Assembly (NCBI GenBank): GCA_001464455.1
Contig: LNEI01000025.1
Span: 1-64,000 of the forward strand
DNA length: 64,000 nt
Source of the DNA: Acidobacteria bacterium Ga0077534
GTDB taxonomy: Bacteria > Acidobacteriota > Blastocatellia > Pyrinomonadales > Pyrinomonadaceae
Direction of reading: 5' to 3'
Shown: one piece after another, positions 1-64,000 of the stretch
How the letters are laid out: each line of letters begins with the position of its first letter
Numbering within the stretch: position 1 is the stretch's first letter
Notes under the pieces: generated by a model
What the model was told of the DNA's origin: nothing
What the model saw: the letters and a program-made list of their open reading frames with translations, nothing else
The model's database searches: none
Made by a program: the position numbers and the translations under genes

Positions 1-2486
1 CCCGGAAGAGGGATACCAATGATCGCATCATCTGCTGCGGAACCCGCTACGAATGTGCCTCCTGCCGGTATCGTGGCACCCGCAGTACTGACAAACGTAT
101 AGTTCGGATTCGCGGTCTGTCCGACTCCCAGGGTTAAGTTAAAGACCTGCGGCGAAGCTCCTCCCGTGAATGTCACTGTCAATACCAGATTGATCGTGCT
201 CGCACAGGCTACCGAGTTGCTCGTAGATATCTGGAAGGGCGTCGTATTGGTCTGCGTTCCGCCGGCAGCGATCGTCGGGTATGCCGAATTCGGCTGCGAG
301 ATCGTGACCCCAGGGGTTGTCGTCGAAAGCACTGCACTAACAGCCGTAGCTGAGATGTCACCACTTAGATTCGTTAGATTAATGTTTACCGAGTTGCATT
401 CGTTGGGTTCGATCAGGTTGTTGCCTGTTGTGACTGTCGGAGCTCCGGCTGAGAGCAATGGATTAATTCGCAGCGTTACGTCCTGATTGCGGGTAAGTGC
501 TCCGGACGTGCCTTGTATATTGAAGGGGTAATCCCCTACAGCCAGACCAGCGGTGTTACTTACGGTCATGGTCGAGGCATTTCCGGGTACGACCGGGTTT
601 GGTGAGAAGTTGACCGTCGTTCCTGCAGGATTTCCGGTTGCACTAAGCGTTACCGGATCTACAAAGCCCGAGACCGAGCCAACATTGACGCTGTAAACAG
701 CGTTACCTGAAAAGATAGCCTGTAGATTCGGGTTTGCCGATACTGAGAATCCAGGTGTGCCGCATGCATCGAATCTGAAACTTGAGATGCGAGTGCTCCA
801 CTGGGATGCGGCATTGTACTGGCCGGTAAACCAAAATGTGCAGTCGTCACTCGGGTCGACGCTCATTGCTGAGTAGTCGCCATAGCGATTACTGGCGTTG
901 TTTGCGGCCCCGGCTGCCAATACTGTCTCAGCCTGCGTCATAACGTTGAGCGTGTCAGAAGCGAGTCGGCCGGTGTATCGGATGGACGGGAAAATGGTCT
1001 GGCTGGAAACGTTGTATGCCAGAGCGATGTTTCCGGCTCCGTCCATAGCGATGCCGGCCATCCATCGGTTATCGAGAGCGGTGGGCGAGTATGTACCGGT
1101 CTGGTGGAGCGTCCAACTGCCAGCCCCGACACGTCTCAATTCAAACCACCGAACGCCTCCGATATTAGCTCCGACGTCCGTCACAAAGTTGCCAAGCAAT
1201 GTCTCGTGAGTACCGAAATTACGATAAACGAGACGATTCATGATGACCTCGCGAAGCGGGTCGAGCGATGATCCCGCACCCTGAGCAACGCCCGGCATGC
1301 CCATACAGAAGAAAGACGTCTGGCCGCATAGGGTCGAGTCGAATTCAGGGAATATCTGAATTGCGTCAGGCCTCCAGTTGGCTACATCCGGGGCCCGGTC
1401 CATTCGCGTTCCTTCGGGCGAATTTACTGTTGTAAGGAGGGCAAAGGTTGAGTTTGCAGGAACTGCAAAATCCGGCGAGAACGCCCAGATCTGCAAGCTG
1501 TCGCCGCCCGGCGTACCCGGCGGGAAATGTATCTCGTCGTCGACCTGTCGCATGAACAGTCCGGGAGCATTCGCAGCAGGGCCAACAGCTCCGTCAACAT
1601 CAGCGGGTGTGAGTGCCTGGAATCCGAAACCGCTGAGCGAAGGTGCGGTGAACCGGATAAAGGTCGCGGCCAAGCCGGCGATCATGTTGGTTCGGTTCAG
1701 GGCATAGACCGCTGGGGATGCTTCGTTTGACGAGACGTAGTATGCATTTGACCAAACGCCGTACTTCGGATAATCCGGAAAGCCGGGTGCCTGGAAGGCA
1801 TAGGCAAAGTAAGTGCCGGCCGGATCAGGCGTGGTTGAGATGTAAACACAGAGGCGATTTCCGCTGCTCGAAAACTCGCTGAGCATCCAACGGTTTGCGG
1901 CCTGGTCGTACAGAACGATCGGGTCGCCGGCACCTGCGTTACACGGAGCGGCAGTAGCAAGGGTTTCCATCACGAACTGAGCTCCGATGGTCGCACCCGT
2001 TGTTTTGTTGTAGATCTGCACGCGTGAACCGCCGCTGGCGTTGATGGCCTGAACATAGTGATTCGGGCCTACATCGCCGACGGTGTCAGGTGGATTTACG
2101 TTGGTAAATCCCTGGCCGTCGAAGTTAAGGATCGGGTTATTGAAAGCGTTTGGGGCGGCAGGCTCCGTTTGCAGCTGCAGAAAGGCAAGCGGGTCGGCAT
2201 CGGCGTACTGTTCCGGGCCGAAGGTGTGTTCCTTTGACCGTCTGCGACGCTCTTCGAAGTCGTGCGTCTTTCGGGGGTTGATATCCCTGACTGGTTCATC
2301 CGGAAGCCTCGGGGCCGCAAGTTCTCTTGCCGGCCTTGAGACCGTCGGTCGAACCGGCTCGCCGACGACCATTGCGGATTGCCCTTGCTGTCCGCTAACC
2401 TGCCCGACAGCGAGAAAGCCCGCTGCAAATATCGTACATACGACGGCGAAAACTAAACTTTTTGCCGAAAACCCGCTCTTTTTCAT
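1..2486 (-). CDS. Large secreted protein with Ig-like C-terminal part (partial, 3' end outside window)
   Basis: An open frame runs without a stop from ATG at 2486 to the left edge (at least 828 codons). The start has a GAGG motif about 8 nt upstream; an earlier ATG at 2494 stops after three codons. Residues 1-33 form a signal peptide (basic MKKSG start, hydrophobic core, cleavage near VSGQ). A proline-rich linker follows, then a region beginning FDGQGFTNVNPPDTVGDVGP that is typical of large secreted proteins in this lineage and continues with propeller-like segments. From about residue 600 come two Ig/CARDB-like beta domains (SVSANPNLQAIFSGNAVYSV; then a segment with EPNECNSVNINLTN). No catalytic motif is visible. 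Probably an exported cell-surface or extracellular protein; function unknown. The missing end may carry a sorting or P-type domain. Confidence 0.8.
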   Translation of the reverse strand, partial: MKKSGFSAKSLVFAVVCTIFAAGFLAVGQVSGQQGQSAMVVGEPVRPTVSRPARELAAPRLPDEPVRDINPRKTHDFEERRRRSKEHTFGPEQYADADPLAFLQLQTEPAAPNAFNNPILNFDGQGFTNVNPPDTVGDVGPNHYVQAINASGGSRVQIYNKTTGATIGAQFVMETLATAAPCNAGAGDPIVLYDQAANRWMLSEFSSSGNRLCVYISTTPDPAGTYFAYAFQAPGFPDYPKYGVWSNAYYVSSNEASPAVYALNRTNMIAGLAATFIRFTAPSLSGFGFQALTPADVDGAVGPAANAPGLFMRQVDDEIHFPPGTPGGDSLQIWAFSPDFAVPANSTFALLTTVNSPEGTRMDRAPDVANWRPDAIQIFPEFDSTLCGQTSFFCMGMPGVAQGAGSSLDPLREVIMNRLVYRNFGTHETLLGNFVTDVGANIGGVRWFELRRVGAGSWTLHQTGTYSPTALDNRWMAGIAMDGAGNIALAYNVSSQTIFPSIRYTGRLASDTLNVMTQAETVLAAGAANNASNRYGDYSAMSVDPSDDCTFWFTGQYNAASQWSTRISSFRFDACGTPGFSVSANPNLQAIFSGNAVYSVNVGSVSGFVDPVTLSATGNPAGTTVNFSPNPVVPGNASTMTVSNTAGLAVGDYPFNIQGTSGALTRNQDVTLRINPLLSAGAPTVTTGNNLIEPNECNSVNINLTNLSGDISATAVSAVLSTTTPGVTISQPNSAYPTIAAGGTQTNTTPFQISTSNSVACASTINLVLTVTFTGGASPQVFNLTLGVGQTANPNYTFVSTAGATIPAGGTFVAGSAADDAIIGIPLP

Positions 2487-2809
2487 ATTTTCATCCTCAC
2501 TCAAATAGCCAGCGTCTCTCCAAAAGGCATTGATCTGCCGTTTGAAGACACGAACCCCTAATCTCAGACATTCAAGGCATCTCCTCTTGGAGAGCCGAAG
2601 TAATACAGCTTTTTTTGGAACTTGCGAATTGTAGTACGGAAGCTGTTCAGAGTCAACTAATTTAATTGCCCTGATCCAAAGGAGATAACACGCTTCGGCA
2701 ATATCGTCGGCAACGACGAGCTTTTGTTTTTCATCTCACTGCGGTAGACTACGTTCCCGTCTGCTAGATGCAGACACTCGTCCTTTCCTAAGGATGGGAG
2801 CCAGGGAAT
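2487..2809. other. Intergenic region between the secreted protein gene and tmRNA
   Basis: About 320 nt without a supportable gene. It must hold the divergent promoters for the leftward secreted-protein gene and the rightward tmRNA, but I see no convincing -35/-10 pair. No repeats of the families found elsewhere in the window occur here. Confidence 0.5.
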
Positions 2810-3183
2810 GGGGGCGACAGGCTTCGACAGGGGCTTGTATAGATCTTTGAATGCACGTCGGGCTTGCGTGGTTAGCTCGTTAAAAAAACTGCTGCAAAAA
2901 CAAATGCTAATCAAGAATTAGCTCTTGCTGCCTAATTAACTTTAGCTCCAGCAATGTCACACCGGAAGTCCGCCTGATGCGACCGGCCGTGGCATAACAC
3001 AGTTCAGGCTCGGGCACGTTCTCCACCTGCGAACGTGACTTAAAGTTAGCCGGGTTAGTTTTTCGAGAGGTCTTGTCGGTTCATCTGCTCTTGAAAGGCG
3101 AAACATAAGTGAACTCGACTAAACGTGTAGATTTCACTGGTCGCAACCTTTGGATGCGGGTTCGATTCCCGCCGCCTCCACCA
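2810..3183 (+). ncRNA. ssrA: Transfer-messenger RNA (tmRNA)
   Basis: Rescues stalled ribosomes together with SmpB by acting first as alanyl-tRNA and then as mRNA for a degradation tag. The 5' end GGGGGCGACAGGCTTCGACA is the standard tmRNA start. Its first seven bases pair with CGCCTCC at 3173-3179 (one G-U), followed by A3180 and an encoded CCA at 3181-3183. The T-arm is GCGGG-TTCGATT-CCCGC at 3156-3172. The tag reading frame is at 2894-2935: GCA then codons giving AKTNANQELALAA and TAA; the LALAA end is the ClpXP/Tsp degron type. A preceding GCT (2891) could be the resume codon instead. Length 374 nt is normal for a one-piece tmRNA. Minus-strand ORFs across it (with the telltale RRRESNP and GGNRTRI strings) are artefacts. 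Confidence 0.96.
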
Positions 3184-3228
3184 CTTTCTAAGTAACAATA
3201 AAATTTGATCAACCGTCTCAGGGTGACA

Positions 3229-3343
3229 CGAATGCAAAAGCCCGACCGTGAGGAAGGGCGATACCTCCAACGTGGTCTGTACCCGAAGGGTGATGCTCCG
3301 AACGTTCGCGTACCGCCCTTACTTACGTGCGGGCTTTCGCAAC
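3229..3343. repeat. 114-bp hairpin repeat, copy 1
   Basis: Near-identical to 11592-11706 (three mismatches, all in the right arm). The ends are imperfectly complementary: GCAAAAGCCCG at 3234-3244 against CGGGCTTTCGC at 3330-3340, and GGAAGGGCG against CGCCCTTACT, so the unit can fold into one long stem. It lies 45 nt after tmRNA and is flanked by GTCTCA/TGAGAC motifs. Confidence 0.85.
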
Positions 3344-3344
3344 A

Positions 3345-3455
3345 TCGTCTCAAGCGTCTCACTGTCTCACCCTGAGACGACTGAGACAGGTGAGACGATG
3401 TGAAACGTTCATCCCACCGTCCCATCCATCCCACTCATCCCAAGAGGGGATTTTC
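3345..3455. repeat. TGRRAC nonamer array
   Basis: Several GTCTCA motifs at about 9-nt spacing, a switch to TGAGAC at about 3372, then GTGAAAC and a run of TCCCA motifs (ATCCCACCG, GTCCCATCC, ATCCCACTC). Belongs to the array family described at 6252-6347. Confidence 0.75.
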
Positions 3456-3536
3456 GTATGCAGAGCGACCTTTTTGGTTCATACGATCAGGATTATGCGA
3501 CAATTCCTATAGAACTAAGATCAGCGGAGAACCGCG

Positions 3537-4703
3537 TTGTTTTCATACCAGACGACAATTCGTTTAATGCTCCTGATGGCCATCCTGGCATCGGTTTTGA
3601 GTGTTACAGCTCAGGATAAGGCTCCTTCGATGCGGGAGCTGATGGCTGCGAGGGCTTTGCTGACGTCGGATGAGTCGGTGAGGCTTGCGAACGGCGAGAC
3701 GGTGGTCAAGATACTGCCTTCGCAGGACAAGCGGGAGATATCGGTCATCGGGATAGTTAAGGTTCCGTCGGCTCAGAGCACGGACCTTGCAGGATTTCGT
3801 GAGAGCCTTAGCCAGCGGGGCAATGCCGATGCGATGGATGGCGGCAAGTTCAGCGTTCCTCCCGTCCTGGGCGATCTGGAACGTCTAAAGCCGGATGAGC
3901 GTGACCTTGCCGATATGCAGCGGTGCGTTGTTGGAAAGTGTTCGGTCAAGCTCTCTGCCGAGATGATCACCGCCTTGAAAGGCGTCGATTGGAACGCTCC
4001 TGACGCCCGTAAACAGGCGGCTGAGGTCTACAAGCGGCTGCTCGTCGAGCACGCCAAAGCGTATCTTGCGAAAGGCGATGCCGGTCTGCCGGATTATGTC
4101 GACCACAAGCAGAATGTTCGCCCATCGGTTGAGAATCGGTCTGTACTTGATGCCTCATTTCTGATGAAGGCTCTCGCCCCCGACCTTGACGACTATCTGC
4201 GACGTTATCCCAACGCCGCTGTGCCCGGCATCGAGAGCCGACTGGATTGGACAAACGTCAGCTCCGGGCTGAAGCCGATACTCACCATTACGCATACTGC
4301 AAGCTATGCCAAAGAAACGCGGGATTCGTCGATCCTGATGATAGCGACCAAGCAGGTGTATGCGAGCCACTACGTCGATGCATCGCTTGCCGTTTCTTCG
4401 CTCGTCCGAGATGCGGATGAGACTTACCTCGTCTTTACGAACGTCTCCCGCTCTGACGCCCTTGGTGGAGCGTTGAGCGGCATCGCTCATTCGATCACCG
4501 AAGGAGAGGCCGTTCGGAAGGTGACCGACCTGCTGGCAAGGGCGAAAGTTCGTCTTGATGCTCCAAACCGGACACCGGCCCAGAAGGTCGAACCCGAATC
4601 CGGCCTGATCGACAACGCCCGAAGCTGGCTCGTTCCGGCTGTCGCCGTTTTGTTGATAGCTGTGCCCTTGTTTCTCTTTTTCAGAAGGCGACAAACGAGG
4701 TAG
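3537..4703 (+). CDS. Secreted or membrane-anchored protein of unknown function
   Basis: 388 residues. A signal peptide (hydrophobic stretch LMLLMAILASVLSVTA, cleavage before QDK) is followed by a soluble domain of about 310 residues with a possible disulfide pair (QRCVVGKCSVKL). A C-terminal transmembrane segment (SWLVPAVAVLLIAVPLFLFF) ends in RRRQTR, so the domain should face the periplasm while anchored by its C-terminus. The reported start is TTG at 3537, which has GGAGA 6-8 nt upstream; ATG codons at 3567 and 3576 would shorten the signal peptide. The stop is 2 nt before the D-aminoacylase-like gene, so the two are probably co-transcribed and translationally coupled. No family recognised. 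Confidence 0.75.
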   Translation: MFSYQTTIRLMLLMAILASVLSVTAQDKAPSMRELMAARALLTSDESVRLANGETVVKILPSQDKREISVIGIVKVPSAQSTDLAGFRESLSQRGNADAMDGGKFSVPPVLGDLERLKPDERDLADMQRCVVGKCSVKLSAEMITALKGVDWNAPDARKQAAEVYKRLLVEHAKAYLAKGDAGLPDYVDHKQNVRPSVENRSVLDASFLMKALAPDLDDYLRRYPNAAVPGIESRLDWTNVSSGLKPILTITHTASYAKETRDSSILMIATKQVYASHYVDASLAVSSLVRDADETYLVFTNVSRSDALGGALSGIAHSITEGEAVRKVTDLLARAKVRLDAPNRTPAQKVEPESGLIDNARSWLVPAVAVLLIAVPLFLFFRRRQTR

Positions 4704-4705
4704 AT

Positions 4706-6211
4706 TTGTCTATTATTTCAAAAACTATGAAACATCTGTCCGCCCTGCTGAGAACAGTCGCCCTAGTGCTTCTTTGTACGCTTATTTCGACCGCCCAGAC
4801 CGTTTCGGTGGTCATTCAGAATGCCACCATTATCGACGGCACGGGGAAGGCCTCGTTCCGTGGTGACGTGCGTATAAAGGGCGGAAAGATAGAGCGGATA
4901 GGGAAGATCAAGCCGTCTAAGATGGATGAGGTGATCGATGCGACTGGCCTCGTGCTGGCTCCGGGATTTATTGATATCCACAACCATTCCGAGTCGGGCC
5001 TTCTGAGCGAAGGTGCGGCGGCAAATCAGGTTTCACAGGGCATCACGACCATACTCGTCGGGCCTGACGGCGGTTCGCCGTGGCCGATAGCCGAGTATCT
5101 GGGCAAGCTTGAGGGCAAGATCGCTCCGAATGTAGGTGCGTTTATCGGCCATGCCGAGGTTCGCACACAGGTGATGAAGCAGGACACGAGACGCACTGCC
5201 ACGCCCGAGGAAGTAGCGGCGATGGCAAAGCTCGTCGAGCAGGCGATGCAGGAAGGTGCTTTCGGGCTGTCGTCAGGGCTGGAATACGACACGGGCTTTA
5301 TGGCTTCGATCGAGGAGATGATCGAGCTTGCAAGAGCCGCGGCCCGTCATAAAGGCATCTACATGAGCCACATCCGTGACGAGGAAGAGGGCTTTCGAGC
5401 GGCGATGGAAGAGGCGATACGCATCGGTAAGGAAGCGAGACTGCCCGTTCAGCTCTCGCACATCAAGATGGGCAACCGAAACGTATGGGGCAAGTCGGCC
5501 GAGGCCATCCAGCTTATCGAAGCGGCAAAGAAAGCCGGTCAGGATGTGACGGCGGACGCTTATCCCTATACCGCTTGGGCTTCGACGATCACGGTTTTGG
5601 TTCCGAGCCGGAAGCACGAGGACCGAGTCGAGGTGGAAAAGGGCTTAAATAATGTAGGTGGAGCCGACAAGGTGCTGATCACCAGCCATGCGGCAAACCG
5701 TTCGTACGAGATGAAGAACATGGCACAGATATCGGCTGAAAAGGGCATTTCGCCTATCGACCTGTACATCGAGATAGTCAAGAACGGCGGTGCTGGCGTG
5801 GTCTGCAATTCGATGAGCGAGGAGGACGTTAAAGCCTTCTACACACGCCCTTGGGTGATGGTCTCAAGCGACGGCGGCATCGGCGGTCGGCATCCGCGTG
5901 GAACGGGCACGTTTCCCCGCGTTCTGGGGCGTTTTGTGCGTGAAAGCAAGTGGCTCTCGCTCGAATCCGCGATCCACAAAATGTCCGCCATGCCCGCTGC
6001 TCGTCTCGGAATGAAAGATCGCGGAATCATCAAGAAAGGCATGAATGCCGACCTCGTTCTCTTCGACCCCAACACCGTCATCGACAACGCCACCTTCGCC
6101 CAACCGCAAAACCTCGCGACCGGAATAAAAGCCGTAATGGTCAACGGAACAAAGGTCTGGGATGGCCTGAAACCAACGGGAGCCATGCCGGGAAGCGTCC
6201 TCAAAAGGTAA
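4706..6211 (+). CDS. N-acyl-D-amino-acid deacylase (D-aminoacylase-like amidohydrolase), exported
   Basis: 501 residues with a signal peptide (hydrophobic core around residues 14-30). The family hydrolyses N-acyl-D-amino acids at a zinc site in a TIM barrel. Visible motifs: HNH near residues 92-94 (DIHNHSES), GHAEVR, SHIRDE near 221, QLSHIKMG near 251 and SSDGG near 388, in the order expected for D-aminoacylase/dihydroorotase-like enzymes; the N- and C-terminal beta-sandwich is present (VVIQNATIIDGTG; LVLFDPNTV). The start is TTG 4706 with GAGG five nt upstream; ATG 4727 is the alternative and has no Shine-Dalgarno. The stop TAA at 6209-6211 lies inside an A-rich 31-bp repeat unit, so the last residues (KR) come from repeat DNA. 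Substrate not predictable; D-amino acid derivatives from peptidoglycan are one possibility. Confidence 0.88.
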   Translation: MSIISKTMKHLSALLRTVALVLLCTLISTAQTVSVVIQNATIIDGTGKASFRGDVRIKGGKIERIGKIKPSKMDEVIDATGLVLAPGFIDIHNHSESGLLSEGAAANQVSQGITTILVGPDGGSPWPIAEYLGKLEGKIAPNVGAFIGHAEVRTQVMKQDTRRTATPEEVAAMAKLVEQAMQEGAFGLSSGLEYDTGFMASIEEMIELARAAARHKGIYMSHIRDEEEGFRAAMEEAIRIGKEARLPVQLSHIKMGNRNVWGKSAEAIQLIEAAKKAGQDVTADAYPYTAWASTITVLVPSRKHEDRVEVEKGLNNVGGADKVLITSHAANRSYEMKNMAQISAEKGISPIDLYIEIVKNGGAGVVCNSMSEEDVKAFYTRPWVMVSSDGGIGGRHPRGTGTFPRVLGRFVRESKWLSLESAIHKMSAMPAARLGMKDRGIIKKGMNADLVLFDPNTVIDNATFAQPQNLATGIKAVMVNGTKVWDGLKPTGAMPGSVLKR

Positions 6212-6235
6212 AAGGCGAAAGGCAAAAGGCAAAAA
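6205..6235 (+). repeat. 31-bp A-rich heptamer unit
   Basis: Four and a half copies of an AAGGCAA-type heptamer. The 31-mer matches units at 9732, 10958 (same strand) and 10183 (opposite strand), varying only at positions 5, 13 and 19. It contains the stop codon of the D-aminoacylase-like gene. Confidence 0.85.
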
Positions 6236-6251
6236 GGCCTTTATTTACGCT

Positions 6252-6347
6252 GTTTCACATCGTCCATCCGTCTCAGTCGTCTCATTTGTCTCATTTGTCT
6301 CATTTGTCTCATTTGTCTCAGTCGTCTCAGGGTGAGACAGTGAGACG
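6252..6347. repeat. TGRRAC nonamer array (GTCTCA type)
   Basis: Tandem nine-nt units GTCTCATTT/GTCTCAGTC (about seven in a row) read toward a turn at GGGTGAGAC near 6331, after which the motif appears inverted (TGAGACAG, TGAGACGC). The left and right parts can pair. No T-tract follows, so it is not a standard terminator. Confidence 0.85.
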
Positions 6348-6351
6348 CTCG

Positions 6352-6418
6352 TCGCCGCGTAGCGGCAAGGTGATCGCCAACTGTGGGTTGTCACCCAGGG
6401 CTACTATCAATCATCGCT
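6352..6418. repeat. Half copy of the nested-palindrome element found at 8668-8864
   Basis: The segments GCCGCGTAGCGGC, a degenerate CTGTGGGTTGTCACCCAG with GGCTA, and ATCGCTATGCGAT appear in the same style as one half of the 8668-8864 element, but without the mirrored partner. Confidence 0.5.
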
Positions 6419-6441
6419 ATGCGATGAAGACCTGTTCATTC

Positions 6442-6544
6442 TGTTTCATCCGTCTCATTCGTCTCACGGTGAGACAGTGAAACGGATCGTTCCACCTTGT
6501 TCCGCTTCCTCCATCCTGGGATGGTGGGACAGATGGAACGATCG
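6442..6544. repeat. TGRRAC nonamer array (mixed hexamers)
   Basis: GTTTCA, GTCTCA and GTCTCA, then TGAGAC and TGAAAC, followed by GTTCCA, GTTCCG and ATCCTGGGAT, TGGGAC, TGGAAC. Hexamer types are nested: outer GTTCCA pairs with outer TGGAAC, inner GTCTCA with TGAGAC. Confidence 0.8.
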
Positions 6545-6545
6545 T

Positions 6546-6700
6546 CTTCGATCTACGTAGTAGTTAAATAGCTCTCTTACTTAATCATAGATATATATAT
6601 AGATATATATATATAATGATCTAACCCCTTACGTCATAAGCTCTTAGGGGCTTATCCTCTTATAATATATTATTATTATTACGTAGAAATAAGAGGTTCG
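6546..6700. other. AT-rich core between two nonamer arrays
   Basis: Low-GC stretch, strikingly different from its surroundings, with alternating TA runs (ATATATATATAG twice near 6589-6615), two TACGTA palindromes (near 6550 and 6681) and a short hairpin TAAGCTCTTAGGGGCTTA. A similar core lies at 11310-11490. No ORF. Confidence 0.6.
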
Positions 6701-6720
6701 CGAAAAGGATATCGATGCTC

Positions 6721-6826
6721 CGTCTCATCGTCTCATCCGTCTCACTGTCTCACTGTCTCACTGTCTCACCGTGAGACGAATGAGACAAATGAGACGACTG
6801 AGACGATTGAAACGATCATCCCGCCA
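6721..6826. repeat. TGRRAC nonamer array at the 3' end of rph
   Basis: Six GTCTCA units at about 9-nt spacing, a turn at CACCGTGAGAC near 6770, then four TGAGAC units and one TGAAAC, ending GATCATCCCGCC. The last nucleotides cover the stop codon of rph on the other strand. The end sequence GATCATCCCGCC recurs at 11564-11576. Confidence 0.85.
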
Positions 6827-7538
6827 GGGCATTTCGCTGTATTTCAAACAGCTTATTGATTCCTGAGTCGGCAAGTATGAGCATTGCGTCCATTTGGTCG
6901 CGTGAGAAGGGTTCGCGTTCAGCGGTGCCTTGGAGTTCGATGAACTTGCCGGTGCCGGTGCAGACGACGTTCATGTCGACGTCAGCGTTCGAATCTTCGG
7001 TGTAGGCGAGGTCGAGGATCGGGGTGGCTTCGATGATGCCGACGCTGACGGCGGCTACTTCGCTGAGGATGGGGTTGGTCTTTATCACGCCCGTTCTGAC
7101 GAGCTTGCGGCAGGCGAGAGCGAGGGCGACATATGCCCCGGTGATGGACGCACAACGCGTACCGCCGTCCGCCTGTATCACATCGCAATCAAGGTATATC
7201 TGCCGCTCGCCGAGCAGCTTGGTGTCAACCACGGCACGCAGCGAACGTCCGATCAGGCGTTGTATCTCCTGAGTTCGCCCTGAAGGCCCGCTCTTGGTCT
7301 CACGCTGAGTACGCGTATTGGTCGCACGCGGAAGCATTGCATATTCGGCGGTCACCCACCCTAAACCCTTATTCCGCATAAACATAGGCACGCGGTCCTC
7401 GACCGATGCGGTGCAGATCACCTTGGTTCCGCCAACCTCGATCAGAGCCGACCCTTCGGCATACGGCGAGATGTTCGGCGTTATCTTGGTGTTGCGGAGC
7501 TGGTCGTGGGTTCGGTTGTCGGGTCTTGTGTAATTCAT
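6816..7538 (-). CDS. rph: Ribonuclease PH
   Basis: Phosphorolytic 3'-to-5' exoribonuclease that trims the 3' ends of tRNA precursors; cytosolic hexamer. 240 residues is the normal length. Characteristic sequences: [11 protein letters not shown] at the start, [40 protein letters not shown] (phosphate-binding arginines), [19 protein letters not shown] and [18 protein letters not shown]. The C-terminus ends soon after the family core, at a stop lying in the terminal ATCCCGCC motif of a nonamer array. No Shine-Dalgarno is seen; a heptamer repeat block directly precedes ATG 7538. Same strand as murI, 106 nt downstream of it, so they may share a transcript through the repeat hairpin. Confidence 0.97.
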
Positions 7539-7542
7539 AGAA

Positions 7543-7672
7543 AGTGGAAATGTGAAAAAGTGTAAGGGTGAAAGAGTGTAAAGGTGAAAGAGTGAAAAAG
7601 CTTAAAAGAGCAAACGTGGTTCACGCTTCCGCTTTTCCCCTTTTTCACATTTTCACATTTCCACTTCTCACC
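7543..7672. repeat. Inverted GTGAAAR heptamer arrays between murI and rph
   Basis: On the plus strand, AAGTGGAAATGTGAAAAAGT begins a row of GTGAAA/GTGTAA heptamers to about 7600. From 7635 the reverse-complement form appears (CCTTTTTCACATTTTCACAT, then TTCCACTT). The ends are perfectly complementary over the AAGTGGAAATGTGAAAA part, making a stem enclosing about 80 nt. The array reaches 28 nt into murI and includes its stop codon. Confidence 0.8.
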
Positions 7673-8562
7673 TCATCCCGTCCGTATACCTCTATCGCCT
7701 CAAGCTTAGACGGCTTGGTGCCTAGAAAGCGTTCGGCGACATTGGCAAATCTTTCGGCGGCATCGGTCACATAGAAGTGATCCAGATCGTCGCACAGGCG
7801 GCGTTTGCCTGACGGCGAGTTCGGGTTTGCCAAGCCCTTTTCTGTCAGCAGAGCGGCGACCTCGTCGGCGGTTGCTTCACCTGAATCTATTAGTCTAACA
7901 CCCTCGCCGACAGTCTGCTGGATGACATCCCGCAAGATCGGGTAATGCGTACACCCAAGCACGAGTGCGTCAGGTGCAAAAGCCTTCATCTGCTTCAAAT
8001 ACCGTTCGGCGATGGAAAAGGTTTCAGGCTCAGCCGTCCAACCCTCCTCAGCCAGCGGCACAAACAGCGGACAACTAGCCTGCATCACCTCAGCCTCAGG
8101 CGAAGCCCGCCGTATCGCCTCGACGTATGCATTACTCGCAACCGTCGCCTCGGTGGCGATCACGCCTATCTTAAGAGTGGTCGGTGGTCGGTGGCCAGTG
8201 GTCAGATCGGGCTTGTCTTTTTCTCCGACCACTGACCACTGGCCACTGGCCACTGCTCTCCTCCCGCCCGGCCCGATCACACCGACGACATCGATGCCGA
8301 TACGCTCTCTGATCTTTGGTAAAGCCAAAGCCGAAGCCGTGTTGCACGCAACGACGAGCATCTTGATGCCTCGCGAAGCGAGAAACTCGGAATTCTCCAG
8401 TGCATAACGCTCTACCGTCGCCAGAGACTTCGTCCCATAAGGCACCCGTGCCGTATCGCCCAAATAAACAAAATGCTCGTTCGGCAAACGGTCGTGCAAC
8501 GCACGATAGACCGTCAGCCCACCAACACCACTATCAAATATCCCTATCGGCAGCTCGTTCAT
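7645..8562 (-). CDS. murI: Glutamate racemase with an in-frame repeat-derived insertion
   Basis: Converts L- to D-glutamate for peptidoglycan, cytosolic. Motifs: FDSGVGG near residue 10, VPYGTKS, the first catalytic cysteine in VACNTASA (C73) and the second in GCTHYPIL. The protein has 305 residues, longer than the usual 260-280. The excess is at residues 104-129, between GVIGPGGRRAV and KIGVIATEATV, where homologues have about seven residues. This stretch (ASGQWSVVGEKDK, then PDLTTGHRPPTTL) is encoded by a palindromic heptamer array at 8175-8255. The rest of the enzyme looks intact, and the site lies in a surface loop between domains in known structures of the family, so activity is probably kept. 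The last codons and stop lie in a second heptamer array. Confidence 0.95.
   Translation of the reverse strand: MNELPIGIFDSGVGGLTVYRALHDRLPNEHFVYLGDTARVPYGTKSLATVERYALENSEFLASRGIKMLVVACNTASALALPKIRERIGIDVVGVIGPGGRRAVASGQWSVVGEKDKPDLTTGHRPPTTLKIGVIATEATVASNAYVEAIRRASPEAEVMQASCPLFVPLAEEGWTAEPETFSIAERYLKQMKAFAPDALVLGCTHYPILRDVIQQTVGEGVRLIDSGEATADEVAALLTEKGLANPNSPSGKRRLCDDLDHFYVTDAAERFANVAERFLGTKPSKLEAIEVYGRDEVRSGNVKM
8175..8255. repeat. Palindromic AGTGGYC heptamer array inside murI
   Basis: Left arm 8175-8204 consists of AGTGGTC, GGTGGTC, GGTGGCC, AGTGGTC units; right arm 8226-8255 has the reverse complement (GACCACT, GACCACT, GGCCACT, GGCCACT). The arms pair around a loop of about 20 nt. It adds 26 codons to murI without a frameshift. 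Confidence 0.85.
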
Positions 8563-8593
8563 CGAAGAATTAGACTATACACGACTGGCCCCA

Positions 8594-8660
8594 TCGTTTC
8601 ATACCGTTTCAGGCGTTCCATACCTGAACGGGTGGAACGCTGAGACGCTCAGACGCTTTG
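8594..8660. repeat. TGRRAC nonamer array (mixed hexamers)
   Basis: GTTTCA, GTTTCA, GTTCCA, then TGGAAC, TGAGAC and CAGAC motifs at about 9-10-nt spacing, between the murI start and the nested palindrome. Confidence 0.7.
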
Positions 8661-8667
8661 GTTTTAT

Positions 8668-8864
8668 GCCGCAGAGCGGCAACCGATTTTAGCCGTGGGT
8701 TTCAACCCACGGGACGCGTGTAATAATGATCCCGCGTCGCGTAGCGACGTGTCGAAACGTGAACGTGAGCGGTCAATCCGATCCGTCGCTACGCGACGTG
8801 GATGCTTTTTCACCGCTTACCGTGGGTTGAAACCCACGGCTAAATTCGGGTGCCGCTCTGCGGC
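8668..8864. repeat. 197-bp nested palindrome element
   Basis: Three pairs of motifs are placed symmetrically about 8766: GCCGCAGAGCGGC (8668-8680) with GCCGCTCTGCGGC (8852-8864); CCGTGGGTTTCAACCCACGG (8693-8712) with CCGTGGGTTGAAACCCACGG (8820-8839); CGTCGCGTAGCGACG (8735-8749) with CGTCGCTACGCGACG (8784-8798). Each motif is itself a near-palindrome, so the DNA can form either six small hairpins or one large cruciform. It fills the gap upstream of fabG; the plus-strand ORF read through it is not credible. Confidence 0.9.
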
Positions 8865-8884
8865 ATTAAACCAACACGTACCCC

Positions 8885-8938
8885 CGTTTCAGCGTTTTCA
8901 CCCGTCTCACCTTGAAACGATGAGACGCTGAGACGTTC
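8885..8938. repeat. TGRRAC nonamer array
   Basis: GTTTCA, GTTTTCA and GTCTCA, then TGAAAC, TGAGAC and TGAGAC, a short hairpin array 40 nt before fabG. Confidence 0.7.
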
Positions 8939-8976
8939 GATTTAGCGATCTGCGATGTAGTAAACTGACTCCTCGT

Positions 8977-9732
8977 ATGAGCAACAAACAATTTGAAAGA
9001 AGATCGGCGATCGTGACCGGTGGAACGCGTGGGATAGGCAAGGCTATCGTGCTGGAGCTGGCTCGTGGCGGGGCGAATGTGGCTTTTAACTACTCGAAGA
9101 GTGCCGATGAGGCGGAAAAGCTGAAAGCTGAGGTCGAATCACTTGGGGTGAAGGCATATGCGGCTCAGTGCGATGTTGCCAGTACCGAGGCTTCGGCGGA
9201 GTTTGTAAAAGCGGTCGTGGCGGAGTTTGGCACGGTCGACTACCTCGTCAACAACGCCGGGATCACGCGTGACCAGCTCATTCTTCGCATGAAAGAGGAA
9301 GATTGGGATGCGGTCATCGACACCAACCTGAAAGGTGCGTGGAACTTCTCAAAAGCCGCTATCAGGCCGATGATGAAGAACGAGAACGGCGGTTCGATAC
9401 TGAATATCTCGTCGATTTCAGGCGTCGTCGGTATGCTCGGGCAATCTAATTACTCTGCCTCAAAAGCCGGAATGATCGGCCTGACAAAATCGCTCGCCAA
9501 AGAGGTGGCCAGCCGCAAAATAACCGTCAACGCCCTAGCTCTCGGCCTCATCGAAACCGAAATGGCCGCCGAGATGAACGCCGACTACCGCGAAAAGATC
9601 CTAGCCTCGATCCCGCTCGGACGGCTCGGAAACGTACAGGAAGTAGCCGAAATAGCGTGCTTTATGCTCTCGCCGTCCGCAGCATACATCACCGGACAGG
9701 TTATCCAGCCGGATGGGGGAGTGGCAATTTGA
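8977..9732 (+). CDS. fabG: 3-oxoacyl-ACP reductase (SDR family)
   Basis: NADPH-dependent reduction of 3-oxoacyl-ACP in fatty-acid elongation; cytosolic tetramer. 251 residues, normal length. Classical SDR motifs: Rossmann TGGTRGIG at about residues 14-21, the CDV segment, NNAG near 90, and the catalytic Ser-Tyr-Lys triad in ISSISG and YSASKAG (Y about 155, K about 159). The family's C-terminal GQVIQPDGGVAI is present. SDR enzymes are hard to assign to one substrate, but the close match to FabG spacing supports this call. There is no Shine-Dalgarno; the leader is repeat DNA. The TGA stop touches the left inverted unit of the four-helix-bundle cassette. Confidence 0.9.
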   Translation: MSNKQFERRSAIVTGGTRGIGKAIVLELARGGANVAFNYSKSADEAEKLKAEVESLGVKAYAAQCDVASTEASAEFVKAVVAEFGTVDYLVNNAGITRDQLILRMKEEDWDAVIDTNLKGAWNFSKAAIRPMMKNENGGSILNISSISGVVGMLGQSNYSASKAGMIGLTKSLAKEVASRKITVNALALGLIETEMAAEMNADYREKILASIPLGRLGNVQEVAEIACFMLSPSAAYITGQVIQPDGGVAI

Positions 9733-9762
9733 AGGCAAAAGGCTAAAGGCAAAAGGCAAAAA
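9732..9762 (+). repeat. 31-bp A-rich unit, left inverted copy flanking the four-helix-bundle gene
   Basis: AAGGCAAAAGGCTAAAGGC plus the rest of a 31-mer that recurs in inverted orientation at 10183-10213 with one mismatch. It begins at the last base of the fabG stop codon. Confidence 0.9.
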
Positions 9763-9774
9763 TTGGGGAGCGAG

Positions 9775-10170
9775 ATGGATGATCGGGAGTTGGTGAAGCG
9801 GAACGCTGATGGGACGGCATGGGACATTAGAGAACGAGCTTTCGAGTTTGCCGTGCGTATCGTAAAGCTTTGCCAAGCCCTCGAAAAGCAGAATGTTGGC
9901 CGGACGATGATCACCCAGTTGCTCAAATCAGGAACGTCGATCGGAGCTAATCTTGAGGAAGCACAAGGAGGACAGACGAAACCGGACTTCGTGACCAAGA
10001 ATGCAATATCGCTTAAGGAAGCCCGTGAGTCAAAGTACTGGCTGAGAGTGATTCTGGCCTCGTACAATCTGGAAAAGTCGATCCAAATCGAGGTAATGGC
10101 CCTAAAAGATGAAGCCCAACAACTTGCAGCAATAATCGGCTCCATAATAGTCAACGCCAAAAGACCGTAG
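9775..10170 (+). CDS. Four-helix-bundle protein (23S rRNA intervening-sequence family)
   Basis: 131 residues from ATG 9775, which has GGGGAG four nt upstream; a TTG at 9763 would add MGSE and is less likely. The sequence matches the IVS/S23 four-helix-bundle family: FEFAVRIVKLCQALEK, VGRTMITQLLKSGTSIGANLEEAQ, KPDFVTKNAISLKEARESKYWLR, and a last helix ending ELAAIIGSIIV-like (QQLAAIIGSIIVNAK). Members are found in 23S rRNA intervening sequences and, as the Avd protein, in diversity-generating retroelements; biochemical role of stand-alone copies is not established. It is enclosed by two 31-bp inverted A-rich units (9732-9762, 10183-10213) and fits exactly between the fabG stop and the rhomboid start, suggesting insertion as a cassette. 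No reverse transcriptase is nearby, so a retroelement role is not supported. Confidence 0.88.
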   Translation: MDDRELVKRNADGTAWDIRERAFEFAVRIVKLCQALEKQNVGRTMITQLLKSGTSIGANLEEAQGGQTKPDFVTKNAISLKEARESKYWLRVILASYNLEKSIQIEVMALKDEAQQLAAIIGSIIVNAKRP

Positions 10171-10182
10171 AATCCGCCACTT

Positions 10183-10213
10183 TTTTTGCCTTTTACCTTT
10201 AGCCTTTTGCCTT
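10183..10213 (-). repeat. 31-bp A-rich unit, right inverted copy flanking the four-helix-bundle gene
   Basis: Reverse complement of 9732-9762 with a single difference (position 19). It ends five nt before the rhomboid ATG, so it forms the whole leader of that gene. Confidence 0.9.
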
Positions 10214-10218
10214 AATTC

Positions 10219-10953
10219 ATGTCACTGCAATACCAAACCGACCAAGACCCGCCCGAAGAGCCGCAGGCCGAATACATCACTGTCCGTCCGCCTGTGCCTA
10301 TTTACACGATCCTGATGGTCGGACTGACGGCGGTTGTGTTTGCGGTGCAGCTCGCGGCCGGGTTTGAGGTTTCGACGGCGGCGGTTAGCTTTGACAAGCT
10401 GATGTTTACCGCTCAGCACGAGTACTGGCGGATATTGACGGGAGCGACGGTACACGGCGGGCTGCTGCATGTGGCGATGAACGGGTATGCGTTCTACATG
10501 TTCGGCAAGATCACCGAAACGATATCGAACCGTGCTCATCTTGCCATCGTTTTTCTACTGGCAGCGGTCGGCGGCGGTGTTTTGAGCCTTATCTTTTTGC
10601 CCGAGGGCAGCTCGGTCGGAGCCTCGGGCGGGATACTCGGGATAGTGGGATATCTGACCGTGTATGCGTTTCGCCGAAGGCAGTTCATCTCGAAGGAGTT
10701 TCGCAAGTCGCTGCTTATCAACATCGGCTTCATCCTCATCTTCGGCCTGTTCCTCTTCGACCGCATCGACAACTACGCCCACATCGGCGGCCTCCTCGCC
10801 GGTGCCCTCTATGGCCTCGTCCAGATACCGTCAAACGAATACACCGACCCGCGTGAAGCAGGCAAATTCACCGAAATAGCCGGCATCGCCAGCCTCGGCA
10901 TCTATCTGGCGGCAGGAGTGTTCGCGATCTTGTTGATGCTGAGAGTGGTTTAA
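10219..10953 (+). CDS. Rhomboid family intramembrane serine protease
   Basis: 244 residues, predicted six or more membrane segments. Cleaves transmembrane helices of substrate proteins within the membrane. Visible motifs: WRILTGATVHGGLLHVAMN (the HxxxN helix), the catalytic serine in GASGG (S about 136) and the catalytic histidine in NYAHIGGLLAGALYG (about 188). An N-terminal cytosolic stretch precedes the first TM (IYTILMVGLTAVVFAVQLAA). A final TM lies at the C-terminus. The start ATG follows directly on the right A-rich unit, with no Shine-Dalgarno. Substrates unknown. Confidence 0.93.
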   Translation: MSLQYQTDQDPPEEPQAEYITVRPPVPIYTILMVGLTAVVFAVQLAAGFEVSTAAVSFDKLMFTAQHEYWRILTGATVHGGLLHVAMNGYAFYMFGKITETISNRAHLAIVFLLAAVGGGVLSLIFLPEGSSVGASGGILGIVGYLTVYAFRRRQFISKEFRKSLLINIGFILIFGLFLFDRIDNYAHIGGLLAGALYGLVQIPSNEYTDPREAGKFTEIAGIASLGIYLAAGVFAILLMLRVV

Positions 10954-10957
10954 GGTG

Positions 10958-10988
10958 AAGGCAAAAGGCGAAAGGTAAAAGGCAAAAA
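10958..10988 (+). repeat. 31-bp A-rich unit after the rhomboid gene
   Basis: Same 31-mer as at 9732, differing at positions 13 and 19. An inverted, partly degenerate partner lies at 11893-11919, so the repeat-filled gap between rhomboid and trmB also has inverted A-rich ends. Confidence 0.85.
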
Positions 10989-10990
10989 GC

Positions 10991-11100
10991 GTTTCAGTGC
11001 GTTTCAGTCGTTTCAGTCGTTTCACTCTGAAACGGTGAAACGGTGAAACGGGTGAACAGTGAAGCATCCCACTCGTCCCGCTCTGGGATGGTGGGACGAG
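10991..11100. repeat. TGRRAC nonamer array (GTTTCA and TCCCA types)
   Basis: Four GTTTCAGTC-type units, then three TGAAAC units forming the return arm, followed by ATCCCACTCGTCCC and GGGATGGTGGGACGAG, a second small hairpin of the GGGAC hexamer type. Confidence 0.85.
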
Positions 11101-11124
11101 AACGGAATGAACAAAGAAGAGATC

Positions 11125-11169
11125 TAGCTCCGTAGGAGGTCGCAAGGATAGGTCGCTCCTACGGAGCTA
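11125..11169. repeat. Perfect 14-bp inverted repeat (TAGCTCCGTAGGAG)
   Basis: TAGCTCCGTAGGAG at 11125-11138 and CTCCTACGGAGCTA at 11156-11169 are perfect complements around a 17-nt loop. A third, altered arm (GCTCCTAGCGGAGCTA) follows at 11205-11220. Confidence 0.8.
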
Positions 11170-11237
11170 GGTTCCTTAACAGCTTTTGCGACTACAGACA
11201 GACCGCTCCTAGCGGAGCTATCGAAATGCAAAACCAC

Positions 11238-11300
11238 CGTCCCATATCGTCTAACACCGTCTCAGTCGTCTCAGGGTGAGATGGTGAGACGGATGCAACG
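11238..11300. repeat. TGRRAC nonamer array
   Basis: GTCCCA, then GTCTCA twice, turning at GGGTGAGAT and TGAGAC. Short hairpin. Confidence 0.7.
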
Positions 11301-11309
11301 CCCTTCATG

Positions 11310-11490
11310 AATCGACGTAGTTCTTATTTATATTTTAAAGATAATAGATAGATAGCTTTGCCTTGGTCGCGATAGGTATTAGCGTGATCTAGTCTCTAAA
11401 TATATATATATATAGTTATATAGATATAAGATAGAAGGAACTAGTTTATATTACGTAGAAGGAAGTTAGGTCGACTTTACGTAAACATGT
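11310..11490. other. Second AT-rich core between nonamer arrays
   Basis: Low-GC stretch with ATATATATATATAG near 11400, tandem ATAGATAGATAG near 11341, TACGTAG near 11452 and TTTACGTAAA near 11476. Composition and motif content parallel 6546-6700, and both are enclosed by nonamer arrays. Confidence 0.6.
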
Positions 11491-11494
11491 AGTC

Positions 11495-11593
11495 TGTCTC
11501 ACCCTGAAAAGACTGAAAAGACTGAAACGACTGAAACGACTGAAACGGATGAGACACCTGAGACGATCATCCCGCCATGGAACCAATGGAACG
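11495..11593. repeat. TGRRAC nonamer array (mostly TGAAAC)
   Basis: GTCTCACC followed by six TGAAA(A/C) units at nine-nt spacing, then TGAGACACC, TGAGACGATCATCCCGCC and TGGAAC motifs. Array ends directly at the second 114-bp hairpin repeat. Confidence 0.8.
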
Positions 11594-11706
11594 AATGCAA
11601 AAGCCCGACCGTGAGGAAGGGCGATACCTCCAACGTGGTCTGTACCCGAAGGGTGATGCTCCGAACGTTCGCGTACCGCCATTACTCACGTGCGGGTTTT
11701 CGCAAC
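11592..11706. repeat. 114-bp hairpin repeat, copy 2
   Basis: Matches 3229-3343 with three mismatches in 114 positions. The copies are 8.4 kb apart, in the same orientation, and both have nonamer arrays on each side. Confidence 0.9.
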
Positions 11707-11708
11707 CT

Positions 11709-11892
11709 TGTCTCATCCCTCTCCCCTTTCATCCCACTCATCCCACTCGTCCCACCATCCCAGAGCGGGACAGGTGGGACAGGTTTTTTGCCTTGCACCT
11801 TTTGCCGTGAATCTTCCTTTTGCGATAATTTCCGTTTCACCCGTTTCACCGTTTCAGACTGAAACACCTGAAACACTGAAACGCACTGAAAC
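11709..11892. repeat. TGRRAC nonamer array (TCCCA and GTTTCA types) with A-rich units
   Basis: ATCCCACTC, ATCCCACTC, GTCCCACC, then AGCGGGAC and GGTGGGAC form one hairpin. A TTTTTTGCCTTGCACC stretch is a degenerate inverted A-rich unit (about 11784-11808). GTTTCACCC, GTTTCACC, GTTTCA, then TGAAAC four times form a second hairpin. Confidence 0.8.
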
Positions 11893-11919
11893 ACTTTTCG
11901 CCTTTTACCTTTCGCCTTG
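11893..11919 (-). repeat. Degenerate inverted A-rich unit before trmB
   Basis: Reverse complement reads AAGGCGAAAGGTAAAAGGCG, which matches positions 8 onward of the unit at 10958 with about two differences. It abuts the trmB start. Confidence 0.7.
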
Positions 11920-11926
11920 ATCCTTT

Positions 11927-12568
11927 ATGCCCAGAGTCCGAGTTCACCAGCACGTCAATCCGCTTTCGCCTTACTATCGGCAGCAGCCGGAGCCGGTTGA
12001 TCTGGCGGTATTTGCTGACCCTGAGAGGCCGCTTCATCTGGATATAGGGTGTGCACGCGGGCGGTTTATTCTGCGAATGGCGATGGCCGAACCGGAATGG
12101 AACTTCCTCGGTGTCGAGATACGCGAACCGCTTGTCACCGAAGCGAACCAGATCGCCGGCGAAGAGAGCCTGACCAATCTGCACTACTATTTCTGCAACG
12201 CCATGCTCTGGCTCGACCACCTGCTCGAACGCATTCCCGAAGGCCGTCTGCAGATGGTCACCATCCAGTTTCCTGACCCTTGGTTCAAAAAAAGACACGC
12301 GAAACGCCGCATGGTCAACGCCGAACTGGTCGAAGCCGTTGTCAATAAGCTGGCGGATGCGGGCAAGGTCTTTGTCCAAACTGATCTAGAGTTCCTTGCC
12401 GAAGAGATGTTCGCCCTGTTTCGGGAAAGGCCGGAGCTCATCGAACACCCGATCGAAGATAATCCTTTCCCTATAAAGACCGAGAGGGAAAAAGCAGTCG
12501 AAGATAAGCAACTGCCGGTTTACCGAACGCTGTTCCAGAAAAACGCAGGATCCCCAACCGGTACCTGA
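11927..12568 (+). CDS. trmB: tRNA (guanine-N7-)-methyltransferase
   Basis: Methylates G46 of tRNAs with S-adenosylmethionine; cytosolic. 213 residues, normal. Motifs: LDIGCARGRFI (SAM motif I), NFLGVEIREPLV, the family signature TIQFPDPWFKKRHAKRRMV, and the C-terminal substrate region PIKTEREKAVEDK-QLPVYRTLFQK, here with the typical TxxE core. ATG 11927 is the only sensible start; no Shine-Dalgarno precedes it, as the leader is repeat sequence. Confidence 0.95.
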   Translation: MPRVRVHQHVNPLSPYYRQQPEPVDLAVFADPERPLHLDIGCARGRFILRMAMAEPEWNFLGVEIREPLVTEANQIAGEESLTNLHYYFCNAMLWLDHLLERIPEGRLQMVTIQFPDPWFKKRHAKRRMVNAELVEAVVNKLADAGKVFVQTDLEFLAEEMFALFRERPELIEHPIEDNPFPIKTEREKAVEDKQLPVYRTLFQKNAGSPTGT

Positions 12569-12702
12569 CATCCTGACGCGGGTTTTTGTCATCTATTTGC
12601 CTGAGACGAGTGAAAAGAAGAGTGTTATCATCAAGGTCATTGCTAACCTTGAGCCGAGTCATTGGTTGGTGTGCAGATCTTGTGAGTAACTCGGAGGTAC
12701 GT

Positions 12703-13236
12703 ATGAAACCCTTATTTTTTATTGTGACCGCCTTGTTTATGTTTGGCACCGCAGTGTTTGCTCAGCCGCGGCCTGCGGACAAGGCAGCCGCCGTTCCGGC
12801 AAATGCTCCGACGTCATACGAAGCCCGTTACGAGGGTGGGTTGTTCGGGGCGAGTAAGAAAGAGAATGGGACGCTCATCTTTGATGATGCGAACGAACGA
12901 GTCGTTTTCAACCGTGAAGGCAAAGAGATGTTCTCGATACCGTATTCGTCGCTGATCATGGTCTATCCTGACTCGAAGGACAGCGTTCCGCAGGCGGGAA
13001 AGGTCATCAGCCACATTCCGCTACCGGGAGCCGGCCTCGCAAACCTCTTGAACAAGAGTACAAAATACGCGAACATGACGTTCGAGGACCCGGATATTCA
13101 GGCGAACGGAACCGCGAGTTTTCGTTTCAAGGACAAAGATAAGCTACTGCTCTTCATAAACTCGCTCGGAGCCAAGGCGAAAATGAAGCAACGCGGAGAC
13201 GCTTTCTATAGGCCTCGAACCGGGGCGACATTCTAA
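12703..13236 (+). CDS. Secreted protein of unknown function
   Basis: 177 residues from ATG 12703, which has CGGAGG at good spacing. An upstream in-frame GTG-type extension has no ribosome site and would put the signal peptide inside the protein. Residues 1-22 are a signal peptide (FFIVTALFMFGTAVFA, then QPRP). The mature part is beta-rich (YEARYEGGLFGASKKENGTL, NERVVFNREGKEMFSIPYSS, MTFEDPDIQANGTASFRF) and resembles a PH-like fold in pattern only. No family recognised. Its stop overlaps the convergent rsmE stop by four nt. Confidence 0.75.
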   Translation: MKPLFFIVTALFMFGTAVFAQPRPADKAAAVPANAPTSYEARYEGGLFGASKKENGTLIFDDANERVVFNREGKEMFSIPYSSLIMVYPDSKDSVPQAGKVISHIPLPGAGLANLLNKSTKYANMTFEDPDIQANGTASFRFKDKDKLLLFINSLGAKAKMKQRGDAFYRPRTGATF

Positions 13237-13952
13237 TTTAGATCGCCGTACCGGTGCTGCAGAATAGCTATCAAAGCGATCGAGGCCGTTTCCGCTCTAA
13301 GAATCCGGCCTCCGAGCGTGATAACGCCGATCCCTTTCTCACGGGCCATCTTTAATTCCAGATCATCCCAACCGCCTTTCGGCCCGATCAAGGCGGTTAT
13401 TTTTTTGTCCACCTTGACGTGATCGAATCCAGAGCCCTCACGTTCGGAGAACATCACGACGCTCTCGTCCGAAATCTCCGCTATCACCTGCTCGAAAGTA
13501 GCTGGCTCCGCAACCTCCATCAGTCGTGCACGACCGCATTGTTTGGTCGCTTCCATCGCGATCCGGCTCCAACGCACCATCCGTTTCGCAGCGTCTTTTG
13601 CCTTTACATCTCCGCGGATAGTTTGAAGTGGGATGAGCCTGGTCACACCAAGCTCGACGGATTTCTGAATGACCAGATCGTACTTGTCGCCATTCAAGAC
13701 CGTTGCAGCAAGCGTTATTTCGCAAGGGGATTCGGGCGAAGACGGAACGGTTTTTTCAATTATCGTCAGGGTCGCGTCCCTTTTCCCGATGTCAGAGATG
13801 ACACACCTAAACTCACTTCCAACACCATCAAACACAGACACTGTATCCCCTGACTTCAACCGCAAAACATCCCGCAGGTGGCGGGTCTCATCGGCGTCGA
13901 GTTTCACACTGGCGGTTTCAAAACTCGTTGGTGGTGCAAAAAATCTATGCAT
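13233..13952 (-). CDS. rsmE: 16S rRNA (uracil1498-N3)-methyltransferase
   Basis: SPOUT-class enzyme that methylates U1498 of 16S rRNA. 239 residues. The N-terminal PUA-like domain (MHRFFAPPTSFETASVKLDADETRHLRDVLRLKSGDTVSVFDGVG pattern, seen here in pieces) is followed by the knotted catalytic core: KSVELGVTRLIPLQT, ERW-like region (RMVRWSRIAMEATKQCGR), IGPKGGW and LGGRILRAETA. The usual IGPEGG reads IGPKGG, a mild change. The start is 13 nt after the stop of the cupin-like gene on the same strand, so they are likely co-transcribed. Confidence 0.93.
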   Translation of the reverse strand: MHRFFAPPTSFETASVKLDADETRHLRDVLRLKSGDTVSVFDGVGSEFRCVISDIGKRDATLTIIEKTVPSSPESPCEITLAATVLNGDKYDLVIQKSVELGVTRLIPLQTIRGDVKAKDAAKRMVRWSRIAMEATKQCGRARLMEVAEPATFEQVIAEISDESVVMFSEREGSGFDHVKVDKKITALIGPKGGWDDLELKMAREKGIGVITLGGRILRAETASIALIAILQHRYGDLN

Positions 13953-13965
13953 TTCGTTTCAATTG

Positions 13966-15213
13966 CTAAAGAAGCGGTCGAAAGATCGCCGAGCCTCGAA
14001 CTTTTTCTATTGCCTCACGGATATTTATGCCTGGATGTTCCTTCGAATAAGATTCAGCTATCTCATCCTCGGTGCTCCCATTGAGAATCCCCTCAAGTAC
14101 GGCTATCTCGGCATCACCAAAGTTGGGAATGCCCAGAGCATTCGAGGTCTCGAACCCGACAACCCGAGTTTCGGCAAGGTCGAAGACCCAGTCGAGGATC
14201 TTCTCCTTTGGATCGGCCTCGGGAAAACGCTGCTTCACCAGGGCTAAGATCCGCTCGCGGTCGTCAACATTCATAAGCAAGGCAAAGAAGAAACGGTGCT
14301 CCGGATCCGTGACAAAATTACGACGCTTAACGAGTTCGTCAACTGTGTCGAGGCGCTCGAAGATTGGGCCGAAGATCTCACCGCGTTTTCCATGCCGCGA
14401 GATCGCGGAGTCGAGAAACGCCTGAAACCGCGAAACTGCTCCCTCGATACGAAACATTTGCTCAAGCTGGTTTGCACCGACCAGGTGTCGAAGGCGGCTG
14501 AGGATCGTGAAGGTCGTCTGAAGGTCGCTAGTTTCGATCATCTCGATCGCCATTCGGTCGGCATCAGGATGTTTTGCCCGAATGGCAGCGGCGAGGATCT
14601 GCAACTTCTTTGTTGATGTCGGCTGCTCGAAAAACGGATCGATCGCGAGACTCGGCTTTTCGTACGCAAACTGAGGAAGATGAAGCGGTGATCGATCGGT
14701 ACGGACAACGATCGTCGCCGATGGATGATCCAGATGAAAAAGGGAGTGAATGTATGGCTTACCGGCCCATATCTCCTGCACCGCACCGACCTCGAGCAGT
14801 TCGCATACCTTCAGACGCAGCTCTCCGATCTCGGCAAAAGTGTTTACGACATCATGCGTTTCGAACTCGTACCAACTGTGAATACTCGAACCCGCCAGCA
14901 CCTGAAATGCCCCGCAAAAGCCATGCTGATGTATCGCTGTCGTCCCTTCAAACCAGAAGTAAAGATCGATGTGAAAACGCGGCCCTGAAAAGAGCGTTAT
15001 CGGCGGATCGGCAAAGTTCCCATGCAGATCACGCTGCGGCGGCAGTTCACGCTGCTTCAATGCCCATTCGACCACATCCCACGGAGTGAGCTTCGACGGA
15101 AGATCGGCCCCTTTCAGAGCCTCGGCGGCGATGGCGGGAAGATGGTCTTCGTTGTAATCTTGCTTGAGCCAGAGTGCTTCGATCTCTTCGCCAAGACGAA
15201 AAAACAGTTCCAT
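13966..15213 (-). CDS. Cupin-like protein of unknown function
   Basis: 415 residues from ATG 15213 (MELFFRLGEE); a longer reading from 15273 overlaps the upstream gene's end and has no ribosome site. Residues around 80-180 resemble a cupin barrel: IHQHGFCGAFQVLAGS carries the HxH plus G pattern of motif 1 and GKPYIHSLFHLDHPSATIVV the motif-2-like His. This arrangement recalls cysteine-dioxygenase-like cupins, which bind a metal through such histidines. The C-terminal 230 residues are helical and unassigned, with HPDADRMAIEMIE and DDRERILALVKQRFPEADP. It starts 5 nt after the stop of a small membrane protein and ends 13 nt before rsmE. Function not predictable. Confidence 0.7.
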   Translation of the reverse strand: MELFFRLGEEIEALWLKQDYNEDHLPAIAAEALKGADLPSKLTPWDVVEWALKQRELPPQRDLHGNFADPPITLFSGPRFHIDLYFWFEGTTAIHQHGFCGAFQVLAGSSIHSWYEFETHDVVNTFAEIGELRLKVCELLEVGAVQEIWAGKPYIHSLFHLDHPSATIVVRTDRSPLHLPQFAYEKPSLAIDPFFEQPTSTKKLQILAAAIRAKHPDADRMAIEMIETSDLQTTFTILSRLRHLVGANQLEQMFRIEGAVSRFQAFLDSAISRHGKRGEIFGPIFERLDTVDELVKRRNFVTDPEHRFFFALLMNVDDRERILALVKQRFPEADPKEKILDWVFDLAETRVVGFETSNALGIPNFGDAEIAVLEGILNGSTEDEIAESYSKEHPGINIREAIEKVRGSAIFRPLL

Positions 15214-15217
15214 AGTG

Positions 15218-15589
15218 TTAATCGTGACTTTCAAAAGACGGCGGTGGCGGCGTAGCACTCGGCTCGGAAGCATCGTCGTCTGGCAACTGAGCGGTTTTTC
15301 GCAGAATCAGAAACATGCCAAGCACACTGAGTGCAAGAAAAGCGACCGTTACCAGCAGAGCCCAGTCATTGGCGAACTGGATGGTCCTATCGGGTGGATT
15401 TCCTGCCACGGTAAGGGCCACGCCGATGATAACCCACATCGCGATCGGAATTATCCATTGCAGACCAAAACCGACCCCCGCACATGCAACTCCCCAGACG
15501 AGACCGTTTCGCCCGTTCTCGGACGCGGTTCGAACGACGAATATCGTAAATATTACGATCGTGATCAAGCCAAGCAATTGCAGAACCAT
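15218..15589 (-). CDS. Small membrane protein, unknown
   Basis: 123 residues with three hydrophobic segments (LLGLITIVIFTIFVVRT; LVWGVACAGVGFGLQWIIPIAMWVIIGVALTV in pieces; ALLVTVAFLALSVLGMFLILR) and a polar proline-rich tail (ATPPPPSFESHD). The stop lies 4 nt before the start of the cupin-like gene, suggesting an operon with it and rsmE. No family recognised. Confidence 0.7.
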   Translation of the reverse strand: MVLQLLGLITIVIFTIFVVRTASENGRNGLVWGVACAGVGFGLQWIIPIAMWVIIGVALTVAGNPPDRTIQFANDWALLVTVAFLALSVLGMFLILRKTAQLPDDDASEPSATPPPPSFESHD

Positions 15590-15728
15590 AGATCTTCTCC
15601 CCGTTCACCCACCTGATCAGCGTCATCCAACCACGCCACACAGGATTGCGAGGCTTTCGGATAAATGATTTATCTGCTATATTTTGCCTGACTCTTCTCA
15701 AGATTAAAACAAGAAAGGAAGTATACCG

Positions 15729-17288
15729 ATGAGCGCTAACGCAGATAACGTCACATCGCAGGGAGGCTTTTTTGGCCATCCGAAGGGATTATCGACTCTC
15801 TTTTTCACGGAAATGTGGGAAAGATTTTCATTTTACGGATTACGTCCGCTGCTCGTACTCTTTATGGCCGCCGCAGTCATGCAGGGCGGCTGGGGCTGGG
15901 ACCGCGGTGAGGCTTCGGCGATCGTCGGTATCTATGCGGCTTGTGTTTACCTCGCATCACTGCCGGGCGGGTGGATCGCCGACAAATGGCTCGGTCTTCG
16001 TAAAGCCGTGCTTTACGGCGGCGGATTGATCTCACTGGGACACATGACCATCGGTGCATCTGCTTTTCTTGACAGCAAGGTGCCATTCTTTCTTGGCCTA
16101 ATCTTTATCGTGCTCGGCACGGGGCTATTGAAACCAAACATCTCGGCAATGGTCGGGGATCTCTATCCGGAGGGCGGAGCCAGAAAGGACGCCGGTTTCT
16201 CGATCTTCTACATGGGGATCAACCTCGGTGCTTTTATAGGCCAGTTGATCACAGGATTTCTGGGCGAAAAGATTGGTTGGCACTGGGGCTTCACGGCCGC
16301 CGGCTTAGCCATGATCATCGGCCTCGTACAGTTTTGGCTGATGTCGGCCAAGACCCTCGGCGACATTGGAAGCGAACCGACCAAGCATCCTGATCCGGTC
16401 GTTCAGGCAAAGCAGGAAAGTACGGTAAAGCTCGCTACCGGTGTTGGCCTTGCGATAATCGCCATCGTCTTTATTCTCGTCGCGGCCGGCGTAATTGTGG
16501 TCAATGCTCAGGTCGTAGGAACATACCTCGCATACGTGCTTGTTAGCATCGGTTTCGTCTATTTTGCGTATCTCTTGCTTCTTGGCGGCCTCGATTCGGG
16601 AGAGAAAAAGCGAATCCTCGTCATCGGCGTTTTGTTTATCTTTGCTGCCATCTTTTGGTCTGCATTCGAGCAAACGCCGACGGCTCTAAATCTTTTCGCT
16701 CAGGATTTTACCGATAGAAACATCGGCGGTTTTGAAATGCCGGCGACGTGGTTTCAGTCGGTCAATTCGGCTTGGATCATCCTTCTTGCACCGGTGATCG
16801 CCGCGATATGGACATCTCTAGGGCGGAGAAACATTAATTTGTCGAGCCCTGTTAAGTTCGCCATTGGTCTGAGCGTTACTACGTTGGCCTTTGTCATCAT
16901 GATATTTGCCGCCAACATAGTCGTCAGCGGCTCCGGCGTACGAGTTTCACCATTCTGGCTGATCACGTTCTATCTCTTCTTGACGCTTGGCGAGTTATTC
17001 GTGAGTCCCGTCGGCCTTTCGTCCATGACGACGCTTTCCCCGAAACGCTATGTCGGGCAGATGATGGGAATATGGTTTCTCGCCTCATCGGTCGGCAACC
17101 TGATCGGCGGCTTAGTGGGTGGTGAGGTCGACCCTGACAATCTCGCCGCAATGCCGAGACTGTTTACGACGACCACCTTGTTCCTCGGTGGTGCCGCATT
17201 GGTCCTTTTCTTGCTTTCGATCCCGATATCGAGAATGATGAGAAATCGTGAAGGGGCAAAGGTCGATGACCCGATCGAGGAGGTCTGA
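15729..17288 (+). CDS. Proton-dependent oligopeptide transporter (POT/PTR2 family)
   Basis: 519 residues with about 14 membrane segments. Imports di- and tripeptides with protons across the inner membrane. The POT signature FFTEMWERFSFYGLRPLLVLFM is cut here to its key part, the ExxERFxFYG proton-coupling motif near residue 32. The second signature is DAGFSIFYMGINLGAF near 155 and the third the helix-7 region FWSAFEQTP near 300. AGGAAG lies about 7 nt before ATG. A strong terminator follows at 17313. Confidence 0.93.
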   Translation: MSANADNVTSQGGFFGHPKGLSTLFFTEMWERFSFYGLRPLLVLFMAAAVMQGGWGWDRGEASAIVGIYAACVYLASLPGGWIADKWLGLRKAVLYGGGLISLGHMTIGASAFLDSKVPFFLGLIFIVLGTGLLKPNISAMVGDLYPEGGARKDAGFSIFYMGINLGAFIGQLITGFLGEKIGWHWGFTAAGLAMIIGLVQFWLMSAKTLGDIGSEPTKHPDPVVQAKQESTVKLATGVGLAIIAIVFILVAAGVIVVNAQVVGTYLAYVLVSIGFVYFAYLLLLGGLDSGEKKRILVIGVLFIFAAIFWSAFEQTPTALNLFAQDFTDRNIGGFEMPATWFQSVNSAWIILLAPVIAAIWTSLGRRNINLSSPVKFAIGLSVTTLAFVIMIFAANIVVSGSGVRVSPFWLITFYLFLTLGELFVSPVGLSSMTTLSPKRYVGQMMGIWFLASSVGNLIGGLVGGEVDPDNLAAMPRLFTTTTLFLGGAALVLFLLSIPISRMMRNREGAKVDDPIEEV

Positions 17289-17312
17289 TCAATTCCAATC
17301 GAAAGGCTGGAT

Positions 17313-17348
17313 GGGAGTAGAGGTAATTTTCCTCTGCTCCCTTATTTT
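17313..17348 (+). terminator. Rho-independent terminator after the POT transporter
   Basis: GGGAGTAGAGG (17313-17323) pairs with CCTCTGCTCCC (17331-17341) around a 7-nt loop, one G-U pair, followed by TTATTTTG. The stem works best in the plus orientation. Confidence 0.85.
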
Positions 17349-17387
17349 GTGCACGAAGGCATCTGTCGGCTCTACCAGAAGAGCCCC

Positions 17388-18386
17388 TTATTGAAACTTG
17401 CTCAACCCATCCCTAATACCGGCGAAGTAATGAATGCCGACTATCTTTCTATAGAGCGGGAACAGCAGGCGGTCGTTTTGCGGCATGATACGCTCCAAGA
17501 TACCGACCGCCTTTAACAGCAGACGGCGAATGGCTGGTGTAGCCAGGACAGATTTCACGGCCTTGGAGGCTTTAAGCTTTATCGGATCCTCGGAGCGGAT
17601 CGGCCCATTGATCTGGAGGGTGTAAGCGAACTGTTCAGGCGGCACTTTATCTCTAAGCCGCGAATACGCCTCAGCGATACCGAGGCCGTACTTGAGGTCC
17701 TGAATACATTTGCCCTCGATCGTCGTCGGCTGAGTGTGCAGAGCATCGAGCGACGGCACGTAAATGATGGGAACGCCGCTGGCGGCGAGCCGAGTGGCAA
17801 GCTCGATCTCCTCAGCCATCGGGGTTTTGAGCGTTTCGTCGTAAACGCCGCCGCGGTCAGCAAAAGTCGCCTTTTCAACCGAAAGGTTGCCGCTTGCGAC
17901 GATGTTTGCGGGAATGTACTTACCCTCGCCAAGCGAGGCGACCTCACGGCGCGCATCGCTTTCCAGCTTATCGAGATAACGATAGGACGGCGTTTCGATC
18001 GCAGGCTTAACATACGGGTAGAGCCCAAAAACGACCGATTTCGGATTATCGCGATGAGCTGCAACGTGGCCGCGGAGCCCGTCTTTAGTTAGAAGCACGT
18101 CATCGTCGACAAAAAGCACGATGTCATTCGCCGCTCGCCTCAAGCCATTGTTCCTTGCCGCCGACGGACCGCTGTTCTGCTGACGAACGTAATGGATCCG
18201 AAACGGAACGCGAGTCGATCTGGCGGCGACCAGATCCTCGGCCGAAACAGGCGAGCCGTCATCGACGACTATGATCTCAATATCGTCAAAACCTTGGGCG
18301 TCGTTCGCAATAATAAAGTCGAGCACCTCGGCGAGCTGATCGAGCCGATTATAGGTCGGGATGACGACGCTGATCTTGTCGCTCAT
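17388..18386 (-). CDS. Glycosyltransferase family 2
   Basis: 332 residues. GT-A fold transferase that likely adds a sugar to a surface-polysaccharide lipid intermediate at the inner face of the membrane. Motifs: ISVVIPTYNRLDQL, EIIVVDDGSP, SGPSAARNNGL, the DXD-type metal site in LFVDDDV near residue 95 and MAEEIELATRLAASG (the ED-like acceptor motif) near 190. The C-terminal 100 residues are helical and may lie against the membrane. Last gene of a tight minus-strand run; its start is 3 nt after the FkbM gene stop. Donor and acceptor are unknown. Confidence 0.9.
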   Translation of the reverse strand: MSDKISVVIPTYNRLDQLAEVLDFIIANDAQGFDDIEIIVVDDGSPVSAEDLVAARSTRVPFRIHYVRQQNSGPSAARNNGLRRAANDIVLFVDDDVLLTKDGLRGHVAAHRDNPKSVVFGLYPYVKPAIETPSYRYLDKLESDARREVASLGEGKYIPANIVASGNLSVEKATFADRGGVYDETLKTPMAEEIELATRLAASGVPIIYVPSLDALHTQPTTIEGKCIQDLKYGLGIAEAYSRLRDKVPPEQFAYTLQINGPIRSEDPIKLKASKAVKSVLATPAIRRLLLKAVGILERIMPQNDRLLFPLYRKIVGIHYFAGIRDGLSKFQ

Positions 18387-18389
18387 AGG

Positions 18390-19235
18390 TCAGCTCGGGC
18401 GGTTGCCGTAGATGGTCGCGACGTAGTTCGCAGTGGGGTCAAAATTGACGTCCGCCGGATTGGCGGATTTGATACGGCAGATGAACCCCGCGTTTTCGAG
18501 AAGCGTAATGAACTCGCCTAGCGAACGCCGCCCGCCGCCTGCCGCATAATGATACTCGATGATGACATTCTTGATCTGGCCGAGCCTCGGAGCGATCTCA
18601 TCGATCACATCGTGCTCGCTGCCCTCGATGTCCATCTTCAGAAGATCGACCGATTCGGGCAGGATCGACGACAGGCGTTTCGCTGGCACAAGGATCTCCG
18701 TCGTCTCGCTCTTGCCATGAAGCTCTTTCATCCGAGTCGAACGCAGATCGCCTGCTTCGGCAAAGATAAGCGCCACTTCCGTCTCGTCGCCGCCCGTGAC
18801 AGCGACGTTAAGCGTTTCGACATCGTTGAATTTGTTGTCCGCAACATTAGCCGAAAGAGCTTTGAAAGTAGCGGGATTTGCCTCGATGGCGATGACGTGA
18901 GCCTTTGGGAAGGCTAGTTTGAAATACATCGTCGCGAGTCCGATGTTCGCTCCGCAGTCGACGATCACCGGCGAGTCTGAATCGGCTTTGAAGAAATACT
19001 CTTCTTCAAGGAAAACCTCGCCGAAGTTATAGGCAAAAGCCTTGGGATCTGGATAATTGAACAGGAACGGGTCGATACGCACTTTCCCGCCACCAGTTTT
19101 CGATCCAATTTGAAATCTCGTCAACGCCCGGGCAAACGCGCGTTCCTGCGAGCGGGTCAGATGCCCGTTGTGATATGAAGCTCGCGCGGTGCGGGCCACG
19201 CCTTCGATCAATGTAAAGACCGCAGATTTGAGCAT
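18390..19235 (-). CDS. FkbM family SAM-dependent methyltransferase
   Basis: 281 residues. FkbM-type O-methyltransferases often decorate sugars in surface-glycan clusters. SAM motif I is VIVDCGANIGLATMYFK near residue 95, followed by VIAIEANPATF, and LKMDIEGSEHDVI near 195, which are the family hallmarks. The N-terminal 60 residues are helical. It sits between a flippase and a glycosyltransferase with gaps of 12 and 3 nt, which supports a role in tailoring the exported glycan. Confidence 0.9.
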   Translation of the reverse strand: MLKSAVFTLIEGVARTARASYHNGHLTRSQERAFARALTRFQIGSKTGGGKVRIDPFLFNYPDPKAFAYNFGEVFLEEEYFFKADSDSPVIVDCGANIGLATMYFKLAFPKAHVIAIEANPATFKALSANVADNKFNDVETLNVAVTGGDETEVALIFAEAGDLRSTRMKELHGKSETTEILVPAKRLSSILPESVDLLKMDIEGSEHDVIDEIAPRLGQIKNVIIEYHYAAGGGRRSLGEFITLLENAGFICRIKSANPADVNFDPTANYVATIYGNRPS

Positions 19236-19247
19236 AGAAGTGGTCGA

Positions 19248-20804
19248 TCAACTCACAAAAACCCGGATCCGGCTCTGCAGCCAGTCGCGCTCGACGCCCG
19301 AAAGGATAACTCGCCAGCAGTAGAGCAGAAAGCCGCCGAGTCCCAAAACCAACATTATACCCGCAAGCACGAGCTGTTCGGGAAACGCTAGGCGAAGAAT
19401 GATCGTCGGGATGATAAAAAGGCTGGAGATCAGAGCCTGTGAAATGAGAGAGCCGGCGTCGAATTTTATCCCGGCGACACGGCGTGCAAGTATGAATTGC
19501 AAGACGCAATCGACGATCGCACGAATGCTCCAGGCGAAGGCAGCACCGGGAATTCCGTAGCTCGCCACGAGTAACCCGGTGAGAATAAGATGGGGTGCAA
19601 GTTCGAGCCAGAAGAGCTTAGCCAGAACGTCAGTTCGGCCCGCGGCCATGATAGACGAATATGGCATGTATGCCATGATGTTGAACGCGATCCCGCCGAG
19701 CAGAATGTAGAACGGGGTCGTACTTTCCGCCCCGTAACGCTCGTTTGCCCAGTAAGTGAAAAAAGGCTGAGCGACTACGAACAGGAAGCCAGCCGCGGGC
19801 ACGAGCCAGATAAGATTCAGCCGGACACCCGTCGAAAACAAAGAACTCAAACGGCTCTCATCCGTCGCCGACTGCAGCTGTGCAAACGCCGGAAGCAAAG
19901 CCTGCACAACCGAGCCCGAAAACATTGTCAGCATCGTAGCCAGCGTAAAGCCGACCGAATAATAACCGAGCTCAGTCGTCGAATATTGATCGGTCAGAAT
20001 GGCTTTTTCTCCGTTCATCAGCAAAACCATAGCGATCGCTGCAACGACATAACCAAGTCCAAACTTGACCATCGGCCGCATCATCGCTCGGTCGATAGAA
20101 AGGCCAAACAGCTTTCCTTTGAGTAGTTTACCGGAAATCGCAAGATGGCCTGCGAGACAGATAAGATTGGTAACGAGCAATGCCATCGCAACACCGGTTA
20201 GCCCGTATCCGAGATAAATAACGACCGGCGTAGCGATGAGTCCGGCAACGCGGGTCGTAGCGTTTATCGCCGTATTAAGGTCGAGTCGCAGCCGCGTGAG
20301 CTGCGGCGTGTTGACGATGCTGCACAAAAAATTGACGAGGAAGGTAACCGAAGCGATACGCAAAGCCCAGACGGCGTCCGTAGCGTATTGAGAGGCGACG
20401 TTGCTTCTCGTAATGATCTCCGGAGCAAGAACGATGAGTCCGAGAGCAACTGGAACCGAAACCGCAAGAGCTATAAACGAAGCAGTTCGGACGATCCGTG
20501 CTTCGCGATCAATGTTGCCCTCGGCGAAAGCCTCGGACGCAAACTTGGTTGACGCCATCGACATTCCCAGATCCGCCCAGGAAAAGTAGTTCGGGATCAG
20601 AACGATCAGTGCAAGCACGCCATAGCCCACGTCACCGAGCAAGCGAATAACAAAACTCGTTGCCATCAGCGAAACCACAAGCGGCAACGCCTGACCGACG
20701 ATCATCCAGAACGAGCCTTTTACCACTCTGGTCGTCAGGCCAGTAGACGCATCTTGTGTCGATCCGATGTTTTGAGTTTTTTGCGAGATAGATCCGGGCT
20801 CCAA
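19248..20804 (-). CDS. Polysaccharide flippase (Wzx-like, MATE/MOP superfamily)
   Basis: 518 residues, about 14 membrane segments. Moves lipid-linked oligosaccharides across the inner membrane. The early sequence VVKGSFWMIVGQALPLVVSL and the segment DLGMSMASTKF near residue 80 fit the polysaccharide-synthase/flippase family. The reported start is TTG 20804, 9 nt after the beta-lactamase stop; no ATG lies nearby before the first TM, so TTG is preferred though no ribosome site is clear. Lies upstream of FkbM and GT2 genes. Confidence 0.88.
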   Translation of the reverse strand: MEPGSISQKTQNIGSTQDASTGLTTRVVKGSFWMIVGQALPLVVSLMATSFVIRLLGDVGYGVLALIVLIPNYFSWADLGMSMASTKFASEAFAEGNIDREARIVRTASFIALAVSVPVALGLIVLAPEIITRSNVASQYATDAVWALRIASVTFLVNFLCSIVNTPQLTRLRLDLNTAINATTRVAGLIATPVVIYLGYGLTGVAMALLVTNLICLAGHLAISGKLLKGKLFGLSIDRAMMRPMVKFGLGYVVAAIAMVLLMNGEKAILTDQYSTTELGYYSVGFTLATMLTMFSGSVVQALLPAFAQLQSATDESRLSSLFSTGVRLNLIWLVPAAGFLFVVAQPFFTYWANERYGAESTTPFYILLGGIAFNIMAYMPYSSIMAAGRTDVLAKLFWLELAPHLILTGLLVASYGIPGAAFAWSIRAIVDCVLQFILARRVAGIKFDAGSLISQALISSLFIIPTIILRLAFPEQLVLAGIMLVLGLGGFLLYCWRVILSGVERDWLQSRIRVFVS

Positions 20805-20813
20805 TCGAACTAA

Positions 20814-21722
20814 TTACTTTGCTCTTGAGACAAAATGATCCCAGGCTGCTTTGGCAATATCGGCGATGATCTTTTCATTTGTATCGAAATCTTCCCTTGA
20901 ATCGGTAACGAACGCGCTAATGAAAAAATGTCTGCCGTCGGGTAGAAAGACAATGCCAATGTCGTTGACGGCAGCGTAGATTCCGGTGGTCTTATGGGCT
21001 CCCGAGTAGCCCGTTTTATGAGCGACTACGGTTCCTGCGGGCAGCTGCCCCTTGAGACGTTTTGGGCCCGTTGAGGTGTCACGCATCGCTTTCCAGATAA
21101 AGTCATGGGTTATTTGCGATAGCAGCTTCTTTTTGTTTTCGTAAAACTTTCGCAGGACTTCGTTGGCAGCTTTTGGCGTTGTCCAATTCCGGAACATCAT
21201 GTCCCAATTCGACTGCATTGTCTCTTCGTTGATCCTGATCGCAATGTCTTTGATGCCGTGCTTCTTGAAGTAGTTTTCAACTGCGACCGGGCCGCCGAGC
21301 AGCCGCAGCAGGGCATCGCACGTGGCATTGTCGCTCTGCGAAACTGAGTATTCGATCAATTTCGAGATCGGAAAACTGCCGCCCTCGGGGTTTTCTTCTC
21401 TTAGCGGGCTCCACATTCCGGGCAGCATTTGGTCTTTCTTGATTTCGACCTGTTGATCGAGCGTAAACTTGCCCTTATCGATCTCCGCCAGCATCATCAG
21501 CCCGATGTGATACTTAAACACACTCTGCATCGGAAACCGCTTTCCGCCATTGATGAACACCTCATCCTTCCCATCACCGCTGGCGATCGACACACCAACC
21601 ACGGCCTTTTTTGTCGACACGATCTGTTCTATTTTTCCCCGAAGATCATCTTTACCTTGCGCAGGTATTTGATTCGCAAGAAATAGCACTACGATCGTGA
21701 CTAAAAGCAATATTCTGGTCAT
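20814..21722 (-). CDS. Class A beta-lactamase, subclass A2 (PER/CfxA-like)
   Basis: 302 residues with a signal peptide (LLLVTIVVLFLANQIPA), so periplasmic. Serine hydrolase that opens beta-lactam rings. All class A motifs are present: S67-x-x-K70 in QSVFK, S130-D-N in SQSDNATC, a Glu in NEETMQSN near 166 and K236-T-G in VAHKTGYSG. The stretch TGPKRLKGQLPAGTVVAHKTG and the neighbouring NWTTPKAA block are close to PER-type enzymes. Substrate range cannot be read from sequence. The start lies 11 nt after the thiC stop, an odd neighbour suggesting read-through from the TPP-controlled transcript; codon usage does not look foreign. Confidence 0.93.
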   Translation of the reverse strand: MTRILLLVTIVVLFLANQIPAQGKDDLRGKIEQIVSTKKAVVGVSIASGDGKDEVFINGGKRFPMQSVFKYHIGLMMLAEIDKGKFTLDQQVEIKKDQMLPGMWSPLREENPEGGSFPISKLIEYSVSQSDNATCDALLRLLGGPVAVENYFKKHGIKDIAIRINEETMQSNWDMMFRNWTTPKAANEVLRKFYENKKKLLSQITHDFIWKAMRDTSTGPKRLKGQLPAGTVVAHKTGYSGAHKTTGIYAAVNDIGIVFLPDGRHFFISAFVTDSREDFDTNEKIIADIAKAAWDHFVSRAK

Positions 21723-21733
21723 AGTTCTGAAAT

Positions 21734-23818
<2,085 letters not shown>

Positions 23819-23990
23819 AAACTTTCGTGCAACTAAATTGTATGTTAAATCGTGAAATTCTTCGACACTTTACCCGTTCGGGACAAAAAGTGCTTAATTT
23901 CTTTAGTTTTAAGGTTACAACCTTTTGTCTTAAGCGCTATACTAAATAAAAGTGTTGGTCAATGATAAACATATTAAGGGGAAAACGAGT

Positions 23991-24521
23991 ATGAGAGGGC
24001 CGATCGTGGGAATAATCGCAGTTTTTATGCTCCAGCTTGGAGTCATCGGTTATGGAACGGTCAGCCGCTTTTTCGACGCTTCGGCTGAGGTAGCTGCGGT
24101 TGTCACACCGGCACAGCCGCTGGCCGAGCTTTCTGATCTCGACTTTGTGGCCCTCGAACCTGAACAGGACGTTTACACTTTTGTTTCCACTCCCCCTGCC
24201 AGCGCTCCTGAATATGCACGTGCCCGGATAGCCCGCCGCCAGGCGGTTAAACGTCCAGCCGTCCGCACGTTTGAGACGGACTTTAGACCCGTCACGATCA
24301 CTGTTCCGACACCATCGCCGTATACCTTTTCAGCGTTTGAACCTCAGTCTCCACGAACCGAGACCCCGATGACGCAGGCTTCTGAGCCGAATGGGGTGAA
24401 TTACGAAACTTCTGCTCGAAGCGTTGATGTTCGTCGCAAACGCGGTTTCCTGGCAAAGACCTTTACGGTCATCAAGAAACCGTACGACTGGATGAAAGCC
24501 GTCGGTTCGAAGCTCAGATAG
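23991..24521 (+). CDS. Membrane-anchored protein of unknown function
   Basis: 176 residues from ATG 23991 (AGGGG about 11 nt upstream); a GTG at 23952 would add 13 polar residues before the hydrophobic segment. One N-terminal membrane segment (VGIIAVFMLQLGVIGYG) anchors a proline- and threonine-rich, likely disordered periplasmic part. The C-terminus is basic (RRKRGFLAKTFTVIKKPYDWMKAVGSKLR in shorter pieces). Could be a cell-envelope or secretion accessory protein; no family recognised. Confidence 0.65.
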   Translation: MRGPIVGIIAVFMLQLGVIGYGTVSRFFDASAEVAAVVTPAQPLAELSDLDFVALEPEQDVYTFVSTPPASAPEYARARIARRQAVKRPAVRTFETDFRPVTITVPTPSPYTFSAFEPQSPRTETPMTQASEPNGVNYETSARSVDVRRKRGFLAKTFTVIKKPYDWMKAVGSKLR

Positions 24522-24563
24522 ACCGCGCTTGTCTCGTTAACGCTTCGCATTTAGACTCATCGT

Positions 24564-25010
24564 ATGAGTCTATTTGAAACTATTGTTGCTGACCTGACCA
24601 ACGCGATGAGGGCGAAGGACGCCGACAAGCTGTCGACGCTCAGGATGGTCAAGGCCAACCTGATGAACCGCAAGATCGACAAGGGCGGCGAGCTGACCGA
24701 TGAGGAGATATCGAAAGCTCTGCAATCCCTCGTAAAGCAGCGTCGCGATTCTATTGAACAATACGAAACCGCCGGCCGTGACGATCTTGCCGCGAAGGAA
24801 AAGACTGAGATCGCGGTGATCGAGGTGTATTTGCCGCAGGCCGCGACGCCGGAAGAGGTGGTCGCTGCCGTCGATGCGGCGGTTGCTGAAACGGGTGCTT
24901 CGTCGATGAAGGACATGGGCACGGTTATGAAGGCCGCTCTTGCCAAGCTGGCGGGCAAAACCGCTGACGGCAAACTGGTGAGCGAGACCGTCAAGGCAAA
25001 GCTCTTATAA
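24564..25010 (+). CDS. yqeY: GatB/YqeY domain protein
   Basis: 148 residues, full family length. YqeY proteins resemble the tail domain of the GatB amidotransferase subunit and are thought to bind tRNA; their exact role is unsettled. Sequence hallmarks: AMRAKDADKLSTLRMVKANLMNRKI-type start, EEISKALQSLVKQRRDSIEQYETAGR, EIAVIEVYLPQAATPEEV and MKDMGTVMKAAL near the end. Five nt upstream of the methyltransferase gene, so probably co-transcribed. Confidence 0.92.
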   Translation: MSLFETIVADLTNAMRAKDADKLSTLRMVKANLMNRKIDKGGELTDEEISKALQSLVKQRRDSIEQYETAGRDDLAAKEKTEIAVIEVYLPQAATPEEVVAAVDAAVAETGASSMKDMGTVMKAALAKLAGKTADGKLVSETVKAKLL

Positions 25011-25015
25011 GGAAC

Positions 25016-25795
25016 ATGGGAAGTCCGGGCGAAAACGTTAGCTGGACCGAACGAAAGACCGACGAACGTGGTCGGCGGGCACTCGAGCGCCAACTCGACT
25101 ATCAGCAGGACAAGTCCAACGCCCTGGCCGATGCCGAGGACGAGATGGTCCGAACAAACTTCGTCCGGTCGCAGCAAGTTCGGCAAAAGATCGAGCGTGT
25201 GCGGCCGCTTCGAGAGGAAGACCGTGTGCTTGAGGTCGGGAGCGGCGCTCATGGGCTGGTTTTCGGGCTCGCGCACGCTCGCGGTGTCGGGCTTGATCCG
25301 CTTGCTGTCGACTATCGGAAGCTTTTTCCTAAGATCCAGCGAACTGCTCCGACGATCGCAGCCATAGGTGAGGAACTGCCGTTTGCTGATGCTTCTTTCG
25401 ACGTCGTGATGAGCGATAACGTCATCGACCACGCAGCCCGCCCATTGGCAGTGGTCGACGAATTGGTTCGCGTGCTCAAACCCGGCGGAACACTCTATTT
25501 TACGGTCAACGTCCATCACCGCTTTTACGATATAGCTTCGCGTGCTCACGGAGCCTGGAACGCTGTCGGGCTGAAATTCGAACTTTCGGCATTCGCCGAC
25601 CACACCGTTCACCTGACCGAATCTCAGATATCCGAAGTCTTTCACCGCCAGCCGGTCAATATCGTCAGCGAAGCTTCTACCGTCGACGAAACGCGTCGCC
25701 TGCAAGCATCTGCTCCGGCTCGAAATGCGGACACCGTGCTGAAAAAGATCTTTTTTAAGAACGCTCTCTATGAACTCGTCGCCGTTCGGCGTTGA
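25016..25795 (+). CDS. Class I SAM-dependent methyltransferase
   Basis: 259 residues. A Rossmann-fold methyltransferase of the UbiE/Methyltransf_11 type: motif I VLEVGSGAHGLVFGLA near residue 75 (the third glycine position is A), motif II LDPLAVDY, FDVVMSDNVIDHAARPLAVVDELVRVLKPGG as the post-motifs, then a C-terminal lid. The N-terminal 60 residues are highly charged. Position before the polysaccharide autokinase suggests, but does not prove, a role in envelope lipid or glycan methylation. Confidence 0.85.
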   Translation: MGSPGENVSWTERKTDERGRRALERQLDYQQDKSNALADAEDEMVRTNFVRSQQVRQKIERVRPLREEDRVLEVGSGAHGLVFGLAHARGVGLDPLAVDYRKLFPKIQRTAPTIAAIGEELPFADASFDVVMSDNVIDHAARPLAVVDELVRVLKPGGTLYFTVNVHHRFYDIASRAHGAWNAVGLKFELSAFADHTVHLTESQISEVFHRQPVNIVSEASTVDETRRLQASAPARNADTVLKKIFFKNALYELVAVRR

Positions 25796-25905
25796 TATCC
25801 GTTGATTGCGAGCGAGATAACAGACAATGATGAAAAAACGCCTAAAGTATGGTATAAAACAGGATTGCGCTTGTTTAGAGTAGTATTATTAGCTTTAGGT
25901 AGTAT

Positions 25906-28401
25906 ATGGAAAACGATCAGCGGTTAACGCCTTTGCCGGGTTTGAGAACGATTCAGCCGAATGCGCCGATAGACTATCCGGGCAGCGGCGGGTACGCCGC
26001 GAGCTACGACGATACGCCGGGCGGCAAGCGCTCGATCCGTCAGTATGTTCAGATCGTTTACAAGCGCTTGCCGATAATCCTGGCGATCACTATTTTGGCG
26101 ACCGCGGCAGCGGCCATATATTCCTATCGTCAGCCCTCGCAGTTCCAGGCATCGACCGACATTATCATCGAACCGCGCAAGGCTCCGCAGTCGCAGCAGA
26201 ATGTAACGATCATCAATAATGGTGACGATGCTCGCTATTACATGACGCAGCTCGAGCTGCTCAGAAGTCCCGACCTAATGAAACGCGTTGTTGTGGGGCT
26301 TGGGCTCCATCGCGAGCCGAATCTCTTTGGCGATCAGAATCGCGGGCTTCTCGCCAGCTTTAGATCGCTGTTCTCGGGCGAGCAAAAGCCAACTGAGAAT
26401 CCAAATACACTGCCTGTTTTATCCGACACTTCGATCGACGAAGATAACAAGGTCAAAGTCGAGTTAACGCCGGAGGAAAATGCACGAGCTGCATCGTACG
26501 CCGGGATGTTTAATGTGCAGGCGGTTCCAAAGCAGCAGACCAACATCGTAACGGTCAGCGTTACCACTACGAATCAGGCACTCGCCCCGAAAGTCGCCGA
26601 CAAGATCGCCTCGCTCTTTATCGAAGAGAACGAGGAACGCGAGATCGGCCAAACCAAACAGGCTTTAAAGGAACTCGAAACTTCGATCGCAGGACTTAGG
26701 ACGACCATTGCTCAGCAGCAGGATGAGTATATCAGCCAGATGAGAACCAGCGCACTCGGCCTCGGCGATAAGCAGGGCGAACTGCGGGCGGGTAATCTCG
26801 AAGGGCTGCTGACAATGTGGCGCGAAGCTCAGAAAGAGGTGGCGGAGCTTGAAGCGAAATATAACACTGCCGTCCGAGCAAAGGGCACGCCGGGCATCCT
26901 TTCGATCGATGAGAGCCAGCGCACAGCCAAACTGTTTGAGGAGAATCTAAAGGCCCAGGCCGACATGCGTAAGCGTGTCGAGGAGATCGACAAAAAGATC
27001 GATGAGGCTGAAGAAAAACGTAAAGAACTGCTCGCCACAAAGACCGAGGCCCACCGCGATGTTCTTACCAAGGACGCACAGCTCAAGGAGCTGAAGGAAC
27101 AGAAGACCCGCATTGAGAACGAGGTCGCGACGAAGATCAAAACAGACCGGGACACTCTCGCAAAAGACACGGAAAAGGGCGTTCTTATAAGCCGCGAAGC
27201 TGCTCTGAACGCGGCACGCCAACGTGAAGCTAAACAGCGAGGGGCATTTGAGAGTGCGGCCGTCCGAGCAAACGCCGAGGGAATAGCCGAAACGCGTTTG
27301 AGTACACTCGACAGTGCTTTGAAATCGAATCAGACGCTGCTCGATACATATACTAAACGTCAGAAAGAGCTCGAACTCGCTCTTTCTATCGATCGCCCGA
27401 ACAACATCACGCAGCAGGCTCAGGCCGGGCCGGCGTGGCAGACCGGGCCGGCACGTGGCAGAAATATTCTCGTCGCGTTAATGCTCTCATTTGCCGCCGG
27501 TATCGGGCTGGCATTCTTGCTTGATTTTCTTGACGATTCGGTGCGGACATCGGATGACATCAGCCGGCATTTAGGCTTGCCGACGCTTGCTCTTATTCCG
27601 CATTCGGCTGCCACTGACAAGAAAAAGCTGCTCGGCGGCGGTATTGGAGCGGGAGCTGGCGGCGGCGGACCGGGGACGTCTCTGATAACGATGGACGAGC
27701 GCACTTCGCCGATGGCCGAGGCATACAGGCATCTGCGTACGTCGCTGCTTTTCTCGAGTGCAGGGAAACCGCCGCAGACGATTCTCGTTACGTCATCGCA
27801 GCCTTCGGAAGGTAAAACAACTACGGCGATCAATACGGCGATCACGCTTGCACAGGGTGATGCCGATGTCGTTATCATCGACTGCGACCTGCGTCGTCCA
27901 CGACTGCATACGCATTTTGGGCTCGAAAACACGCGTGGCCTGACAAATTATCTTTCCGGTGACCGTGAGACCGAAGGCCTGATCCGTACGTATCGCGATC
28001 TGCCAAAGCTCAAGATCATCACCAGCGGCCCGATCCCGCCAAACCCGGCCGAACTGCTTAGTTCGAACGAGATGCGCAATCTGCTGACGTTCCTGTCGGG
28101 TAAATTCAAGCACGTTATCATCGATTCGCCGCCTGCGATCTCGTTCACCGACGCATCGATCCTGTCGACTCTGGTTGACGGCGTGGTCCTCGTCGCGATG
28201 GCCAACAAGAGCTCGCTGCACCTGATGAAGCAGTTCAAACAGCGCGTCACCGCCATCGGAGCCCGCATCTACGGCGTCGTCCTAAACGGCATCAAAGCCA
28301 ATTCGGATGAGTACTATTACTACGGCTCAGGCTATTACAACTACTACAACAGCCCAACCGAAGACGAGTCGACACCGAAAATGGAAGACGTTCAGAAGTA
28401 A
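25906..28401 (+). CDS. Polysaccharide copolymerase with tyrosine autokinase (Wzz/Wzc type)
   Basis: 831 residues. Controls chain length and export of capsule or exopolysaccharide in the inner membrane. Order: cytosolic N-terminus, TM1 (PIILAITILATAAAAIYSY) at about 50, Wzz domain, a long coiled coil at about 245-500, TM2 (ILVALMLSFAAGIGLAFLLDF) near 525, then the BY-kinase with Walker A SSQPSEGKTTTA near 628, Walker A' VIIDCDLRRPR near 657 and Walker B HVIIDSPPAI near 737. A tyrosine cluster (DEYYYYGSGYYNYY) at about 802 is the autophosphorylation tail. Distant from the flippase run, but the same pathway is plausible. A terminator follows. Confidence 0.95.
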   Translation: MENDQRLTPLPGLRTIQPNAPIDYPGSGGYAASYDDTPGGKRSIRQYVQIVYKRLPIILAITILATAAAAIYSYRQPSQFQASTDIIIEPRKAPQSQQNVTIINNGDDARYYMTQLELLRSPDLMKRVVVGLGLHREPNLFGDQNRGLLASFRSLFSGEQKPTENPNTLPVLSDTSIDEDNKVKVELTPEENARAASYAGMFNVQAVPKQQTNIVTVSVTTTNQALAPKVADKIASLFIEENEEREIGQTKQALKELETSIAGLRTTIAQQQDEYISQMRTSALGLGDKQGELRAGNLEGLLTMWREAQKEVAELEAKYNTAVRAKGTPGILSIDESQRTAKLFEENLKAQADMRKRVEEIDKKIDEAEEKRKELLATKTEAHRDVLTKDAQLKELKEQKTRIENEVATKIKTDRDTLAKDTEKGVLISREAALNAARQREAKQRGAFESAAVRANAEGIAETRLSTLDSALKSNQTLLDTYTKRQKELELALSIDRPNNITQQAQAGPAWQTGPARGRNILVALMLSFAAGIGLAFLLDFLDDSVRTSDDISRHLGLPTLALIPHSAATDKKKLLGGGIGAGAGGGGPGTSLITMDERTSPMAEAYRHLRTSLLFSSAGKPPQTILVTSSQPSEGKTTTAINTAITLAQGDADVVIIDCDLRRPRLHTHFGLENTRGLTNYLSGDRETEGLIRTYRDLPKLKIITSGPIPPNPAELLSSNEMRNLLTFLSGKFKHVIIDSPPAISFTDASILSTLVDGVVLVAMANKSSLHLMKQFKQRVTAIGARIYGVVLNGIKANSDEYYYYGSGYYNYYNSPTEDESTPKMEDVQK

Positions 28402-28427
28402 TAGTCGCGCTTTGTTCTTTTGAATTA

Positions 28428-28457
28428 GCCATTCGTGTAGCTGCGAATGGCTTTTTT
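28428..28457 (+). terminator. Rho-independent terminator after the BY-kinase
   Basis: GCCATTCG (28428-28435) and CGAATGGC (28444-28451) form an 8-bp stem with an 8-nt loop, followed by TTTTTT. Confidence 0.92.
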
Positions 28458-28466
28458 ATGCAAATA

Positions 28467-29063
28467 CTAGTGCTCGAGCCTTCGCATCTGCCGTAGGAGA
28501 GTGTCGGCGTGGTCTCGGGGCTTGTTGATGTTGGCGAGGGTTATTTTTTCAGTGTCGTCGCTTGCGTTGTCGATGGTCAGGCTGCCAAAGCCGAGTAGGC
28601 GTTGGAGGACGGTGGCTGAGACGGTGACGTCCTGGATACGGCGGAGCGGGATGCTTCGCGTCGTGCGTGAGATAAAGCCGGAGTCGATCTCGAGTTTTGT
28701 TTCGGTCAGGGTGTATCTGACCAGCTTTTGTTTGAAATGGTAAAAGGCCGGGATGATAAACAGAAGTAGGCCGAAGCCGACTGCGGCCCAGATCGGAACG
28801 ATGGCCCAGGCGAACGCACTCGCGGCCGCGACGACCAGCAGAGCGGCGATAGCAGTTGCAACATAGCCAAGCTTGACGAACATCAGCGTCGGCGAGATCG
28901 TGAAGATCTGTCGCTCAGCTTCGTTTGGAATGTCGTCGACCTTGCTCTCATTTCTCGCCACGACCCGCGTTTCGACCTCTTCGCTGCCGCTGACGGGTTC
29001 ACCGCATTTGCGGCAAAACTTCGCCGTCGTGAGATTGTCTTCGCCGCAATTTATGCAGAACAT
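28467..29063 (-). CDS. Zinc-ribbon and bacterial PH domain (bPH2) membrane protein
   Basis: 198 residues. N-terminal zinc ribbon with two CxxC pairs (FCINCGEDN and FCRKCGEP), a charged linker, two membrane segments (VKLGYVATAIAALLVVAA; AIVPIWAAVGFGLLLFIIPAFY) and a YdbS-like bPH2 domain: RYTLTETKLEIDSGFISRTTRSIPLRRIQDVTV, given here as the family pattern, then LLGFGSLTIDNAS. Family members sit in the membrane and their role is poorly known. Confidence 0.85.
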   Translation of the reverse strand: MFCINCGEDNLTTAKFCRKCGEPVSGSEEVETRVVARNESKVDDIPNEAERQIFTISPTLMFVKLGYVATAIAALLVVAAASAFAWAIVPIWAAVGFGLLLFIIPAFYHFKQKLVRYTLTETKLEIDSGFISRTTRSIPLRRIQDVTVSATVLQRLLGFGSLTIDNASDDTEKITLANINKPRDHADTLLRQMRRLEH

Positions 29064-29236
29064 TTGGTGTGAGCCTCCGAGATTATCTTAGCCCAGAATC
29101 GCGAAAGCGGACAATTTCGTCGACCGACGGATGCAGCTAGGAAAGACTGCGGCCATGAAGCAAAAAAAATCGAGACTTTTTGTTGAAGTTGTGATAACTT
29201 TGCGAAAATGACGAAATCATCGACTTAGGAGGTCAC

Positions 29237-29728
29237 ATGGGGACAAAATTTGCATCGTTTCTGGCTATCATCATCTTAGCCTCATCCGCTGCCGCTCAAT
29301 CGGGAGGAGACTTTACGATTACTAAGTCAGTTATCGCCGGCGGCGGCGGGACCTCGAGCGGCGGAACATTCGTTCTCGACGGCACGATAGGGCAATCATT
29401 AGCAGGAACGACCTCGACGGGCGGTGATTTTTCGCTTACGGGCGGATTCTGGGGCGGGGTTGCGGCTCCGGTCTCGAATGTGACCATCGGTGGCCGCGTC
29501 ACATCGCCGAACGGTCAAAATCTACGAGACTTAAGAGTTTCGTTGATCGATCAGAATGGCGTTCGCCGAACGGCGACGACCAGCTCATTCGGAATATACA
29601 GTTTTGATATGGTCGCAACCGGGCAGACGTACACGATGACGGTGTCATCAAAACGCTTTCGATTCGCCCCGCAGTTTGTTTCGGTGACAGGCAGTTTGAC
29701 CAACATTAACTTTGTCGGATTAGAATAA
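29237..29728 (+). CDS. Small secreted protein with carboxypeptidase-regulatory-like domain
   Basis: 163 residues, AGGAGG at ideal spacing. Signal peptide (FLAIIILASSAAA, then QSGG). A Gly/Thr/Ser-rich segment (SVIAGGGGTSSGGTFVLDGT; SLTGGFWGG) precedes a beta-sandwich like the carboxypeptidase regulatory domain: TIGGRVTSPNGQNLRDLRVS, then FGIYSFDMVATGQTYTMTVS. Such short proteins are frequent in this lineage; the function is unknown. Confidence 0.8.
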   Translation: MGTKFASFLAIIILASSAAAQSGGDFTITKSVIAGGGGTSSGGTFVLDGTIGQSLAGTTSTGGDFSLTGGFWGGVAAPVSNVTIGGRVTSPNGQNLRDLRVSLIDQNGVRRTATTSSFGIYSFDMVATGQTYTMTVSSKRFRFAPQFVSVTGSLTNINFVGLE

Positions 29729-29756
29729 AAAAACGCGGCCGGTGCGTCCGGCCGCG
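29727..29756 (-). terminator. Rho-independent terminator for the lytic transglycosylase gene
   Basis: Perfect 9-bp stem CGCGGCCGG (29734-29742) with CCGGCCGCG (29748-29756), loop of 5 nt. In the minus direction it is followed by seven T (29733-29727), so it serves the leftward gene; it overlaps the stop of the convergent gene. Confidence 0.9.
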
Positions 29757-29811
29757 GTGAGCGTCTTCCGACTAGTTGGAGAAGAATGCCACACGTCGGT
29801 GGGAACTATTT

Positions 29812-30744
29812 TTAATTGACGAGCCTCATGCGGCCGTCCGGAAGCTTTATCGCCATCGCGTTTTGCTGGACAGTAAGCGGTGGCGTTTCTACTTTTGCCA
29901 GCTTGGTTGCAGTCTTATTCGTTACGCGAGTCGCGGTGCTGGCCATCGCCGGATTTGATATCGAACCGTACCGGGCCGAGATGCGGCGAACATATTCGCG
30001 GGTTTCGTTGAACGGCGGAATGTTGCGGCCGTACTTGATCACAGCTCCTTCGCCTGCGTTGTAGCCCGCCAGAGCAAGCGTCACATTCTGTCCGAACATG
30101 TCCAGCAAGATCCGCATGTACTTCACGCCGCCCTCAATGTTCTGCTTCGGATCGTAAATATTTGTTACGCCCAGACGTCTTGCCGTCGCGGGCATCAACT
30201 GCATGAGGCCGCTCGCTCCTTTGTGCGATGTAGCTTTGATCTTAAACGCCGACTCCTGATGCATCTGAGCGTAGATCAAGAGAGGGTCGATGCCGTATTT
30301 GCGGCTTGATTCGACAATGTACTGATCGTGCAGAGAGTTGCCGGTCGTAAAACCACGCATCCCTGCGACCGTTCCCATCGTCATCGCTGGCGCTCGATTT
30401 GCTGAATACGATGGCGTTTCACGGTCTGCAACTCCCTCTGAAACGCCCATGCTGGCATTTCGCGACGTCTGTTTGGACCTAGTCGGCTGATTCGTCGGGG
30501 CGGACATTCCTGTCGGCATAAGGAAGCGTTTGCCGTTTATGACCTTCGTATTGCCCGAAGGGGTTGCGTAGGTAACGGTGCTCGCCGACTGCGACGATTT
30601 CGCAGACGCCTGGACGTAGCTTGGCTTGACAACCTGAACGCCGCGGGCCGTGTCGAAATTATCGAAAATACGCGGGCGATCCTGAGAGAATGCGGGGAGT
30701 GCGAGAAACAGAGAGGTGAGGATGATGAGGTGTGTGTTTTTCAT
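29812..30744 (-). CDS. Secreted lytic transglycosylase (SLT domain)
   Basis: 310 residues from ATG 30744 (MKNTHLIIL), where the signal peptide begins (IILTSLFLALPAFS, QDR). A reading from 30822 adds 26 basic residues before the signal and is rejected. A low-complexity Ser/Thr/Pro region leads to the SLT domain at about 145-255: IDPLLIYAQMHQESAFKIKA (catalytic Glu in QESAF), GASGLMQLMPATARRLGV, YDPKQNIEGGVKYMR and LALAGYNAGEGAVIKYG. It cleaves the glycan strand of peptidoglycan with 1,6-anhydro product formation. The C-terminus is basic and ends DGRMRLVN. Confidence 0.92.
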   Translation of the reverse strand: MKNTHLIILTSLFLALPAFSQDRPRIFDNFDTARGVQVVKPSYVQASAKSSQSASTVTYATPSGNTKVINGKRFLMPTGMSAPTNQPTRSKQTSRNASMGVSEGVADRETPSYSANRAPAMTMGTVAGMRGFTTGNSLHDQYIVESSRKYGIDPLLIYAQMHQESAFKIKATSHKGASGLMQLMPATARRLGVTNIYDPKQNIEGGVKYMRILLDMFGQNVTLALAGYNAGEGAVIKYGRNIPPFNETREYVRRISARYGSISNPAMASTATRVTNKTATKLAKVETPPLTVQQNAMAIKLPDGRMRLVN

Positions 30745-30771
30745 TTTGAAGGTTTGAAATGCGAGGCACAC

Positions 30772-30828
30772 GGGTATCTGGCCGGATATGGCATCCTGCA
30801 TCGGCCTTCGCCGTCTGCCCATTTACCC
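30772..30828 (-). promoter_or_regulatory. Possible structured leader upstream of the lytic transglycosylase
   Basis: On the minus strand GGGTA (30828-30824) pairs with TACCC (30776-30772), enclosing GGCC-bulge-GGAT-loop-ATCC-GGCC. It could be a regulatory RNA fold, but it matches no riboswitch consensus I know. Confidence 0.25.
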
Positions 30829-30961
30829 ATTTATTAAAAAAGCTCAACCTTCCAGAGTTTCCACAAATTACAAAAATATTTATCAATGTTGCGCACAACG
30901 CTGTCGTAGTATGAACTGTGTGTCATATCAGCATGTGATATTTGTGGTATCTTTCTAGCAA

Positions 30962-32209
30962 ATGCTTTACGTCTCGCAGATCATTAACCGGCCGGTTTTC
31001 GACGTTCGTGGTGAGCCCATCGCGGTGATTAACGATGTGATCGTCAAGTATGGCGAGGAAGAGCACCCGCCCGTTATCGGATTGGTCGCGCGTTACCGCA
31101 GGCGAAATTTCTTCATGCCGAGCCGCGATTTTAAGGATCTAAGCCTAAATGGGGCAAAGATGATATCGGCGATACTCGACCTGACGCCCTTTGAGCGTCG
31201 TGACGGTGAAGTGCTGCTCGGCAAGGATGTTCTCGATAATCAGCTGATCGACGTCGACGGCAAAAGGGTTGTCCGAGTTAATGACGTCCAGCTGATAGAA
31301 ACCGGTGACAAATGGCGCGTCACGGGTGCCGACGTTAGTCTAAGGGGATTTGTTCGTCGTCTAATGCCAAAAGGATTTTACGGCAGCGATCGTCCGGTCG
31401 AGGTCATCGACTGGGCGGACGTTGGCTATCTTGCTACCGACACAGCGACCGTGACGGTGCAGCTTAAATCATCTAAAGACAAGCTTTCGCGGCTGCATCC
31501 CGTCGAGATCGCCCAGCTTGCCGAATCCCTTTCGCCGATCCACCGAACCGAGGTCGTCGAATCGCTGGATGACGAGATCGCCGCTGACACGCTCGAGGAA
31601 ATGTCGACCGAGGCACAGGCACGCATTCTCGAAGACATGGACGAGGAACGAGCCGCCGACATTCTGGAAGAAATGTCGCCTGACGACGCCGTCGACGTTT
31701 TGGACGAAATGGACGACGAGAAGTCCGAGCAGCTTTTTGCTCTGATGGAGGATGATGAAAGGGCCGACGTGGCGGAACTGATGGCGTTCGAACACGATAC
31801 GGCCGGCGGGCTGATGACGACTGAATTCGTGACCTTTCCACGGTCGCTAACGGTAGGTGAGGCTATCCGATCCTTGCGCGAAATGGCCGAGACGCCGAAC
31901 ATGATCTATTACATGTACGTCGTCGAAGAAGCCGACAAGTGGAAGATCTGCGGGCTGATCTCTCTGCGTTCGCTGATCCTAGCCGACCCGACAAAACGCC
32001 TCGAAGAGGTAATGCGAACCGAGTTCCGCTTCGCACATCCGTCAGAGACTGCCGAATCAGTCGCCCAGACAATAGCTGAATACAACCTCCTCGCCCTACC
32101 AGTCATAGATGACGAAGGCGACATCGCGGGGATCGTCACGGTCGACGATGCGATGGAAATTCTTCTCCCTAAGAATCTTCAACGGCGTTTACCAAGACTC
32201 TTTGGCTGA
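30962..32209 (+). CDS. PRC-barrel, MgtE N-domain and CBS-pair protein without a channel
   Basis: 415 residues, soluble. Residues 1-80 and 90-155 look like two PRC-barrel halves (VFDVRGEPIAVINDVIVKYG; LIDVDGKRVVRVNDVQLIE). Residues 170-280 are an MgtE_N superhelix with typical repeats (LAESLSPIHRTEVVESLDDE; ILEEMSPDDAVDVLDEMDDE), then DTAGGLMTTEFVTFP and two CBS motifs (to about 400). In MgtE these cytosolic domains sense Mg2+ and gate the pore; the membrane domain is absent here. Possible metal- or nucleotide-sensing regulator. Convergent with the kinase gene, with no gap. Confidence 0.85.
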   Translation: MLYVSQIINRPVFDVRGEPIAVINDVIVKYGEEEHPPVIGLVARYRRRNFFMPSRDFKDLSLNGAKMISAILDLTPFERRDGEVLLGKDVLDNQLIDVDGKRVVRVNDVQLIETGDKWRVTGADVSLRGFVRRLMPKGFYGSDRPVEVIDWADVGYLATDTATVTVQLKSSKDKLSRLHPVEIAQLAESLSPIHRTEVVESLDDEIAADTLEEMSTEAQARILEDMDEERAADILEEMSPDDAVDVLDEMDDEKSEQLFALMEDDERADVAELMAFEHDTAGGLMTTEFVTFPRSLTVGEAIRSLREMAETPNMIYYMYVVEEADKWKICGLISLRSLILADPTKRLEEVMRTEFRFAHPSETAESVAQTIAEYNLLALPVIDDEGDIAGIVTVDDAMEILLPKNLQRRLPRLFG

Positions 32210-34930
32210 TCATTGCGGGAACTTCATTTCTTGGACTAACCTTTTGTATCGGGGATCATCTCTGATGAAATCGAGATAAACGTCGTTCTGTAACGCCGCC
32301 ATAGCCGTCGTTCGCACCCGTAAAGCCTCTTCCAGTCGTTCCAAAGTTCTCTCTCTGTCGCGCCTGGCCGCGTGATAGCGCGCCTCGAAGTAAGGGGTGA
32401 TCGGAAACCTTTGTTCCCTTATCGCGGTCTCAAGATCCATTGTAAGGACTGCCCACATGCCTTTTTCTTTGAAAATAGCCTTATACTGTTCGACCTTTTC
32501 TGTTGGCGAACGAAGTACTTTTTGATACTCCAAAAATGTCTCAAAAGATTGGCTTTCCATCCCCGCTAAGTGATAGGCCGAACTGAGTACTAGCCAAACT
32601 CGTGAGACGGTATTGTCGAGTTCAAGTGCTTTCTTAAATTCTGGGATCGCCTCTTCGAAACGACGCGAGCTGTATAGGATCAACCCGAGATTCCAGGTAC
32701 TTATTACCGAAAAAGGCTCGATCTCAATAGCCCTTTTCATGTGGGCGATCGCTTCATCTTTGCGAAGCATGCATGAAAGAAATTCACCGTACCATTGATG
32801 AGCTTGGGCGTTATTCGGATCAAGTTCGAGAGCTTTCTTAAAGTCTCGCTCAGCGCCCGGCCAGTCCCAGTCCGAACGGAACTTTATCCAGGCGAGCGAG
32901 GTGTAAGCTTCGCTCAGGTTTGGGTTTAGTTCAATCGCTTTTTCAGCCGACGCGCGCGCCTTGGGTATAACTTCTTCAGCAGGCAGAGTTGATCTGAAGA
33001 GTGTGCCTAGCAAGGCGTAAGAATCGGCCAAACCCGCGTATCCGAGTGCGAAATTCGGATCGAGATTGACCGCATCCTGAAAGTACTTAAGACTCTGTTG
33101 AGGACCTGCTTCTGATCCTTTGCGGGCGATATATTTGCCTTTGAGGTAAAGCTGATATACCTCGGGGTTGGTCGTGCCATTGTTTGAGAGTCGTGCGACC
33201 TCGGCCCCGGTGATCTTTGCGCTCAGATTTGCCGAGACGTCGCGGGCGAGGTCCGTTTGAAGCGAGATCAGATCTGCCTGGCGGCGGTCGTAGCGCTCCT
33301 TCCAGATAACATTTCCTGTGGCCGGATCGACCAGTTCGAGTTCGAGGGTCAATTGCTCACCTCGCTGGACAAATCTGCCGCTCAGTATCGTCTGTGCATT
33401 CAGTTCCGCCCCGATCTCTTTCAGGTTGTGTTCCTTGCCTTTATACCTAAAAACGGAAGAACGTGCCTTTACATCGAGGCCCGGAAGCTGCGACAGATTT
33501 CGGATAAGTGTATCGGTCATGCCATCGGACAGGTATTCGACCTCGGGGTCGCCGCTTTCGTTCACGAACGGCAGCACCGCAATAGAGCCGATCTGTTTTG
33601 ACGGCGAAATATACTGATATGCAAAAAAGATCGCGGCGAAGGCGACCACCAGAGCCGCGAAACCCGCCAGGTAAGTAAATGACCGACGTCTAGGCATTCC
33701 GACCCCGCTCCCCACCGTGGTCGAACGGTCATCTTCCATCGTCGCGGGCTGAAATACCTGAGTTCTGGATTCCGGTCGATTCGGCACCAGAGAACGTTCG
33801 ATCCGATCCTGTGCCTGCAATTGTTCGGCGAGTTCGGTCAGGTCATTTAGCAGTTCGCGGCTCGTTCGATACCGTTCGCTCTTCTCTTTCTCAAGCGAGC
33901 GTGTAACGATCTTTTCGAGTTCGGGCGGGACGCCGGAGACTATCTCGCTCACCGGCGGAGGTTTTTCAGTGAGGACGGCCGCGATGACGTCACTGATCGT
34001 CTCACCCGAGAATGGCCGCACACCGGTCAGCATCTGATAGAGAACAACGCCAAAGCTGAAAATATCGGTCTGAGCGTCAACGGGCTTTCCGCGGGCCTGT
34101 TCCGGCGACATATAATCGGGCGTGCCCATTATCATGCCGGGCGAGGTACGCGGAGAGCCTGAATCTACGCTGATGGGTCTCAACAGCGTTGCGCTTTCGG
34201 CCGCTGCTGTCACGCTCTCGGCGAGTTTTGCCAGGCCGAAATCGAGAACCTTCACGATGCCGTCGTCACGGATCATAACGTTATCCGGCTTGATGTCGCG
34301 GTGGACTATTCCGGCCTCGTGGGCGGCGTTGAGGGCAGAGGCGATCTGCTGGGCGATCTTGAGAACAGAACTGAGAGAAGGCTTTTCGTGCTTGAGGCAT
34401 TCGGTCAGCGTACGCCCTTTAACGAACTCTGTCGCGATAAACCGAAGGTCGTCGCTTTCGCCGATCTCGTGGATGGTCAGTATATTTGGGTGATTCAGAG
34501 CCGACGCCGACTTGGCCTCTAGCTGAAATCGTTTCACGCGATCCGGGTCGCGGGTAAACTCGGGCAGCAGGATCTTGATCGCGACATCGCGGCTGAGGCT
34601 TTTATCGCGGCAGAGATAGACCTCGCCCATGCCGCCTTTGCCGAGCCTTTCCTGCACGACGTAATGTCCAAACACCTCCCCGGTTGTGAGTGTTTCCGGA
34701 GTCGGTGCAGCTCCGTTTCCGTTCGAGATGATCTTCGCGGCATTTGGGATCACGGGCTGATCGATAAAATCTCCGGATTCGTGATGGGCAGAGACCAATT
34801 TCGAAACCTCGGCGATGATCTCTCCGTCGCCGCCGCTCTCGATCCTGATAAACTCAAAACGCTCCGCCGCGTCGACAGCGAGGGCCGCATGAAAAAGGTC
34901 GTTTATCTTTTGCCATTTTTCCGCGGTCAT
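32210..34930 (-). CDS. Serine/threonine protein kinase with TPR repeats
   Basis: 906 residues from ATG 34930, which overlaps the sigma-factor stop as ATGA; a longer start at 34957 would lie inside that gene. N-terminal helical segment, then a Hanks-type kinase at about 85-360: GKGGMGEVYLCRD (Gly loop), VAIKIL (Lys), HRDIKPDN (catalytic loop), DFGLAKL, MGTPDYMSPEQARG. A membrane segment (FTYLAGFAALVVAFAAIFFAY) near 430 precedes a TolB/adenylate-cyclase-associated domain (IAVLPFVNESGDPEVEYLSDG) and several TPR units from about 600 to the end. This layout is typical of signalling kinases in Acidobacteriota. It is probably a partner of the adjacent sigma factor. Confidence 0.93.
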   Translation of the reverse strand: MTAEKWQKINDLFHAALAVDAAERFEFIRIESGGDGEIIAEVSKLVSAHHESGDFIDQPVIPNAAKIISNGNGAAPTPETLTTGEVFGHYVVQERLGKGGMGEVYLCRDKSLSRDVAIKILLPEFTRDPDRVKRFQLEAKSASALNHPNILTIHEIGESDDLRFIATEFVKGRTLTECLKHEKPSLSSVLKIAQQIASALNAAHEAGIVHRDIKPDNVMIRDDGIVKVLDFGLAKLAESVTAAAESATLLRPISVDSGSPRTSPGMIMGTPDYMSPEQARGKPVDAQTDIFSFGVVLYQMLTGVRPFSGETISDVIAAVLTEKPPPVSEIVSGVPPELEKIVTRSLEKEKSERYRTSRELLNDLTELAEQLQAQDRIERSLVPNRPESRTQVFQPATMEDDRSTTVGSGVGMPRRRSFTYLAGFAALVVAFAAIFFAYQYISPSKQIGSIAVLPFVNESGDPEVEYLSDGMTDTLIRNLSQLPGLDVKARSSVFRYKGKEHNLKEIGAELNAQTILSGRFVQRGEQLTLELELVDPATGNVIWKERYDRRQADLISLQTDLARDVSANLSAKITGAEVARLSNNGTTNPEVYQLYLKGKYIARKGSEAGPQQSLKYFQDAVNLDPNFALGYAGLADSYALLGTLFRSTLPAEEVIPKARASAEKAIELNPNLSEAYTSLAWIKFRSDWDWPGAERDFKKALELDPNNAQAHQWYGEFLSCMLRKDEAIAHMKRAIEIEPFSVISTWNLGLILYSSRRFEEAIPEFKKALELDNTVSRVWLVLSSAYHLAGMESQSFETFLEYQKVLRSPTEKVEQYKAIFKEKGMWAVLTMDLETAIREQRFPITPYFEARYHAARRDRERTLERLEEALRVRTTAMAALQNDVYLDFIRDDPRYKRLVQEMKFPQ

Positions 34931-35469
34931 TCGTTCTTCATTCTTGCAAACAACCACGCTTTAGCAAAGCTCCATTCTCGTTCGACGGTTGCATCCGAGA
35001 TCTCGAGCACCTCTGCGATCTCAGTGGTGGTTAGACCGCCAAAAAACTTTAGCTCTACTATCCGTGCCTTCCTCGGGTCAAACTCGGCTAGATCATCGAG
35101 GCAGTCGTTGAGAGCGAGTATATCTACATCCTGCCGCAGGGCCGCATCCGCCGCGACACTGATCGAAACCTGCTGCAGCTCGCCGCCGCGTTTCTCGGCC
35201 CGGCGATCTCTCGCATGGTTGACCAATAGCCGCCGCATTATCTCGGAAGCAAGTCCAAGCACGTGTGGGCGGTTTTCCCAGTCGATCTTACGCTGGTCGA
35301 GGAGCTTTAGATAGGCTTCGTGGACGAGGGCCGTAGGCTGGAGCGTGTGCGACGAGCGTTCGCGGCTCATGTGGTAGCGGGCGATCCGCCGGAGCTCATC
35401 GTAGAGCATCGGCAAGATCTCTTCGGCAAGCTTGCCGCCGCTGCTGAATGAGTTAGGTAAAGCCCCCAT
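34927..35469 (-). CDS. ECF-type RNA polymerase sigma factor
   Basis: 180 residues. Region 2: LPMLYDELRRIARYHMSRER, PTALVHEAYLKLLDQ, RPHVLGLASEIMRRLLVNHARDR-type; region 4: LKFFGGLTTTEIAEVLEISDATVEREWSFAKAWL, in which the HTH recognition helix is SDATVEREWSFAK. This belongs to the ECF group that is usually encoded next to Ser/Thr kinases (the TIGR02999-like group). It directs transcription of a small regulon on kinase signalling (known for the family; inferred here). Stop overlaps the kinase start by 4 nt. Confidence 0.92.
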   Translation of the reverse strand: MGALPNSFSSGGKLAEEILPMLYDELRRIARYHMSRERSSHTLQPTALVHEAYLKLLDQRKIDWENRPHVLGLASEIMRRLLVNHARDRRAEKRGGELQQVSISVAADAALRQDVDILALNDCLDDLAEFDPRKARIVELKFFGGLTTTEIAEVLEISDATVEREWSFAKAWLFARMKNE

Positions 35470-35581
35470 ATTGCCCTTGAAATTTTTTTTGACGTTTCGT
35501 GAGGGATTCTAGCCCTTAACCGTGCGTTATTCAATAGACGGGCAAATTTAACCGTCGATCAAAAAATCATCGGAGGAAATC

Positions 35582-36001
35582 ATGAAAAATTCAATCATCA
35601 ATATCGTGTCCTTTATCGCTTTATCGCTCGTTGTCACTATATCAGTCAGTGCGCAAATGTCGACTGGGTACAAAGCCGAAGTTCCGTTCGATTTCACACT
35701 TTCAGGTAAGACGTTTGCCGCCGGCGAATACCGCATCGAGAGCACGAATGCCCGTTCCGTGAACGGCCAGGTCACCATTCGTGAGATGAAAACAAAAAAA
35801 GCTCACATTTTTAGCTCGGTGGATACCGGCGAGACTTCGAAGGCCGCGAAATTGATCTTTAGCAATATCGACGGCGAGTATTTTCTCGAAGCCATCTCGT
35901 CCTCAACGCTCAACGCTCAATTTCCACAAACGACCGGCAAGACGATGCTTGCGAAAAACGGAGCTAAGCAGGCGGTGGTTGCACTGAAACCTTCGAGATA
36001 G
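35582..36001 (+). CDS. Small secreted protein, unknown
   Basis: 139 residues. GGAGGA precedes ATG by about 8 nt. Signal peptide (IVSFIALSLVVTISVSA, QMS). Mature part is beta-rich: KAEVPFDFTLSGKTFAAGEYRIES is cut to its core VPFDFTLSGKTFAAGEY, a pattern common in secreted proteins of Acidobacteria. No enzyme motif. Its TAG abuts the stop of the convergent DUF1569 gene. Confidence 0.8.
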   Translation: MKNSIINIVSFIALSLVVTISVSAQMSTGYKAEVPFDFTLSGKTFAAGEYRIESTNARSVNGQVTIREMKTKKAHIFSSVDTGETSKAAKLIFSNIDGEYFLEAISSSTLNAQFPQTTGKTMLAKNGAKQAVVALKPSR

Positions 36002-36454
36002 CTAAACGCCAAACTGTCGCAGGTGATGGTCCATGTGTTTGTGAGCGATCAGTGCCCATTCCTTCGCGGACATTTTCCCGAACATCGGATGGTCAAGACA
36101 TTGGTGCCCTTCGGGCAAGGTTCCTAGTTTGTTAGTTAATTCAATAAGGGTCTCGCGGTCAGCCGCGAGACCCTGCGGCTTCCGGCCCGCTTGCTGCTGA
36201 TCCAACTCAGCCGAAACTTTGACCTCTTTCGGCATGGGCAGGACGTACAAGACGAGCGGCTTGATAAAAGTCCTCGACGCAAAAGTACTGCGGGCCGGAA
36301 CACTTTCTACAAACGGCATCTCGCCTGCCTGAACCAGATGCGAAACCATCTGCTCAAGCGTCATCCGCCCCCACGCCGCCTTCTCCTCCCCGGACAAACT
36401 GTTGATTCGTCCAATGATCGCTTTCCTGTCCTTTTCGTTTCTCAAGGTCTTCAT
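36002..36454 (-). CDS. DinB-like (DUF1569) protein
   Basis: 150 residues. DinB-like four-helix fold: RMTLEQMVSHLVQAGEMPF near residue 30 and HPMFGKMSAKEWALIAHKH at 125, with H-HxxxH residues at the metal-binding positions (HLVQ; HKHMDHHLRQFG). The family contains thiol-dependent transferases and proteins of unknown role. A hydrophobic stretch (FIKPLVLYVLPMP) lies in the middle. Confidence 0.82.
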   Translation of the reverse strand: MKTLRNEKDRKAIIGRINSLSGEEKAAWGRMTLEQMVSHLVQAGEMPFVESVPARSTFASRTFIKPLVLYVLPMPKEVKVSAELDQQQAGRKPQGLAADRETLIELTNKLGTLPEGHQCLDHPMFGKMSAKEWALIAHKHMDHHLRQFGV

Positions 36455-36752
36455 ATGTTCGTCATCTTCCTAAAGCAGATTGTAGTGCAGATCACGTCAA
36501 TTTTCACGCAACTGTGACAGCATGATCGACGCCGCGGGGGCTGAGGTGCCGAGGGCGTCGGCAGTGAAGCTCTGACGGCGGCGGATGAGTGTGAAAACCC
36601 GAGTTTTCGCGTCATTATGATACAGATGCAGAGGTGATATCCGCTATATCGTCGATCTGACACAAGCCGCCGCCCGCGCTTGATAGCGATCCTAAAACAC
36701 GCCATAATTCCATCGTCCTATTTAATTACCTCAATTCAAAGGAGTTTCTGCC

Positions 36753-39700
36753 GTGATGAGATCGCGTCGTTGGTTTTGTATCGTTTTCCTTTTCCTCGTT
36801 CAACTATCGGTCGTCGTTGCCCAAACGCCGACGCCGTCGCCGGGCGCATCTCCGGCAGGTGACTCGACACGGGCGACCGTGGTCCAGGGCTCGCCATCGC
36901 CGTCTCCATCACCCTCCGCCGCACCCATGGCAGCGGATCCGATGGGGCCGCAGGCCTTTAGCGGGATGCGGTTCAGGTCGCTCGGGCCGGCAGTTACTTC
37001 GGGGCGTGTGATCGCGTTTGCGGTTGATCCAACGGATAAGGCGAAATACTACGTTGCGGTTGCCTCTGGCGGTGTTTGGAAGACCGTAAACAGCGGCACG
37101 ACCTTTACACCGATCTTTGATAACGAGGGAGCATTTTCGATCGGAGCAATAGTTCTCGATCCTAACAATCCGGCAACCGTCTGGGTCGGGACCGGCGAGA
37201 GAAACAGCCAGCGAAGCGTCGCATATGGCGATGGCGTGTACCGCTCGGACGATGGCGGCCGAAGTTGGCGAAACGTTGGCCTCAAAACCTCAGAGCACAT
37301 TGGCCGCATCGCCATCGATCCTCGTGACAGCAACGTAGTTTTTGTTGCGGCCCAGGGCCCGCTCTGGTCCGGCGGCGGCGAGCGCGGCCTTTACAAAACC
37401 ACTGACGGCGGAAAGACCTGGAAGGCAGTCATCCCGGGCACCGAACATACGGGAGCGACCGATGTCGTGATCGATCCGAAAAATCCCGACCTGATGTACG
37501 CCTCGACGTGGCAGCGTCGCAGACATTTTTACACGCTGATCAATGGCGGCCCGGAATCGGCGATCTATAGATCGACCGATGGCGGCAACACCTGGACCCG
37601 CCAGAGAAGTGGCCTGCCCCCGGGCGACCTCGGCCGTATTGGCCTTTCGATCTCGCCGGCAGATACGAATGTTATTTACGCTTCGGTCGAGGCCGGCGGA
37701 CAGTTGAGCGGCATCTTCCGTTCGAACGACCGCGGGGCGACATGGGAGCGAATGGGAAACCGCATCGCTCAGGGCATGTATTACGGCCAGATAGTTGCCG
37801 ACCCGAAATTAGTCGACCGCGTTTACATTCCTGACGTCCAGATGCAGGTCTCGGATGACGGCGGACGCACGCAGCGAATGGCGGGCGAGCGTCTGAAGCA
37901 CGTTGACAACCACGCTCTGTGGATCGACCCGAACAACAACAACTACCTGCTCGTCGGCTGTGATGGCGGTATTTATGAGAGCTTTGACCGCGGCGAGAAC
38001 TGGCACTTTAAGGCGAATTTGCCCGTAACGCAGTTTTACGACGTCGCCGTCGATAACGCCGTTCCTTTCTACAACGTCTACGGCGGTACGCAGGACAACA
38101 ACTCGCTCGGCGGCCCGGCGAAGAATAGGAATGTGGAAGGCATCGTCAATTCTGACTGGATCATGACCAATGGCGGCGACGGTTTCCAGACCCGCATCGA
38201 CCCGACCGACCCGAACATCATCTACGCCGAAAGCCAGAACGGAGGCCTCGTCCGATACGACAAGCGCACCGGCGAACGCGTGAGCATCGCGCCGATAGAG
38301 GGCAAGGGTATCGAATCGCAGCGATACAATTGGGATTCGCCGCTTATCATCAGCCCGCATTCGCACACTCGGCTTTATTTTGCGGGGCATAAGCTCTTCA
38401 AATCCGACAACCGTGGCGATGATTGGAAGGTCATTTCCGGCGATCTTTCCCGGGGTATTGACCGCAACACTTTGCCGGTAATGGGCAAGGTCTGGGGTCC
38501 GGACGCGATCGCAAAACACCAATCGACCGCTCTGTACGGCAACGCCTCGGCCCTTTCAGAGTCGCCCAAAAAACAAGGCCTGATCTACATCGGCACCGAT
38601 GACGGGCTGATCCAGGTCACCGAAAACGATGGCGGTTCGTGGCGAAAGGTCGATGAGATCGCCGGTGTCCCGAAGAACGGTTATGTCCAACGCATCCTTG
38701 CTTCGCTGCATGACGCGAACACGGTTTTCGCTCTGATCAACAATCACCAGAATGGTGACTTTAAACCATACATAGTCAAAAGCACCGACGCCGGCCGCAC
38801 CTGGACATCCATCAAAGGCAACCTTCCCGAACGCGGTTCCACCTATGCGATCGCCGAAGATCACGTAAATCCGAATCTGCTGTTTGTCGGCACCGAATTC
38901 GGAGCTTTCTTTACGGTCGACGGCGGCAATAAATGGACGCAGCTTCGCTCCGGGCTGCCGACCATCTCGGTTCGTGACATCGCCATCCAGCGTGAGGTCA
39001 ATGACCTGGTGTTAGGTACGTTCGGCCGCGGCATCTATGTGCTTGATAACTATGCACCGCTTCGTCAGGTCTCGGCGGCGATGATGCAGCAGCCCTCGGC
39101 TTTGCTGCCCATCGCGGATGCCCTGATGTTCGTGCGGTCGAACTCGAGCTTCGCAAGCTCGCAGGGAGCGTCGTTTTACACCGCCGCGAACCCTGCTTAC
39201 GGCGCTGTATTTACCTACTACCTTAAGGCCGCCCCGCGAACCCTTCGCCAGCAACGACAGGAAGCGGAACGTGCAGCAGAACGAAGCAACCGGCCGTTCA
39301 AATATCCGAGCATCGCCGAACTCCGTGCGGAAGCCGAAGAAGAGCCGCCAGCGTTGATCTTTACTGTGACAGACGCCGAGGGCAAGGTCGTTCGCCGGGT
39401 CACCTCGCCTGCAAGCCCCGGCATCCAGCGCGTCGTTTGGGATCTTAGGTACCTTCCGCCCTCGGTTCAGGCTCCGCAGCAGGGCGGACCGGGCGGCGGC
39501 GGTGGATTTGGCGGCGGCGCTGGTGGATTCGGCGGCGGTGCTCAGGGCCAACTCGTAATGCCTGGAAAATATACTGTTTCGATGGCAATGCGGGTCAATC
39601 GCGTCGTCACCGACATGCCCGGAACGCAGAGCTTCAACGTTATTGTCGAAGGAAAAGAGAATATCTCACCTGCTGACGCAAAACTGCTAGCTGAGTTCCA

Positions 39701-40127
39701 GCGCAAAGTGGGCTCGCTTCAGCGTTCAGTGGCGGCATCGTCGGGCGTCGCTACCGAGGCAAAGTCTCGGATCGGACTCTATCGGCGTTCGGCCGCGGAA
39801 TCTCCAACCGACAACAAGCGGCTTTTGGCCCAGGTCGAGGCGTTCGATAATGAGATCGACGAACTCATAAACGAGATACGAGGTGGTCGTGCCGATACGG
39901 AGATCCCGCCGCCCTCGATCCTTGCCCGAATTGGCAGAGTTGCAGGAACGATCCGTCTGGCGACGATCAAACCTACTGCGACGCAAGTGACCAACTACGA
40001 ACTTGCAAATTCCGAGTTTGCTCCTGTCCTCGCACGGCTTCGAAAGCTGGTCGAGGTCGATATGCCTCGCTTCGAAAAAGAACTTGAAGCAGCCGGAGCA
40101 CCTATGACTCCGGGAAGGCTGCCGTAG
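36753..40127 (+). CDS. Secreted BNR/VPS10-like beta-propeller protein
   Basis: 1124 residues. GTG 36753 lies 8 nt after GGAG, ATG 36756 is the alternative. Signal peptide (FCIVFLFLVQLSVVVAQ), then a Pro/Ser-rich linker. Residues 70-770 carry repeated Asp-box motifs (YRSDDGGRSW, YKTTDGGKTW, YRSTDGGNTW, FRSNDRGATW, KSTDAGRTW) typical of sortilin/VPS10-like ten-bladed propellers. Often annotated as glycosyl hydrolase, but no catalytic acid can be assigned. From about 790 comes an Ig-like section with a glycine-rich loop (GGPGGGGGFGGGAGGFGGG) at 910 and a helical C-terminal domain. Probably extracellular, protein- or glycan-binding. A terminator follows. Confidence 0.88.
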   Translation: MMRSRRWFCIVFLFLVQLSVVVAQTPTPSPGASPAGDSTRATVVQGSPSPSPSPSAAPMAADPMGPQAFSGMRFRSLGPAVTSGRVIAFAVDPTDKAKYYVAVASGGVWKTVNSGTTFTPIFDNEGAFSIGAIVLDPNNPATVWVGTGERNSQRSVAYGDGVYRSDDGGRSWRNVGLKTSEHIGRIAIDPRDSNVVFVAAQGPLWSGGGERGLYKTTDGGKTWKAVIPGTEHTGATDVVIDPKNPDLMYASTWQRRRHFYTLINGGPESAIYRSTDGGNTWTRQRSGLPPGDLGRIGLSISPADTNVIYASVEAGGQLSGIFRSNDRGATWERMGNRIAQGMYYGQIVADPKLVDRVYIPDVQMQVSDDGGRTQRMAGERLKHVDNHALWIDPNNNNYLLVGCDGGIYESFDRGENWHFKANLPVTQFYDVAVDNAVPFYNVYGGTQDNNSLGGPAKNRNVEGIVNSDWIMTNGGDGFQTRIDPTDPNIIYAESQNGGLVRYDKRTGERVSIAPIEGKGIESQRYNWDSPLIISPHSHTRLYFAGHKLFKSDNRGDDWKVISGDLSRGIDRNTLPVMGKVWGPDAIAKHQSTALYGNASALSESPKKQGLIYIGTDDGLIQVTENDGGSWRKVDEIAGVPKNGYVQRILASLHDANTVFALINNHQNGDFKPYIVKSTDAGRTWTSIKGNLPERGSTYAIAEDHVNPNLLFVGTEFGAFFTVDGGNKWTQLRSGLPTISVRDIAIQREVNDLVLGTFGRGIYVLDNYAPLRQVSAAMMQQPSALLPIADALMFVRSNSSFASSQGASFYTAANPAYGAVFTYYLKAAPRTLRQQRQEAERAAERSNRPFKYPSIAELRAEAEEEPPALIFTVTDAEGKVVRRVTSPASPGIQRVVWDLRYLPPSVQAPQQGGPGGGGGFGGGAGGFGGGAQGQLVMPGKYTVSMAMRVNRVVTDMPGTQSFNVIVEGKENISPADAKLLAEFQRKVGSLQRSVAASSGVATEAKSRIGLYRRSAAESPTDNKRLLAQVEAFDNEIDELINEIRGGRADTEIPPPSILARIGRVAGTIRLATIKPTATQVTNYELANSEFAPVLARLRKLVEVDMPRFEKELEAAGAPMTPGRLP

Positions 40128-40146
40128 GGAAGGTCATGTGATCCTA

Positions 40147-40186
40147 AAAAAACGGTACGAAGTTCAAGTTCGTACCGTTTTTCTTT
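40147..40186 (+). terminator. Bidirectional rho-independent terminator
   Basis: AAAACGGTACGAA and TTCGTACCGTTTT pair around GTTCAAG, with T-runs on both sides (TTTTTCTTTT on plus, TTTTTTT on minus). Ends the BNR gene and could end leftward transcripts from the 40-41 kb genes. Confidence 0.9.
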
Positions 40187-40597
40187 TCACTCGATCTTAG
40201 CAGGCCGCGGGTTTGGTGGATTCAATGTGAAGACAAATGACCGGTATTCGTGCGCGTACGCACACACAGTGGCTCGGACTAATGTAAAAAGCGAACTGCC
40301 AACTGAATCAGGCTACGGTGATTCAAATTCGTATAACGGAGGATGTAATCTTTAATATATTGAAACGAGAGAGGCCGGAAGCACACTGAAACGCTTTCGC
40401 CCCCCTTTTTAATTGCATCATCGGCCTTGACATTTTTATTCATACTGTGCGATTCTTGCAACGGTATTGCATCAAGGCGACTTTCAAGATGTGTGATCTT
40501 TGATAATTTACGATCGCTGGTGGAGACGAACGATCGGCGACCAGGCTGAGACTGTAGATCTTCGTTTCTGGTGGAACGCAGGTGTGTATTTGCTTGC
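40187..40597. other. Long intergenic stretch, mostly unassigned
   Basis: Low-information region between the BNR gene and the 80-bp elements. Contains one possible short gene (40279-40443, minus), scattered GGAGACG and GGTGGAACG motifs, and CGCACACACAGTG-like simple sequence. No RNA gene recognised. Confidence 0.4.
40279..40443 (-). CDS. Possible small ribbon-helix-helix protein
   Basis: 54 codons from ATG 40443. The sequence SVCFRPLSFQYIKDYILRYT followed by NLNHRSLIQLAVRFLH fits the strand-helix-turn-helix pattern of CopG/Arc-type DNA-binding proteins. The N-terminus is basic (MNKNVKADDAIKKGG). No ribosome site is seen, and the reading frame extends further upstream without a better start, so coding is uncertain. 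It lies next to two 80-bp elements. If real it could be an antitoxin- or repressor-like DNA binder. Confidence 0.35.
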   Translation of the reverse strand: MNKNVKADDAIKKGGESVSVCFRPLSFQYIKDYILRYTNLNHRSLIQLAVRFLH

Positions 40598-40677
40598 AAG
40601 TGGAACGATTTTTCACCGTAAAGTGTTGTAAATATAGTATTTGAGCCGTTCCACTTTCAACAGCTAAGTGGAACGAT
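40598..40677 (+). repeat. 80-bp triple half-site element, copy A (GGAAC type)
   Basis: AAGTGGAACGATTTTTC at the start, CGTTCCACTTTCAACAGC at 40648-40665 and AAGTGGAACGAT at the end. The second and third half-sites form a 10-bp hairpin with a short loop; the first can pair with the second as an alternative. Confidence 0.85.
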
Positions 40678-40719
40678 ATGTCAACCTGTTTCATGATGAG
40701 ACGGGCTTTTTTTCTTTTC

Positions 40720-40799
40720 AAGTGAGACGATTTTTCGGCGTAACCGACAATGTCTGCAACAGTTAAGCCGTCTCACTTTCAGCAGCGAAGTGAGACGAT
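40720..40799 (+). repeat. 80-bp triple half-site element, copy B (GAGAC type)
   Basis: Same length and layout as copy A, but all three half-sites read GAGAC/GTCTC instead of GGAAC/GTTCC: AAGTGAGACGATTTTTC, CGTCTCACTTTCAGCAGC, AAGTGAGACGAT. The middle 25 nt differ between copies. Confidence 0.85.
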
Positions 40800-40879
40800 A
40801 GCCTGCTCAGCATCACCCCTGAGATCGACGCTAAATGCGTCACGGAATATGGACCACGTTACATAGCTCAAACGTATTC

Positions 40880-41641
40880 TTACCTCTTCGAAAGCAGTTT
40901 GGCGGGGTTGTTTGTTATTAACGCGCTGATGTTGCGCTTTCTGCATCTCGTGAGCCAGGCGGGGTTGTCGGTGGTCCAGATGGTGATGGGCATCTGAGCA
41001 TCGGTTGCGAGAGTTGTCAATTTTGGCGTGGCGAGTGAGTGATGGACGGAGAGTTGATCGGCGCTGAATTCGCGGGCCAGGGCAATAATATGGCGTTTGC
41101 GCCGGAGGATGTTCATTATCTCGGGTGCGAAGAGAGCAGCGGTCCTCACTTCAGGCAGAGCGTGTCTGACGGCAGGGATTGCCGCGAGCTTGAAGCTTTT
41201 TACGATCATCTGGCTTAGTTGCGGCGAATCGCGAATGACATGACAAACCGCTTTGGCGAGCTCGTCGTAGCCTGTGTCTCGGCATTTCAGTTCGATATAG
41301 ATCGGGCCGCGGCAGTCAGTAAGAGTGTCAAGAACTTCGACGAGCGTCGGAACCGTTTGCGATGATAGATCGTCACCGGTTTTGTTTTTCCTGGCGAACC
41401 ACGACCCGACATCGATCTTGCCGAGTTGTTTTGCGGTCAATTCGGCGACAGCTTCGCGGCGGCCGGCCGTTCGCTTCAGGTCGAAGTCGTGGATGACGAC
41501 CGGAACGCCGTCTTTCGAAAGTTGGACGTCAAACTCGACCCCGTCCGCTCCTTTGTCGAGCGCGAGTCGAAAAGCTGCAAGCGTATTCTCCGGCGCATGC
41601 GAACTGTCTCCGCGGTGAGCGATTATCAGTGGCTTTTTCAC
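40880..41641 (-). CDS. Glycerophosphodiester phosphodiesterase
   Basis: 253 residues from GTG 41641, which overlaps the upstream stop as GTGA; an ATG at 41674 would overlap by 37 nt and adds 11 residues not typical of the family. Hydrolyses glycerophosphodiesters to glycerol-3-phosphate and an alcohol. GDPD motifs: IIAHRGDSSHAPENTLAAF (catalytic His-Arg), GVEFDVQLSKDGVPVVIHDF (metal-binding Glu/Asp and second His), IYIELK and the C-terminal ITIWTTDNPAW. No signal peptide, so cytosolic. Co-transcribed with the methyltransferase upstream. Confidence 0.93.
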   Translation of the reverse strand: MKKPLIIAHRGDSSHAPENTLAAFRLALDKGADGVEFDVQLSKDGVPVVIHDFDLKRTAGRREAVAELTAKQLGKIDVGSWFARKNKTGDDLSSQTVPTLVEVLDTLTDCRGPIYIELKCRDTGYDELAKAVCHVIRDSPQLSQMIVKSFKLAAIPAVRHALPEVRTAALFAPEIMNILRRKRHIIALAREFSADQLSVHHSLATPKLTTLATDAQMPITIWTTDNPAWLTRCRKRNISALITNNPAKLLSKR

Positions 41642-42282
41642 TTTTTCTCTAGAAGGAAGATGGTCTTGGACCACGAGATCGGTTCGGTTATCGGGAATTC
41701 GTGATTTCCGACAATGTTGAAATATCGCGTCGAAGCCTCGCGGACGCTGGCGAGTGGATGGATCTTGAAGTTGTAGAGCAGCTCGAGGACGGAGCCAACT
41801 ACGGACGGCTTGACCGGTAAGAAAACGAGAGGTGCTCCTTTCTTTAAGACTCGGGCTGCCTCACGAAGCCCGTCGTCGAGCGGCGTATACTCTAGCACTC
41901 CGCACATCAGCAGCAGGTCGAAAGTGTCGTCGGCAAACGGCATGGTAAGAACGTTACCCTGCACGAAATCAGTTTGCTTCGAAAAGACATTGCGTTTTTT
42001 GAGACTGTCGCGGGCCACCTTCAACGAGTTGACCGACAAGTCGAGCGAAACGACGCGGCGAGATTCCAGACCACAGTCATGAAAGGCGTTCGTTACAATG
42101 CCCGTTCCGCTCCCGGCGTCGAGTACGAGCGAATCCGCATCAAGCTTAAGGTCTAACGAGCGAAGATACTTCGCAACGGAGGCCCGGTAACCGTTCACCT
42201 TCATCGCCAGATTTTGGACATCGGCAATGCGATCATAGAGGCCTCGCGGGTTCGTTTTTAAGGGTTTGCCGTTCTTCGGCAT
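41638..42282 (-). CDS. Class I SAM-dependent methyltransferase
   Basis: 214 residues. Motif I is LVLDAGSGTGIVTNAF near residue 55; VVSLDLSVNSLKVA is motif II; FDLLLMCGVLEYTPLDDGLREAARVLKKGAPLVF, shown in family pattern, marks the post-motifs. The acceptor is unknown; UbiE-like quinone or lipid methylation would fit the GDPD neighbour. Starts 7 nt after the TlpA-like gene stop, and its own stop overlaps the next start by four nt, so the three genes form an operon. Confidence 0.85.
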   Translation of the reverse strand: MPKNGKPLKTNPRGLYDRIADVQNLAMKVNGYRASVAKYLRSLDLKLDADSLVLDAGSGTGIVTNAFHDCGLESRRVVSLDLSVNSLKVARDSLKKRNVFSKQTDFVQGNVLTMPFADDTFDLLLMCGVLEYTPLDDGLREAARVLKKGAPLVFLPVKPSVVGSVLELLYNFKIHPLASVREASTRYFNIVGNHEFPITEPISWSKTIFLLEKK

Positions 42283-42289
42283 CGTCGAT

Positions 42290-43711
42290 CTATTTTTCTG
42301 CTAAGAGTTTTACGATCATCTCGCGCATCTGTTCCAATCGCGCTTTGCTCGTTCCGGTTTCAATGTAACGTATCACGCCTTTTCTGTCGATCAAAACCGC
42401 TGTCGGGAGGGAAGTCGCGTCAAACATATCTTGGGTCTTACGGTCTTTCATAACAACGATATCGTAAGGCAAACGTTCTTTTTCGCGAAACCGCCTGAGG
42501 AACGCCAACTCATTCTGTTGATCGGCTGGAGCGCCGTTAAGCTCGCCATAATATCTTGTGAGGCCTAGTATTTCGAGGCCCTGGTCTTTGAAATCGTTGT
42601 GCCACTCGGAAAGTGCGGGAAAAGCGTCGAAACACGGCCCGCACCAGATCGCCCAAAAATCTAAAAGCACGACCTTGCCGCGAAGGTCGGCCATGGTTTT
42701 GGGGCTACCAGGAAACCAATGGTCCGCAGGGGGAAGATTGGGGGCGACGCTGCCCAGTAGCAGATAATGTTTCTCTCGTCGCTTCAGCCGCGAGATCACG
42801 TCATTTTCGGCTGCTTTATTACTAAAGTCACGCCCCGCACTTTCGATCGATGCGGTGTAAAACGCGGACGCCGTAGATTTTCTGCCGGTTTCGATGAGGT
42901 ACTTCATCTTTTGGTCGACGGCGTAGTAGTAGAAGCTGGGCGATCCGACATCGGCGGCCGTGGCACGCATATCATCGAGAGCCTCGTCAGCCTTTTTCTG
43001 ATCGGGCAGGTCGCGATAGGCCTCGTAGACTAACATCGCCGCATCGTGTATCTCCTCAAGCCCACGGGCTCTCGATGAGGCATCTTTCAGGAGGGATTTT
43101 GAAGCTGCGTAACCTGCATCGGCGTGCGGGGCCATTCGTTTGAAGTCGCCTGCGGCCTTGTACGCCTTCGCCATTTCGCCGCCCATACGCGAACGCTCGG
43201 TCATCTTGGTCGGTTCGCTTTTGAGGTATTGGGCCAACAAGGCCTCGGCCTCATCGAACTTCTTTTGCTTTGCGTAGACGACGACCAACACAGAACGAGC
43301 CGTCTGCCGGCGTGCAGGATCGGATTCGCTGCCTGTCACAAAGAGTTGCAAAGCAGCGGCGGTTCCCTCGAGATTCTCGGCGATCCAGTGAAGCATCCCG
43401 AGGTAGTATTGGTCCGCGGCAGAAAGATCTTTTCGCTGAACGGCTATCGCCGCATAGCGAGCTGCCAACTGGCGTTGCTCGAGCTTTACACGGTTGAATG
43501 TGCCCTGATCGAAGGGCACGCGTTTCGAGTCAAATTCATCTGCCTTGGTCCGGATGTAACCGTTGACCTCGTCGAACATCTGCTTGACCGAGACCTCGGA
43601 TGAGGCCGACCCTGCGGCTGTTGGCAACTCCGCACGCGACGATCGGCCCGACTGGCCCGAGATTGGAATGGCGAGCAGGAATACGAGTAGAAGATATGAG
43701 TGCTTCAGCAT
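42290..43711 (-). CDS. TlpA-like thioredoxin-fold protein with helical repeat domain
   Basis: 473 residues with a signal peptide (YLLLVFLLAIPISG, QSG). Residues 40-300 are helical, TPR-like (YYLGMLHWIAENLEGTAAAL; AEALLAQYLKSEPT). The C-terminal 150 residues are a redoxin/TlpA domain: LRGKVVLLDFWAIWCGPCFD with the active WCGPC near residue 352, LEILGLTRYYGE, the cis-Pro loop TSLPTAVLID. Likely a periplasmic thiol-disulfide reductase with a protein-binding N-part. Directly after the signal comes a Ser/Ala-rich stretch. Confidence 0.9.
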   Translation of the reverse strand: MLKHSYLLLVFLLAIPISGQSGRSSRAELPTAAGSASSEVSVKQMFDEVNGYIRTKADEFDSKRVPFDQGTFNRVKLEQRQLAARYAAIAVQRKDLSAADQYYLGMLHWIAENLEGTAAALQLFVTGSESDPARRQTARSVLVVVYAKQKKFDEAEALLAQYLKSEPTKMTERSRMGGEMAKAYKAAGDFKRMAPHADAGYAASKSLLKDASSRARGLEEIHDAAMLVYEAYRDLPDQKKADEALDDMRATAADVGSPSFYYYAVDQKMKYLIETGRKSTASAFYTASIESAGRDFSNKAAENDVISRLKRREKHYLLLGSVAPNLPPADHWFPGSPKTMADLRGKVVLLDFWAIWCGPCFDAFPALSEWHNDFKDQGLEILGLTRYYGELNGAPADQQNELAFLRRFREKERLPYDIVVMKDRKTQDMFDATSLPTAVLIDRKGVIRYIETGTSKARLEQMREMIVKLLAEK

Positions 43712-43723
43712 ACTGCAATACGA

Positions 43724-44854
43724 TCAAATACCGGATACGACACTCCGCAACTTAAATCGGTCGGGACTGTAAGCCGGAGCGGGAGATATACCATTCAGCA
43801 AACTATTGGCGATGCACCTGGCAGTGATCGGTGCAAGCAGAATGCCGTTTCGATAGTGTGCCGTGGCGATTGTGAGACCGTCGATCGCGTCCAAGTGTCC
43901 GATTATCGGCAATCCGTCAAAGGCAAATGGACGAAGTCCTGACCAGTTATCTATCGTCGGCAAGCCCGAGGTGGTCGGAGCTATCTCGTTGGACATGGCT
44001 CGTAACGCCGCAACTGCACTGTCTGTCGTAGAACTATCGTATCCCACTCGCTCTGAGGTCGAACCTGCCAGGATGCGGCCGTCCAACCGTGGAACCAAAT
44101 AGCCTCTCGGACTGTAGATGACGCTCTGAAAAAGCCTCTTCGCCGTCTTAATAACCGCTATTTGTCCTCGTACCGGTTCGACCGAAAACGGCATATCAGC
44201 GACGCCCATTTTGATGAGTGAGGTCCAAGCTCCGGTTGTAAGGATAGTTTGGTCGGCTTGGAAACGCTGATCGAGAGATTCTGCTCCGGTCACTCTGCCG
44301 TCTTCCACGTTCAGGCGATCGATCTGTGTATTTTCGACGATCTTTACGCCACGGATTTCGGCACTTCGTCTAAGAGCCGCTATAAGTTTTCGGTTTTCGA
44401 CCTGCCAGTCATTTAGAAAAAAAAGAGCGTCGCGCACATCTGGCGACATGAAGGGTTCTCGGCGGCGGGCTTCCTCAGCCGAAAGGTGTTCGACTGGCAG
44501 GCCGATCCCTCGCTGGCATTCGAACCGTTCGCGAAGCTTCTGTGAGTCGCGTTCGCTAAACGCAAGACTAAGCGTCCCTGTTTGATCGAGTTCTGCATCT
44601 ATGCCGGTCTCGGCAAGCAGATCCTCGACAAACTGTGGATACATGTCACGTGACTCACAGCATAGGCGGAAAAACGAATCATATTTGTCAGCTTCAGCCT
44701 GAGGCCCAAGCATGCCGGCTGCCGCCCACGATGACTCCAAACCGGGAGTGCCCCGTTCCAAAAGGATTACATCACGCACACCACGAAGCCGTAGTTCGCG
44801 AGCTAACGTAAACCCGATAATGCCGCCCCCAATGATCAATACTTCTGAACTCAT
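43724..44854 (-). CDS. thiO: Glycine oxidase ThiO (FAD-dependent)
   Basis: 376 residues from ATG 44854 (MSSEVLIIGGG); an upstream reading from 44911 has no support. Oxidises glycine to iminoglyoxylate for the thiazole of thiamine (or other small amines in DAO relatives). The N-terminal FAD site is VLIIGGGIIGFTLARELRLRG, followed by LERGTPGLESSWAAAGML (the SSWAAAGML motif of ThiO) and late GLRPFAFDGLPIIG. Thiamine link is consistent with thiC 20 kb away. No TPP riboswitch is visible before this copy. Confidence 0.85.
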   Translation of the reverse strand: MSSEVLIIGGGIIGFTLARELRLRGVRDVILLERGTPGLESSWAAAGMLGPQAEADKYDSFFRLCCESRDMYPQFVEDLLAETGIDAELDQTGTLSLAFSERDSQKLRERFECQRGIGLPVEHLSAEEARRREPFMSPDVRDALFFLNDWQVENRKLIAALRRSAEIRGVKIVENTQIDRLNVEDGRVTGAESLDQRFQADQTILTTGAWTSLIKMGVADMPFSVEPVRGQIAVIKTAKRLFQSVIYSPRGYLVPRLDGRILAGSTSERVGYDSSTTDSAVAALRAMSNEIAPTTSGLPTIDNWSGLRPFAFDGLPIIGHLDAIDGLTIATAHYRNGILLAPITARCIANSLLNGISPAPAYSPDRFKLRSVVSGI

Positions 44855-45023
44855 CTCAATGCATACGATTATAACAATATTCCCGTGCTCCAAGCTCACA
44901 TGAGCGATCACGACCGTTTTTCGGTCAGGCTGACCGGTCAGATCAAGTCACGCTGACTGAAATACAGGCATAAGAAAACGGTGCAACCCCGCTAAATATC
45001 TTAAATACATATAGTTAACCTAT

Positions 45024-45039
45024 TGGCACGCTCATTGAA
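45024..45039 (+). promoter_or_regulatory. Candidate sigma-54 promoter before the subtilase
   Basis: TGGCACG-CTCA-TTGAA matches the -24/-12 consensus (TGGCACG-N4-TTGCW) except for the -12 C. Spacing is right, and the expected start is about 55-60 nt before the gene's ATG. One short motif, so tentative. Confidence 0.35.
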
Positions 45040-45108
45040 TAGAAAGCGGCGAAGCGGCTTATTGCGCCACTTCTATTTTGAGTCCCCACTTTTAGAGGAG
45101 CATTGGAA

Positions 45109-47721
45109 ATGAAGATATCAATTTTCGGTTTTACGGCGACAAGGAAACTCGCGGCTATCGCGATCCTTGCCTCGTTCGTTTTTTCGAATGCCCTGGTCAT
45201 TGGCCAGGTCCGTTCCGAAAAGATCCAAATCGCATCGACTGCGACCGCGAAATATACCACTAATTTGACGCAGCTTGGCCGTGAAGGAAGATTGCGTGCA
45301 AACCTAAGCTTTGAAGCCGAGACGATGCGTCTCGTCAAGGCGTTAGCAGAACGTGGGGTTCGTCAGCCCGTCATCGTCGATCAGGATAAAGCAGTTCAGC
45401 AAGCCATCGTTGAGCAGGCAGCGATCCGCATCGCAAAAGGTACCGTGCCGGGAACCCTCGCGAACAAGACCATCCTAAAGCTGGAAACTGAGACTCTCTT
45501 TTCCAACGCTCGCACGCCTGCCGAAGCCGCAACCGTTGTTAATTCGATAATTAATGAAGTCGTTGCTTCGAATGGCCAGACGATACTGTTCATCGATGAA
45601 ATGACAAATCTCATTGGTGCAACGTCAGTCAAGAATAACCTTTTTAACGCGGTCACTGAAGGGAAGATCGTAATGATCGGCGGCAGTTCAGCTGCGGATT
45701 ATGACGAGCGGATCAATTCCGATGCTTCAATCGCTGGATTCTTCGCAGGCATACTTGTACATGATCGCAATTCGGCAACGGCTTCCAATACAGAGGAAAC
45801 CGCCAGCCGCGGCGGATATCAGGGTGATAACGTTTCGCCGGACCTGCGGGAAATGATGAAGCAGGATCCGACCGGTAAAAAGCGTGTAGACGTCATCATC
45901 CAAGCGAAAGATGCCGATAACGCAGGTCTTCGACAGCTAATGGCAAGCGGGCAGGCACGTGTTTCCGACAGGATCGGCAATAGCGAAACTCTGGTCGTCA
46001 ACCTACCGCTTTCAGCTCTCGAGGCACTCTCAACAAGTGGCCTGATCAACTATATTTCGCCTGATCGCGAGCTCAGGGTAACCGGTCATATCGAAGAAAC
46101 GACCGGCGCCATTGCGATGCGCTCTCAGCCGTCGATGAACGGTCGTCCGGCCTATACGCTGGATGGGAACGGTGTCGGTGTTGCCGTTGTGGACTCGGGT
46201 ATTCAGAAGAACCACAAGGGCTTCAAGACGAATGGTTCAGGTTCGTCTCGAATTGTCGCGAATGTAAACTTCACGACGTCTGATATGAACGCGACCACCG
46301 ACAACTACGGTCATGGAACACATGTCGCCGGCTTGGCGGCAGGTGCAGCAAGCGCTCGCTCGAATGGTTACAGAGGAGTGGCACCAAACTCGAAGCTCAT
46401 TAGTGTCAAGGTCCTCGGTTCAAACGGTGAGGGCAACACGTCGTCTCTCCTTAACGGCCTTGACTGGATACTGAACAACGCCGGAACCTACGACATCAAG
46501 GTTGTTAACCTGAGCCTAGGCACGACGGCCATCGATTCCTACATGAATGATCCGATCTGTTTGAAGGTCAAGCAGCTCGTCGAATCGGGCATTGTCGTCA
46601 TAGCGGCCGCGGGAAACCTTGGCAAATCGGCGACCGGCGGAAAAGCCTACGGCCGTATTCATTCGCCAGGCAACAGCCCATACGCGATAACGGTCGGGGC
46701 TACAAACAGCTATGGGACGGATTCGCCGGCAGATGATACGATCACATCGTTCAGCTCACGCGGGCCAACACGCAGCTTCTTTACCACTTCGAACGGAATG
46801 CGCGTTTATGACAACCTCATCAAGCCAGACATTGTCGCTCCGGGAAACCGTCTTGTTTCCTACAAAGCGGTTGGAAACACGATGTCGATGAACAATCCAT
46901 CGCTTGATGTAGCTCCTGTTGGTGGAGAGACAACGGATGATGCTCTGATGTATATGAGCGGCACGTCGATGTCGGCTCCGGTCGTTGCTGGTGCAGCAGC
47001 CCTTCTGATGCAGGTCAATCCGAACCTGACCCCTGGGATGGTCAAGATGATCCTCCAGTACACCGCTCAGCCTGTCGCGGGCGCAAACACCTTCGAGCAG
47101 GGCGCCGGTCAGCTTAACCTTGAGGGCGCGGTTCGCCTCGCTCGTTCACTTAGGACGGACGTACAGTTCGATAACCTTAACAAAGGCAGTTCGATGGTAC
47201 CTTCAGGCTGGTCGATGCCTTCTACAACATCGAGCATCGGTGGCTCTTCGTTTGACTGGGCACAGCTCATCACAGGAGACCACACGTTCATGACTGGCCA
47301 GAATCTCGTGTCGAAGTTCCAGAACGTATATAAAACCTCAAATACGTTTGGCCAGGGAGTCACTTTCTCCTCAGGAGCGTTCAACCTCACCGGTGCTGGT
47401 ATGTTCACGACCGGCTTGACCGTTAACCGAACCGTTACGACCAGTAATGGTGGTTCGATGGGTAGCGGCTCAATATGGCTGACCTACGGCGTGCTCGTTG
47501 GCGACGGCGTTCTTGTCGGGGATGGCGTGCTGGTAGGTGACGGCGTACTGGTCGGAGATGGTGTGCTTGTCGGCGATGGAGTACTTGTCGGTGACGGCGT
47601 GCTTGTTGGCGATGGCGTACTTGTCGGTGACGGAGTTCTCGTCGGCGATGGTGTGCTTGTCGGGGATGGCGTGCTGATCGGTGATAGTGCTCTTGGCGAC
47701 GATACACCGTCAATGCAGTAG
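45109..47721 (+). CDS. Secreted S8 (subtilisin-like) protease with ClpB-like pseudo-ATPase N-domain
   Basis: 870 residues from ATG 45109 with GAGGAG 8 nt upstream. Signal peptide ([20 protein letters not shown]). Residues about 45-220 align with the AAA+ D1 domain of ClpB/Clp[36 protein letters not shown] (degenerate Walker A), [30 protein letters not shown] (Walker B kept). An I9-like propeptide follows at 255-325 ([18 protein letters not shown]). The S8 triad is Asp in VAVVDSGIQ (about 361), His in YGHGTHVAG (about 401) and Ser in [12 protein letters not shown] (about 618). After residue 680 comes a Ser/Gly-rich region and 11 tandem VLVGDG-type hexapeptides (47491-47688). Extracellular or surface protease; substrate unknown. 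Confidence 0.9.
47491..47688 (+). repeat. Eleven 18-bp coding repeats (VLVGDG)
   Basis: Ten VLVGDG and a final VLIGDS unit in the subtilase C-terminus. Units differ at many third codon positions (GTGCTC, GTTCTT, GTGCTG, GTACTG for VL) but not in protein sequence. Confidence 0.95.
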
Positions 47722-47771
47722 CTCTAATTACAACTACTAACCACATATTAATTGTAAAAAGGAGAAAAAAC

Positions 47772-48677
47772 ATGCTGCAGATAAATGCCAACACACCACA
47801 GGTGCGCGAATACGGCGTCGTACCTTACATGGCGTTCACGGCTGATGTACAAAGAGTCAGTGAACTTGATCAAGAGAATACAGCAGAAGTTTTGGGATTC
47901 CTCAGTGTAAGGCCGGTACATACAGTTGTAATGACCAGCTTTATAAATGACAACGGCATCGTAAGCGAACTCAACCGAGGTAAGTTCTTCGGCTATAGAA
48001 ATAGTCAAGGAGTGCTTGAGGGAGTAGCCTTGATCGGACATTCGACTCTGGTCGAAGCCCGAACCGAAGCCGCCGTCCGGGCGCTTGCAATGATCGCAAG
48101 AAACTCCGAAACGCCGATCCACCTGATCATGTCAAGTGGTGATGCTGCTCAAACCTTCTGGAACTACCTTAGCAATGGGTTAAGTCAGCCACGGTTAACC
48201 TGCGTCGAGAGACTGTTCGAAGCTGCCTTTCCATTCATGGTTCAGGGCACGGACACAGGACTCCGACTAGCAGAAGCCGGCGAACTGATCGCCGTCGCGG
48301 AAGCTCAAGCTGAGGTTGCATTCATTGAATCTGGTGTCGACCCGATGCTGAAGGATCGTGAAGGCTTCCTACGCCGCGTAGCACGCAGGATAGAACAAGG
48401 CCGCATCTTTGTAGTCTTTGACGGTGACAAGCTTGTATTTAAGGCTGACATCATCGCTGAGACCGAGGATGTTGCCTATCTCGAAGGCGTCTATGTCGGA
48501 GCTGAGTATCGCGGAAAAGGTATCGGCCCTAAGTGCCTCTCGGCAATGACGGTTGAACTGCTCTCGCGAGTCTCGAACGTCTGCTTGCTTAGCAATGTCG
48601 ACTTTTCGTCTGCACACCGCAGTTTCGAAAAGGCTGGATTCCGCAGTTCGGATGAGTGCACGACACTATTTGTTTAA
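47772..48677 (+). CDS. GNAT family N-acetyltransferase
   Basis: 301 residues, AAGGAG before ATG. The C-terminal half is a GNAT fold: the acetyl-CoA loop in VYVGAEYRGKGIGPKCLSAM (RGKGIG at about 240), then VCLLSNVDFSSAHRSFEKAG, an Asn/Ser-containing end motif. The N-terminal 130 residues (ENTAEVLGFLSVRPVHTVVM; YRNSQGVLEGVALIGH) look like the second, degenerate GNAT half in two-domain members. 50 nt downstream of the subtilase, same strand; a shared transcript is likely. Acceptor unknown. Confidence 0.85.
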   Translation: MLQINANTPQVREYGVVPYMAFTADVQRVSELDQENTAEVLGFLSVRPVHTVVMTSFINDNGIVSELNRGKFFGYRNSQGVLEGVALIGHSTLVEARTEAAVRALAMIARNSETPIHLIMSSGDAAQTFWNYLSNGLSQPRLTCVERLFEAAFPFMVQGTDTGLRLAEAGELIAVAEAQAEVAFIESGVDPMLKDREGFLRRVARRIEQGRIFVVFDGDKLVFKADIIAETEDVAYLEGVYVGAEYRGKGIGPKCLSAMTVELLSRVSNVCLLSNVDFSSAHRSFEKAGFRSSDECTTLFV

Positions 48678-48720
48678 TAAAAATAAACGGTAGACAAAAA
48701 TGTTAGGCTAGTTCATAATT

Positions 48721-48746
48721 GGGAAGGCTCGGATACCGGCCTTCCC
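48721..48746 (+). terminator. Possible terminator after the GNAT gene
   Basis: GGGAAGGC and GCCTTCCC pair (8 bp) around a 10-nt loop, followed by ATTTGCTATTCTTT. T-content is modest. Confidence 0.6.
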
Positions 48747-48859
48747 ATTTGCTATTCTTTAAATTAGCCGTTCTCTCATCATTCCGCACCACCCGTTGAA
48801 AGCCTCCCCATCACTTAAGCGATCTCGACCTCGATCGTGATCACATAAGGCTTCAAACA

Positions 48860-51367
48860 ATGGATCGAACCAAAATCTCAAACAGATATATGGCGACGGT
48901 GATCGTCGCGGGCATAGCGTGTGTGCTTTTTGCGCTCGCCAATGTCCGCTTCGCATCGGCCGACATATATCTTGTTGTTCTGGCCGTATTTACGGTTGGT
49001 ATTGGTTCGAGAATGACGATTCAGATACCGCGATTCAAATCGCATATTTCTGTTTCCGACATCTTTATCTTCCTCGCACTACTCGTCTATGGTGGCGAGT
49101 ACGCAGTGATACTGGCGGCAGTCGAAGCAACAGCATCCTCATGGAGATTCTGCAACCGCAAGATAACGGTATTTTTCAATGCCGCAACGATGGCGATATC
49201 GACGAGCGCCGTGGTTATCGTCCTTAAGGCCTTTGGGCTATACACGGAGGAGCATCTTCATGGTCACGGTGAAAATACATCGGCTTTTATCATCGTCCTA
49301 TCCTTGGTTGCTCTGACGCAGTTTATTGTCAATACATCTCTTGCCTCAATCCATGATTCTCTGAAAGCCGGTATAAATCTTTGGGAAACTTGGAAGACAA
49401 AGTACATCTGGACATTTTTTTCCTATTTTGTTGGGGCGGCGAGTGCGGGCTTGCTGGTGCAGGTCGCCGACGCAGTTGGAATAGCCATCCTTTTGGCCAC
49501 GTTCCCCGTGATCATTTTCGTCTTCCTTTCGTATCGGATGTATCTCAAAAATGTTGAGATCTCGATGCAGCAGGCCGAGCAGGCTGAGCAATACGCGAAG
49601 ATAATGGAAGAACAGTCGGAAGCACTGCGTGAATCTGAAGAGCGGTTTCGCAGTGCATTTGATTACGCTCCGATCGGGATCGGGCTGGTCTCGCCAAGCG
49701 GCATGTGGCTGAAAGCTAATCGTGCACTGACTGAGATCCTCGGCTACACCGAGGAGGACCTTCTGACGACTGACTTTCAATCCATTACGCTTCCCGAAGA
49801 CCTCGGCCTTACGCTTGTCAAGGTCCATGAAACTCTTGCAGGAAAGATCGCGAACTGCCAAATGGAGCAGCGCTACGTTCACAAGACCGGGCGAACCGTT
49901 TGGACGTCGTGGAGCGTGTCGGCAGCCAACGAAACTCAGGCGAAACAGCCAAATCTTATATTTCAGATCCAGGATATTACCGACAAGAAACGAGCCGAGG
50001 AAAAACTTCAGCATGATGCGACGCATGACGCCTTGACCGGTTTGCCGAATCGCCTGCTTTTTATGACCAGTCTCGACCGTGCTCTTGAACGGCGAAGGCT
50101 CGCGGACGAGTATCGTGTCAGCGTCCTCTTCATTGATCTTGACCGGTTCAAGTATGTAAACGACAGCCTTGGGCACATCATTGGCGATGAACTGCTGAAA
50201 GAGATAGCCATTCGACTTCGCGACTGCCTGCGGCCGTCGGATCTCGTCGCACGCCTTGGAGGGGATGAATTCACGATACTCGTTGAGGGAAATTACGAAG
50301 CATCTGAGGTTACGCGGATAGCCTCTCGGATCCAAAAGAAGTTCAGCATTCCATTCGATCTGCGCGGCCACGAGGTCTATAGTTCTGCGAGTATCGGGAT
50401 CCTTCACGCGACGGAAAAACACTATGCATCCGAGGATGTGATGCGTGATGCCGATACCGCTATGTATCAAGCAAAGCGAGCGGGCAAGGCCAGGCATGAG
50501 GTTTTCGACGAGAAAATGCATAGTGCTGCTAAAGAGATCCTCCGGCTCGAAACCGATCTCCGCCGCGCCGTCGAGCGTGAAGAGATACAGGTTTACTATC
50601 AGCCCATCTACACGCTGCAGACCGGCGAGATCGAGTGCTTTGAGTCGCTCGCCCGTTGGGACCATCCTGAACTCGGCAAGATCGCTCCTTCAAAGTTCAT
50701 CCCGCTCGCCGAGGAGATCGGGCTCATTGACCGTCTGTGCGAACAGATCCTACGACGGGCCTGTGTCGAGATCGGCTCGCTGCAAAATCGCAGCACCGAT
50801 CTGAGAAACTATTCGGTGAGCGTAAACCTCTCTTGCCGGCAGTTTAGCCAGAGCAATCTCGTCCAGCGAATCGAAGACATTCTCGACGAAACCCAGTTTT
50901 CACCGCGAAGGCTGAAACTCGAGATCACTGAATCGGTCTTTTTCGAGCATCAGGACCGAGCCGTCGTGATGCTCAATCAGCTGAGGGAGAGCGGTATCGA
51001 GATCAATATCGACGATTTCGGCACGGGCTACTCAAATCTCGGTTATCTGAAAAAACTGCCCATCTCTGCCCTCAAAGTAGACCGCTCATTCGTCTCGATG
51101 ATCGATTCCCAGGGGAATAACGACGAGATCGTCAGAGCGATCATCAACCTTTCGCGCACGCTTGGGCTCAAAGTCGTTGCAGAAGGCGTCGAGACCGAGA
51201 CCCAGCGCGACCTTCTCAAAGAACTGGAGTGCGAGGGCGGCCAGGGATTTTTCTTCGCACGACCAATGGGCTTTGACGATCTGAAAGCATTTCTCCAACA
51301 GCCTCCGCCATTATCAGTTGTTAAGCCCGGCTACGACGACGTTTCGACGATCCAGCAGCTTCAGTAA
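48860..51367 (+). CDS. Membrane-bound diguanylate cyclase/phosphodiesterase (PAS-GGDEF-EAL)
   Basis: 835 residues. Makes or breaks down cyclic di-GMP. Eight or so membrane segments at 1-225 (VIVAGIACVLFALANV; IFLALLVYGGEYAVILAA; LLATFPVIIFVFLSYRMYL) form a MASE-like sensor, then a coiled coil (QQAEQAEQYAKIMEEQSEAL) and a PAS domain at about 255-375. GGDEF domain: ARLGGDEFTIL near 466, active-site signature intact, but the I-site RxxD position is not clear. EAL domain: motif reads ESLARW near 594 instead of EAL, with KLEITES, DDFGTGYS, LKVDRSFV and AEGVET conserved. Either activity is possible; dual-domain enzymes often use one. Confidence 0.93.
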   Translation: MDRTKISNRYMATVIVAGIACVLFALANVRFASADIYLVVLAVFTVGIGSRMTIQIPRFKSHISVSDIFIFLALLVYGGEYAVILAAVEATASSWRFCNRKITVFFNAATMAISTSAVVIVLKAFGLYTEEHLHGHGENTSAFIIVLSLVALTQFIVNTSLASIHDSLKAGINLWETWKTKYIWTFFSYFVGAASAGLLVQVADAVGIAILLATFPVIIFVFLSYRMYLKNVEISMQQAEQAEQYAKIMEEQSEALRESEERFRSAFDYAPIGIGLVSPSGMWLKANRALTEILGYTEEDLLTTDFQSITLPEDLGLTLVKVHETLAGKIANCQMEQRYVHKTGRTVWTSWSVSAANETQAKQPNLIFQIQDITDKKRAEEKLQHDATHDALTGLPNRLLFMTSLDRALERRRLADEYRVSVLFIDLDRFKYVNDSLGHIIGDELLKEIAIRLRDCLRPSDLVARLGGDEFTILVEGNYEASEVTRIASRIQKKFSIPFDLRGHEVYSSASIGILHATEKHYASEDVMRDADTAMYQAKRAGKARHEVFDEKMHSAAKEILRLETDLRRAVEREEIQVYYQPIYTLQTGEIECFESLARWDHPELGKIAPSKFIPLAEEIGLIDRLCEQILRRACVEIGSLQNRSTDLRNYSVSVNLSCRQFSQSNLVQRIEDILDETQFSPRRLKLEITESVFFEHQDRAVVMLNQLRESGIEINIDDFGTGYSNLGYLKKLPISALKVDRSFVSMIDSQGNNDEIVRAIINLSRTLGLKVVAEGVETETQRDLLKELECEGGQGFFFARPMGFDDLKAFLQQPPPLSVVKPGYDDVSTIQQLQ

Positions 51368-51415
51368 TCTCGGCTGTTGACGAAAGACGCCTCAAGGTGA
51401 ACAATTGTTCACTAG

Positions 51416-51622
51416 ATGTACCGACGGCCAAAATTTCTCGAAGTATTGCTCCAGATCCGGCGTGAGATGGCTCAGGAGGCCGACTATGATGTCGACCTGT
51501 TTGCCGAACTGACCCGATCAGGACTGCGCTCGACATCAAAAGGCGAAGGCATCGAACGGCCGAAAATCTCGGACGATGGCGAACGGGTAAAACTTCAAAC
51601 CACGGGCGGTGTTTCAACCTGA
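51416..51622 (+). CDS. Small conserved-looking protein, unknown
   Basis: 68 residues, MYRRPKFLEVLLQIRREMAQ, then EADYDVDLFAELTRSG and a charged tail. Its TGA stop shares the A of the next gene's ATG (51622), which supports real translation and coupling with the lytic transglycosylase. No ribosome site is obvious. No family recognised. Confidence 0.65.
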   Translation: MYRRPKFLEVLLQIRREMAQEADYDVDLFAELTRSGLRSTSKGEGIERPKISDDGERVKLQTTGGVST

Positions 51623-52200
51623 TGTTTCGGTATATCATATCGATGCTCATCATCGCTGTCGCCGTCGCGGGTTCCGCCGTCGTGTTCTTCCCGTCTTATT
51701 GGGAGCATCGTTACGACGAACTTATTGCCCGCCACTCCCGTGTTTACCGCCTCGACGAAAAGCTCGTTTGGAGCCTGATCTACGAGGAAACATGGTTTCG
51801 CTCCTGGCTGATCGGCGCCGATGCCGAGGTTGGTCTGATGCAGGTCACGCCGCTCGTTGCCCGCGAATGGGCGAAGGAAACCGGCTTCAAGGAGTTTGAG
51901 AAGCAGGCCGCCGAAAACGTCAACGAATTCCTAGCTGATCCCGAACGAAACATACAAGCTGGCTGCTGGTACCTTGAAAAACTTCGCGAAAAGTACAGAG
52001 CAAGGCCTGCCGAAACCGCCATGACGCTCGCCGCGTACAACGCTGGCCCGAGCCGCGTCGAGGAGTGGACAAAGGATGTCGATGCCGCAACATTGCCCGA
52101 GGCCGACTTTATCGAGCGGATCGGAATTTCGAGTACCAAATCGTACGTGACGTCCATTCTGAACCGGTACCGGTCAGAGCAGACCAAAACTAGTCGATGA
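51622..52200 (+). CDS. Lytic transglycosylase (Slt70-type SLT domain), short
   Basis: 192 residues with one N-terminal membrane anchor or signal (MFRYIISMLIIAVAVAGSAV). The SLT domain covers nearly all the rest: LVWSLIYEETWFRSWLIGAD (catalytic Glu in YEETWF), EVGLMQVTPLVAREWAKE, NIQAGCWYLEKLREKY and MTLAAYNAGPSRVEEW. Cleaves peptidoglycan glycan strands. Linked by overlap to the 68-residue gene before and, as ATGA, to the amidohydrolase after it. Confidence 0.92.
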   Translation: MFRYIISMLIIAVAVAGSAVVFFPSYWEHRYDELIARHSRVYRLDEKLVWSLIYEETWFRSWLIGADAEVGLMQVTPLVAREWAKETGFKEFEKQAAENVNEFLADPERNIQAGCWYLEKLREKYRARPAETAMTLAAYNAGPSRVEEWTKDVDAATLPEADFIERIGISSTKSYVTSILNRYRSEQTKTSR

Positions 52201-53492
52201 AGATCCTTACAGCGAAATTCGTCCTGCCGATATCGTCCGAACCTATCGAGAACGGTGCTGTCGCGATCGATGGAAACGAGATATACGCGGTCGGAACGGC
52301 CGGGGAACTCGCCGCCGACATGCCCGATGCCGAGATCGAAGATCATGGCAACGCGGTGATACTTCCGGGGTTTGTCAACTGTCATTCGCATCTCGAACTC
52401 ACCGCTTTTCGCAATCAGCTTGATGATGTCGAGCACGATTTCCGCTCGTGGCTGCTTAAGCTGAACAGCCTTCGTGCGGAGCTTTCCGATGCCGACATCA
52501 TTGCCTCCGCCGTCGCCGGTGCGGTCGAAGGTGCGCGGGCGGGCGTGACGTGCTTCGGCGACATCGGGCGTATGGGCCATGCCGGTGTCGCGGCTCTCAA
52601 ACAGGTCGGGCTTCGCGGAGTAGTTTTTCAGGAAACGGAGTTTTCTCCCGACAACCGCACGGCTGATGACGATTTTCTCGCTCTTGCTACAAAGTATGAG
52701 AAGCTTCGCGAGGAGGAAACTGAACTGGTCAGGATCGGGCTTTCGCCGCATTCGCCGTACACGGTCAGTTCGAGGCTCTTTGAGCTTCTCGCCCAGTACT
52801 CGATCATCAACCGCGTGCCGCTCACGATCCACGCTGCCGAATCGGCCGACGAAATGTCGCTGCTGACTCGCGGCGAAGGCTTTTTCACCGAGGTTTACGA
52901 GAAATTCGGACTCGAATGGCACAGCCCGCATTCGACGCCGATCGAATACCTCGAACGGCTCGGCGTTCTCTCGACTCAGCCGCTGCTTGCCCATTGCGTC
53001 CGAGTTTCCAACAGCGATATCGAACGCATCGCGTCCTACGGAGCAAAGATCGCTCACTGTCCTAAATCGAACGCCAAATTCGGCCACGGCTACGCTCCCT
53101 TCGAAAAATTTCTGGACGCCGGCATCACCGTCGGGTTCGGCAGCGATTCGGTCGCTAGCAATAACATCTGCGACCTGATCGAGGAATCCCGCTTCGCCCT
53201 CCTCGCCGCCCGCAACCATCCCGAATGCAGAAGCCAGCGCGAAGCAAGGGCTCTCTCGCCATTCCTCGGAGCCAAGCAAGCTCTCGAAACCGCAACGCTC
53301 GGCGGAGCCAAAGCTCTCGGCCTCGACGATCGGATCGGTTCCCTCGAACCCGCCAAACAGGCCGACATTGCCGTTATCTCGCTCGATCGCCTTGCGGAAA
53401 CTGCGTTGCAAGACGTCCATGCCGCGATCGTCTTCTCGACGAACGCGCGTGACGTGAAAATGACTATGGTAGCCGGTCATAAAGTATTCTAG
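52197..53492 (+). CDS. Amidohydrolase (TRZ/ATZ-like deaminase family)
   Basis: 431 residues. Metal-dependent hydrolase of the SAH/MTA/guanine/aminofutalosine deaminase group. Motifs: PGFVNCHSHLELTAF (HxH), LTIHAAES (His, then Glu), LLAHCVRVSNSDIERIA, AHCPKSNAKFGHG and FGSDSVASNN (metal Asp). The HSHLE string occurs in aminofutalosine deaminases of the menaquinone route and in related enzymes, so MqnX-type activity is one option; substrate is not settled. No signal peptide. Stop is followed within 7 nt by an 80-bp element. Confidence 0.85.
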   Translation: MKILTAKFVLPISSEPIENGAVAIDGNEIYAVGTAGELAADMPDAEIEDHGNAVILPGFVNCHSHLELTAFRNQLDDVEHDFRSWLLKLNSLRAELSDADIIASAVAGAVEGARAGVTCFGDIGRMGHAGVAALKQVGLRGVVFQETEFSPDNRTADDDFLALATKYEKLREEETELVRIGLSPHSPYTVSSRLFELLAQYSIINRVPLTIHAAESADEMSLLTRGEGFFTEVYEKFGLEWHSPHSTPIEYLERLGVLSTQPLLAHCVRVSNSDIERIASYGAKIAHCPKSNAKFGHGYAPFEKFLDAGITVGFGSDSVASNNICDLIEESRFALLAARNHPECRSQREARALSPFLGAKQALETATLGGAKALGLDDRIGSLEPAKQADIAVISLDRLAETALQDVHAAIVFSTNARDVKMTMVAGHKVF

Positions 53493-53498
53493 GGGAGC

Positions 53499-53577
53499 AT
53501 CGTTCCACATGCGTGCTGAAAGTGGAACGCCTAACCTACTGAAACGAAGCGACTTACGTCGAAAAATCGTTCCACTT
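53499..53577 (-). repeat. 80-bp triple half-site element, copy C (GGAAC type)
   Basis: In minus orientation: AAGTGGAACGATTTTTCGAC at the start, GCGTTCCACTTTCAGCACGC in the middle and TGTGGAACGAT at the end; 79 bp, same layout as copies A and B 13 kb away. It separates the amidohydrolase stop from the ATPase stop. Confidence 0.85.
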
Positions 53578-53586
53578 GACGAAATG

Positions 53587-54795
53587 TTAAGCCTCGATGG
53601 TGGAACGAGCATTTTTTCCTCCTCGCATGACGTATCGATAAGCGGTTGTCTTCCCGATCCCCAGCTTTTTCCCGATAGCGGCCGAGCTCATCCCCTGCTC
53701 GGCGAGCATTTTTGCGTATGCCACGCGGCGGTCGACTTTGGGCCGTTGTTTTACCGGGAGCGGCCGGAAAGGTGCGGGAAGATGTATCAGTTCGTTCTCG
53801 AGTCCGACAAATGAGTAGCCAAAGAAGTTCCTCGAAGCGGCATTGGTTTCCGACAGATCAGCGCTGAGATCGAACTTGCCGAGGTGGTAAACAAGAACAT
53901 TCTCGCTGCCGAACTCCATCTGTCCGGACCGCGACTTTATCTGCTTGATGTATCGCAGATCAGGCGCAATGCAGCTGCGTCCGAGTGCGAACATCGAATC
54001 GGCGACTTTTGCGAGGTCTATCGAGCCTTGCAGGTCACGTTCTGTCAGCGGGCGATGTTCGAGGCGTTTTGGCGTGTGAGCGACGGCAAGTATCGAGATG
54101 AAGCGATACTTTTTCAGCTCCTGCAAACGGCTCATCAGGCGAAACGCGATGCTGGCGTTGGCAGTTGAACTCGTGCTGAGGAAAGTTATGTTGTCGCAGA
54201 TCAGCACAGTCGCCTCGTGTTCCGTAAGTTTACGGTCGAGGTCGGTGAAGAGCATGTCGGTGAAATCTTCGTATCCGTCGTCAATTCTTCCATTCCAGAC
54301 CAGCTCGCCGCGAAAAAAGTTAGGCGAAAACTCGTACAAGTTCTCAACTCTCAGTCCATCGTCGCTCTCGGTCGAATAACGCCGCGTAAACTGCTGCAGC
54401 GTCAGCTCGAAATCGATGTATAGGACCCTCTGCGGCGGCACTTCGCAGCCGGGCCGAGGTTTGTCGAAAGGGGCGATAGAAATGCCGCGAGCGAGCGATT
54501 CGCCGATCTGCACCGCCAGCGAACTTTTCCCAACGCCGGGCGACGAATAAAGCACCGCTACCTCTTCCCTGAGCCACAGCGGTCCAAACAATTGTTGCAT
54601 CGGCTCCCACTTGCCCGCTATCTCCTGAACACCATTTGCAGGCCTCACGAACAGCATGTCCGGCACCGGCGAAAACACTCGCGGGTTGTTCTTTTTCGCC
54701 TCTGCTATCAGCTTGTTGAGCCGCTCTTTATGCGGATCCCAACCCACCATCGAACCATAATCCTGATCTCCCGTCTCAAACATCGAACTGCCCAT
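53587..54795 (-). CDS. RepA-like AAA/RecA-fold ATPase with C-terminal HTH
   Basis: 402 residues, AGGAG 8 nt before ATG 54795; a second ATG lies at 54783. RecA-fold core of the AAA_25/RepA type: EVAVLYSSPGVGKSSLAVQIG (Walker A, near residue 90), RVLYIDFELTLQQF, ATVLICDNITFL (Walker B, near 195), HTPKRLEHRPLTERDLQGS as sensor region. The C-terminus has an HTH (YAKMLAEQGMSSAAIGKKLG, then IGKTTAYRYVMRGG) like resolvase or CopG-free replication regulators. Such proteins are typical of plasmids and integrated elements. The gene stands alone, without integrase or primase. Last codons read into repeat-like sequence (GGTGGAACGAG). Confidence 0.82.
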   Translation of the reverse strand: MGSSMFETGDQDYGSMVGWDPHKERLNKLIAEAKKNNPRVFSPVPDMLFVRPANGVQEIAGKWEPMQQLFGPLWLREEVAVLYSSPGVGKSSLAVQIGESLARGISIAPFDKPRPGCEVPPQRVLYIDFELTLQQFTRRYSTESDDGLRVENLYEFSPNFFRGELVWNGRIDDGYEDFTDMLFTDLDRKLTEHEATVLICDNITFLSTSSTANASIAFRLMSRLQELKKYRFISILAVAHTPKRLEHRPLTERDLQGSIDLAKVADSMFALGRSCIAPDLRYIKQIKSRSGQMEFGSENVLVYHLGKFDLSADLSETNAASRNFFGYSFVGLENELIHLPAPFRPLPVKQRPKVDRRVAYAKMLAEQGMSSAAIGKKLGIGKTTAYRYVMRGGKNARSTIEA

Positions 54796-54809
54796 AACGA
54801 TCTCCTTCT

Positions 54810-54844
54810 TTTATCGCAAAATATCTTTCAATTGTTACGATAAA
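54810..54844. promoter_or_regulatory. Possible operator before the RepA-like ATPase
   Basis: TTTATCG (54810-54816) and CGATAAA (54838-54844) form an inverted repeat with a 21-nt AT-rich spacer just upstream of the ATPase start. Seen only once, so tentative. Confidence 0.3.
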
Positions 54845-55009
54845 TGAAACAGAGAGTTTCGTCAAGGGGAAAATGTATCATTAGTGCAAGATTTTACATG
54901 TAATGGCAGATCACCGCAGGCTGCCGTATACTTGCAAAAGCGACGGCCATTTTAACCTTAAGCGAAACTGGCAGATCGTAGATCGGTAATTTTTGAGGTG
55001 TTTAGGACC

Positions 55010-55651
55010 ATGATCCGCTTTACAGCGACATTTCTCTCATTGTTTTTAGGTGTTTTAATCTGGGTGCCGAATACGCCCGGTCAGTTTTTTGAAGGGAAGG
55101 TTGTTTATCAGAATTCCTACGAAAGTAAACGGGCAGACTTCAAGAACGAACAACTCGAATCGCTAATGGGCACAATGCATGAGTACCTGATCAAGGGCGG
55201 GAACTATAGGTCATCGCTAAATGGTAGAGTACAGTGGCAATTGTATCTCAACCGTGAAAACAAACTGTACAGCAAGATGGCCAATTCGGACACCATCTTT
55301 TGGAACGATGCTTCAATTAACGAGCAGCGGATAATTAGCGTGACATCTCGCAAAAAGGCTGTTCAGCTGCTTGGTTACGAATGTGACGAGGTGACGATAA
55401 AGCTGGAGGACGGGATCGAGAAGTACTATTTTAATGCAAAACTGGGTGTCAATATTTCGCTCTTCCGCAAACACCTCTATGGCAATTGGTACACCTATCT
55501 TAAAGCCGCCAAGGCCGTACCGTTGAAAATGATCATCGAGAATGAAGATTTCATCCTTACCGCCGTCGCTACAAAAGTTGTTCCGATGAAGGCTAGCAAT
55601 AAAGAGTTCGTACTTCCGCCGAACGCTAAAATCGAAAAAAGCCCCTACTGA
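55010..55651 (+). CDS. Secreted protein, unknown (GLPGLI-like pattern)
   Basis: 213 residues from ATG 55010 (AGGA 7 nt upstream; GTG 54998 is the alternative). Signal peptide (FTATFLSLFLGVLIWVPN). The mature protein is beta-rich: FEGKVVYQNSYESK, EYLIKGGNYRSSLN, LYLNRENKLYSKM, LLGYECDEVTIKLEDG, FILTAVATKVVPM. The order of these strands resembles proteins of the GLPGLI/DUF4412 kind, but I cannot make a firm call. AT-richer than its neighbours. Confidence 0.72.
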   Translation: MIRFTATFLSLFLGVLIWVPNTPGQFFEGKVVYQNSYESKRADFKNEQLESLMGTMHEYLIKGGNYRSSLNGRVQWQLYLNRENKLYSKMANSDTIFWNDASINEQRIISVTSRKKAVQLLGYECDEVTIKLEDGIEKYYFNAKLGVNISLFRKHLYGNWYTYLKAAKAVPLKMIIENEDFILTAVATKVVPMKASNKEFVLPPNAKIEKSPY

Positions 55652-55692
55652 GGCACCGGAAATCTAGTGGTCTCGTTGCCAACTAAAAAGCT

Positions 55693-55989
55693 TTATCCAA
55701 TTCTGCCGATCCAATATTCCGGATCTCGGCGCTGATGTCCAACGGCAATAATGGCGATCTCCTGGCCAATTACCTTGTAGTGGATGGTGAAGGGAAACGG
55801 GGATATCAAATTACGCTTTCGCGTTCCGTGATTGGTAGTTGGCCAAGACATCGGAGACGCCGCGATCTCTTTTATCGTGCGTTCTATCTCGTCGAGAAAT
55901 CGAAATCCAAGGCCTTGTTGCTGATTCTCGAAATATTCGGCGGCCTTTGCAATCTCCGCTACGGCCGCTGAATACTGCCTGATCCTCAT
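55693..55989 (-). CDS. ParE/RelE-family toxin
   Basis: 98 residues. Type II toxin fold: AEIAKAAEYFENQQQGLGFRF, then FLDEIERTIKEIAASPMSWP, RKRNLISPFPFTIHYKVIG and IIAVGHQRRDPEYW. ParE members poison gyrase, RelE members cleave mRNA on the ribosome; this one is closer in pattern to ParE. Start overlaps the antitoxin stop by 4 nt (ATGA). Confidence 0.9.
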   Translation of the reverse strand: MRIRQYSAAVAEIAKAAEYFENQQQGLGFRFLDEIERTIKEIAASPMSWPTTNHGTRKRNLISPFPFTIHYKVIGQEIAIIAVGHQRRDPEYWIGRIG

Positions 55990-56240
55990 TTGGTTCGGAG
56001 TCGCTCGCGTATCATCCGCATTGCAACTTCATGATCGACCAACTCGGCCGTACCGTTCTCGACCTCGCGTACCCGTCGCTCGATCTCCAAATGCCACTCC
56101 GGCTCCATACCATCAAGATCCAAATGTTCGAGATTCTCATGCAGTCGCGTCATTAAAACCGCCTGTTCGTGCGGAGACAGTGATAGAGCTATCATTGTAG
56201 CTCGCTCTACAGAAACTTTTTCCTCGACAAGTGAGTTCAT
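55986..56240 (-). CDS. Addiction-module antitoxin component (TIGR02574-like)
   Basis: 84 residues: MIALSLSPHEQAVLMTRLHE, then MEPEWHLEIERRVREVENG, VDHEVAMRMIRERL. This is the standard short partner of ParE toxins of this type. It neutralises the toxin and probably represses the pair's promoter. Upstream gene in the TA operon. Confidence 0.88.
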   Translation of the reverse strand: MNSLVEEKVSVERATMIALSLSPHEQAVLMTRLHENLEHLDLDGMEPEWHLEIERRVREVENGTAELVDHEVAMRMIRERLRTK

Positions 56241-56277
56241 AGTGCAAAGAATATTACAGTCGATTCAAAATTAAAAG

Positions 56278-58407
56278 CTATTTTCCGATCTCATACTCCG
56301 GTTTCGCGGCTCCCATCAGCCACTTGTCGAACCAGCCGACGATGTGCTGAAGGCGTTCGACGCGGTGCCATGGATTACCGGAGCGCGAGAGGTCGTGGCT
56401 TGCGTTGGGGAAGCGGACCTGGACGGTCGGGACCTTGCGATATTTTAGGGCGCGGAATAGCTCTTCGCCTCCGGCGGTTGCTGGCGTTCGATAGTCTGCC
56501 TCGCCGAGAATGAACATCATCGGGGTTTTGATCTTGGCGACGTGGGTGATCGCCGAACGCTCGCGAAAGCCTTCGACATCCTCGAATGGAGCACCTTTGA
56601 ACCAGCTCGGCTGGAACTGAGCGAAGTCAGCGGTGTACCACCAGTTTGCCCAGTCGGAGATGTCTCGCTGCGAGACGGCTGCCTTGAACCGGTCGGTCAT
56701 GTGGACGGCGTGATTGGTCAGCACGCCACCGCCGCTGCCGCCGGTGATGCCGAGTTTCTTGTCGTCGATGTAGCCGCGTTTGATGACCTCATCAACGGCG
56801 AGCATCAGGTCTTTGTGATCGTCGCCGGGATACGCGTGCTGGATGATGTTGCCGAAATCCTGTCCGTAACTCGTTGAACCACGAGGGTTTGGGTAGACGA
56901 CGACATATCCTTTTGCAGCCATCCACTGGAATTCGTGACTAAAGATGTAACCGTACGCCGCGTGCGGTCCGCCGTGTATGTTAAGGATCAGCGGGTATTT
57001 TTTGTTTGGGTCGAAATCCGCCGGTTTCTGCACCCATGTCTGCACGCGTTTGCCGTCAAAGCTCGTGTACCAGACATCGTCGGGTTCGGTCAGGTTGAGC
57101 TTTGACATCACCGCATCGTTGACGCGGGTCAACTGCTGCTGTCCGGTGCCGTCGCGGTTTGCGGTATATATGTCACCGATCTTCGTCGGGGTTGAGATGG
57201 TATAAACGAGGGATTTCCGGTCATTGCTTATGCGGTAATTCAGGATTCCCTGGTCGCCCTTTGTCACCTCGGTCATGCGTCCGGTTTCGGCATCGAACGA
57301 GGCGAGATTCGCCCGTCCTTCTTTGGCATAACGCTCGATGATCGATCGGCCGTCCGGGGCCCACAGCGGCGAATTTCCGCCGCCCGCCCGAGGAGGAGCT
57401 TGATCGCCGGTCAAGCCGCCGGCGACGTCAAAATCGAACGCGGTCGTGAGGTTTTTCGGTTTCGCATTAGTCGCGACATCCATTACCCATAGATCGGGTT
57501 GATTGTAAGATTTGACCGGATTTGAAGTCTCGGAACCGACGAACGCGAACTTTCGCCCATCAGGGCTGAGCGTCAGTCCGCCAACACCCATATCGAGAGC
57601 CGTCAGTAAAGCCGGAGTTCCGCCGCTGACAGGAACCGAATATATCTGGGTTTTCGGGGTCGAATAATACGGTTCCGGGTCGCGGTTGGTCGTGAAAAAG
57701 ATGGCCGAACTATCCACGGACCACGTAAAGTTGCCTTCGCTGTAAGGGCCGCTGGTAAGCTGCTTCGGGGTTTGCTTGTCGTCACCGCTTTTGGGAGCCG
57801 CGATGACCCAAAGGTGATTTGGCCGGGTAGGGTCGAGATAGCCGCCGCCGTCCGCTCGATAGACGGCACGCGTGATGACGCGCACATCGCTTTCCCGCTC
57901 TCCGGCCGCTGCCGGTCGGCCCTGCCGGGCAAGATCGTCAGGGTTGGCAGAATTGCCGAATGCTATCCATTTCCCATCCGGCGACCAGATCGGCCCGCTC
58001 GCACCGCGAACCATCGACGTCACCTGGAAAGCCTCACCACCCGCGGTCGACAGCATGTAAATTTGCGGAGCCCCGCCCGGTCCGGGCGTTTCGGGCGATC
58101 TAACGAAGGCGAGAAATTTGCCGTCCGGAGAAAATCTCGGCGACGTATCGCGGCTGCCGCTGGTGAGGCGACGCGGTTCCTCGCGGCCGGTCGTTGAGAC
58201 TGACCATATCGAGGTGTCGTAATTCGAGCGTGCCGCGTTGACCGTAACGCGAACGAATACCACGCTCGCCCCGTCGGGCGATATCTGCGGATCGCCGACC
58301 CAGGTGAAATCGAAAATGTCACGTTCGGTGATATTCCTCTTTTGAGCCGATACGGCAACCGTGAAAAGGAGAAGAACGATGACGAGACGAGCGAAGTTTC
58401 TCTGCAT
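56278..58407 (-). CDS. S9 family peptidase (acylaminoacyl/dipeptidyl-peptidase type)
   Basis: 709 residues with a signal peptide (ARLVIVLLLFTVAVSA, QKR), so periplasmic. N-terminal propeller at about 30-430 (TolB/WD-like blades: DPQISPDGASVVFVRV; FSPDGKFLAFVRSPE; LSPDGRKFAFVGSE), then the alpha/beta-hydrolase: HGGPHAAYGYIFSHEFQ, Ser in GITGGSGGGVLTNH (near 558), Asp in GEADYRTP and His in NASHDLSRSG. Releases N-acyl or dipeptide units from oligopeptides. Confidence 0.93.
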   Translation of the reverse strand: MQRNFARLVIVLLLFTVAVSAQKRNITERDIFDFTWVGDPQISPDGASVVFVRVTVNAARSNYDTSIWSVSTTGREEPRRLTSGSRDTSPRFSPDGKFLAFVRSPETPGPGGAPQIYMLSTAGGEAFQVTSMVRGASGPIWSPDGKWIAFGNSANPDDLARQGRPAAAGERESDVRVITRAVYRADGGGYLDPTRPNHLWVIAAPKSGDDKQTPKQLTSGPYSEGNFTWSVDSSAIFFTTNRDPEPYYSTPKTQIYSVPVSGGTPALLTALDMGVGGLTLSPDGRKFAFVGSETSNPVKSYNQPDLWVMDVATNAKPKNLTTAFDFDVAGGLTGDQAPPRAGGGNSPLWAPDGRSIIERYAKEGRANLASFDAETGRMTEVTKGDQGILNYRISNDRKSLVYTISTPTKIGDIYTANRDGTGQQQLTRVNDAVMSKLNLTEPDDVWYTSFDGKRVQTWVQKPADFDPNKKYPLILNIHGGPHAAYGYIFSHEFQWMAAKGYVVVYPNPRGSTSYGQDFGNIIQHAYPGDDHKDLMLAVDEVIKRGYIDDKKLGITGGSGGGVLTNHAVHMTDRFKAAVSQRDISDWANWWYTADFAQFQPSWFKGAPFEDVEGFRERSAITHVAKIKTPMMFILGEADYRTPATAGGEELFRALKYRKVPTVQVRFPNASHDLSRSGNPWHRVERLQHIVGWFDKWLMGAAKPEYEIGK

Positions 58408-58496
58408 ATTGGCTCCGTTAGATATAAAGTATTTTTTCCCGCTAGGATAGCAGGTAATCGCGAGTTATCGAATCAGCGAGGCTGAAAAAACTAACT

Positions 58497-59402
58497 TTAT
58501 TGAGGTTTAAGTGACGATTCCAATTCCTCGCGCAACTGGCTAACGGTCCAGTCGCCGCCCGTGAAGATCTTTTTGAGTTTTCCGTCAGGGCCGATCACGG
58601 CGGTTCTTAGGCTGTGGACGTACTGGGTCTTGTCGTTCTGATCGACCTCGTATCTGAGGCCAAAAAAGTCAGCGACCTTTTTAACTTCTTCATCAGGGCC
58701 GACCGCGAGCTGCCAGACGGTGAAGTCGGGTTTTGCGTCCTTGCCCATATAGCCGAGCCCGTACGAACGCAACTTCTCAGGCGTGTCGTTCGCCGGGTCG
58801 AACGAGATGCTCAGCAGGCGAATGTTTTTCGACGCTTCCGGCTCTTTCATGACCTGCAGGGCAAGATCGCTGAACGCCGTTGACATCTTGATGCAGTAAT
58901 CGGGCAGCGGGCAGCGGGCATAGATGAACGTGATCGCAAGCGCTTTGCCGCGATATCGGTCGAAATTGAATTTCTTCCCGTCCTGATCGGTAAGCGTAAA
59001 ACTTGGAACGACATTTCCTATTTGGGCAAAGTCTTCATTGACGGGCGGCTCCGGCTGGCCGGGTTTCGGTGCCGAGGTGATCGCGACATTTTCGAGCCAG
59101 TACGGATCTTTGGCGGTGCTGTCGACGACGAGTTCGGCACTGATCTCGGCGCCCGCGTTGAGTTCGCTCCAGACCCAGTCACCCTTGACCGGGAAATCCA
59201 TCGTCATCCGGTCCATGAAACCCTCGATCTTTTCGTGGTCGACCTTGGCACGTTTGGCTACCTTGTCGACGGAAACGACCTTGCCCTTGAGCGGATAACG
59301 CTTGGCGTTTGGCGAGGCCGTGAGTTCGCCAGAACCGGCTGAGCATGAAGAAAAAAGGAACGCTGCCAGCGAAAGGTAGAGCAAATAACGCATAAACTTC
59401 AT
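58497..59402 (-). CDS. SCO1/SenC lipoprotein with CusF-like copper domain
   Basis: 301 residues from ATG 59402; ATG 59393 is also possible and an earlier start at 59429 unlikely. Lipoprotein signal (YLLYLSLAAFLFSSC, lipobox FSSC). Residues about 35-105 resemble the CusF/copper-binding domain (KGKVVSVDKVAKRAKVDHEK, DRMTMDFPV). The SCO1 thioredoxin fold follows, with copper ligands CPLPDYC near 166 and the distal His in YVHSLRT. Delivers copper to the CuA site of cytochrome oxidase or acts in periplasmic copper handling. The CxxxC spacing is normal. Confidence 0.92.
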   Translation of the reverse strand: MKFMRYLLYLSLAAFLFSSCSAGSGELTASPNAKRYPLKGKVVSVDKVAKRAKVDHEKIEGFMDRMTMDFPVKGDWVWSELNAGAEISAELVVDSTAKDPYWLENVAITSAPKPGQPEPPVNEDFAQIGNVVPSFTLTDQDGKKFNFDRYRGKALAITFIYARCPLPDYCIKMSTAFSDLALQVMKEPEASKNIRLLSISFDPANDTPEKLRSYGLGYMGKDAKPDFTVWQLAVGPDEEVKKVADFFGLRYEVDQNDKTQYVHSLRTAVIGPDGKLKKIFTGGDWTVSQLREELESSLKPQ

Positions 59403-59438
59403 TTTCGCTAACCAGTCGCAGGCACGCAAGTTACGCTT

Positions 59439-61784
59439 TTATTCGGCTGGGTTTGGGAGGAGCTGTTCGTTGTAGAGGTACCGATACATTCGATAGCTGG
59501 CCATTACCTTGTGAACGTAATCTTTCGACTGAGAATAGACGATCTCTGGTACGTAGCGTTCGGGTTCGTTCGAGCGGGCACGGTTAAACCAGCGTTTCAT
59601 GTTGTCGTCACCGCCGTTGTAGCTCGCGACGACGGCTTCGGTGCGGGTCGGGAAAACTTCGTAAAGATCGGCGAGATATCGCGAGCCGAGGCTGATCGCG
59701 GTCGAAGGGGTGTAGAGTTCGTCTTGTTTGAATCGGTCGCGGCCAAGTTTGGCGGCAACTGTGCTTGACGTCGTAGAAATGAACTGCATCAGCCCGCGAG
59801 CGGCAGCGTTCGATTTCGCGTCAGTGCGAAAACGTGATTCCTGCCGCATGATCGCAAGTATCAGCCGCGGGTCGACGCCAAAAGCATTGGCACTCGAAAC
59901 CGTTTCGTCGCGAAAAGCGACGGGGTAAAGATGCTCCAGTTCCCGGCGAGGCATCAGCTGGAACGGCTTGTCGGCAGCGACGCTTTGCCAGGTCGATTCA
60001 ACTAAGGCGATGACCATATCGGCTCGGTCGCCGCGGTGGTAAATGTCGAGAACCGTCGCTCGCTTCAACCCGGGCGGAGCGGGATCAGAGCCCATTTCGG
60101 CTGCCGCTTCGTCAAATAGTCGTAAGGCGATCAGTTGGTCGATGAGCGTGTTTCCAGCTTTCTTTGCCGTAGACGGCTTTTCGGCGGGCGGATCGAGAGC
60201 GGCGGGCAGCGGGGGAAGGTGTCTTCGCAGGACATCGATCGCCTTTTTGCGGAGTTCAGGGTCGTCTGCCAGTCGCAAGATCGCACGGGCGTTCATCGTC
60301 TCAGCGGCAGCATCCCCAGTTTGTAAGCCGGTTGCTGCCCGTCCCGTTTCCATTGCGATGATCCCTTTGCCGTCAGGATCGGCCGCGATGGCCTTTAGCC
60401 GTTCGGTTGCTCGCCAGCCGTAGTATTCGCCGCGGCCGTCCGCGATCGCCAGATAGGACGTCACCGCTTCGGCTAAGTTTTTCTGCTTTTCCAAGGCAAA
60501 CGCCCGCAAAAAACTAAGTTCGTCGCGGCTCGTGCCGCCGGGAACCCGCGAACCGCCGAGATCGGAGAACGCCTTTAGCTTGTCGATCGTTTCGACGGCT
60601 TTTTGCCAATCCTCGCGTGCGAAATGTATCCGCACCTGCGTAAAAACTGCGATCGCCTCGGGCAGTTTTCCTTTGAAAACCTCGCGGATCTGGTCACAGC
60701 GTTTGAGTGCCTCAGTGTCCTCGCCCTGATCGCGGACGATGTCTACGATATTGAAGTAGGCACGGTCGAGACGCTCGTCATCAGGATACTTTTCGATGAA
60801 AAGCTCGTAGCGGTTGATCGCCTCTATTGGCCGGACGACTCGAGCGTAGGCGGACGCAGCTTGCAGCAGGGCGTCTTTGGCAGACGGGCTAGCCGGATAT
60901 TGTTCAAGCACGCGCTCGAACCATTTTAGAGCCTCGGCGTAATTTGCCTGCTGAGCATAGCCGCGGCCGATCTGAAACGCCGCTTCGGCGGAGCTGGAGC
61001 CTCCCGGATAGCCCGCCAGGATCGCCTGATAATGCAGGCGTGCGTCGACGAAATCACGATTGAACTGATAAACGACTGCCCGCCGCAGGTGTTCGGCCTC
61101 GGTAAGCTGTGGCGCCTGTTTTCCGCGTTTGCCGCCAAACATTGCGTCGAGGTTTAGTGCGGATTCGAGAGCGATGTCGTCAGGCTGCGACTGGCTAGGG
61201 GTTTGGTCGAGCAGTTCGGTGAACAACTGCCTCGAATTCTCGACCCGTCCAAGTTTCACGTAGCTCATCGCAAGCAGCAACCGGTCGCTTCTTGCATTTT
61301 CGGCGTTTACATCACCGTCGGCTATCGTGAGCACGCGAACCGCTTCGGCGAAATTAGTGCTTTCAAAATGATTGCGGGCGAGTCTGGAATGAGCGCTCTT
61401 CGCGGGAACGCTCTCAGGAGCGAACTCGAGAAGTTCCAACAGATATAAGCGTTCGAGAAGGAGATTGCCGGTCGACCTCGCTATCTCGGCCAGAAGCTTT
61501 AGGGCATAAGGCCTTAAAGCCGAATCGGTCGCGTTTACCCGGTGCAAAGCGGCTACAGCACGAGTCGTATCGCCCTGGTCCGCAGCGATCTTGGCGAGCA
61601 GATATTCGTGGTCGCCGGTTTTGAAAAGCGTCGGGTCGGTGGTTCGCAGTTTCTCGAGCAGAGCGATGGCGCCAGTTCTGTCTTCAGCATCGAGTGCGGC
61701 GATCAGTTGAGCATCGGGCGTTAGAGGTAGAGTAGCCTGGACGAGGAAGATTGCTAAACAAAACAGGCTGACGAAGCGAAACAT
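59439..61784 (-). CDS. Soluble lytic transglycosylase (Slt70-like) with TPR region
   Basis: 781 residues. Signal peptide (FVSLFCLAIFLVQATLPL). Residues 25-600 are alpha-helical repeats, several matching TPR/Sel1 form (AAFQIGRGYAQQANYAEALK, then WFERVLEQYPASPSAKDALL). C-terminal SLT domain at about 610-760: GVDPRLILAIMRQESRFRTD (catalytic Glu), AARGLMQFISTTSSTVAAKL, LGSRYLADLYEVFP and VVASYNGGDDNMKRWFNRA. Cleaves peptidoglycan in the periplasm. One of three transglycosylases in the window. Confidence 0.93.
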   Translation of the reverse strand: MFRFVSLFCLAIFLVQATLPLTPDAQLIAALDAEDRTGAIALLEKLRTTDPTLFKTGDHEYLLAKIAADQGDTTRAVAALHRVNATDSALRPYALKLLAEIARSTGNLLLERLYLLELLEFAPESVPAKSAHSRLARNHFESTNFAEAVRVLTIADGDVNAENARSDRLLLAMSYVKLGRVENSRQLFTELLDQTPSQSQPDDIALESALNLDAMFGGKRGKQAPQLTEAEHLRRAVVYQFNRDFVDARLHYQAILAGYPGGSSSAEAAFQIGRGYAQQANYAEALKWFERVLEQYPASPSAKDALLQAASAYARVVRPIEAINRYELFIEKYPDDERLDRAYFNIVDIVRDQGEDTEALKRCDQIREVFKGKLPEAIAVFTQVRIHFAREDWQKAVETIDKLKAFSDLGGSRVPGGTSRDELSFLRAFALEKQKNLAEAVTSYLAIADGRGEYYGWRATERLKAIAADPDGKGIIAMETGRAATGLQTGDAAAETMNARAILRLADDPELRKKAIDVLRRHLPPLPAALDPPAEKPSTAKKAGNTLIDQLIALRLFDEAAAEMGSDPAPPGLKRATVLDIYHRGDRADMVIALVESTWQSVAADKPFQLMPRRELEHLYPVAFRDETVSSANAFGVDPRLILAIMRQESRFRTDAKSNAAARGLMQFISTTSSTVAAKLGRDRFKQDELYTPSTAISLGSRYLADLYEVFPTRTEAVVASYNGGDDNMKRWFNRARSNEPERYVPEIVYSQSKDYVHKVMASYRMYRYLYNEQLLPNPAE

Positions 61785-61837
61785 TCTCCTAATTTTAGCA
61801 AACTTACGAGGCTTGCGATAAGATTGGTTAAACGTTT

Positions 61838-62767
61838 ATGTCAGCTAGAATTCTTAGCGGGAAATTGATCGCCGATGCGATCAAAGCCGAAGTTGCCGCG
61901 GATGTCGCGGATCTTCGCGAGGTTCACGGTTTTGCACCGTCTTTGACGGTGGTACGGGTCGGAGAAGATCCGGCGTCGTCCGTCTACGTTGGCAGCAAGG
62001 TGCGAACGGCCGAGGAACTCGGCATCGTCTCCGAGCATATCCATCTCGACGCAGATGTGACTGACGAAGAGCTGATCGCTACTGTCGAATCGCTAAACGA
62101 GCGCAGCGACGTCGACGGCATCCTTGTTCAGCTTCCGCTGCCAAAACACATCGACGAGCGGGAAGTGCTGGAGCGGATCGATCCGGAGAAAGATGTTGAC
62201 GGCTTTCACCCCATAAACGCCGGCCGTTTGACGCAGGGCTATCCGGCCCTCGCTCCGTGTACACCGGCGGGCGTGATCGAGATACTTAACCGTTCTGATA
62301 TTCCGATAGCGGGTCGCCACGCCGTCGTCGTGGGTCGTAGCAACATCGTCGGTAAGCCGATGGCGATGCTTTTTCTGAAGGAGAATGCGACGGTGACGAT
62401 CTGCCATTCCCGGACAAAAGATCTCGCGGCGATCACGCGGCAAGCTGACATCCTGGTTGCGGCAATAGGCCGACCCGCATTTATAACGGGAGAACACATT
62501 GGCGAAGGCTCGACGGTTATCGACGTAGGGATCAACAATTTTACGGACAGTTCGAGGGCGAATTCGATGTTCCCTGTAGATGACGTCGATAAACGCCTCG
62601 CGACCATCGAGAAACGCGGCTTTACACTCGTTGGCGATGTGAATCCAAAGGATGCGATGGAAAAGGCGGCGAATTTTACTCCGGTTCCGGGCGGCGTCGG
62701 GCTTCTGACAGTTGCGATGCTGATGAAGAATACAGTTGAGGCAGCGAAGATCAGGAGAGGACTGTGA
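61838..62767 (+). CDS. folD: Methylenetetrahydrofolate dehydrogenase/cyclohydrolase
   Basis: 309 residues. Interconverts 5,10-methylene-, methenyl- and 10-formyl-THF in the cytosol. Motifs: VGEDPASSVYVGSKVRTAEE (catalytic Lys in YVGSK), VQLPLPKHID, KDVDGFHPINAGRLTQG, PCTPAGVIEIL, the NADP loop VVVGRSNIVGKPMAMLF and TICHSRTKDL, then PVPGGVGLLTVAMLMKNT. The stop lies at the edge of a GTGAAAG heptamer array. No ribosome site is clear. Confidence 0.97.
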   Translation: MSARILSGKLIADAIKAEVAADVADLREVHGFAPSLTVVRVGEDPASSVYVGSKVRTAEELGIVSEHIHLDADVTDEELIATVESLNERSDVDGILVQLPLPKHIDEREVLERIDPEKDVDGFHPINAGRLTQGYPALAPCTPAGVIEILNRSDIPIAGRHAVVVGRSNIVGKPMAMLFLKENATVTICHSRTKDLAAITRQADILVAAIGRPAFITGEHIGEGSTVIDVGINNFTDSSRANSMFPVDDVDKRLATIEKRGFTLVGDVNPKDAMEKAANFTPVPGGVGLLTVAMLMKNTVEAAKIRRGL

Positions 62768-62855
62768 AAGGGAAAAGTGAAAAAGGGAAAAGGTGAAAAA
62801 GCTAAGCAGTCTCACGCGGCGCCAGTTTTTCACGTTTCTGCTTTTTCCGGCTTAA
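62765..62855. repeat. GTGAAAR heptamer array with partial inverse
   Basis: GTGAAAG, GGAAAAG, TGAAAAA, GGGAAAA, GGTGAAAAAG at about 7-nt steps after the folD stop, then TTTTTCACGTTTCTGCTTTTTCC on the other side. Same type as 7543-7672; it forms the whole gap between folD and the MazG-like gene. Confidence 0.7.
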
Positions 62856-62859
62856 ATTT

Positions 62860-63165
62860 ATGAATTTTGAAGAGTATCAAGCTGAAGCAAGCGTAACGGC
62901 TCTCTATCCGCGGCGGATGGAGAATCTTGAGTATCCAACTTTGGGGCTCGCGGGTGAGGCGGGCGAGGTCGCGAATATCGTTAAGAAGATCCAACGCGAT
63001 CACGGCGGCGTTATTACTGACGACACGCGTGCGAAGCTCAAAGACGAGCTCGGCGACGTGCTCTGGTATATCTCCGCGTGTGCTGACGAACTTGGGCTGA
63101 CGCTGAACGAGGTTGCAGAGTTCAACGTTCAAAAGCTCGCCAAACGTCATAACCGAGCCGCGTAA
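62860..63165 (+). CDS. MazG-like nucleotide pyrophosphohydrolase
   Basis: 101 residues. All-alpha NTP-PPase: MNFEEYQAEASVTALYP start, GLAGEAGEVANIVKKIQRD (ExxE metal ligands), LKDELGDVLWYISACADELG (second acidic pair) and the end VAEFNVQKLAKRH. Hydrolyses (d)NTPs or modified nucleotides to the monophosphate and pyrophosphate; cytosolic. Three nt before coaE, likely co-transcribed. Confidence 0.92.
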   Translation: MNFEEYQAEASVTALYPRRMENLEYPTLGLAGEAGEVANIVKKIQRDHGGVITDDTRAKLKDELGDVLWYISACADELGLTLNEVAEFNVQKLAKRHNRAA

Positions 63166-63168
63166 AAG

Positions 63169-63786
63169 ATGGTAAAAGTCGGCTTGACAGGATCGATAGC
63201 GGTTGGAAAATCGTTTGTTTGCGGCGAGTTCGAGAGGCTCGGCTGCTATGTTCTTGATGCCGATCAGACTGCGCGCGAGGTTGTTGCGGCAGGGAGCAAA
63301 GGTCTGGCTGAGATCGTCGAAAAGTTTGGGCCGGATATTCTGACAAGTGCGGGTGAACTCGATCGTCCGAAGATGGGAGCGATCGTTTTCGCTGACGAAG
63401 AAAAGCGAAAACTGCTTAATTCCATCGTCCATCCACGTGTTTTTGAGTCGCAGGATCTGTGGATAAAGGACATCGAAAAACGCGATCCAGACGCGATCGC
63501 GATCATCGATGCGGCATTGATGATCGAGTCGGGCGGGTATCGGCGGTTCGATAAACTGATTGTTGTCTGGTGTGAGCCTGCGATACAATTAAGACGGCTG
63601 ATGTCGCGCGACGGTTTGAGCGAGGCGGATGCCCGGAAACGCATTGCCGCCCAAATGCCGCAGGACGAAAAGAAGCGGTTTGCCGATCATTTGATCGATA
63701 CCTCGCTCGGATTCGAAGATACTCGCCGACAGACGCAAGATGTTTTCCGAAGGCTGAAGAGCTTCAGCGTAGGCCATGATGTTTAG
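63169..63786 (+). CDS. coaE: Dephospho-CoA kinase
   Basis: 205 residues. Last step of coenzyme A synthesis, phosphorylating the 3'-OH of dephospho-CoA. P-loop GLTGSIAVGKSFVCGEFERL at 5-24, LDADQTAREVV (catalytic Asp), IVHPRVFE, AIIDAALMIESGGYRRFDKL, MSRDGLSEADARKRIAAQMP. Start follows the MazG-like stop by 3 nt. Stop overlaps the next gene's start. Confidence 0.96.
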   Translation: MVKVGLTGSIAVGKSFVCGEFERLGCYVLDADQTAREVVAAGSKGLAEIVEKFGPDILTSAGELDRPKMGAIVFADEEKRKLLNSIVHPRVFESQDLWIKDIEKRDPDAIAIIDAALMIESGGYRRFDKLIVVWCEPAIQLRRLMSRDGLSEADARKRIAAQMPQDEKKRFADHLIDTSLGFEDTRRQTQDVFRRLKSFSVGHDV

Positions 63787-64000
63787 GTCGATACGAAAGA
63801 TACAGCAGGCATCTATCCGGCAGAAAAGGCTGGTGCTTGTTACCGCGCTTGCTGTTCTCACTTTGGCCTGCGAAGAACTTCGGCCTCCAAAAGTCGAACC
63901 GTTCTATGCCGTCACAGTTCCACCGCGTGTTCAGGAACTCAGATGGAGCAACGGGAACGCACCGAAGTCACTCGACCCGGCGATGGCATCCGCCGCACCT
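63779..64000 (+). CDS. Substrate-binding lipoprotein of an ABC transporter (SBP_bac_5-like, partial)
   Basis: 74 codons to the right edge, open. ATG 63779 (or 63776) overlaps the coaE end. Lipoprotein signal: RLVLVTALAVLTLAC with lipobox LTLAC. After the lipid Cys comes EELRPPKVEPF and then LRWSNGNAPKSLDPAMASAA, which matches the ...NG.xPxSLDPa start of oligopeptide-binding family-5 proteins. Probably captures peptides in the periplasm; rest is outside the window. Confidence 0.78.
   Translation, partial: MFRSIRKIQQASIRQKRLVLVTALAVLTLACEELRPPKVEPFYAVTVPPRVQELRWSNGNAPKSLDPAMASAAP

What the first reader, a model, noticed from the sequence alone, without database searches (positions are those of the whole stretch)
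45109..45780. Secreted subtilase carries a degenerate ClpB-type AAA+ domain
Between the signal peptide and the I9-like propeptide, about residues 45-220 line up with the D1 domain of ClpB/ClpA recalled from memory. From the Walker A site to Walker B the spacing appears identical. Walker A (GEPGVGKT in ClpB) reads VDQDKAVQQ, the pore-loop KYRG reads RTPA, but ILFIDEM (Walker B) and the KYTxxLT...GRL lead-in are kept. A signal peptide plus loss of ATP-binding residues suggests a chaperone domain re-used outside the cell, for example to bind or fold the protease. I know of no described AAA+/subtilisin fusion of this kind.
Basis: partly seen in the sequence, partly recalled or inferred. Interest (0 to 1): 0.82.

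Follow-up and report, generated by a model that had tools for sequence, protein, structure and literature searches.

The report
Dead ClpB domain in secreted protease
In one family of Acidobacteriota, secreted subtilisin-type proteases carry, in front of their pro-peptide, a piece of the intracellular unfoldase ClpB that has lost every part needed to use ATP but kept its fold, so an intracellular motor domain seems to have been re-used outside the cell for a job not yet known.

Summary
Residues about 45-220 of the predicted secreted subtilase at window 45109-47721 are homologous to the large subdomain of ClpB NBD1/D1. Sequence: phmmer E 1.3e-19; family profile E 1.2e-45. Structure: AlphaFold model against ClpB NBD1 (1jbk), Z 23. 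In 83 distinct relatives none has a Walker A; the pore-loop aromatic is always gone, the arginine-finger pair almost always, while core residues are kept. The AAA+ lid is absent; the protease triad is intact.

The fusion is no one-off: 75 of 119 sampled genomes of the family (20 of 29 genera), none of the 43 other genomes of the class. Shorter sisters run straight from signal peptide to pro-domain; the neighbouring family showed only these, so the ClpB piece was inserted. Fused domains form one group apart from true Clp proteins and show constraint, dN/dS about 0.08-0.42.

Function is inferred: an ATP-independent accessory module of the pro-region. The gene usually heads a conserved cluster with a GNAT and/or GGDEF-EAL gene. 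I found no description of such a fusion in the papers I could search.

The parts
45109..47721 (+). Fused gene: signal peptide, pseudo-ClpB-D1, pro-domain, S8 subtilase, C-terminal repeats (870 aa from ATG 45109)
   Evidence: ORF; AGGAG upstream of ATG 45109; S8
45109..45210 (+). Signal peptide (end approximate)
   Evidence: Sequence [32 protein letters not shown] read directly; 68 of 80 fused relatives pass a simple hydropathy cut-off and the others come close. No dedicated predictor was available
45241..45768 (+). Pseudo-ClpB D1 large subdomain (residues 47-222)
45250..45294 (+). D1 lead-in [15 protein letters not shown], conserved among fusions
45379..45402 (+). Position of Walker A, reads DQDKAVQQ (GEPGVGKT in ClpB)
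45511..45522 (+). Position of the pore loop, reads RTPA (KYRG in ClpB)
45583..45603 (+). Walker B stretch ILFIDEM, kept in the window protein, variable in relatives
45736..45741 (+). Position of the arginine-finger pair RR, reads GF
45817..46092 (+). Pro-domain, I9/fervidolysin-like by weak evidence; shared with sister proteases that lack the D1 piece
46165..47109 (+). Peptidase S8 catalytic domain with Asp/His/Ser triad
   Evidence: Pfam PF00082 E 4.2e-52; triad
47491..47697 (+). C-terminal GVLVGD hexapeptide-like repeats
   Evidence: Pfam Hexapep E 2.3e-9
47772..48677 (+). Downstream GNAT acetyltransferase gene, conserved neighbour
48860..51367 (+). PAS-GGDEF-EAL gene, conserved neighbour

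Best explanation
A ClpB-type D1 large subdomain was inserted, probably once, between the signal peptide and the pro-domain of an ancestral secreted subtilase in this family of Acidobacteriota. Outside the cytoplasm, where ATP is scarce, the nucleotide-binding, pore-loop and arginine-finger residues were lost, while the fold was kept because it serves as an ATP-independent accessory module of the pro-region. Most likely mechanism (inferred): the protein is exported unfolded, the pseudo-D1 domain and pro-domain fold first, hold the protease precursor in a foldable and inactive state or dock it at its site of work, and are released together when the subtilase cuts itself free. Shown here: homology, predicted fold, loss of motifs, intact triad, family-wide conservation, insertion polarity, purifying selection. 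Inferred: export, the cleavage, and the holding or docking role.
For: Homology and fold. Motifs lost in 83 of 83 while core positions are kept. Triad intact. Position between signal peptide and a pro-domain shared with short sisters. Short form is the outgroup state. One branch in the D1 tree, 100/100. Constraint, dN/dS 0.08-0.42. 75 of 119 family genomes.
Against: Sister proteases with the same pro-domain lack the piece, so it is not needed for folding as such. Constraint is several times weaker than on the protease. No evidence here on processing, localisation or binding. The ClpB donor is favoured by an indel but ClpC or ClpA are not rejected by tree tests. On the S8 tree fused and short forms are mixed, needing 8 changes, though a single fused clade is not rejected.
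Confidence: 0.5

Rival explanations
1. The pseudo-D1 domain stays with the mature enzyme, covalently or bound, and works as a substrate-binding or surface-docking module.
For: The D1 lead-in and core are conserved; some subtilases keep N-terminal domains (established knowledge); the gene also carries a C-terminal repeat module.
Against: It lies N-terminal of the pro-domain, the part normally cut off in subtilases (established knowledge); the aromatic pore-loop residue by which Clp proteins grip substrate is lost in all 83.
Confidence: 0.25
2. Tolerated passenger: the inserted piece has no function beyond folding well enough not to disturb export, and drifts.
For: Weaker constraint than the protease; P-loop decays differently in different genera; fused and short forms are mixed on the S8 tree.
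Against: dN/dS well below 1 in all pairs; core positions kept across 20 genera; the fused genes listed have no internal stops.
Confidence: 0.2
3. The domain acts before export or with cytoplasmic Clp proteins, for example as a dominant partner in a Clp ring.
For: The genome has several intact Clp proteins, and in genus g2 a ClpC gene lies near the fused gene.
Against: Signal peptide in front; arginine finger, pore loop and lid, needed in a ring, are missing; the ClpC link is absent in the other genera checked.
Confidence: 0.04
4. Chance similarity, no homology to ClpB.
For: Pfam AAA models do not reach their cut-offs.
Against: E-values down to 1e-45, Z 23 to ClpB NBD1, 28 of 75 ungapped identities against at most 15 in 20,000 shuffles.
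Confidence: 0.01

Closest known systems
ClpB / Hsp104 nucleotide-binding domain 1 (D1)
   Same: Homologous large subdomain: sequence, order of motifs, ClpB-type loop length before Walker B, predicted fold
   Different: No Walker A, pore loop, arginine finger or lid; no N domain, M domain or D2; predicted to be exported; fused to a protease
Subtilases (peptidase family S8A) with signal peptide and N-terminal pro-domain
   Same: Signal peptide, pro-domain, S8 domain with intact triad
   Different: Extra pseudo-D1 domain ahead of the pro-domain
Torsins (ER-lumenal atypical AAA+ proteins, PMC7175109)
   Same: An atypical, degenerate AAA+ protein outside the cytosol
   Different: Torsins are eukaryotic, use ATP with cofactors, and are not fused to a protease
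SMXL/SMAX1 proteins of plants (PMC9133912)
   Same: Atypical ClpB descendants in a new role
   Different: Nuclear regulators with the whole ClpB layout, Walker motifs in part kept
Lon and FtsH (AAA+ proteases)
   Same: A AAA+-derived part and a protease part in one polypeptide
   Different: Those have live motors and work on the cytoplasmic or matrix side; here the motor is dead, incomplete and predicted to be exported

Membership tests
ClpB/Hsp100 D1 (homology) | Significant sequence match to ClpB NBD1 | tested here: met
   E 1.3e-19 single, 1.2e-45 profile; NCBIfam ClpB 3.5e-25
ClpB/Hsp100 D1 (homology) | RecA-like large-subdomain fold | tested here: met
   AF2 pLDDT about 70-93 in the domain; Z 23.0, 179 residues against 1jbk
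Functional AAA+ ATPase | Walker A GxxxxGK[TS] | tested here: not met
   0 of 83 fused proteins
Functional AAA+ ATPase | Walker B Asp-Glu | tested here: inconclusive
   Present in the window (IDE); in relatives Asp 53 of 83, Glu 31 of 83
Functional AAA+ ATPase | Arginine finger | tested here: not met
   GF in the window; Arg in 3 and 7 of 83 at the two positions
Functional AAA+ ATPase | C-terminal lid subdomain | tested here: not met
   Homology ends near residue 222 and the pro-domain follows; the model shows no lid
Functional AAA+ ATPase | ATP binding or hydrolysis, oligomer | not testable with these tools
   Needs purified protein
Subtilase, peptidase S8 | S8 domain with Asp/His/Ser triad and oxyanion Asn | tested here: met
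   PF00082 E 4.2e-52; triad and Asn in 81-82 of 82
Subtilase, peptidase S8 | N-terminal pro-domain of I9 type | tested here: inconclusive
   Best PDB hits are subtilisin prosegments at E 0.42-0.45; Fervidolysin_NPro-like about 0.1; low-confidence model with alternating strands and helices
Secreted protein | N-terminal signal peptide | tested here: inconclusive
   Clear by eye and by a hydropathy scan; no dedicated predictor was available and export was not measured

The most novel reading that the evidence does not exclude
The pseudo-D1 domains still assemble with each other and form an ATP-free ring or shell that gates or feeds the attached subtilases outside the cell: a motorless counterpart of the Clp protease chamber.
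Probability: 0.05. Interest if true: 0.85.

Novelty: new variant of a known kind. Interest (0 to 1): 0.6.

Why it matters
AAA+ motors work where ATP is; a ClpB-derived domain kept in a predicted extracellular enzyme after losing its whole ATP site would show what the bare Hsp100 fold can be used for. Relatives with partial P-loop remnants and sister proteases without the domain give a natural series for watching an enzyme domain turn into a structural or regulatory one. Pfam models miss the domain, so other secreted proteins may carry such pieces unseen.

Tried and rejected
Chance similarity: rejected by E-values, structure and shuffles. Single-genome or assembly artefact: rejected by 75 genomes. 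Origin from the neighbouring ClpC gene in genus g2: the ClpB-type loop length speaks for ClpB, but AU tests do not reject ClpC or ClpA, so the donor stays open in the tree. Search for an intact, ATP-binding fused relative: none found. Model of pro-domain plus S8: low confidence (pLDDT 38.8) and not used as fold evidence. Pfam as a detector of the domain: fails. Two early scripts stopped on a pattern error and gave nothing. Paper searches for such a fusion, for subtilase propeptides in Acidobacteriota, and for Pyrinomonadaceae peptidase S8 gave nothing on it; the library holds open-licence papers only.

Full report
What was claimed and what is there. The ORF is 45103-47721 (+), with ATG 45109 preceded by AGGAG. 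Pfam sees only the S8 domain (355-669) and C-terminal hexapeptide repeats, and nothing above cut-off in the N-terminal third. A single-sequence search of the PDB with residues 1-232 nevertheless returns 44 distinct sequences, ClpB/ClpA/ClpC/ClpE/Hsp104-type proteins (one, 8xon, is misnamed in its deposit but is a ClpC1 complex), the best a ClpB NBD1 at E 1.3e-19, aligned over residues 38-219 without a gap up to just past Walker B. A profile of 21 homologous domains gives E 1.2e-45. NCBIfam's ClpB model matches all 19 members tested, best 7e-50.

Structure. AlphaFold with only two rows (window plus L037) modelled the domain at pLDDT about 70-93 over most of its length. Foldseek's top hits are ClpB NBD1 structures (1jbk E 1.7e-12); VIA-align gives Z 23.0 over 179 residues against 1jbk, and the 50 entries listed are ClpB/ClpA/ClpC/Hsp104-type structures. 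Only the large subdomain is present: homology ends near residue 222, where ClpB would go on to its lid.

Degeneracy. In 83 distinct fused proteins Walker A never reads GxxxxGK[TS]; the Lys position is Q or R in 62; the pore-loop Tyr position is never aromatic; the arginine-finger positions keep Arg in 3 and 7 of 83; Walker B Asp survives in 53 and Glu in 31. By contrast positions kept in true Clp proteins that look like core positions (L81, A107, L119, I161, L162, F163, G193, F214) are kept here. Some genera still show P-loop remnants: L044 reads DPGFGRS, L040 GDAGEG. So the fold was kept while the ATP site drifted. The protease triad is intact in practically all.

Distribution and origin. With a profile of domain plus pro-domain, 75 of 119 sampled genomes of the window's family (20 of 29 genera) score beyond what the true Clp proteins reach, and 0 of 43 genomes of other families in the class do. 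One relative is named as an Acidobacteria MAG (L037), which places the family in Acidobacteriota; that it is Pyrinomonadaceae (class Blastocatellia) is my guess. Many S8 proteins of the family are about 640-700 aa and run from signal peptide directly into the same pro-domain. Using the pro-domain alone as bait over 396 genomes of the phylum, the only hits outside the family are in three genomes of family f2, all with open frames of 669-697 aa, the length of the short form. The ClpB piece is therefore most simply a derived insertion. In a tree of 83 fused domains and 41 Clp D1 domains the fused ones form one side of a branch (100/100). On the S8 tree fused and short forms need 8 changes, but a single fused clade is not rejected (p 0.356): one gain with several losses or exchanges is the simplest account. 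A one-residue length difference before Walker B groups the fusions with ClpB; the tree itself cannot tell ClpB from ClpC or ClpA.

Selection. For close pairs the domain's dN/dS is 0.08-0.42, against 0.04-0.12 for S8 and 0.03-0.17 for the pro-domain. These are simple Nei-Gojobori estimates and dS differs between parts of the gene, so only the order of magnitude should be trusted. The domain is constrained, but less than the protease.

Context. Downstream, in the window and in most relatives with enough flank, comes a GNAT gene and then a PAS-GGDEF-EAL gene; in a second group a GGDEF-EAL gene follows directly. Many short forms share this arrangement. The gene therefore belongs to a standing locus, and the domain is a variant part of its first gene. 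In genus g2 a ClpC gene lies near a fused gene, adjacent and divergent in two genomes.

How it probably works. Inferred: the precursor is exported; pseudo-D1 and pro-domain fold first and keep the subtilase inactive, foldable or correctly placed; self-cleavage frees the enzyme. The rivals are a lasting substrate or docking module, and a tolerated passenger. I cannot separate these without experiments; deletion and N-terminal sequencing would do so.

Known and new. SMXL proteins (PMC9133912) are ClpB-like proteins in another role, and Torsins (PMC7175109) are atypical AAA+ proteins of the ER and nuclear envelope; to my knowledge neither is fused to a protease. I found no description of a ClpB-derived domain in a secreted protease, but only open-licence full texts were searched. 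I rate it a new variant of a known kind: a secreted subtilase with a so far undescribed pseudo-AAA+ pro-region module.

Noticed in passing
window 45109-51367 and most related loci (e.g. L037, L126, L130, L131): Conserved cluster: secreted subtilase, then GNAT acetyltransferase, then PAS-GGDEF-EAL protein, on one strand; in a second group the GGDEF-EAL gene follows the subtilase directly. It is shared by many subtilases without the ClpB piece and suggests a link to c-di-GMP signalling.
   Followed up: partly
window 47491-47697: C-terminal run of GVLVGD hexapeptide-like repeats (Pfam Hexapep) at the end of the subtilase; such runs are seen in the relatives read too.
   Followed up: no
L131, L130, L129, L127 (genus g2): A fused subtilase gene lies near an intact ClpC gene, divergent and adjacent in G025 and G392 and within about 15 kb in the other g2 genomes; not linked in the other genera checked.
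   Followed up: partly
L102/L098, L102/L101 and similar pairs: Synonymous divergence is several times lower in the pseudo-D1 part than in the S8 part of the same gene (0.24 against 1.05), possibly recombination or codon-use differences.
   Followed up: no
L042 (G235:C263) 1656-4163 and 4292-5161: Two fused subtilase genes in tandem, the second cut by the contig end; a part of such a gene at the end of contig C86 (L043) may be the continuation, as the two ends carry the same stretch of protein.
   Followed up: no
L112 (G299:C1): A fused gene that reads as two open frames (361 and 523 aa), so probably frame-shifted.
   Followed up: no
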